Virus record (IMG/VR): IMGVR_UViG_3300020020_000148
Span: 1-25,942 of that record
Strand: one strand, 5' to 3'
From: a virus
DNA length: 25,942 nt
The notes beneath the pieces were generated by a model, which saw only the letters and a program-made list of their open reading frames with translations, did not search any database and was not told where the DNA came from. The position numbers and the translations under genes were made by a program. This document shows, in pieces, positions 1-25,942 of the stretch (position 1 is the stretch's first letter; each line of letters opens with the position of its first letter).

Positions 1-572
1 AACCTACCCTCACCTAGGTACCACTGTGCAAATAGGAAGAAATTCTTTGGATACTTTCTAGTACCTGGTTTCTCTACCAACCAACCCTTAGCCGCGATGT
101 AAGCCCGTAGTTCATCACCAGGACACCTGGTGTTGGTGAATGCGCTATGTGGTTTTACATCAGGCCAACGACCGGCAAGTTGTTTATAGTCCCATATCCA
201 CTCGGATAGTGCCATCCTACCTTTTGGTCCTACGTCATCCCTATCCTCCTTGTCAGCGCCTTGGAAACAGAAAGCATAATAGTCGTCGTTACCTTTATTG
301 GAACCGTTAGCTGCTGTTCGTATGCCGAACCCACGACCTTCATAACGTTCACCTTTATTGTTGAATTCGCCTGTATAGGCAATATCTAGCCAACCCTTAG
401 TGTCCATGTGATAACGCTGGTGTGCCCTCATTACGGCGGCACCTTCCATATCCTGTTCAGCACCCGTAGCCGAGTAATGAACAGCTACACCTTTGGTACT
501 TGACAAGGGTAGTGAGTCTCTGCCTTTAGGGTTACGCGCTCCCCATTCTTTTCTGTTAATAACTACACTCAT
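1..572 (-). CDS. Endolysin, N-acetylmuramoyl-L-alanine amidase (Amidase_2/PGRP fold), C-terminus outside window
   Basis: The first 190 residues are visible; the gene runs off the left edge. The N-terminal ~160 residues form a zinc amidase of the Amidase_2/PGRP family, which cuts the bond between MurNAc and L-Ala of the stem peptide. Seen: an opening EWGAR block, H32 in VHYSAT, DIAYTGEF around residues 63-70, EGRGFGIRTA, and H142 plus C150 in PHSAFTNTRCPG. H32, H142 and C150 fit the zinc ligands of the family. After residue ~165 a new segment starts (FFLFAQWYLGEGR) that may lead into a wall-binding domain. There is no signal peptide, as usual for a phage endolysin that needs a holin; no holin is visible here. 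The ATG follows GGAGAGAG at good spacing, and the gene is last in the visible late operon, 12 bp after the last tail gene. Confidence 0.88.
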   Translation of the reverse strand, partial: MSVVINRKEWGARNPKGRDSLPLSSTKGVAVHYSATGAEQDMEGAAVMRAHQRYHMDTKGWLDIAYTGEFNNKGERYEGRGFGIRTAANGSNKGNDDYYAFCFQGADKEDRDDVGPKGRMALSEWIWDYKQLAGRWPDVKPHSAFTNTRCPGDELRAYIAAKGWLVEKPGTRKYPKNFFLFAQWYLGEGR

Positions 573-584
573 GCTCTCTCCTTT

Positions 585-1355
585 CTAAATAATTCTTATG
601 GGTCTTACTCTCAACGTGCGCCAACGGAAGTGCGCGACCGCCGTCCCGGGTCCTTTATACTTTGCTCTTATCAAAGTAGATGCGGGTATAGCATTCTTAC
701 GCTGACAACGCATTTGACTAGAATGCGAGAAGTCTGTATCTTGCGATCTACCCCGACTTCTAACACCGTCAGTAATTATAGCAGCAACACCTCCTATTGA
801 ATAGCTCATGTAGACAAATCCCGAGACTTGAGCTGCCACTTCGTGGTATGCATTACAACCAACCTCGATGTAGTAGTCACCTTCTCTGAGAGTAGTTACG
901 TCAGGACCGTTAGTATCTAAATCTACAAACGTGGTTGAGGTTGTTGTCTGATCTGTGTTAATTTCCGAAGTAATAGCAGGAGCACTTATGACCTCCCACT
1001 TGTATACCGATGCAGAAGCTGCTCTATATCTGACACGCCATATCGAACCTGCGACAGGCGAGTAATCTATAACCATACCATCTTCTGTTAAAGCTGCTGG
1101 CGGGGACCACGAAGTCAAGAACGGCACAGCATGTAGAGCTTGCCAGGATGAGCCAGTATCACGATAGACGATGCCCTTATCGGTGGCGTAGTAGAAACGA
1201 CCGGCGTAGCTTGCAGCGGGCCTAGCGGCATATGTTCCTTCCAGGTCTTTAGCGTGATCGTCAACAGATAGAGCTAGTGCTCCTAGATGGGCAGGACCGC
1301 TTGCTAGGTCTAGACCCCCAGGATACGGAATCTGATTGCGTGGTGTGTTAGGCAT
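585..1355 (-). CDS. Minor tail protein, third of three tandem paralogues
   Basis: 256 residues, probably a distal tail or baseplate-associated host-contact protein. The N-terminal ~75 residues (IPYPGGLD, a DDHAKDLEGTYAARP block, then GRFYYATD and YRDTGSSW) match the two genes just upstream. This block is common at the start of actinophage minor tail proteins and is probably the attachment domain. A W-x-YKWE segment near residue 115 is also shared. The C-terminal part looks all-beta, with a REGDYYIEVG strand motif like the YEIEYG and YDLEFG motifs of the paralogues, and all three end in a similar (R/T)P-(I/V)-(R/Q)-(I/V) strand. The start directly abuts the previous stop. Function is inferred from position and shared architecture; the ligand is unknown. 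Confidence 0.68.
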   Translation of the reverse strand: MPNTPRNQIPYPGGLDLASGPAHLGALALSVDDHAKDLEGTYAARPAASYAGRFYYATDKGIVYRDTGSSWQALHAVPFLTSWSPPAALTEDGMVIDYSPVAGSIWRVRYRAASASVYKWEVISAPAITSEINTDQTTTSTTFVDLDTNGPDVTTLREGDYYIEVGCNAYHEVAAQVSGFVYMSYSIGGVAAIITDGVRSRGRSQDTDFSHSSQMRCQRKNAIPASTLIRAKYKGPGTAVAHFRWRTLRVRPIRII

Positions 1356-2216
1356 CTAAGACGACGCTATCTGTATAGGACGAATACTCATGTGTAGACC
1401 TCTATACGTTGCAGTACCTCCACCCAAAGCTTTTCCTTGAAATCTGACGGAACCTCCGCCACCACCGGGAGTAATTGTTTTCTTCAGTATACGGCGACAA
1501 TGATGGTGCATAATATGTACATCGGTATCTGCTCCTGTACCAACCGAGTGTATCATAACTGAATCGTTATCTGAAGCGGGATCTTCGGGACCGGAAGCGG
1601 GAAACTGCAAACTTAGAGCAGCTCCATTATCCACACCAAAACCGTAATTATACATGTTTGCTCCGTACTCTATTTCATATATTCCCGGAAATGGTATAAA
1701 ACATGATGGAGCAGGTATACCAGGATTTACATTTAATGAAGGATCAATATTTCCGTAGGAGGTACTGTTGCGAATAAATAAATACTGATTTGGTAGCGTT
1801 ATAGCTATAGGTGGACCTCCTACGAATAACCATTTGTACGTAGGTTCCGTAGATACATATCTGAATGTCCAATGGGTAATTTCAAAAGGATTGGAGGTAT
1901 CGGTATCTAATATTTCTAATGTAGCTAGGGTGCAATCTGTAGGAGTAGTTGGTAACGTCGTAGAATTTTCATTTTTATACACGGTTACCCAACTAGTACC
2001 TAGATCACGATAGAGAACTCTTTTATCCGTAGCCCAATAATACCTACCGGCTTTGCCTGGAGTACCTGGAGTACTAATAGGTCTAGCAGAGAAAGTACCT
2101 TGATCGTCTTTAGCCTGATCTTCTAGATTAAGAGCGATTGCTTCCATTTGTAGAGGAAGGTTGGGAGCATCACCTACAACTGGATAAGGAATAGCTGCTC
2201 TAGGGGTTGCGGCCAT
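1356..2216 (-). CDS. Minor tail protein, second of three tandem paralogues
   Basis: 286 residues. The N-terminus has IPYP, then LEDQAKDDQGTFSARP, GTPGKAGRYYWATD and LYRDLGTSW, the adaptor block shared with its neighbours. A central YKWLFVGGPP segment follows, then a beta-rich C-terminal domain with FPGIYEIEYGANMY, the strand motif seen in jelly-roll or C1q-like trimeric heads. A run of glycines near residue 250 (TPGGGGGS) probably forms a surface loop. It ends in RPIQIASS, matching RPIRII of the next gene. The C-terminal domains differ far more than the N-terminal ones, which suggests duplicated receptor-binding proteins that have diverged. Binding target unknown. Confidence 0.68.
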   Translation of the reverse strand: MAATPRAAIPYPVVGDAPNLPLQMEAIALNLEDQAKDDQGTFSARPISTPGTPGKAGRYYWATDKRVLYRDLGTSWVTVYKNENSTTLPTTPTDCTLATLEILDTDTSNPFEITHWTFRYVSTEPTYKWLFVGGPPIAITLPNQYLFIRNSTSYGNIDPSLNVNPGIPAPSCFIPFPGIYEIEYGANMYNYGFGVDNGAALSLQFPASGPEDPASDNDSVMIHSVGTGADTDVHIMHHHCRRILKKTITPGGGGGSVRFQGKALGGGTATYRGLHMSIRPIQIASS

Positions 2217-2219
2217 TTC

Positions 2220-3017
2220 CTAACCTACTCTCACAGGAGTTGCTTTAAGCCAACGCTCCGAAAAGAGGGCAGGACCTAAACCCGCAAAAAGTCTATATTT
2301 TATTTCTACAGTGTAGGGAGCTGGAACGATGACTCTTTTCAATCTAGATCCGAACGCTTCCATTCGACCTTGAATATGAAAAGGACCGGGATTGTAAAAA
2401 ACCTGTTGATCGTGATAGACAGCGTCATCATCAGAAGCGTTCAGCCATATACTTAGTCTTGGGGACATAGCTGCGACTCCACCTCCCGCACGATTAATTG
2501 ACAAATGTCCTCCAAACTCAAGATCATATTCTCCGGCCAGAGGAATAGCTATAGCCGGACCGGACATTGAAGAATATGCATATTGATCTAGCCCACTCGT
2601 TCCGGTTGTTTCGGCAAAGAGAGAGGGACCGTTACCTTGGAATTCCCATTTGTACGTAGGTTGAAGGGAATTGTACTTAAGACGCCAAACTATACCAAGA
2701 GCGTCGCTAGCCAAGTAATCATACAACATATCATCTTCGGGATTACTGGGCAAAGTTGTACCAAATTCAACGCTACTAGCTAGGCGCCAACCTGTGCCGA
2801 AGTCTCTAAACAGGACAGCATAGTCGGTGGCATAGTAGTAACGACCTACCTTGCCAGGTGTTCCTACCGTGCTGACTGGTCTGTTCGCTAGCGTACCTTG
2901 CGGAACATCTTTAGCGATGTTGTCTAGTGAGAAAGCCATAGCCGAAATCTGATCGTCCATGCTGGCGCTGTCAGTTAGTGCCGGATATGGAGTTTCCCAC
3001 TTAGGTGATGTTGGCAT
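2220..3017 (-). CDS. Minor tail protein, first of three tandem paralogues
   Basis: 265 residues, opening the triplet. The N-terminus carries the common block: TPYPALTD, LDNIAKDVPQGTLANRP, GTPGKVGRYYYATD, then FRDFGTGW. The middle holds W-R-LKYN...YKWEFQGNGP. The C-terminal beta domain contains IPLAGEYDLEFGGHLSI and ends in TPVRVG. It lies 5 bp after gpI, so it is well placed for a fibre or receptor-binding subunit attached to the baseplate periphery. The family is recognised only by its shared modules; no enzymatic motif is visible. Confidence 0.68.
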   Translation of the reverse strand: MPTSPKWETPYPALTDSASMDDQISAMAFSLDNIAKDVPQGTLANRPVSTVGTPGKVGRYYYATDYAVLFRDFGTGWRLASSVEFGTTLPSNPEDDMLYDYLASDALGIVWRLKYNSLQPTYKWEFQGNGPSLFAETTGTSGLDQYAYSSMSGPAIAIPLAGEYDLEFGGHLSINRAGGGVAAMSPRLSIWLNASDDDAVYHDQQVFYNPGPFHIQGRMEAFGSRLKRVIVPAPYTVEIKYRLFAGLGPALFSERWLKATPVRVG

Positions 3018-3022
3018 CTATA

Positions 3023-3715
3023 TTAGCCTTCCTCTAGATCGTCAATATTTGTGTATGTAGAAAGAACTACTGTCCATGTTGCGTTCTCATTAACGACCTC
3101 TTGCCAATCTTGGCCTGCGATTATATTATGAACAAGAGTAATTCCCGCCGGTTTCTGAGATAACAACGCAGCTAACACTTTCGCCGCGTCAGGAGTTTCG
3201 GCAGTTTTTGTATTGATTGTTATGTGATAGGCTCCCACGTCACGTTCATGAAAATAAACTGCTTTGGTTCCCAAGAGGAATTGTTGTGCAGCAGCAGTAA
3301 TTGCTCCACGACTACCGCGATAGAATCCTGGAGTTGCCCTGATATAATTACGAATACGAACTTCATGTTGCGGTACAGTTTCTCCTACAAGTATTTTAGG
3401 AGCATCTAGACCAATCAATTGAGCGAGCCAGGGCAAAGCTTCATAGGGTACTGCATCAACATCTAGAATAGATGACCAAGGAATGTCACCGTCTGGTCCA
3501 ACATAGTCATTAACTTCTTGTAGAGGATTAGCTAAAGCTTCACACATAATTAGAAGAGGCCAACCCAGAAATTCGTCCAGATAGGTCAATGGTCTTAGAG
3601 CCTCGTATAAATCCTCCGCTGCTTGGGTAACTTCTGGTCTATTCGTGATAGGAGGTACCGATAAAGCACCCCCACCATACGTCGCTGATCCGTATGTACT
3701 AGTTCCGTAAGGCAT
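3023..3715 (-). CDS. Baseplate wedge protein, P2 gpI-like tail protein
   Basis: 230 residues. In contractile-tail phages gpI-type proteins complete the baseplate wedge and connect gpJ to the fibres. Seen: a Tyr-Gly rich N-terminus (PYGTSTYGSATYGGG), common in actinophage members, then a helical stretch (LYEALRPLTYLDEF), the hallmark ALPWLAQLIGLD block near residues 93-104, a YIRATPGFYRGSRGAI segment and a C-terminal KPAGITLVHN. These match the tail protein I family in order. The start overlaps the tailspike stop (TAATG), so translation is coupled. In most phages gpI directly follows gpJ; here a tailspike gene lies between them. Confidence 0.82.
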   Translation of the reverse strand: MPYGTSTYGSATYGGGALSVPPITNRPEVTQAAEDLYEALRPLTYLDEFLGWPLLIMCEALANPLQEVNDYVGPDGDIPWSSILDVDAVPYEALPWLAQLIGLDAPKILVGETVPQHEVRIRNYIRATPGFYRGSRGAITAAAQQFLLGTKAVYFHERDVGAYHITINTKTAETPDAAKVLAALLSQKPAGITLVHNIIAGQDWQEVVNENATWTVVLSTYTNIDDLEEG

Positions 3716-5232
3716 TAGGTCAAGGCTACGCTCTTAGTTGCTCCACCATCGCGCACTTTAAACAGAGTGGTTGCGCCTGTAGTATCGATCCATGCTTGCA
3801 TCTGCTGACCAGAACCGTCAAATAACAACTGACTTGGAGAACCATCAAGCGCTGGAATAGTAAGAATGTGTCCAGTGGGATCAATGATCTGTGTCCGCCA
3901 AATTTGTCCTGCGCCACCACCACCGATGTTCCAGCGAGCTGTAGCGCCCTCGGCGTTGTAGCCTTCAAATGAGCAGTCATAGGCGTAGTCGAGAATCACT
4001 CCATACTTCGGGGAGATTATCCCACCACCGCCATCATCAGCTCTACCAGCGATGGCCGAGCCGCCTATGACCTTGCAATGATCGACGTGTGCTGCGCCAC
4101 TGAACCCCTTGAACCTAATAGATGCTCGGTCTGGTAGAGTGGCCTGGTCGCCACCACCATCACGTCCAACTGTAGCTCCAATAATCTGATTACCGTAGCA
4201 GCTACCCCAAGTTCCTTCTCTGGTAAACAAAAATCCGTCACCAGTATTTCCATCGGTATCGCATCCAACAAAGGATATGCGAATCGCATTCGTCAGCTTC
4301 ACACCCGGCGAATCTGTGCGAAGGGGAGACAGTGGAGAACCTCCAGTATTTCCCGACCTCTCAAAACGAGTACCAATAAACTGGCAACCGCCAGATTGAG
4401 ACGAGTTGACACCCCCAAGGTGGAGTCCTCCGTAACGACCGTAGTAGAGGTATCCGCCGATGAACTTGACGTCGCTCCATCGGTTATTGGTGCCAGTTTC
4501 GGTTTCAATGCACCAATGCCCGCAGTTTGAAATGTGACAATCAACGAAAGTACCAACATGTAGACGACCGCAAATCCCCGAACCAGTAAACCCGGAGATG
4601 TGCAGCTTGTGGAAGTTGAAGGACTGTTCACCTGTGATTGCTGCTGACTCAGGAAGGCGGAAGCAATGAATTCCGGTTGGTCCCGGCGTTCCGAGGTTTG
4701 ACCCGTAGATTCCAATACTATCCCAACTAACGCCTCGAATAGAACCACCAGGTGCCCATAACGACGTACCCGCAAACGATCCTCCAAGCTTGATATAGCA
4801 ATTGGAGTCTGGTTCACCATAGTAGTAGCGTGGGGTCGAGGTACCGAGAATTTTAGTCTTGGACTTTATAGTGAAACCCGTACCAGAGTTTACTAGATAA
4901 ATGCCGGGAGGAAAGAACACACACCCACCCGCTGCTGGAACGGCGTCTAAAGCGGCCTGGATTGCAACTCTATCATCAGTGGACCCATTACCTACCGCTC
5001 CATAAGCAGCATCTTTTACGTTTATAATCGGAAATCCCCCACCGCCAACAATTGCATCAAGTCTAGCCTTGACTGTAGCAAATGCGCCAGAGGGATTGGC
5101 GTCCAGCTCCGCTTCAATTTTATTTACGGCATCCGCAAGATCGTTAACGTGTGCCGCATAGATTATCTGACTAGGATCGTCAAAATGATTGATAGGCAGA
5201 GAATCTAGCGCTCCTGGATATACAGACGGCAT
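3715..5232 (-). CDS. Tailspike or tail fibre with pectate-lyase-like right-handed beta-helix
   Basis: 505 residues. Residues 1-45 form a short adaptor (YPGALDSLP, then AAHVNDLADAVNKIEAEL) common to actinophage fibres. From residue 71 the beta-helix signature begins: NVKD, GNGSTDD at 81-87, then FFPPGIYL at 106-113, as in the Pectate_lyase_3 family. Repeating short strands rich in G, S and N with ISFVGCD or CKVIGGSA turns continue to about residue 430, followed by a beta-rich end. Such proteins are trimeric and often bind or cut surface polysaccharide; catalytic residues cannot be assigned here. A full AAGGAGG ribosome site precedes the ATG. It is inserted between the gpJ and gpI genes, suggesting modular acquisition. 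Confidence 0.82.
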   Translation of the reverse strand: MPSVYPGALDSLPINHFDDPSQIIYAAHVNDLADAVNKIEAELDANPSGAFATVKARLDAIVGGGGFPIINVKDAAYGAVGNGSTDDRVAIQAALDAVPAAGGCVFFPPGIYLVNSGTGFTIKSKTKILGTSTPRYYYGEPDSNCYIKLGGSFAGTSLWAPGGSIRGVSWDSIGIYGSNLGTPGPTGIHCFRLPESAAITGEQSFNFHKLHISGFTGSGICGRLHVGTFVDCHISNCGHWCIETETGTNNRWSDVKFIGGYLYYGRYGGLHLGGVNSSQSGGCQFIGTRFERSGNTGGSPLSPLRTDSPGVKLTNAIRISFVGCDTDGNTGDGFLFTREGTWGSCYGNQIIGATVGRDGGGDQATLPDRASIRFKGFSGAAHVDHCKVIGGSAIAGRADDGGGGIISPKYGVILDYAYDCSFEGYNAEGATARWNIGGGGAGQIWRTQIIDPTGHILTIPALDGSPSQLLFDGSGQQMQAWIDTTGATTLFKVRDGGATKSVALT

Positions 5233-5250
5233 ACAAAAACCTCCTTGTTG

Positions 5251-6912
5251 TTAAGCAGTTACCGTTCCCGTAATAACTCCTGGCCTGGGCATCGGAATCG
5301 GTCCAGGCAACAGTACATCAGTTGTAGCAAATCCGTCAGTGCCTCGTCTAAAAGTGAGGGTCTCAATGTAATTTAAGCCTGGTACACTATTAAGAACCTG
5401 TGCTAGTTCTAGATACCTGACCAGAGTTTGATTGATCCATTGTGGGGCAAATGGAACGTCACCAGTATCGCTTGGAAGTCCCCAATTACCAGGAGATAGA
5501 TAATCTGCTACTGCCGCTTCTGCACGAACTTCAACGTCCATTGGATCCCAACCAGAATTGGCTTTTGCCGCAAAAGTAACATCAATCAAGGTATAGGACG
5601 GATCGATGATATGTAACACGAAATTGACTTCTCTGGCGGATTCTATATAAGCATCTACTTCATTTCTAATTGGAACACTTAAGGGCTCTCCCGCCTCGTC
5701 TACTATAGAAATAGTTACCGTTCGTTCCTGTGTAGCGGAAGTACCGCCAATTGTCCAATCTATACTATTACCTCTACGCATAGCTAGCTTATCTGCGTTT
5801 GCTAGTTCTGAAGCTCCGGCGGTACCTACGACCTTAATGAAGATTACCGCCTTTGCTGCGGTAGCAGGAGCTACTAGAGTATAAGAGAGATTGGCATATA
5901 CGCCCGCGCCGGGAGAGACTGTACCAGCGTAGGTAATTGATCCGATTAGCGCGTCAGCACCAGTATAGAATCCGATTCCTACTGTAACTGCTCTACCAAG
6001 ATTGGGACGTATAGACGCCAGAGCTGTTACTTGATCTCCAGGTACAACGGCCATAGCAGCAGCCAATGTGTTACGGATAATCATATCCCCCGCACCCACT
6101 GAAAGCATATTCCAAGAAGCTACTCCGTGTGCGGGGTTTACTGTTGCACGTGTGAGAGTAGTGTTAGAAACGTTTTCCATTCCCGTTGCGTCTGTCTCCG
6201 CACTTGATTGGTTAGCTGTTAGTAAGTTGTGATTGGGTTCATACATATCTAGAGCAATAGCGCGTTCGACCCCGGCAATATCTTGGGCAAAGATTGCAAA
6301 ATCGTTAGCAAGAATGGGTCGTGGCGCTAGCAGACGTAGTCTGAGCCGCAATCGGTTCAAGTAATCCTCGGTAAGTTCGGCGTCTATACCTCCCGTGGTT
6401 TCTGCATTGAGAGTGATGGTATCAATAAAGTCGAGGATATCTATAAGTTCTACAGGACTAGTATCTGGTAAACCCGAGCTTTCGACTCCCGGTTCTACTG
6501 CTTGAATAGGCACATCGAGCGCGGTGGTAGATCCCGGCGCTATAACCGTATCAGCCGTAACTTGGAATGGGACTAGATTATCTCCCGACGTGCGGATTCC
6601 TATTTGAGTACCGGCAGGTATAGTATATCCCAAGTTGTCAATCAAAGCGAAGTCCACGGTTGAAACTGCGTGGGTTGCTTCTTGTGGCTCAATACCTACC
6701 AACTCTCCATAGTACCTGAAAACGTCTGTAGGTACCGCACTCGCTACATCGCGCGCCTCGGCCGTCATCAAAGACATAGCTTCAATCATGATAGTTTCTA
6801 GATTCGCATCGTTTGGTACCCATCCCGAAATTCTAGCCTGTAAGAAGTCGAATGCTTCCTGAGCTAGAAGTTCTGGATCAGTCTCAATAGGAATCTCTAT
6901 ATACTCAGTCAT
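5251..6912 (-). CDS. Baseplate assembly protein J (gpJ-like) with an inserted jelly-roll domain
   Basis: 553 residues, longer than the usual 300-400 for gpJ. Residues 1-227 have the normal fold: N-terminal helices, TIPAGTQIGI at 97-106, and a TEDYLNRLRLRLR...AGVERAIALDMYEP block at 181-226. The usual continuation resumes at about 392 with QERTVTISIVDEAGEPLS, AREVNFVLHIIDPSY and the C-terminal APQWINQTLVRYLELAQV. Between them, about residues 228-392, sits an extra domain (NLLTANQSSAETD, ASWNMLSV, VVPGDQVTALASIRP, IGFYTGADALIGS, APATAAKAVIFIKV, IDWTIGG) resembling CBM4/9-type carbohydrate-binding jelly-rolls. gpJ forms the wedge ring of the baseplate, so the insert probably projects from it. 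The start overlaps the gpW stop by ATGA. Confidence 0.88.
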   Translation of the reverse strand: MTEYIEIPIETDPELLAQEAFDFLQARISGWVPNDANLETIMIEAMSLMTAEARDVASAVPTDVFRYYGELVGIEPQEATHAVSTVDFALIDNLGYTIPAGTQIGIRTSGDNLVPFQVTADTVIAPGSTTALDVPIQAVEPGVESSGLPDTSPVELIDILDFIDTITLNAETTGGIDAELTEDYLNRLRLRLRLLAPRPILANDFAIFAQDIAGVERAIALDMYEPNHNLLTANQSSAETDATGMENVSNTTLTRATVNPAHGVASWNMLSVGAGDMIIRNTLAAAMAVVPGDQVTALASIRPNLGRAVTVGIGFYTGADALIGSITYAGTVSPGAGVYANLSYTLVAPATAAKAVIFIKVVGTAGASELANADKLAMRRGNSIDWTIGGTSATQERTVTISIVDEAGEPLSVPIRNEVDAYIESAREVNFVLHIIDPSYTLIDVTFAAKANSGWDPMDVEVRAEAAVADYLSPGNWGLPSDTGDVPFAPQWINQTLVRYLELAQVLNSVPGLNYIETLTFRRGTDGFATTDVLLPGPIPMPRPGVITGTVTA

Positions 6913-7226
6913 GTTATGTTTCCTTTCGCCCCCACTCTTATACTAGTGATTAAAGCATCCAACTTATCCAAGATAGGACCCTCGACCGTTAGTTCCATCC
7001 TAGGTTCCCACTTAACTAGAGCCTCTTGAATTAGTGATATATCAGGTTCAGGCTCAGCAAAGGTTTGATCTGGAATCCCAAATTCAGGTTTTTCTCGTCG
7101 TTGTCCGATTTCGTAACGAAGTATGGTTTCTGCGCAATCCATCATTTCTTCGTCTGAATCTTGCTCGTTAACTACTACTCCACGAGAGCCATCAAACCTA
7201 AACGGTATGCTGAAGTGAGGTATCAT
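6909..7226 (-). CDS. Baseplate wedge protein, gpW/gp25-like
   Basis: About 105 residues with the gp25/gpW lysozyme-like fold pattern: SIPFRFDGSRGVVVNEQDSDEEMMDCAETILRYEIGQRREKPEFGIPDQ, where the EIGQRREKPEFGIPD stretch is the family's signature. The protein joins gpJ to the sheath or hub, forming the first wedge contact. A GTG start at 7235 is possible, but the ATG at 7226 overlaps the preceding stop as ATGA, the same arrangement as the gpW/gpJ junction, so the later start is chosen. The family usually has about 100-130 residues, which fits. Confidence 0.85.
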   Translation of the reverse strand: MIPHFSIPFRFDGSRGVVVNEQDSDEEMMDCAETILRYEIGQRREKPEFGIPDQTFAEPEPDISLIQEALVKWEPRMELTVEGPILDKLDALITSIRVGAKGNIT

Positions 7227-7468
7227 TCCCACCACGCAATCACATATGGACGTTGATCGTCAGCAAAAACCACCAAACAATCGTCCCCTCTTGAGGGAAG
7301 GATCGCTTCTTTAGTAACCCATCTACAAGGCCCAAAACGGTGTTTGTTATCAAAAGCTGTGATAGTCACGAATACCGGATCGTTTGCGCTTGCGGCAGGT
7401 GTGGCGATGATTGCTCGCCAAACACCGTCTAGTGTTTCTCTCTCAGGTAAATCATCGTAAATGCTCAT
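7223..7468 (-). CDS. Small baseplate protein, possible OB-fold spike-type domain
   Basis: 81 residues from the ATG at 7468, which overlaps the hub stop (TGATG). An open frame extends upstream to 7546, but those residues are Arg/Ser-rich and lie over the hub's C-terminus, so they are rejected. The sequence DGVWRAIIATPAASANDPVFVTITAFDNKHRFGPC, then LPSRGDDCLVVFADDQRPYVIAWW, is a small beta barrel by appearance: a P-x-RGDDCLVVFxDDQ turn ending in a V-x-WW strand, like short OB domains at the tail tip of other phages. Its place between hub and gpW suggests a hub or spike component. No direct family match is claimed. Confidence 0.6.
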   Translation of the reverse strand: MSIYDDLPERETLDGVWRAIIATPAASANDPVFVTITAFDNKHRFGPCRWVTKEAILPSRGDDCLVVFADDQRPYVIAWWE

Positions 7469-9486
7469 CAGTCGTCGAAGCCTGCGTGTATATGATCTTC
7501 GTGACCTGCTAGAGTTTTCTGATCGTAAGCTCCAAGAGGATAACACAACTCATCATAGGGTCCAATGATCTCATTCATCTTTAGTTGGATTCGGTGGTTT
7601 ATTATCCACAGCTGTGCCGCTCTTGTCTGAGGATTGCTCCTACCATAGTTACCAAAATCAACAGCTTTTCCTTCAGTATGATTAGAACCAGTACTATGAT
7701 CCGTTCTCATCGAAGTAACCTTGATCGGGAAGCCTGCCTCAGTGAAAGCCAACATGAATCTAAGTATGATTGGGTTGACCAATCCGAACTTGATATCGTT
7801 CTTCTGTGAATCTCTTATAAACGTGATGTTCGGGCTATTCAGAACGGCATCACGTAGAGCCCTACCGCTTGGATATTGACCAGGAGGATCAACGTCATAA
7901 CCGGGAGTAGGTACATACGCCTGTGGCTGCTGTGCAGCATTATCCCACAAGCCTGTAAGATCCTCTTTCTTAGGTTCGGGCAGTTTCGGCCTTGGCTTCT
8001 TGAGTGTGATCTTACCTACGGTTTCAAACAACGAACGATTAACTTCACTTACTATCCATCGACCGTTGGCTATACCGGAATCGAAGATTTCAATGATAGT
8101 ACCCGGCGGGGCTTCCCAACGATCAAGACTAGCGACAAGGTCTATCTTCCCGTTTTTCTTATTTATATCGTAATCAAAGTCTACCCAATCTACGCCTTCG
8201 GTTCCTTCCGACAATCGAGCACGTGGAGCACTCTTGAATAGGCGCGGCTCGCTGATAAAGTAGATTTTACCGCTAACCTCAAAACATCGCCACTGTACTT
8301 CCTCAGCTAGTCTATTCAGACAAGTCCAGCTATCTTCCTTTTCCCACTTTTTCTTACCACCAGCAACAGTCTTAGGACGACCACGCATGAACTGGAATTT
8401 ATCGACGGCAGAATCTTCTTCCCATTCTCCCATTAAGTTAGCGGCAGCCGTCGTTTTATTTGTAGAAGTATCACCACCAGCTATACCATAGGCTGTTACC
8501 AAACGCTCGGCTTCCAAACGCCACTGTGCATAAGCCTTCGGAAACGCGCTACGTTGAACAGCCTGACAAACTTCCCAATACTCGGAGTTTGGATTAGACT
8601 GATTGTACTTGGTAGCCCTATCAAAGAAACTGGTTGCCGCATGTTGTATATCCATAATCTGTGCTACCGTCCCCCAACCCTGACTTGGACGCTGCTGGAA
8701 AGCTCCTACAGAGTCCCTATCTCCCGAGTTGCGGTTATACGCTGTAGCTTCTTGAATAATAGTCATGATCGAACAAACTAGAATTTTTCTGGTAATTCCG
8801 GCCATTTGGCCCGTAGTTCCTAGATTATGTCCGGTGTCCAGAACTGCCTCTACAGTAAGTAGCTGTTCGGTAACTGGTGTCTGACCCTTAATAGTCACAG
8901 GCTTACCACCGGCTTTTGCTGCTGCAAGCGCGTCATTCCAGCTGCCGAATCCAGGCTCACGATCTCTGAATTTATCGGCCTTGCTTTTATTCTTTTCCCA
9001 TTTGGTTTTCTTTAGTTCTGGACAAACAAACTGGATATTCATTTCTTTGACTTCGTTGATTAGAATCTGCGCGAATCTAGCTCTACTAAGTTGACCCCAA
9101 CCTGCAACACGTTTGTTGTTATAGGTTCTTAGGACGGCAACTTCCCTAGACTCAAAAGTTAGAGTGATATTGTCCCCGCTCTTTGAGAACTGGCACAGCC
9201 TGAACCACAAACCGTCCAACTTGATATCTACGTTTCTTGCCAATCTCCCGCTGTTCTTTATAAGTCCGTAATGATCGTTAACTACTATCTTTACGGTAGA
9301 AGCTCCCTCAATAGTCCTAGTAATATCCGCACTAACTACAGCTTGTTCAAATCTCATAGCAGGGAGGCGGCGAGTAATGAAAGACAGCTCTGTGAGATCA
9401 ATGTCGTGAGATAGTAGCTGTTTATCTGCCTCTAGCTTAGACAGTTGCAGCTTACCTCTGACTTGTTTAAGTGTTTTAGGTGGCAT
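7468..9486 (-). CDS. Baseplate hub protein with embedded lysozyme/transglycosylase-like domain and C-terminal M15-like peptidase
   Basis: 672 residues in modules. Residues 30-200 look like a gpD/gp27-type hub (ADITRTIEGASTVKIVVND, VDIKLDGLWFRLCQF, TLTFESREVAVLRTYN). Residues ~205-335 hold a peptidoglycan-hydrolase domain: IIQEATAYN with candidate catalytic E246, then GDRDSVGAFQQRPSQGWGT and IMDIQHAATSFFDRA. Residues ~355-500 return to hub-like sequence ending in KITLKKPRPKLPEP. Residues ~535-672 carry a D,D-peptidase-like M15 domain: HTEGKAVD (H603, D610) and a final DHIH (H665, H667), the HxxGxAxD...HxH zinc pattern. The protein should sit at the tail tip and open the wall locally during DNA injection. 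The start overlaps the previous stop (TAATG). Catalytic activity is inferred from motifs. Confidence 0.85.
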   Translation of the reverse strand: MPPKTLKQVRGKLQLSKLEADKQLLSHDIDLTELSFITRRLPAMRFEQAVVSADITRTIEGASTVKIVVNDHYGLIKNSGRLARNVDIKLDGLWFRLCQFSKSGDNITLTFESREVAVLRTYNNKRVAGWGQLSRARFAQILINEVKEMNIQFVCPELKKTKWEKNKSKADKFRDREPGFGSWNDALAAAKAGGKPVTIKGQTPVTEQLLTVEAVLDTGHNLGTTGQMAGITRKILVCSIMTIIQEATAYNRNSGDRDSVGAFQQRPSQGWGTVAQIMDIQHAATSFFDRATKYNQSNPNSEYWEVCQAVQRSAFPKAYAQWRLEAERLVTAYGIAGGDTSTNKTTAAANLMGEWEEDSAVDKFQFMRGRPKTVAGGKKKWEKEDSWTCLNRLAEEVQWRCFEVSGKIYFISEPRLFKSAPRARLSEGTEGVDWVDFDYDINKKNGKIDLVASLDRWEAPPGTIIEIFDSGIANGRWIVSEVNRSLFETVGKITLKKPRPKLPEPKKEDLTGLWDNAAQQPQAYVPTPGYDVDPPGQYPSGRALRDAVLNSPNITFIRDSQKNDIKFGLVNPIILRFMLAFTEAGFPIKVTSMRTDHSTGSNHTEGKAVDFGNYGRSNPQTRAAQLWIINHRIQLKMNEIIGPYDELCYPLGAYDQKTLAGHEDHIHAGFDD

Positions 9487-9983
9487 TATCGGATTCTAAA
9501 TAGTGGTTGCTTTTTCTTATTTCTAGCGTTCTGAGCTGCACTAAGTTGTAGTTTATCTGCGGGATTATATCGCAGTAGATTTACTATAGCTTCTTGACGA
9601 ATCCTTTTCCCGTTAAACTGTCCCCTGATCGTTTCTCCCCATTCTATGTTTGTAATGACCCAATCTAGATCAGTATGAGGAACACCATTACTAATGATCT
9701 CAATTACGGGAGGTTGCTTTCCCCAAGGCAAGGCCATCTGTTCTAGTGTAAAGCATTCTGCCTCTATAGCATCGCGGTCACTAAACCCGTCTATAACAAT
9801 GGGAATAGACATTTCATAAGGTTGTCTCCCACTCCAATGAGTCGCGCCGGTTCTACGTGGACGTTCTACAATTGTCCATCCACCATATCCTGCCGTAACC
9901 TTGGAACCCTCTCCACCTAACCAGCAATTAAGAGTTAGTTTGGGAGTAGTCTTCGAAATGAATGTTACTTTGCCGACTGCCAT
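9486..9983 (-). CDS. Baseplate/tail adaptor protein (gp53/XkdP-like position)
   Basis: 165 residues between the tape measure and the hub, where contractile phages encode a LysM-containing or gp53-like protein that links tube, hub and wedge. Seen: beta-rich N-terminus (KVTFISKTTPKLTLNCW, WTIVERPRRTGATHWSG), a central IPIVIDGFSDRDAIEAECFTLEQMA segment, and DLDWVITNIEWGETIRG followed by a RQEAIVNLLRYNP strand. This order is typical of the tail/baseplate protein that follows the tape measure in Gram-positive phages. The basic tail (ARNKKKQPLFRIR) may be flexible. Assigned mainly by position and overall shape. Confidence 0.65.
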   Translation of the reverse strand: MAVGKVTFISKTTPKLTLNCWLGGEGSKVTAGYGGWTIVERPRRTGATHWSGRQPYEMSIPIVIDGFSDRDAIEAECFTLEQMALPWGKQPPVIEIISNGVPHTDLDWVITNIEWGETIRGQFNGKRIRQEAIVNLLRYNPADKLQLSAAQNARNKKKQPLFRIR

Positions 9984-9988
9984 ATCAT

Positions 9989-11893
9989 CTATCTTCTGGC
10001 TTGCCTGTCTAGACGATGTTTCCAGACCACTTCAGCTATTTCACGACCATCAAGTACAACTTTCTGAGGCTGGATAATAACTTTGATGGGCGCTCCACCA
10101 CCAGTACCTAGAGCGGCCAAATTAAGTCCTTGAGCCTCTACGGGCATAATACCCGCTGGACCCGCTGGACCACCCAAACCTCGTTGTGCTAAACCTTGCT
10201 GAATAGATTGTCCCTCCGGCAAAGCTCTAGCTACACCCAAACCCGCTCTACCTAGAGCTAGAGCGCCGCCTACGCCTGGGACGGTTTCAAGACCAGATGC
10301 CAACATATCTAGCAACCATTTCTTACCTTCCAGCCAGCCTGAAAACGCTTTTATCTTATCCCACAAATATTCTACTGACGTTGTAACTGCGCCGAACTTT
10401 AGTTCTAGAACAACCAAAACCCCTACTAAAATGAGAACTCCCGCTATTATCCACCCAATAGGACTAAGCAACAAAGTGCTACTGAATAAAAGTGAAGCTA
10501 TAGTTGCTGATTTCGTGGCTGCGGTACTAATACCCATCATCCTAGCTCTTCTGGCTTCCATTATAGCAGCATGTCTAGAAGCACCGGCTGCCCACACATC
10601 TTCAATAGTCTTTTTTCTAGTCCATATAGCAGCTATTTTGGTTGCGAAAGCTAACCTCTTTTTCCAGAATGTAAGAATTGCATCCCAAAACGCTACTCTT
10701 TTGCTCCATAGTACAGAAATTTTCTTAACCAAAATTTCTGCTATCCACCAGGCTACTATCACTCTTAGAATCCATACTAAGGGCTGTCCACCTAGATGGA
10801 TGAAGTTCTGTATGGCAGTCGTGATCTCTAGGAAAGCGTATAGAGCCAGAATTGTGAACTTGATAAACGGGGATAAAACTTCAAGTATCAGTTTTAGAGT
10901 ATCCCATGAGGCTCTGAAATGTCCATGTAGGGTTTCCGTTGCTGTAGCTAGATGATAAACTCCACCTGTCGCCTCGTCAACAATTCTAACCATATCGTAG
11001 AAGGTGAGATTACCTTCTAGTGCTAGCTTGAACATTCTACCTGTGACTTCAGTTATACGTTGGAGTCTACTACCCGCTTTCTCAAATGCGGTAAAGGTGA
11101 TTCCGCCCATGATAGTTTGAATGTCACCTTTTAGGATTTCAAACTGTCCCGAGGTACTTTCTCGAATTTTGGCACTTGCTCCACTAAACCGAGTTTCTAT
11201 TGATTTAAGAATAGCGTCGATGGCTACATCAGCAGGAATATTAGCATCAGCGACATTACCCAACTGGAAAACATTTCTTCCTAGCGCTTCCGACAAGGCG
11301 TCGAACGATAGAACGTTGGCATTAGCCAACTGACGCAGTTCCTCACCCATAAGCTTGCCCTTAGACCGAATCTGACCTAGAGCTAGAGTAATACGGTTAA
11401 CCGTATCATGTGGCAAGTTAAGTCCGGCAATAGCATCACCCATAGCTACTAGGGTTCTGTTGGTTTCTTCTGCCGTAAATCCAAACGCAATAAGCTGCTG
11501 TCCAGCCTCGATAACTTGCTGAGGCATGAATGCAGTATCACGAGCAATTTGGAGGAACGTTCTCATTTGAGTATTAGCATCGAACTGACCTTTACTCAAG
11601 AACTCTAGAGCTATCGTGGTACGTTGCACAGTAGCATTGAATCTAAACCCTGTATAAACTGCCGCCGCTCCTAGGGCTGTCATAGCTAGAGTGGCGTTAT
11701 ACAGGTAACGACGCATAGTGAAGATTGCCTGATTCAGCAGGAATCCACGACGACCCGCATGTTCCATCTTCCTGCCAGCTACTTCAGCAGAGGTTCCAAG
11801 TTTGCTAGTAGCAGCCGCAGCAGCGGTAGCATCGCGGATATACGCAAGCGCACCACGAAGGCGGGTTATTATGTCTATGCGTTCAGTAGGCAT
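9989..11893 (-). CDS. Tape measure protein
   Basis: 634 residues. The tape measure sets tail length and passes through the tube; at roughly 0.15 nm per residue this predicts a tail near 95 nm (inference). Seen: an Ala-rich helical N-terminus with a GRRGFLLNQAIFTMRRYLYNATLAMTALG segment, and the conserved domain at residues ~110-200 with NRITLALGQIRSKGKLMGEELRQLANA, typical of tape measure cores. Hydrophobic segments lie at ~340-395 and ~465-497 (LLFSSTLLLSPIGWIIAGVLILVG), which could insert into the membrane during ejection. The C-terminal region is Gly/Pro/Ala-rich and ends with a basic stretch. Its ATG overlaps the frameshifted chaperone stop (TAATG). Confidence 0.9.
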   Translation of the reverse strand: MPTERIDIITRLRGALAYIRDATAAAAATSKLGTSAEVAGRKMEHAGRRGFLLNQAIFTMRRYLYNATLAMTALGAAAVYTGFRFNATVQRTTIALEFLSKGQFDANTQMRTFLQIARDTAFMPQQVIEAGQQLIAFGFTAEETNRTLVAMGDAIAGLNLPHDTVNRITLALGQIRSKGKLMGEELRQLANANVLSFDALSEALGRNVFQLGNVADANIPADVAIDAILKSIETRFSGASAKIRESTSGQFEILKGDIQTIMGGITFTAFEKAGSRLQRITEVTGRMFKLALEGNLTFYDMVRIVDEATGGVYHLATATETLHGHFRASWDTLKLILEVLSPFIKFTILALYAFLEITTAIQNFIHLGGQPLVWILRVIVAWWIAEILVKKISVLWSKRVAFWDAILTFWKKRLAFATKIAAIWTRKKTIEDVWAAGASRHAAIMEARRARMMGISTAATKSATIASLLFSSTLLLSPIGWIIAGVLILVGVLVVLELKFGAVTTSVEYLWDKIKAFSGWLEGKKWLLDMLASGLETVPGVGGALALGRAGLGVARALPEGQSIQQGLAQRGLGGPAGPAGIMPVEAQGLNLAALGTGGGAPIKVIIQPQKVVLDGREIAEVVWKHRLDRQARR

Positions 11894-12662
11894 TACTTTT
11901 TAACGCTTGACCACACGGCGTTAGCTATTCGATTGGCGAGATTTTGATCTAGCATCTGTTTTAGCTCGACTACTCTGTATGAGATGCGACTCCACAGATT
12001 TATCTCGAAAGTATTATCAAGCGCAAGAAACTTGTCAAGAGGCATACCTGCGAGAACTACCTGTGCAGCTAGCTCAACCTCGTCCCGCCCTACGCTTCCC
12101 CCAATAGCATATCAACCTCTGTTCCTGCCTTCATCATCCATTGAACTACTCTAGCTCCGTGAGCAGTTACAGCTAGATCATTACCACCAAACAACGCAAG
12201 TACAACGCTGCGAGCGGTAGGAGGGTCTGATAGCTCGCTAGTGAAGTCTAGAGCTTCTGCTAGATTTTGGTCATACCTGATAGGTATGTCTCTAGGACCA
12301 GTATACTCTTCAACTTCACGAAGAGGGATTTCCTTGCCTCCATCCCTAACCCAAAATTCCTCACAAGCTAGAATGAGGTTATCGCAAGTAGAGTAAAAGA
12401 CTCTGTCTCCGCGATTGCGGAATTCCGTCCTAATCTTGACTCCGACGGCGTCTAGCTCTTTACCATCAATCAAACGGTAACGACAAAACAACTCGCCGTT
12501 GAACCCAGGAATATCGAAGTCGTGGAATTTGTTCTCAGCACTATCTCTACGCTGTTGACGCAAACGCTCGGTAATTGACTGTGGTTCACTACCATTCAAA
12601 TCAGGATCAGGGTCGCTTACCTGGTCAACAAACGGAGTTACTTCTGTATCAAAGTCGCTCAT
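11893..12662 (-). CDS. Tail assembly chaperone, -1 frameshift extended form
   Basis: Reading back one base at the G-GGG-GAA heptamer (12096-12102, minus strand) leaves the short frame, which stops at 12090, and enters an open -1 frame that ends at 11893 exactly on the tape-measure start (TAATG). The fusion is about 256 residues. The added part (GRDEVELAAQVVLAGMPLDKF, FEINLWSRISYRVVEL, LANRIANAVWSS) is helical and has no start codon with a ribosome site of its own, so frameshifting is the natural way to express it. This copies the gpG/gpGT arrangement of lambda and many actinophages. Slippage efficiency and the exact site are inferred. Confidence 0.78.
12090..12662 (-). CDS. Tail assembly chaperone, short form
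   Basis: 190 residues in the zero frame, located between tail tube and tape measure, the position of the gpG-type chaperone in most long-tailed phages. The N-terminus is acidic and polar (SDFDTEVTPFVDQVSDPDPDLNGSE), followed by a compact domain with FDIPGFNGELFCRYR, EFRNRGDRVFYSTCDNLILACEEFWVRDGG and a C-terminal helical part (TARSVVLALFGGNDLAVTAHGARVVQWMM). The final codons contain a run of five G followed by AA, which is a probable slippage site. The chaperone is expected to coat the tape measure during tube polymerisation and is not kept in the virion. SD AGGAGAG precedes the ATG. Confidence 0.8.
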   Translation of the reverse strand: MSDFDTEVTPFVDQVSDPDPDLNGSEPQSITERLRQQRRDSAENKFHDFDIPGFNGELFCRYRLIDGKELDAVGVKIRTEFRNRGDRVFYSTCDNLILACEEFWVRDGGKEIPLREVEEYTGPRDIPIRYDQNLAEALDFTSELSDPPTARSVVLALFGGNDLAVTAHGARVVQWMMKAGTEVDMLLGEA

Positions 12663-12687
12663 TTCTCTCTCCTAACTAACGTAGTTG

Positions 12688-13137
12688 TTAAGCTGTTGGT
12701 TCACCTTCCACTGTCATTTCAAGTTCAACTAGTGCGGGGTCCGAACTTTCGGAATCGTGAGGTGGAGGCGTATGACGTTTAAGAGTACCTCTCCACACGA
12801 TAGGACGACCGAACGTGTTACCGTTGATATCCAGTGGTTGCTGTTGGACAACCATTTTAGCCTTACCAACACCAGCAATCAGCATTGGTGTTTCGCTACC
12901 GTGATCCCTTTCAAGTCTATAAAGCCGACTAACGGTTAGGTTGCCGACGTTCTTCTTACCGCCTAGAGATACTTGAGCAGCCATAGCTCCGGGACTAAAT
13001 TTATACTCTTCCGAGTCAATCTCTCCACCATCCTTCTTGTCCCAAACACCCAAATTCTGCATGGGCCTGTTTGGTAGAGTAACGTTCTCTACAAGAACAA
13101 CGACAGAAAAGGTGTCTTGTCTAGTCGGTCCAGCCAT
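12688..13137 (-). CDS. Tail tube protein
   Basis: 149 residues directly downstream of the sheath gene, the standard tube position. Mostly beta by appearance: TFSVVVLVENVTLPNRPMQNLGVWDKKDGG, an EYKFSPGAMAAQVSLGGKKNVGNLTVSRLYRLERD core, then KMVVQQQPLD and WRGTLKRHTPPPHDS with a final LELEMTVEGEP strand. These features fit the contractile-phage tube that polymerises as hexameric rings inside the sheath. A GGGGGTG ribosome site precedes the ATG, consistent with high expression. The order sheath-tube-chaperone-tape is decisive for the call. Confidence 0.83.
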   Translation of the reverse strand: MAGPTRQDTFSVVVLVENVTLPNRPMQNLGVWDKKDGGEIDSEEYKFSPGAMAAQVSLGGKKNVGNLTVSRLYRLERDHGSETPMLIAGVGKAKMVVQQQPLDINGNTFGRPIVWRGTLKRHTPPPHDSESSDPALVELEMTVEGEPTA

Positions 13138-13148
13138 TTCACACCCCC

Positions 13149-14579
13149 TTATTCATTAATCTGTTGTTTGACAATTTCAATCGTAATCATCTCCGCAAAC
13201 GGAGAAGGTCGAACCATGACTAGCGCCCTTAGTTGTTTGTCAGCGATCGTAGTAGGGGTATTCACGGAAGGACCAACATCTACCTGGAACGCTTCTTCTG
13301 CCGTGGTTCCGTAAAGACTACCGATATTCCAGTAGGGCATAAGCATCGCGGTCAATGCACCACCGTAAGATGCGATTAGTCTACCCTGTCCGTCGATTTC
13401 ATCGAATAGATAAGTCTCGCCAAGAGCATCCGCTTCAGCAGCGATTTGCATGATTAGCCTGCTGTTACCGAAGTTGTTCCATTCACTATCAGTGTCCGGG
13501 TCTGACAAACTACGCCACCCAAACACCCTAGGAACACCATACTTCATGATGATTGAGTTAACGCCCTGACCGTTCAATTCCTGTAGGTCAGTGTCACTCC
13601 ACGGAGCTTGAGTAATACCAACTACGTAATTGGCAATACCGAGATCACCAGCACCGGGGGTATTCGGACTACCGATAGAATCTGCATACGCAGCCTTAGC
13701 TGCTATTAGAGCAGATGGAGGAACGATCCTAGTAGTACCTGGTGTAATGCCCGGAACCAACAGCCAGTGTTGCCAAACACCTGACCACTTAGCATTGGCT
13801 CCACGTAGAAGTTCTGCCTCAGTGATGAAAGTAGCTTTAGTTGCTGTATCTACGAAGTCTAGTACAGCTACCCTGTTGTTGGCTCCTGCATGAGTTTGCA
13901 GAATACCATGTAGTGTAGTAGTTGTCTTACCTGGGAACGATACCTGACCAGGACCTAGATCACGCGAAAAGCGCGTCAGGCTAGTTGTCCACTGAGCATC
14001 AACAATGTTTGCTCGGTCGTCAAGACCCCCAGCAAACGACTGAACAGCTACTACAGCGGGATCAAGTACAGATGCCTGGTCTACCAGAACGATCCAGTTA
14101 CTATTCTCTGCCCATTCAAACGCGGCAGCTTTGTCAATCAGATCGCCCGACCTTTCAAGCTCACCCAAAACGTCGTGGCTGATTACTAGTACGAAAGAAC
14201 CACCAGCACCACCAGCTACAACCTGGACGTTAAGAGCGTTGCCCCATTCACCAGGAGAGTTAGCTTCCACTCGCAAAGTGTTAGCGGCACCAGCATCGAG
14301 CAGCATCTTAAATGCTGTAGCTTGTGCAGGGCCACATACTCTAATGACGTAAGCCTTATTACCACCTTCACGGAAGAATACATCAAGAGAATCGTACAAC
14401 TGACCGTAGGATACTCTATCACCAAAATACTTGACATACTCGCTAATACTAGTGATTAGCCTAGGCGCGATTGTTGAGCCCTTATCTGCCAGTCCCGCAA
14501 TGAACCAAACACCTGTGTCAGTAGGTGCAGTTCGGATTGGTGTATTTTCACTAATAACAATATTAACACCCGGTCGCAT
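13149..14579 (-). CDS. Contractile tail sheath protein
   Basis: 476 residues. The N-terminus (RPGVNIVISENTPIRTAPTDTGVWFIAGLADKG...YVKYFGDRVSYGQLYDSLDVFFREGGNKAYVIRV) is diagnostic of the phage tail sheath family: P-G-V strand, GxxxKG loop, then the FF-x-xGG-x-xAYV-x-RV block. The middle region (residues ~150-330) is an insertion domain with GGLDDR and LLVPGITPGTTRIVPPS; the C-terminal domain (GVNSIIMKYGVPRVFGWRSLSDPD, then PYWNIGSLYG and ALVMVRPSPFAEMITIEIVKQQINE) is the conserved polymerisation part. Sheath contraction drives the tube through the host envelope. It has the strongest ribosome site in the area (AAAGGAGGTGA), lying inside the end of the preceding 57-residue ORF, which fits high output. 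Confidence 0.96.
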   Translation of the reverse strand: MRPGVNIVISENTPIRTAPTDTGVWFIAGLADKGSTIAPRLITSISEYVKYFGDRVSYGQLYDSLDVFFREGGNKAYVIRVCGPAQATAFKMLLDAGAANTLRVEANSPGEWGNALNVQVVAGGAGGSFVLVISHDVLGELERSGDLIDKAAAFEWAENSNWIVLVDQASVLDPAVVAVQSFAGGLDDRANIVDAQWTTSLTRFSRDLGPGQVSFPGKTTTTLHGILQTHAGANNRVAVLDFVDTATKATFITEAELLRGANAKWSGVWQHWLLVPGITPGTTRIVPPSALIAAKAAYADSIGSPNTPGAGDLGIANYVVGITQAPWSDTDLQELNGQGVNSIIMKYGVPRVFGWRSLSDPDTDSEWNNFGNSRLIMQIAAEADALGETYLFDEIDGQGRLIASYGGALTAMLMPYWNIGSLYGTTAEEAFQVDVGPSVNTPTTIADKQLRALVMVRPSPFAEMITIEIVKQQINE

Positions 14580-14752
14580 TATTTGTCACCTCCTTTCTTA
14601 ATTTCTAGCAACTGTCCACGCTCAATTACAGCCGCGTTTTCTTTAACTTGTTCTGTATTTAGTTTAACAATCTCGCCAGGAGCTACACTAGCCCCGCTCA
14701 TTAGATCAACAATACTGCCATTTAGGGGTGCATAGTATTCGTTAGTAGCCAT
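14579..14752 (-). CDS. Small protein upstream of the sheath (57 residues)
   Basis: A complete short ORF fills the gap between the gpG-like gene and the sheath. It starts ATG at 14752 after GGGAGGTGAG and stops so that TAA overlaps the sheath ATG (TAATG). The sequence has a compact GSIVDLMSGASVAPGEIVKL segment and then QVKENAAVIERGQLLEIKKGGD. The position matches the small DUF2635-type protein that precedes the sheath gene in Mu-like phages, and the pattern of short strands around a P-G-E turn is similar, but I cannot confirm homology. The role may be a neck or sheath-associated factor, or simply coupling of sheath translation. Confidence 0.7.
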   Translation of the reverse strand: MATNEYYAPLNGSIVDLMSGASVAPGEIVKLNTEQVKENAAVIERGQLLEIKKGGDK

Positions 14753-14760
14753 TTATATAC

Positions 14761-15300
14761 TCACCTCCCTATACCAACAAAACGACCTCTTGGACCTCTT
14801 AGCATTCTTCCGCCTCCAAAGGCTAATACTCCGGTTTTGACCCAGGGTGTCATCATATGATCCTGAATCATTTGGGCAATTATAGCTCTATCGCTTGGTC
14901 TAACCACGAGGAATTTACGCTGCGGTGTTCTTTCATGACCGAACTGGTGACGGGCTGCATAAGGTAGCTCGGTACCAAACGTAAGTGAAGTAGGCGTATG
15001 TTCTAGAATCTGTCCCCTAGCGCCCTTCTTAGTAACTGATCTGATTAGCGCATGATCGAACTGCAAGATACGTGTATCTCTACCCATACGTGCTTTACGA
15101 GCTAACCACTCAGCGGAGAGTTTCTTCCAAGATCCTCCTGCTCTACGACCCTGAGAATTGAATTGGGTCTGAGTTATCTGATATAGATATTCTTCTACGT
15201 TTCTAAACGCTGGAAGAACATTAGCAGCAACACTGGCAGATTGTCTGAACTTGGTAGCTACTATCTGCTCACCGAACATCAATAGCTCAAAACGCAGCAT
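14761..15300 (-). CDS. Phage virion morphogenesis protein, Mu gpG-like
   Basis: 179 residues. The pattern fits the Phage_tail_S / Mu gpG family, which acts at tail completion or head-tail joining. Seen: TQFNSQGRRAGGSWKKLSAEWLARK at ~44-68 (the F-x-S-x-G...W-x-x-L-S block with W58), RILQFDHALIRSV at 77-89, YAARHQFG at 114-121, and PQRKFL at 126-131. The C-terminus is Gly/Arg-rich (FGGGRMLRGPRGRFVGIGR). The gene sits between the tail terminator and the sheath, as in related contractile phages. The start comes directly after the previous stop. Confidence 0.78.
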   Translation of the reverse strand: MLRFELLMFGEQIVATKFRQSASVAANVLPAFRNVEEYLYQITQTQFNSQGRRAGGSWKKLSAEWLARKARMGRDTRILQFDHALIRSVTKKGARGQILEHTPTSLTFGTELPYAARHQFGHERTPQRKFLVVRPSDRAIIAQMIQDHMMTPWVKTGVLAFGGGRMLRGPRGRFVGIGR

Positions 15301-15927
15301 TTATGAGTTAGTTACCGTTAGGTCATAGTCGGGGAGTTCTAGTATAACCTCCTCAATCTGGTCAAGAATTTGTGCTGATTCGTCAACTTCGGCTGGCCGC
15401 ATGTATCTACTTGTGACCTTTTCAGCCTCTACACCACAGTAGATAGCAGCGGCCTTGTATAGCATTAGTTGATCGTCAATCGGCAAATCCTCATAGTTCT
15501 CGTCCAACCAGTGAACTCCGATTACATCATCCTGTTCACGTTCAAGGTCTTGATGCTGAACCATAATAGCTCTAGCAGCTGCTCCATACATCTTAACCAT
15601 TTGATCCGCGAGTTCCTCTGTAGGAGCAGCACAGGCCACACCCACGCCTAGCTGCCACATCGCGTTGTAGTAGCCACCTGACTCTGGATGATCTGGTACG
15701 CGGAACAAACCTGGACTAAGAACAACAACCTTGGGTAGCTCTTCACCAGTGAGATCATCAAAGGAGTTACGTGTAGTATAGTTTCTCGGCTCAAGAAGTG
15801 GTTCTCTCTCCCACCCTTCTATCCGCTCCATTTCACGTAGATAGGTTGGGAACCATTTCTTGAGCAGAGTCATCGTTGATCGTTCTATACTAGACGCTGT
15901 GAGAATATTACCGAATGCTGAAGTCAT
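15301..15927 (-). CDS. Tail terminator/completion protein
   Basis: 208 residues in the neck cluster, at the slot where gpU-type or Mu gp37-type terminators are found. Features: an N-terminal helix (STMTLLKKWFPTYLREMERIEGWE), a strand block LPKVVVLSPGLFRV, then YNAMWQLGVGVACAAPTEELADQMVKMYGAAARAIMVQH, typical of terminators (strand, then a long helix with periodic Ala), and an acidic C-terminus (DESAQILDQIEEVILELPDYDL). Terminators cap the finished tube and provide the head joint. No catalytic motif. The ORF overlaps the connector gene by 4 bases (ATGA). The call rests on fold pattern and synteny. Confidence 0.62.
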   Translation of the reverse strand: MTSAFGNILTASSIERSTMTLLKKWFPTYLREMERIEGWEREPLLEPRNYTTRNSFDDLTGEELPKVVVLSPGLFRVPDHPESGGYYNAMWQLGVGVACAAPTEELADQMVKMYGAAARAIMVQHQDLEREQDDVIGVHWLDENYEDLPIDDQLMLYKAAAIYCGVEAEKVTSRYMRPAEVDESAQILDQIEEVILELPDYDLTVTNS

Positions 15928-16379
15928 AGCTCCATAGACATAGTAAAGGCTCTGTCAGTGTCATCTACAGGCCAGAAGTCCTCGTCTGTCATTGATTCTG
16001 TCGCTACCGGGACCTCATCACCAATGATGATTTCGCCAGACAGAATCTTATCTAGGATGATTATTGCTTGGTCATACAACTTCTGTGCGAAGTTGTTATC
16101 TTCGATGGTTAGAGATGAACGTGCTGCGAAGTTGAAGTATATCTGTGCTGCGATCAACTTCGCAGCAGCTTCTCTGACGATATCAGGTGTATTGTCAGGC
16201 GAATTCCAACCCATCAGAATTACACCATCAATAGCACCGCTCAAGTAACCCCTAACTACCCTTGCAACGCTAACCTGAACTAGGGCACCGTTCTCGGGAG
16301 TAGCTTCGATTACCGCCGCACGATCTTGCGATGGCAAGTTACCGTTGATATCCTCAACAGAAGCTAGTATCTCTGCCAT
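15924..16379 (-). CDS. Head-tail connector/adaptor protein
   Basis: 151 residues. A short DVNGNL-like start (ASVEDINGNLPSQDRAAVIEATPENGALVQVSVARVVRGYL) is followed by helical sequence with DIVREAAAKLIAAQIYFNFAARSS and NNFAQKLYDQAIIILDKILSGEI. This is the outline of DUF1320/gp6-like connectors: an N-terminal loop, then helix bundles that pack on the portal ring. It follows the capsid genes and precedes the tail terminator, as expected for a connector. The start overlaps the stop of the 119-residue gene by one base. Confidence 0.65.
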   Translation of the reverse strand: MAEILASVEDINGNLPSQDRAAVIEATPENGALVQVSVARVVRGYLSGAIDGVILMGWNSPDNTPDIVREAAAKLIAAQIYFNFAARSSLTIEDNNFAQKLYDQAIIILDKILSGEIIIGDEVPVATESMTDEDFWPVDDTDRAFTMSMEL

Positions 16380-16738
16380 TAGCTACTTACTACCTCTGCC
16401 TTCTTTGCTTCCTCTACAGGTGTTTCTTCGTTTGGTGCTTCCTCGACCTGCTTAGCCTGACGCTTCATAACGGCCTCAGCTTCTTTATCTGATAGCTCCC
16501 CGCGTTCAAGAGCGACGTCTTGAGCAGTATAGTACTCAACAGGAGACATATCATTGGGAATATCCTTAGGATAAGCTTCCTCCCTAATAGCTCCAACGTC
16601 CAAGAGCTCTTGATACTCTTCTTCACTTACACCTAGCTTTTCCTGTGTAACACTATCACCGGGCTTGATCGTTTCGGTGACCTGCCCGTAATCATTTCGA
16701 CCAGTAACGAATGTGGTCCAAGCATAATGCTTAGCCAT
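16379..16738 (-). CDS. Unrecognised protein between capsid and connector genes
   Basis: 119 residues, not recognised. The N-terminal half (KHYAWTTFVTGRNDYGQVTETIKPGDSVTQEKLGVSEEEYQELLDVGAIREEAYP) looks like a small beta domain with a TIKPGDSV turn and a helix ending in LLDVGAI, a layout also seen in small head-associated proteins next to capsid genes. The C-terminal ~45 residues are strongly charged and Glu/Ala/Lys-rich (KRQAKQVEEAPNEETPVEEAKKAE), probably disordered. The ribosome site GGGGG-TTATAAAC precedes the ATG. It may be a minor head or neck protein; the evidence is position only. Confidence 0.5.
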   Translation of the reverse strand: MAKHYAWTTFVTGRNDYGQVTETIKPGDSVTQEKLGVSEEEYQELLDVGAIREEAYPKDIPNDMSPVEYYTAQDVALERGELSDKEAEAVMKRQAKQVEEAPNEETPVEEAKKAEVVSS

Positions 16739-16761
16739 TTGTTTATAACCCCCTTTCTATT

Positions 16762-17775
16762 CTAGAAAGCGGCAGCATTAAACGCCGTGGTGATGAGATA
16801 GCCGGCGCCAGCAGAAATGATCTTGGTGTCATACTTGTAAGACACACGAACGATATCTGCCTTGCGTGGTTCTTCACGCCATCTATCAACAGGACGAGTA
16901 CTACCATCTGGATATGTCTGAGCAAACGTCTTACCGAATGTAAAGGTGTTCTGACCCGGAACCGGATCTACAATTCCTAGCCAAACATCTTTACCCCAAA
17001 ACGACGTAATAGCCTGAGTAGCATCTAGGTTGTTAGCTGCGTTGTAGACTGAGTCTACAGGCAGGATAGTACCATCGAAACCAGTCAGCTTGCGGAACGC
17101 TTCTGGATCAGTCAGATTGAAAGACTTGAAACGATCAACAACACGTGGATGATTCTCTACGTATTGCATACCAAGTCCGGGAACGATTAGTGTATTAGGA
17201 TATCTACCTGTAGCAGCATAGACAGCTCTCATGCCAACTTGAATGTCTCCAACCGGATTGGATACCGGCATGGCTGGCAATGTAGCCGTGTAATCATCCC
17301 AACGTGCGGTACCAACATGCGTGATCTTGTTAGCTGCTGCGTACTGTGCTGGATCACGAATCAGAGCAGAAACAAGCAATTCGTGCTCTAGTAGTAGACT
17401 GCGAGTAACCAGCTTGGTAGCATCACGCTCAGGATCAAGCTGCAAAGTACCACCAAATACTGGATTTGCAAGCCCACCCTGAGACTGTAGCTGCTGCCTT
17501 TCTTCATCGAGGATAGGTGCCTGTAGTGAACGTTCACGAGTCTTGAATGTATCCTCGCTCCACTTAGCACCCTGAATCTCATTGGCAACCGCTCCCGGCT
17601 CACGTGCAGATTCAAAGATCAGCCAGTTGCTTCTATCGAAAACTCGATAACGTCCTGACTGTGTATCCACAGGTGTGACAGGCATAACACGCTCGCCATA
17701 GAGAGCCTGATCCTTATAACCAACAGATAGGTTGGTTAGAATAGGATCGCTGTATAGAGTACCAGGATCGTACAT
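16762..17775 (-). CDS. Major capsid protein
   Basis: 337 residues following the decoration gene and the protease/scaffold, the expected capsid slot. Seen: an N-terminal arm (YDPGTLYSDPILTNLSVGYKDQALYGERVMPVTPV), a RYRVFDRSNWLIFESAREPGAVANEIQGAKWSEDTFKTRE segment, a long helix (ERDATKLVTRSLLLEHELLVSALIRDP), the NPVGDIQVGMRAVYAATGRYPNTLIVPG block typical of Mu T/E-like HK97-fold capsids, and a C-terminal YKYDTKIISAGAGYLITTAF strand. The order of these blocks matches the capsid family found beside Mu I-like proteases. A full AGGAGGTGA ribosome site precedes the ATG, as expected for the most abundant virion protein. Confidence 0.9.
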   Translation of the reverse strand: MYDPGTLYSDPILTNLSVGYKDQALYGERVMPVTPVDTQSGRYRVFDRSNWLIFESAREPGAVANEIQGAKWSEDTFKTRERSLQAPILDEERQQLQSQGGLANPVFGGTLQLDPERDATKLVTRSLLLEHELLVSALIRDPAQYAAANKITHVGTARWDDYTATLPAMPVSNPVGDIQVGMRAVYAATGRYPNTLIVPGLGMQYVENHPRVVDRFKSFNLTDPEAFRKLTGFDGTILPVDSVYNAANNLDATQAITSFWGKDVWLGIVDPVPGQNTFTFGKTFAQTYPDGSTRPVDRWREEPRKADIVRVSYKYDTKIISAGAGYLITTAFNAAAF

Positions 17776-17799
17776 TTATTGGTTTCACCTCCTCTAAGA

Positions 17800-18201
17800 T
17801 TAGAAAGTAGCGCCGACAAGGCCGCCGACGAGTTCAATTTCGAGAGAAATACGATCGCCTGCCGCTAGTGCAGGATGACCCACACACCTACCGACAATAC
17901 GAGCGGCTGAAGAAGCAGTAGCAACTCTTACACGACCATCGGCAATAAGTTCACATAGAGAACCGATGGGAATAGCAGCAGAAGCCTCAGCTTCAGTGAT
18001 CCCCATTTGGGCAACAGTTGCGCCCTTACCCTTGGCGATTTCGGGTGCGGTTACGCTGAACTGTGCAAAGCCAGCAATCATATCACCGATTGCTGTAACA
18101 GGGGTAACAGTTTCAGCAGCAGAGAACTTAACCGCACGGAACTTAGTAATAGCGGCCGCTGCCTTATAACCCTTAGTTAGAACAAAGTTACCAGTTGCCA
18201 T
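17800..18201 (-). CDS. Capsid decoration/stabilisation protein (DUF2190-like)
   Basis: 133 residues. The sequence is rich in Ala, Val, Gly and Thr, with short strands (NFVLTKGYKAAAAITKFRAVKFSAAETVTPVTA, IAGFAQFSVTAPEIAKGKGATVAQMG, GSLCELIADGRVRVATA) and ends in DRISLEIELVGG. Small proteins of this composition beside the major capsid gene are generally capsid cement, with a compact beta-barrel of about 110-140 residues, and the pattern resembles the DUF2190 family. A strong AAAGGAGG site precedes the ATG. It may also help attach the scaffold; that is inference. Confidence 0.7.
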   Translation of the reverse strand: MATGNFVLTKGYKAAAAITKFRAVKFSAAETVTPVTAIGDMIAGFAQFSVTAPEIAKGKGATVAQMGITEAEASAAIPIGSLCELIADGRVRVATASSAARIVGRCVGHPALAAGDRISLEIELVGGLVGATF

Positions 18202-18223
18202 TTGTTTTATACCTCCTTTCTAC

Positions 18224-18874
18224 CTAGGCAGGCAACGTGACTCGGTACGCTTCGGCCAGATCGGGATGCTTCTTAGCAGCCACTTCACAAGCCTCTTCGT
18301 ATGACATATTCTTTTCTGCATTATCCTTCTGGATTTTCAGAGCAACTTCTGCGAACATCTTACGGGCACCTGCAAGTCCGGCCTGTGTTTCAAGATCAAC
18401 TTCTGGCAGAGTATCATCTTCACGCCCACTACCGATTTCGCCGAACTTGACAATTCCGCCATTAACAATTGCCTTGATGACCTTCTCAAAGTCCTCCTGT
18501 GTAACTTTGCCCTCAGAGAACTTCTTGTGAACCTCAACAATCTGTTCCTGAGCTTGTGGACTCAGTTCCAGCTTGGTATTCTTAAGACCAAAACCTTCTG
18601 GCCTACGAATCGTCTTAACACCCTCAGCAAACGCTTTCGCACTATTAGTACGATCACGTTCCATTAGCTGATTATGTTCACCCCAAAACTCGGGGTACTT
18701 CTCAGCGAACTGCTTTTCCTGCTCAGTAGCACTCTGGCCACGCCTAAGATCCTGAAGCTCGGAGAACATAATCTTCAGCTTCTCCATTACTTCCTCTGGC
18801 TTAGTATCGTGGTCTAGGTCGAGTGCGTGAAGCAAGTCACGTGCGTCCTTCTCTGCAAACGCAAACTCTTCCAT
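18224..18874 (-). CDS. Nested scaffold protein from an internal in-frame start
   Basis: An in-frame ATG at 18874 lies five bases after the purine-rich GAAGGGAGG (18882-18890), inside the protease/scaffold gene and just after its Pro-rich linker. Starting there gives 216 residues (MEEFAFAEKDARDLLHALDLDHDTKPEE and so on): charged, Glu/Lys-rich and strongly helical, the usual composition of scaffold proteins. Phage Mu and lambda make a separate scaffold in the same nested way (Z within I, Nu3 within C). This would make free scaffold in excess over the protease fusion. Translation from this site is inferred from the ribosome site. Confidence 0.72.
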   Translation of the reverse strand: MEEFAFAEKDARDLLHALDLDHDTKPEEVMEKLKIMFSELQDLRRGQSATEQEKQFAEKYPEFWGEHNQLMERDRTNSAKAFAEGVKTIRRPEGFGLKNTKLELSPQAQEQIVEVHKKFSEGKVTQEDFEKVIKAIVNGGIVKFGEIGSGREDDTLPEVDLETQAGLAGARKMFAEVALKIQKDNAEKNMSYEEACEVAAKKHPDLAEAYRVTLPA

Positions 18875-19618
18875 CTTCAAACCTCCCTTCGTATGTGTAG
18901 AAGTAACCTTTTGACTAGGACCACTCGGTCCCTGTGTATCCTGCGGTGGTGGGCTTACACGTCGCCAACCTTCTCTAATAGCAATATCATCTGAACCGTC
19001 TTGATCTGTACGTGGTTCAGGTGGGCTACCAGTACCGGGCTCGCTGTGTTCCCACTCCTTACTCTCCCCGGTCATACGATCAATTGCACTAACCGCGAAG
19101 TATTTTCTTTCTTCTGCCGTTAACTCAGGCCACATGCTTTCTGAGAAATTGATGGGCAGAGTTCTTTTGGCAACAGGACGATTGGTAATAGCACCACCAA
19201 TGATAACGTCCGTTGCTTTATTACCTTCGCTATCCTCGTACTCATCATCCCACTCTAGAGAAAAATACTTCCACTTCTTCTCTGCGATCTCTCTCTTTGC
19301 CTCATCAGTTAGCTCGACTTCAGCAAAAAGCGAGAGCTGGTCTGAGTCGTCCGAAGATGGTCTGATATCGAAGTCCTTATACCATCCCGCAGCTTGTTTA
19401 CCTTTAGCTGAGTCAGTACCATGTTCAAAGTCAATAGCGATTTCCTGACCACGAACGTTCTCCCTGAAGTTCTTAATGAAGTTCTCCAACTTCTCAGGAG
19501 TAACTGGTACCTCACCATAAAAAGGTGTTTGGTATTTACGTGCTGGTAGGGCTTCAATCCAGACCGGCCCATCCTGTTCAAGAGCCTGTACCGGAGCTTT
19601 CATGATTACTGTATCCAA
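18224..19618 (-). CDS. Capsid maturation protease fused to scaffold (Mu gpI-like)
   Basis: The preferred start is a TTG at 19618, eight bases after an AAAGGAGG site and after the previous gene's stop, giving 464 residues. An ATG at 19666 would run back into that gene and lacks such a site. Residues 1-160 form the Mu gpI-like protease: IEALPARKYQ, EIAIDFEHG (DFEH at 63-66), QAAGWYKDFDIR, LFAEVELTDEAKREIAEKKWKYFSLEW and GGAITNRP at ~141-148, in the family's order. A Pro/Ser/Gly-rich linker (~190-245) leads to a helical scaffold part. The scaffold should guide capsid assembly and then be degraded by the protease. An internal start yields the scaffold alone. Confidence 0.87.
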   Translation of the reverse strand: MDTVIMKAPVQALEQDGPVWIEALPARKYQTPFYGEVPVTPEKLENFIKNFRENVRGQEIAIDFEHGTDSAKGKQAAGWYKDFDIRPSSDDSDQLSLFAEVELTDEAKREIAEKKWKYFSLEWDDEYEDSEGNKATDVIIGGAITNRPVAKRTLPINFSESMWPELTAEERKYFAVSAIDRMTGESKEWEHSEPGTGSPPEPRTDQDGSDDIAIREGWRRVSPPPQDTQGPSGPSQKVTSTHTKGGLKMEEFAFAEKDARDLLHALDLDHDTKPEEVMEKLKIMFSELQDLRRGQSATEQEKQFAEKYPEFWGEHNQLMERDRTNSAKAFAEGVKTIRRPEGFGLKNTKLELSPQAQEQIVEVHKKFSEGKVTQEDFEKVIKAIVNGGIVKFGEIGSGREDDTLPEVDLETQAGLAGARKMFAEVALKIQKDNAEKNMSYEEACEVAAKKHPDLAEAYRVTLPA

Positions 19619-19637
19619 TGTTCTACCCTCCTTTCGT

Positions 19638-19844
19638 TTAAAAGTTAACTTTACGTTTCTTAACACGCATGAACTCTTCTAGTGACCACCAGCGACTCTC
19701 GTTAGTGAAGCAATCTTCCACTAGGAAGAAATCACCATCGCTCATGGCGTCTACTATGAAATACAGTCTTTGACCGCTTGAAAAATAGCTATGCTTCGTT
19801 AGAGTATTAGGTTCATTCGGCTGCGTTTGTAGGCTTGCCGACAT
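19638..19844 (-). CDS. Unrecognised 68-residue protein between portal and protease
   Basis: Not recognised. The ATG at 19844 follows GAGAGGA with six bases spacing and overlaps the 3' end of the portal gene by 32 bp in another frame. A polar start (SASLQTQPNEPNTLTK) leads to a short beta-rich part: SYFSSGQRLYFIVDAMSDGDFFLVEDCFTNESRWWSLEEFM, ending in a basic KKRKVNF tail. It resembles a small barrel of alternating strands with a WW pair, but no family is assigned. The position between portal and protease suggests a head-assembly role. Being 19 bp ahead of the protease TTG, it may couple its translation. Confidence 0.62.
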   Translation of the reverse strand: MSASLQTQPNEPNTLTKHSYFSSGQRLYFIVDAMSDGDFFLVEDCFTNESRWWSLEEFMRVKKRKVNF

Positions 19845-21327
19845 TGCCTGTCCTCTCGCCTAATGGCTTACCTTTAGCACTAGTTTTAGCTTGAGCTACT
19901 TGCTCCTTGGTTAGTTTAGTTTCGCCGTTACCATTGCCGCTACCGCTCTCTGACGAACGTGCTAGTTCAGCAGCTTTTTCTGCAACTGCCGCTCTCAACG
20001 TTTCTACTGGTACGGACGGCATATCAAAGATTTTTCTGATCCATAGTTCAGTCTCAGGAGTCCAGGTAATAGCTTCCTGTGAGAACAAGTTACCTAGAGC
20101 AGAGGCTAGCATCTGTAGGTCACGTGTCTCACCCATATTACGTACAGCAAGTCTTGGAAAGTTCATGGTCGGATAGTTCCATACAACAAGCTCAGGTATG
20201 ACATACATGTTGATCTGTTCAGCGATGTAGTTAGCTACATAGCGTAGAGATTTCATGAATAGATCGGACTGTGTACCTGCTGTAGCACGACCACCACTAG
20301 AACCTCCTTCAGAACCCATAGTAATGAACTGCCCTAGCACGTTCATCAGAATCATCCCGTTGTGATGAACTGCCGAATCTAGAACATCTACAGGCGTACC
20401 AGACGGGAACTCAACATCTACTTCTACAGCAGGGGTGAGAATCATAAACGCTTCCTCATTAGTACGGTAGTTACGTAGAAGAGTACGTAGAATGGTTCTG
20501 TCTTGGTTAGTCCATCCTGGTAGCAATCTACCTTTGAGAATACCTAGAGAGAACCTTTCCTTTTGTATAGCGTCGATCTTGTAGAAGTGGGTTTTATAGT
20601 ACCAGTGTGAATATGCGGTACGGAGTAGACTTTTCCCGGTGAGATCGCCGCCATTCTTATTGAATGAGAAGAGGAGGATCTTACCGATATCGATTTCTTT
20701 CTCTTCAACAGACCCATCAGCCTTGATAGCATTATGCTTAACCCCTTCTGGACCGCCGTTGTCATCGTAAACAATTTCTGCTACCGTACTAGCAGGTCTT
20801 ACTGCTAACTTCTGTAGCATGATGAACTGCTTAGTATTAGCAGCAGAACGAGTTCTACGTGGTGCCCATTCTCTACTCTCGTGTACCTTTTCTAGTACAG
20901 AATATCCATCTTCAAACAGATGCAAGATATCTTCCAGGGCGTTGAGGAATGGAGCACTCATACCCTCCATAAGATTAGCTGTAATAAATTCAGCAACCTC
21001 TAGATCCAAGGGGTCGTCCGAAAAAGGTTCTACAAAAAAATCTGCACCAAGTACAGGTGTTTTGGCTGCTCGCATAGAAACATCTACAGACGAATCTGTC
21101 ATCATCTTGCTGTAGGTCTGTAGTTTTACATACGCAGAGGCTAGCTCAGGTACAACCTCCCGAATACGTACTGGTTGAGAGCTTCCTTGCTCGTCTCCGG
21201 TCTGTGGACGAGTACCAGCAGCCGATTTAACACCTGAAGCAGTATAACTTGTACCGACCGTAGCCTTTCTAGGGTTAGTAACCTTCTTTCTACGTGCGGC
21301 AAATCGCTTAGTTAGCAGGTTAGCCAT
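19813..21327 (-). CDS. Portal protein (DUF935/Mu gp29-like)
   Basis: 504 residues. The portal forms the dodecameric channel for DNA entry and for the connector. Seen: a basic N-terminus (MANLLTKRFAARRKKVTNPRK), an extended YVKLQTYSKMMTDSSVDVSMRAAKTPVLGADFFVEPFSDDP region, the helical AEFITANLMEGMSAPFLNALEDILHLFEDGYSVLEKVHE block typical of DUF935-type portals, LFSFNKNGGDLTGKSLLRTAYSHWYYKTHFYKI, then HHNGMILMNVLGQFITMGSEGGSSGGRA. The C-terminal ~60 residues are polar and probably disordered. Its start overlaps the terminase stop (TAATG). Conserved order terminase-portal-protease supports the call. Confidence 0.88.
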   Translation of the reverse strand: MANLLTKRFAARRKKVTNPRKATVGTSYTASGVKSAAGTRPQTGDEQGSSQPVRIREVVPELASAYVKLQTYSKMMTDSSVDVSMRAAKTPVLGADFFVEPFSDDPLDLEVAEFITANLMEGMSAPFLNALEDILHLFEDGYSVLEKVHESREWAPRRTRSAANTKQFIMLQKLAVRPASTVAEIVYDDNGGPEGVKHNAIKADGSVEEKEIDIGKILLFSFNKNGGDLTGKSLLRTAYSHWYYKTHFYKIDAIQKERFSLGILKGRLLPGWTNQDRTILRTLLRNYRTNEEAFMILTPAVEVDVEFPSGTPVDVLDSAVHHNGMILMNVLGQFITMGSEGGSSGGRATAGTQSDLFMKSLRYVANYIAEQINMYVIPELVVWNYPTMNFPRLAVRNMGETRDLQMLASALGNLFSQEAITWTPETELWIRKIFDMPSVPVETLRAAVAEKAAELARSSESGSGNGNGETKLTKEQVAQAKTSAKGKPLGERTGNVGKPTNAAE

Positions 21328-22769
21328 TAAAGCCGGACCAAACTATTAGATAGGTTGAGTTCTTCTTCCATACTTACTGATGTACCAGTGAGAGTCGTGA
21401 ACATATCGTGACTTTCGGAACCTATATAGTCCTCACCATAAATGTCAACTAGGTGGGAGCCAGCACCAAGAACAAAATGGGGACCAACAAAGTAACGCAA
21501 TGCGTCACAACAGTGATCGTCTACCTTATGCTGGATATTACCATCAGATTGTAGCTCGTTAAGGTCCTGCTGCGAATTACGCGCAAGAGGCTTAACGTGC
21601 AATTGGCTCATCTGGCGAACTAGGTTCGTACAAGAAGGATCTACAACGATCTGCTTGTTCTTGAGCATACGTTTGATCTGCTCAACGCCAAGTTTCCAGG
21701 GAACGTCTGGCCCACCAACAAAACCTAGAATCAATGCGAGCGTAGCTGCTTCATCTGCCCCACGCGGATCGCCCCACATAGCCTCTACAGCATAGCCATC
21801 GGGATTATCTCTATTCTTAATTGCCCATCCGTGTTGCATGGTAGCTTGGTAACTACCATAGTACTCGCGCCACACGTAGATAGTATCATCAGGGGCTACC
21901 TGTATATCCAAAGCAGCGAATGGGTTTACGAAGCCATAATCCATAGCCAAATAGTTAGGCAACTGGGGATTGTACCTAACCGGCTGAACATGGACTGCGG
22001 GGTCCCATTCCTCGTAGATAGCCCCTGATATCGTGGTGAAGCTTGCTCCGTATTCTTGGTCAAACCAAACCTTGCTTACTAGTGACTTAATTCTCTGAAT
22101 TTCTTCGTTATCAAAACCACCCGGATAACGTGCGGAGTTAGTCCAAGATGGGAACTGCCAGCTTTTATAATCTTTGTGGTGCGTGTTTCCGTTATGTGTG
22201 ACTGGTTGGCCTAGCTGCCATAGAGCGTGGTACCAGTTGTACCCTTTTGGAGTAGAGGGGAAGTCACACGTACCGAGTAGGTCTGATAGTGCGGGTTCGA
22301 TGTATTGTTCCCACGTACTCCTTTGATGTTTTGCTGCCTCGGACATGATTGCATGTGATAGACCTTCTCCTAGGAGTGAATCTTGCTTCTCGGCACTAAC
22401 GACCTCGAGAACTGCGCCCCACGGAGTACGAATCTCCATTTGACCTTGTTTAACGTTATTAGTTTTCTTGCAGTATCTCAGGATATCGAGTTCTTCAAAA
22501 TCACGCCATACTACTCGGAACTCTTTTTCACCTAGCTTATATGTTGGCCCAATGATCCAGTTGTACGAATCGGGCACGAACATTTTATAGGTCATACGAT
22601 GACCCGCTGCTTGACTTTTACCCCAACGTCTACCACAACAAGGAACGTTGAAACGGGCGTTGGAGTAAAGGTAATCAGCTTGCTCAGGCGTATGCGGAGT
22701 AAACCCTATACGCTCATAAAGGGTTCCAGCATCAATACCTGGTTCAGCACTTGCTATTGCAGTTGCCAC
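21327..22769 (-). CDS. Terminase large subunit
   Basis: 480 residues, complete. N-terminal ATPase: Walker A CGRRWGKS at 45-52, Walker B-like HAIMSEAA with E144 at 139-146, and the coupling motif FPSTPKG at 170-176. C-terminal RNase H-like nuclease: AMDYGFVNPF with D277, GDPRGAD with D334, and DDHCCDALRY with D417/D418/D422. These are the expected catalytic positions for a headful or cos packaging motor that cuts concatemers and drives DNA through the portal. The upstream gene stop is at 22769, directly coupled to this ATG. Packaging mechanism cannot be told from the sequence. Confidence 0.95.
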   Translation of the reverse strand: MATAIASAEPGIDAGTLYERIGFTPHTPEQADYLYSNARFNVPCCGRRWGKSQAAGHRMTYKMFVPDSYNWIIGPTYKLGEKEFRVVWRDFEELDILRYCKKTNNVKQGQMEIRTPWGAVLEVVSAEKQDSLLGEGLSHAIMSEAAKHQRSTWEQYIEPALSDLLGTCDFPSTPKGYNWYHALWQLGQPVTHNGNTHHKDYKSWQFPSWTNSARYPGGFDNEEIQRIKSLVSKVWFDQEYGASFTTISGAIYEEWDPAVHVQPVRYNPQLPNYLAMDYGFVNPFAALDIQVAPDDTIYVWREYYGSYQATMQHGWAIKNRDNPDGYAVEAMWGDPRGADEAATLALILGFVGGPDVPWKLGVEQIKRMLKNKQIVVDPSCTNLVRQMSQLHVKPLARNSQQDLNELQSDGNIQHKVDDHCCDALRYFVGPHFVLGAGSHLVDIYGEDYIGSESHDMFTTLTGTSVSMEEELNLSNSLVRL

Positions 22770-23149
22770 TATTTAACCTTGCCTGGTTCCTTTTTGGCCT
22801 GTAGCTGTGCAAACAACTTCTTGAAAGGATCGCCGTCACTTGTAGCATCCTTACCTGCTTGTTCAATAACGTACTTAGAACAGTTGGCGCGAACAGTCTC
22901 GCTTTCAGCATTTCCGACCAACCACACGATTTGCGCGGCAGCCATAGCGACGTTCTTTTTAAAGAAGTCTGTGGTATACTCGATTACGTTGTCTGGCGAC
23001 TTTTCAACCGCCGTTGTGAATTCCTGCTCAAAAGCCGCGTGGTACTCATTGAGCTTGGCTTGCACCTTTTCAGGCGTAAGCTCCTTGTCTTGCATTAGCT
23101 TAGAAAAGTCCTTATCTGGGTTTAGCTCGTTCTCAGGTTTTTCTGGCAT
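22769..23149 (-). CDS. Putative small terminase subunit
   Basis: 126 residues from the ATG at 23149, which follows GAAAGGGGGTG. An earlier in-frame start at 23185 lacks such a site. The protein is highly charged: a Lys/Glu/Asp-rich N-terminus (PEKPENELNPDKDFSKLMQDKELTPEKVQAKLNEYHAAFEQEFTTAVEKS), a central helix with FFKKNVAMAAAQIVWLVGNAES, and a basic C-terminus (FKKLFAQLQAKKEPGKVK). It immediately precedes the large terminase and is the first gene of the late operon, the usual small-terminase slot. No helix-turn-helix is obvious, so the call rests mainly on position. Confidence 0.58.
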   Translation of the reverse strand: MPEKPENELNPDKDFSKLMQDKELTPEKVQAKLNEYHAAFEQEFTTAVEKSPDNVIEYTTDFFKKNVAMAAAQIVWLVGNAESETVRANCSKYVIEQAGKDATSDGDPFKKLFAQLQAKKEPGKVK

Positions 23150-23247
23150 GAGTGACACCCCCTTTCGGCCCACGCATCTTACCAACGTTACTCAGTCGTC
23201 ACGGTTTTCACTATTAAACCGGCGTTAAAAATGGCTCCGTAGTTTCT

Positions 23248-23261
23248 GGGTGATATCACCC
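23248..23261. promoter_or_regulatory. Perfect 14-bp palindrome, candidate operator
   Basis: GGGTGATATCACCC is its own reverse complement. It lies midway between the divergent late and early operons, about 70 bp from the plus-strand promoter. Perfect dyads in such positions often bind dimeric repressors or activators. The binding protein is not in the window. A TGATATC core recurs at 23379-23385. No third copy was found by eye. Confidence 0.45.
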
Positions 23262-23328
23262 TCATCGTTTTGTTTTATGGTTTACAATACTTATTTAAAA
23301 ATGTCGCTATTTGCGGGTTATTCATCTC

Positions 23329-23357
23329 TTGATTGTATTGGTTGTAACTCATATTAT
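23329..23357 (+). promoter_or_regulatory. Sigma70-like promoter for the plus-strand genes
   Basis: TTGATT at 23329-23334, 17 bp spacer, TATTAT at 23352-23357: four of six and five of six matches to the TTGACA/TATAAT consensus with ideal spacing, in AT-rich DNA. A start near 23364-23366 would give a ~55-base leader before the ATG at 23421. Confidence 0.55.
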
Positions 23358-23420
23358 TCGCACAGATAGGGAGTACCTGATATCTTGATACTACAGCGAA
23401 CGAGAGAGGAGGTTACTCAC

Positions 23421-23762
23421 ATGCGTCACACACACGAGCGGGAGATACTGACTAGGCCGGACGGTCTACCGATTGACTTCACGCCTAACAACCATCGTAC
23501 CTACAAAGTCTCGCGCGACTACTGGGATCGAATGCTCAACCACCGCCCAGTAGGTATCGCACCAGGCACGGAGGCTACGTCAGACGGTACGCCTACGGTA
23601 CTGTGCCACTATGCCGATGGTACCAGTGAGGTACGTACTGTTAGCAGCTTCAGGACTAACAAGGAGCGCCAGCAGCGCAGCAAGGTACAGCAGGCACGCC
23701 AGCTAACCGAGGCCGAGAAGTACCTACCATCCCAGGCAGATATCCTCGGCCAGTACAGCTAA
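23421..23762 (+). CDS. Unrecognised early protein (113 residues)
   Basis: Not recognised. The ATG at 23421 follows GAGAGGAGG with eight bases spacing; a TTG upstream at 23385 in the same frame lacks one. The protein is polar and basic: MRHTHEREILTRPDGLPIDF, then YKVSRDYWDRMLNHRPVGIAPGTEATSDGTPTVLCHYADGTSEVRTV, and a charged helical C-terminus (TNKERQQRSKVQQARQLTEAEKY). The middle VLCHYADGTSEVRTV segment looks like a beta hairpin. It is the first gene after the divergent promoter, and in phages such small basic genes often act early against host functions; nothing here confirms that. Confidence 0.72.
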   Translation: MRHTHEREILTRPDGLPIDFTPNNHRTYKVSRDYWDRMLNHRPVGIAPGTEATSDGTPTVLCHYADGTSEVRTVSSFRTNKERQQRSKVQQARQLTEAEKYLPSQADILGQYS

Positions 23763-23772
23763 CTAGGTAACT

Positions 23773-23804
23773 ATGACTGAGTACCCGCAAGGGTATTTAG
23801 TCAT
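23773..23804 (+). ncRNA. Strong 14-bp RNA hairpin with GCAA (GNRA) loop
   Basis: Arms 23773-23786 and 23791-23804 pair fully: twelve Watson-Crick pairs and two G-U wobbles (G79 with U98, G81 with U96, counting from 23700), closing on a GCAA tetraloop. No T-run follows, so it is not a classic Rho-independent terminator. It ends 10 bases before the ribosome site of the next gene, so it may control its translation, act as an RNase cleavage site, or stabilise the upstream mRNA. The wobbles occur as G-U only on the plus strand; on the minus strand they would be A-C mismatches, so the structure belongs to the plus-strand transcript. Confidence 0.7.
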
Positions 23805-23819
23805 GCTTACAACTAGGAG

Positions 23820-24062
23820 GTGGTACCCGTAAAAGGTCTTAGCCCTGAACTCATACTAAAGCTAACAAGTAAGACCCCCCGCCCTGTTTCTAAGAGCAGC
23901 ACAGCCGAGAGAAAGGGGCACGGTGCGGGCGGGTACTTTGAAAGCAAGCAAGGTACAGCTAGGCGATCTCGTAAGGGCAGGACATACCGAGCACCTAACG
24001 GATATGCGTTCTACTGCGAAGATTGGTCACAAGTGAAGTGGCACAGCGACGGGAGGAAGTAA
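23820..24062 (+). CDS. Unrecognised basic early protein with KGLxPELI motif (80 residues)
   Basis: Not recognised. The frame begins at a GTG overlapping an AGGAGG at 23815-23820, an odd layout because the ribosome site has no spacing; a GTA in frame at 23829 has the usual eight-base spacing but is not a normal start. An in-frame TAG at 23814-23816 rules out a start further upstream. The protein opens with PVKGLSPELILKLTSK, then a basic Ser/Arg/Gly-rich region (RKGHGAGGYFESKQGTARRSRKGRTYR) and ends APNGYAFYCEDWSQVKWHSDGRK. The KGLxPELI block recurs in the gene at 24689. The stop overlaps the next ATG (TAATG). Confidence 0.62.
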   Translation: MVPVKGLSPELILKLTSKTPRPVSKSSTAERKGHGAGGYFESKQGTARRSRKGRTYRAPNGYAFYCEDWSQVKWHSDGRK

Positions 24063-24175
24063 TGACTTGCCATTTTTGTAAAGCGTGTAACAGGGCAGTA
24101 AGGCTATGTCCGATCACAAATCTCACGGTTTGTGGAAATGCTGTCTGTCTCAGGGAACTCAGGAGACTAGTATAG
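24062..24175 (+). CDS. Small Cys-rich ORF (37 residues), possible zinc-binding peptide
   Basis: Short ORF whose ATG overlaps the previous stop (TAATG) and follows GGGAGGA in the end of that gene. The peptide MTCHFCKACNRAVRLCPITN continues with VCGNAVCLRELRR. Its cysteines at 3, 6, 9, 16, 24 and 29 give a CxxCxxC start and a later CxxxxC, the look of a small zinc ribbon or knuckle. Translational coupling and the Cys spacing support a real gene; length keeps confidence moderate. Confidence 0.55.
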   Translation: MTCHFCKACNRAVRLCPITNLTVCGNAVCLRELRRLV

Positions 24176-24340
24176 CATAAGCAATAAGGTGCAAGAAGTA
24201 TAGCAAGTTGACCGGATCGCACTTTATCATCTCCCCTTCTTCAGGGGTGGGTGAGTAATGTAAGAATAAGGAAACGCGGCTCCGGGTACAGTGTATTACT
24301 TAGTAAGTAGTAAGAGAGAGATATACATAACAAGAGAATG

Positions 24341-24354
24341 GGAACATACGTTCG
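24341..24354. promoter_or_regulatory. LexA (SOS) box-like site
   Basis: The 14 bases GGAACATACGTTCG match the Gram-positive SOS box consensus CGAACRNRYGTTCG at 13 of 14 positions (only the first differs), with the GAAC-N4-GTTC core intact. It sits 14 bp after a TATACA -10-like element and 80 bp before the gene at 24435, so it could act as an operator for the downstream genes. One such match can occur by chance; binding is not shown. Confidence 0.4.
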
Positions 24355-24377
24355 CAGAAAACACATGAAATCTGCGC

Positions 24378-24413
24378 AAAGTCAGGAAAGTCAGGAATGA
24401 CAGGGGTGACGGT
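24378..24413 (+). repeat. Degenerate 9-bp tandem repeat
   Basis: AAAGTCAGG occurs twice in direct succession (24378-24395), followed by AATGACAGG and then a weaker GGTGACGGT. It lies immediately upstream of the ribosome site of the gene at 24435. It could be an iteron-like binding array or slippage-generated DNA; four short, decaying units do not decide. Confidence 0.4.
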
Positions 24414-24434
24414 TACGAAGGAGTGAAAGGAATC

Positions 24435-24617
24435 ATGGATACCGCGTTGTCTCTACTTAAAGAGTTTGTCGAAGAAAGCCCTCACTGGCACGATGATGAG
24501 GCTATGTATCACGAGTGTCTCTACTGTTACGCTTCAGTACCAGTTCACGTAGAAGATCACAAGCCAGACTGTCTCTGGCGTCGCGCTAAAGAGTTCATAG
24601 CATCAATGACCCCTTGA
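24435..24617 (+). CDS. Small zinc-finger-like protein (60 residues)
   Basis: From the ATG at 24435 after AAGGAG and AAAGGA purine runs; a GTG at 24423 in the same frame overlaps its own ribosome site and is less likely. The sequence MDTALSLLKEFVEESPHWHD is followed by MYHECLYCYASVPVHVEDHKPDCLWRRAKEFIA. The CxxC...H...C pattern (ECLYC, then HKPDC) ending in a helix is a common small zinc-binding motif in phage proteins. The function is unknown; DNA, RNA or protein contact is possible. The stop (TGA) lies within the -35 box of the next promoter. Confidence 0.65.
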   Translation: MDTALSLLKEFVEESPHWHDDEAMYHECLYCYASVPVHVEDHKPDCLWRRAKEFIASMTP

Positions 24618-24642
24618 CAAAAGGGGTGATTGCTGCTATACT
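24609..24642 (+). promoter_or_regulatory. Near-consensus promoter overlapping an inverted repeat
   Basis: TTGACA at 24614-24619, exactly 17 bp, then TATACT at 24637-24642: a perfect -35 and five of six for the -10. The -35 is embedded in an inverted repeat, ACCCCTT (24609-24615), GACAA loop, AAGGGGT (24621-24627). As RNA from upstream this would be a 7-bp hairpin, and as DNA a possible operator over the -35. No T-run follows the repeat. The promoter would start transcription near 24649-24651 and serve the gene at 24689. Confidence 0.75.
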
Positions 24643-24688
24643 TGGCAGTAAGGCAAGAAACAGCCAACCTTGAAAGGGGGTGTTATCA

Positions 24689-25018
24689 ATGGCTGGAACT
24701 AACGGGAGAAGTAACGGTACATCGACCGAGCTTAAGGGCTTGCCGCCGGAGCTTATCAAGGCTCTTATGGGCAAGGGTCGCGCCAGGGGCGTCTATGGCC
24801 CTAGGCTTAAGCAGTTCGCAGAGAGTGACGAAGCTGCGATCAATCCACGCGAGTCGTGGCCGCTTGAGTTTGAGGGCAAGACTGCTCTTGCTATGACTCA
24901 GAGTTTCCGCAAGCATATTGCGGATGCTGACCTGGAGGACGTTATCCAGGTAGTCTCGCATGATGGCGAGTGTTATCTAGTCCATAAGGAGCGAGCTGCT
25001 ATCGCAACCCAGGACTAA
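24689..25018 (+). CDS. Unrecognised early protein with KGLxPELI motif (109 residues)
   Basis: Not recognised. The ATG at 24689 follows GAAAGGGGGTG, the same ribosome site type as the first late gene. Residues 1-15 are polar (AGTNGRSNGTSTEL), residues 16-23 are KGLPPELI, shared with the gene at 23820, then ALMGKGRARGVYGPRLKQF. The C-terminal ~50 residues (PLEFEGKTALAMTQSFRKHIADADLEDVIQVVSHDGECYLVHKE) look like a small alpha-beta domain with strand-turn-strand at the end. It has its own strong promoter and is followed by the structured intergenic region. The shared motif suggests a common partner for the two proteins. Confidence 0.75.
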   Translation: MAGTNGRSNGTSTELKGLPPELIKALMGKGRARGVYGPRLKQFAESDEAAINPRESWPLEFEGKTALAMTQSFRKHIADADLEDVIQVVSHDGECYLVHKERAAIATQD

Positions 25019-25274
25019 GCAAGTTGCAAGCAAGCTGCACTACGAATAAGTAATCTAGAGGCAAGCTAATACTTGCCGCTGGCAATCCTAACGGGTAGTA
25101 AAGCTGTAGAGGCTATATGTTCACCGTCGCCTGTTATGAGGCTTTACTACCTCTTAGGGTTGCCGCTAGGTTACTAAGCTAGTCAATGCAATGCTAGGTG
25201 CCGACGTATACAGTGGGGCTAGCTACCCAATCCTAGTGACTAGCTTAGTAACCTAGTAAACGGGAGGTTATTAA
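25019..25274. other. Intergenic region dominated by large inverted repeats (256 bp, no gene)
   Basis: No ORF with a ribosome site is seen. The first 40 bases carry repeated GCAAG units (25019-25066) and AATAAG; no strong promoter is evident. Positions 25060-25256 hold the structured element, and 25257-25274 are the leader of the next gene with its CGGGAGG ribosome site. Confidence 0.6.
25060..25256 (+). ncRNA. Candidate structured RNA with three large hairpins
   Basis: Stem 1: GGCAAG (25060-25065) with CTTGCC (25072-25077), 6-base loop. Stem 2: 24-base arms at 25081-25104 and 25141-25164 pair at 21 Watson-Crick positions plus two G-U wobbles, leaving one C-C mismatch; its 36-base loop has an inner AGGC/GCCT pair (25110-25113 and 25129-25132). 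Stem 3: a perfect 20-bp pairing of 25166-25185 with 25237-25256, with an inner CTAGG/CCTAG helix (25194-25198 with 25232-25236) and a TGGG/CCCA tip (25214-25217 with 25226-25229). The wobbles pair only in plus-strand RNA. No T-run follows, so it is not a simple terminator. It ends 18 bp before the next ATG, so it may be a leader element or a free small RNA. No known RNA family is recognised. Confidence 0.6.
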
Positions 25275-25481
25275 ATGACTTTTGAGCTTTATCTAGAAAG
25301 GTCTGCAAGACGTAAAAGCTTGCATCCATCGGAAAGAATGGGCCAAGCTTACTTCAATCAGCTAAGAGAGGATCAACCAGAAGTAGCGTCAGACGTTACT
25401 AACAGTGAAATTGATCCTTTCTATGACGACAATCTGATAGGAGAGTTTCTCACCTATCTATCAGTAGTATGGCAGGATTAA
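25275..25481 (+). CDS. Unrecognised small acidic protein (68 residues)
   Basis: Not recognised by family. The ATG follows CGGGAGG with eight bases spacing. The sequence MTFELYLERSARRKSLHPSE continues RMGQAYFNQLREDQPEVASDV, then acidic DPFYDDNLIGEFLTYLSVVWQD. It looks like an N-terminal helical pair (ERMGQAYFNQLREDQPEVASDV is a pattern seen in small phage proteins of unknown role) with a C-terminal helix. It lies directly after the structured intergenic element and its end overlaps an alternative start of the next gene, so the two are probably co-transcribed. Confidence 0.7.
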   Translation: MTFELYLERSARRKSLHPSERMGQAYFNQLREDQPEVASDVTNSEIDPFYDDNLIGEFLTYLSVVWQD

Positions 25482-25486
25482 ACGGG

Positions 25487-25942
25487 ATGAACGCGAAAGC
25501 GATAATCGGTGTAGTAACTCTTGCCCTAGCCTTAGTAAACACCACCACGGCCCAGGCGCTTAACATGAGTGGCAACGTTAAGCCACGACACTGGGCTTGG
25601 GCCAACTCAGCAAAACGTAACGTGCCTATGCCTAGCGCGAGTGTGAAGGTATATCCCGGTGATTTTGATCCAATGTATGATCCTGCTAAAAAGGTCATGC
25701 ACATTCCTGACGAGAACCGCAAACAGGAACATATACTATTCTTGCATGAATTGGGTCACGTCTTTGATTATCACAATCTAAACAAGCTTGAACGTAAGAA
25801 GTTCAAAATACTAATCAATTCAAGATGCGCGTGGTGGAGTCCCGCTTGTGAACTATGGCGCTACGGTTATCTGGATGGTAACCTAGAACCGGGAGAGATA
25901 TTCGCTGAGATGTATGCAGCTTGCGCTATCGGGCTAACCCGC
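25487..25942 (+). CDS. Secreted zinc metalloprotease-like protein (HExxH), C-terminus outside window
   Basis: At least 152 residues, open to the right edge. The ATG at 25487 is preceded by GGCAGGA with about nine bases spacing; an ATG at 25469 in the same frame is possible but less likely. Residues 1-24 read as a signal peptide: MNAK, hydrophobic AIIGVVTLALALV, then NTTTAQA with an AxA-type cleavage site. Residues 87-91 are HELGH, the zincin HExxH motif, with D94 and Y95 just after. A downstream EIFAEMYAAC block (E137, E141) could supply the third zinc ligand. Cysteines at 114, 121 and 146 fit a secreted, possibly disulfide-bonded enzyme. It should act outside the cell membrane; substrate unknown. 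It sits among small early genes, not in the lysis cluster. Confidence 0.72.
   Translation, partial: MNAKAIIGVVTLALALVNTTTAQALNMSGNVKPRHWAWANSAKRNVPMPSASVKVYPGDFDPMYDPAKKVMHIPDENRKQEHILFLHELGHVFDYHNLNKLERKKFKILINSRCAWWSPACELWRYGYLDGNLEPGEIFAEMYAACAIGLTR

Follow-up and report, generated by a model that had tools for sequence, protein, structure and literature searches.

Background

Ten RNase III sites have been described in phage T7 (PMC9135205). The cspA mRNA of S. aureus is stabilised and activated when RNase III trims the long hairpin ahead of its Shine-Dalgarno sequence (PMC3386247), and the rpsO-pnp intergenic hairpin is cut by RNase III with an effect on the downstream gene (PMC10126417). 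Among described phage repeats, those placed most similarly are the ESAS of Cluster K mycobacteriophages, inverted repeats with a group-specific consensus that precede the starts of non-structural genes (PMC3203893).

The element analysed here is located in a virus record of 25.9 kb (25,942 nucleotides, analysed in full and called the window below), where the gap between orf24689 (24689-25018) and orf25275 (25275-25481) is filled by two long back-to-back hairpins. Like the T7 R sites, it consists of gene-boundary hairpins in polycistronic phage mRNA, shortly before the next start and without a U-tract; in the R sites, however, the upper stems are short and contain an internal loop, and the apical loops are small, whereas the hairpin group to which the element belongs has 18-28 near-perfect pairs, large, variable loops and predicted cutting. 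The cspA leader shares with the element a long hairpin just upstream of a Shine-Dalgarno sequence, but is the 5' leader of a single host gene and not a repeated intercistronic phage element. The rpsO-pnp hairpin is likewise intercistronic, but belongs to a single chromosomal locus and has a larger internal loop.

Stems that are long and double-stranded, lie at gene boundaries and lack U-tracts are typical substrates of RNase III, and a site requires a stem that is double-stranded almost without interruption for about two helical turns. Folding of T7 sequence around nine sites gave hairpins at eight of them; the cut positions used lie 22-43 nt (one 120 nt) ahead of the next start.

The ESAS resemble the element in placement and in having group-specific sequence. 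They have imperfect 17-bp arms and spacers of 4-13 bp, followed by a 13-bp SAS (GGGATAGGAGCCC) adjoining the start codon, whereas the element has arms of 20-24 nucleotides, loops of 36 and 51 nucleotides and no SAS. Membership of the ESAS was rejected on the missing SAS GGGATAGGAGCCC and on arm and spacer lengths outside the range, and TM4 ESAS copies retrieved by the same search were unrelated in sequence to the arms of the element.

Genomic context of the element

The minus strand of the record encodes contractile-tail structural genes (terminase, capsid, sheath, tape measure and baseplate), and the plus strand carries small genes from about 23385 onward. The element is embedded in a co-directional operon, with the following features (window coordinates):

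24614..24642, plus strand: promoter of sigma-70 type predicted by consensus scan alone, TTGACA-17-TATACT plus extended -10 (11 of 12 matches)
24689..25018, plus strand: orf24689, 109 aa, small winged-helix-like protein according to its model (ORF list, family alignment, structure model)
25060..25077, plus strand: minor 6-bp stem-loop, stem 1 of the sequence-only reading (sequence, fold)
25081..25164, plus strand: hairpin 1, arms 25081-25104 and 25141-25164, one C.C mismatch, two G-U pairs (fold, arm search)
25166..25256, plus strand: hairpin 2, arms 25166-25185 and 25237-25256, inner helix 25194-25198 with 25232-25236 (fold; kept in the related record G002)
25262..25267, plus strand: Shine-Dalgarno sequence GGGAGG of orf25275, starting 5 nt past hairpin 2 (sequence)
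25275..25481, plus strand: orf25275, 68 aa (weak match to phrog_8466)

The ATG of orf25275 lies 18 nt past the end of hairpin 2, with TAAACGGGAGGTTATTAA as the intervening sequence. The structure model of orf24689 (pLDDT 83) is winged-helix-like and had no significant match among known structures, and the protein family matched neither Pfam nor PHROG; two copies of the family are often present per relative. The final ORF (25469-25942), which runs off the window, appears to encode a signal peptide and has a HELGH zinc-protease motif; it gave no Pfam match. The plus-strand operon has another gene-poor stretch, of about 360 bp (24063-24422), which contains neither long hairpins nor a plus-strand ORF of at least 60 aa.

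Structure and stability of the hairpins

Hairpin 1 is paired over 24 positions with a single mismatch (C25092.C25153), and its G-U pairs are U25086.G25159 and G25093.U25152. One base separates it from hairpin 2, in which 20 perfect pairs are prolonged by pairing of CUAGG (25194-25198) with CCUAG (25232-25236). The interval 25019-25274 folded at -108.5 kcal/mol (z = -6.1), a stability equalled by none of 200 shuffles, and z-scores of -6.8 and -5.3 were obtained for the two hairpins folded singly. When the whole window was dinucleotide-shuffled three times, no hairpin of at least 14 bp arose.

The two-hairpin observation of the sequence-only reading is confirmed: its perfect 20-bp stem and its 24-bp stem with one mismatch were both verified at the arms listed above, the fold of the interval bears them out, and no ORF of at least 60 aa covers the stretch that it had called gene-free. 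Its three consecutive stems hold good for the two long hairpins, stem 1 (25060-25065 / 25072-25077) being only 6 bp. The alternative CTAGG/CCTAG pairings to which it had drawn attention do occur, in an ensemble where the main stems prevail with mean pair probabilities of 0.95-0.99. An outer helix joining 25049-25058 to the 3' end, which would sequester the Shine-Dalgarno sequence, was also considered and rejected; it forms in the fold, yet after a simulated cut the Shine-Dalgarno site is paired by other partners.

Hairpins in related phages

Over 80 related contigs of environmental origin were retrieved with capsid and terminase as queries. Against cultured phages the capsid reached 22-27% identity at best and no DNA relatives were found; protein scans with both flanking small proteins returned zero matches, and a host search by capsid protein returned one genome only, with a 24% match. 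In a census of 1.47 Mb (relatives plus window) with a threshold of at least 15 positions, 102 non-redundant hairpins were recovered, 67 of them intergenic (the group, below) and 49 of these 67 flanked by same-strand genes. Hairpin density was 0.40 per kb in intergenic sequence against 0.021 per kb in genes (about 19-fold), a comparison in which some coding hairpins (for example, G045 L217 10806) were counted as intergenic because genes were called by a simple ORF script. Shuffles of 20 records yielded 0-2 hairpins apiece. The median stem length in the group was 21, and in about a third of its hairpins the next start codon followed 11-29 nt past the end. Ten more distant records contributed only 5 new intergenic hairpins, too few to give an out-of-sample test any power. 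Within one structural gene of the window, a long hairpin is present near the gene start (15785-15869), and recurs at the matching place in L147 (4868-4952) and L148 (1669-1753).

The sequence of the element was kept in a single record, G002 (72% over about 98 nt), where the copy lies directly 3' of the orf24689 homologue and a second, similar hairpin precedes the next gene. In other relatives the same gene is followed by strong hairpins unrelated in sequence, mostly one and not two. When hairpin 2 of the window was compared with G002, 3 of its 25 pairs were changed on both sides and none on one side, the outermost pair alone was broken, and the two-sided changes vanished when the register was slid by 1-3 bases. 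Covarying pairs in relatives, which the sequence-only reading had named as a check, were seen in this one comparison, but are insignificant alone because only two sequences are involved (60 of 500 shuffles reached the same covariation). Stem changes were few in orthologous hairpin pairs from other records, and in close relatives the arms were better conserved than the loops.

Two further observations concern individual records. The neighbouring hairpins of G002 (L122 1875-2072) have a common arm motif, which allows about 23 bp of pairing between the 3' arm of one hairpin and the 5' arm of its neighbour. Between L211 17003-17137 (G041) and L216 10899-10965 (G045), a hairpin loop and 3' arm are 88% alike over 67 nt, a loop conservation that contrasts with most loops in the group.

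A profile search of the called ORFs, in which hairpins within 250 nt downstream were counted, showed that a hairpin follows 15 of 20 genes of the orf24689 family and 127 of 2,733 other ORFs (4.6%). The associated p value (3e-16) is generous because the records share ancestry; the contrast between the family and other ORFs is large despite this kinship.

Terminators and independent RNAs

No T-run was present downstream of hairpin 1 or hairpin 2, and a terminator scan predicted none at the element, in accordance with the earlier view that it is not a simple terminator. An intrinsic terminator was rejected, with no U-tract at the element and a U-tract after only 5 of the 49 hairpins that lie between same-strand genes in the group. 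Terminators with weak U-tracts occur in some bacteria and the hairpins often closely follow stop codons, as would suit a non-canonical attenuator or terminator, either a stem without a U-tract or a Rho-dependent one. We regard this as improbable, given the rarity of U-tracts in the group and stems of about 21 bp with loops of 17-121 nt, which are unlike those of known intrinsic terminators.

Rfam 15 gave zero matches in the window at the gathering score and only a spurious miRNA match below threshold, in line with the earlier statement that no known RNA family is recognised. A consensus scan found no promoter or terminator belonging to the element itself within the gap. The put RNA of HK022 consists of two stem-loops that modify RNA polymerase and lead to terminator read-through, and the present layout of two hairpins one nucleotide apart is similar in outline. 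This layout and the possible alternative pairings would fit an independent small RNA, a leader switch or a put-type antitermination RNA formed by both hairpins jointly. Such a function appears very improbable: neither its own promoter or terminator nor an Rfam match was found, the two-hairpin layout is lost in most relatives, and the gene downstream of the element is not conserved among them. A stand-alone small RNA or decoy, as proposed from the sequence, is unsupported because the element lies in a co-directional operon, the hairpins of relatives are mostly single and comparable hairpins recur at other gene boundaries. A leader acting on the next gene, also proposed from the sequence, is a possibility, though the conserved partner is the upstream gene family and not the downstream gene.

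Mismatch architecture and level of action

Of 41 mismatches in intergenic stems of 19 bp or longer, 22 lay at a distance of 15-17 bp from the loop end (p = 3e-8 against an expected fraction of 0.16, for an interval picked after inspection of the data), and mismatches near the loop were almost absent, though the search handles both stem ends equally. On the mRNA strand, intergenic hairpins had 24 purine-purine and 6 pyrimidine-pyrimidine mismatches, against 15 and 17 in coding hairpins. Counted per genome, purine mismatches were favoured in 11 and not in one, the window, whose C.C mismatch runs counter to the trend of the group. In a relaxed, largely separate set the ratio was 15:7 (G.G 12 vs C.C 0), with 25:12 in coding hairpins.

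G-U exceeded A-C by 32:15 in the group and by 29:8 in hairpins inside genes. Since hairpins of both kinds share the excess, it is not decisive and was rejected as proof of RNA selection; strand-biased C-to-T change would imitate the asymmetry. The earlier claim of selection on plus-strand RNA is favoured by recurrence at the same place, kept pairing and strand-asymmetric mismatches, but its original argument from two G-U pairs is too weak because two of two would arise by chance with p = 0.25. Sequence information was near zero in either register while pairing was retained, and a subset of the hairpins has a common TAAGCTAGT-like motif. Mismatch position, strand asymmetry and low sequence information favour selection on RNA structure, short of proof, and it is fairly likely that the element acts at the RNA level.

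These data also bear on a DNA-level inverted repeat, that is, a site bound by a repressor of the phage or by some other DNA-binding protein, as has been suggested for further phage repeats, ESAS among them. The better conservation of arms than loops among close relatives, the motif common to a subset and the location ahead of start codons, as in ESAS, are consistent with such a site, which is nevertheless unlikely in view of spacers ranging from 3 to 90 bp, the near-zero sequence information across genomes and the strand-asymmetric mismatch types, unexpected for DNA. An RNA operator, by which a phage protein, possibly the orf24689-family product, would bind the hairpins and control its own mRNA and other hairpin-bearing genes, has some plausibility but is on the whole rather unlikely. 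The strong link of the family to the hairpin, the purine mismatch recurring at a fixed distance from the loop, the TAAGCTAGT-like motif, as expected of a specific binding site, and the small winged-helix-like model point towards it; many hairpins lie downstream of other genes, loops of 3 to 90 and widely variable arms are less easily accommodated, and the modelled fold is without a significant structural match. It is quite unlikely that the hairpins form a phage-specific class of fixed architecture (about 15-16 perfect pairs under a free loop, followed by a purine mismatch such as G.G and a further 7-9 pairs) bound by a dedicated phage protein, for example of the orf24689 family, as a post-transcriptional regulon.

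Proposed role in mRNA processing

The element is most likely an intercistronic hairpin pair that processes or stabilises mRNA (probability roughly 0.45), with host RNase III probably cutting. Its stems (24 positions with one mismatch; 20 pairs plus the inner helix) are of the extent expected of an RNase III site of the T7 R type, and it is positioned as such a site would be, between same-strand genes and shortly ahead of a start. The host enzyme is assumed because no phage-encoded RNase III (PF14622) was found in 21 relatives. The operon would be transcribed from the predicted promoter ahead of orf24689, and the hairpins would fold within the operon RNA, where host RNase III may cleave inside the stems. 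The orf24689 message would then retain a stem-protected 3' end, and the orf25275 message would gain a defined 5' end just ahead of its Shine-Dalgarno sequence. Cutting could in this way uncouple the amounts of the two proteins, through putative effects on stability and translation.

The structured RNA described as new from the sequence is real as a structure, but is best filed with intercistronic processing or stabilising hairpins; most likely, the element is a cis-acting untranslated piece of a polycistronic phage mRNA rather than a new free-standing RNA. Processing has two main competitors, a DNA-binding site and an operator in the RNA for a phage protein. If processing is the right reading, a large group of uncultured contractile-tailed phages would organise its non-structural operons by long double-stranded RNA and not by terminators, and T7-style mRNA processing would extend to unrelated phages. 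The tight link to the hairpins makes the orf24689 family a candidate RNA-binding partner.
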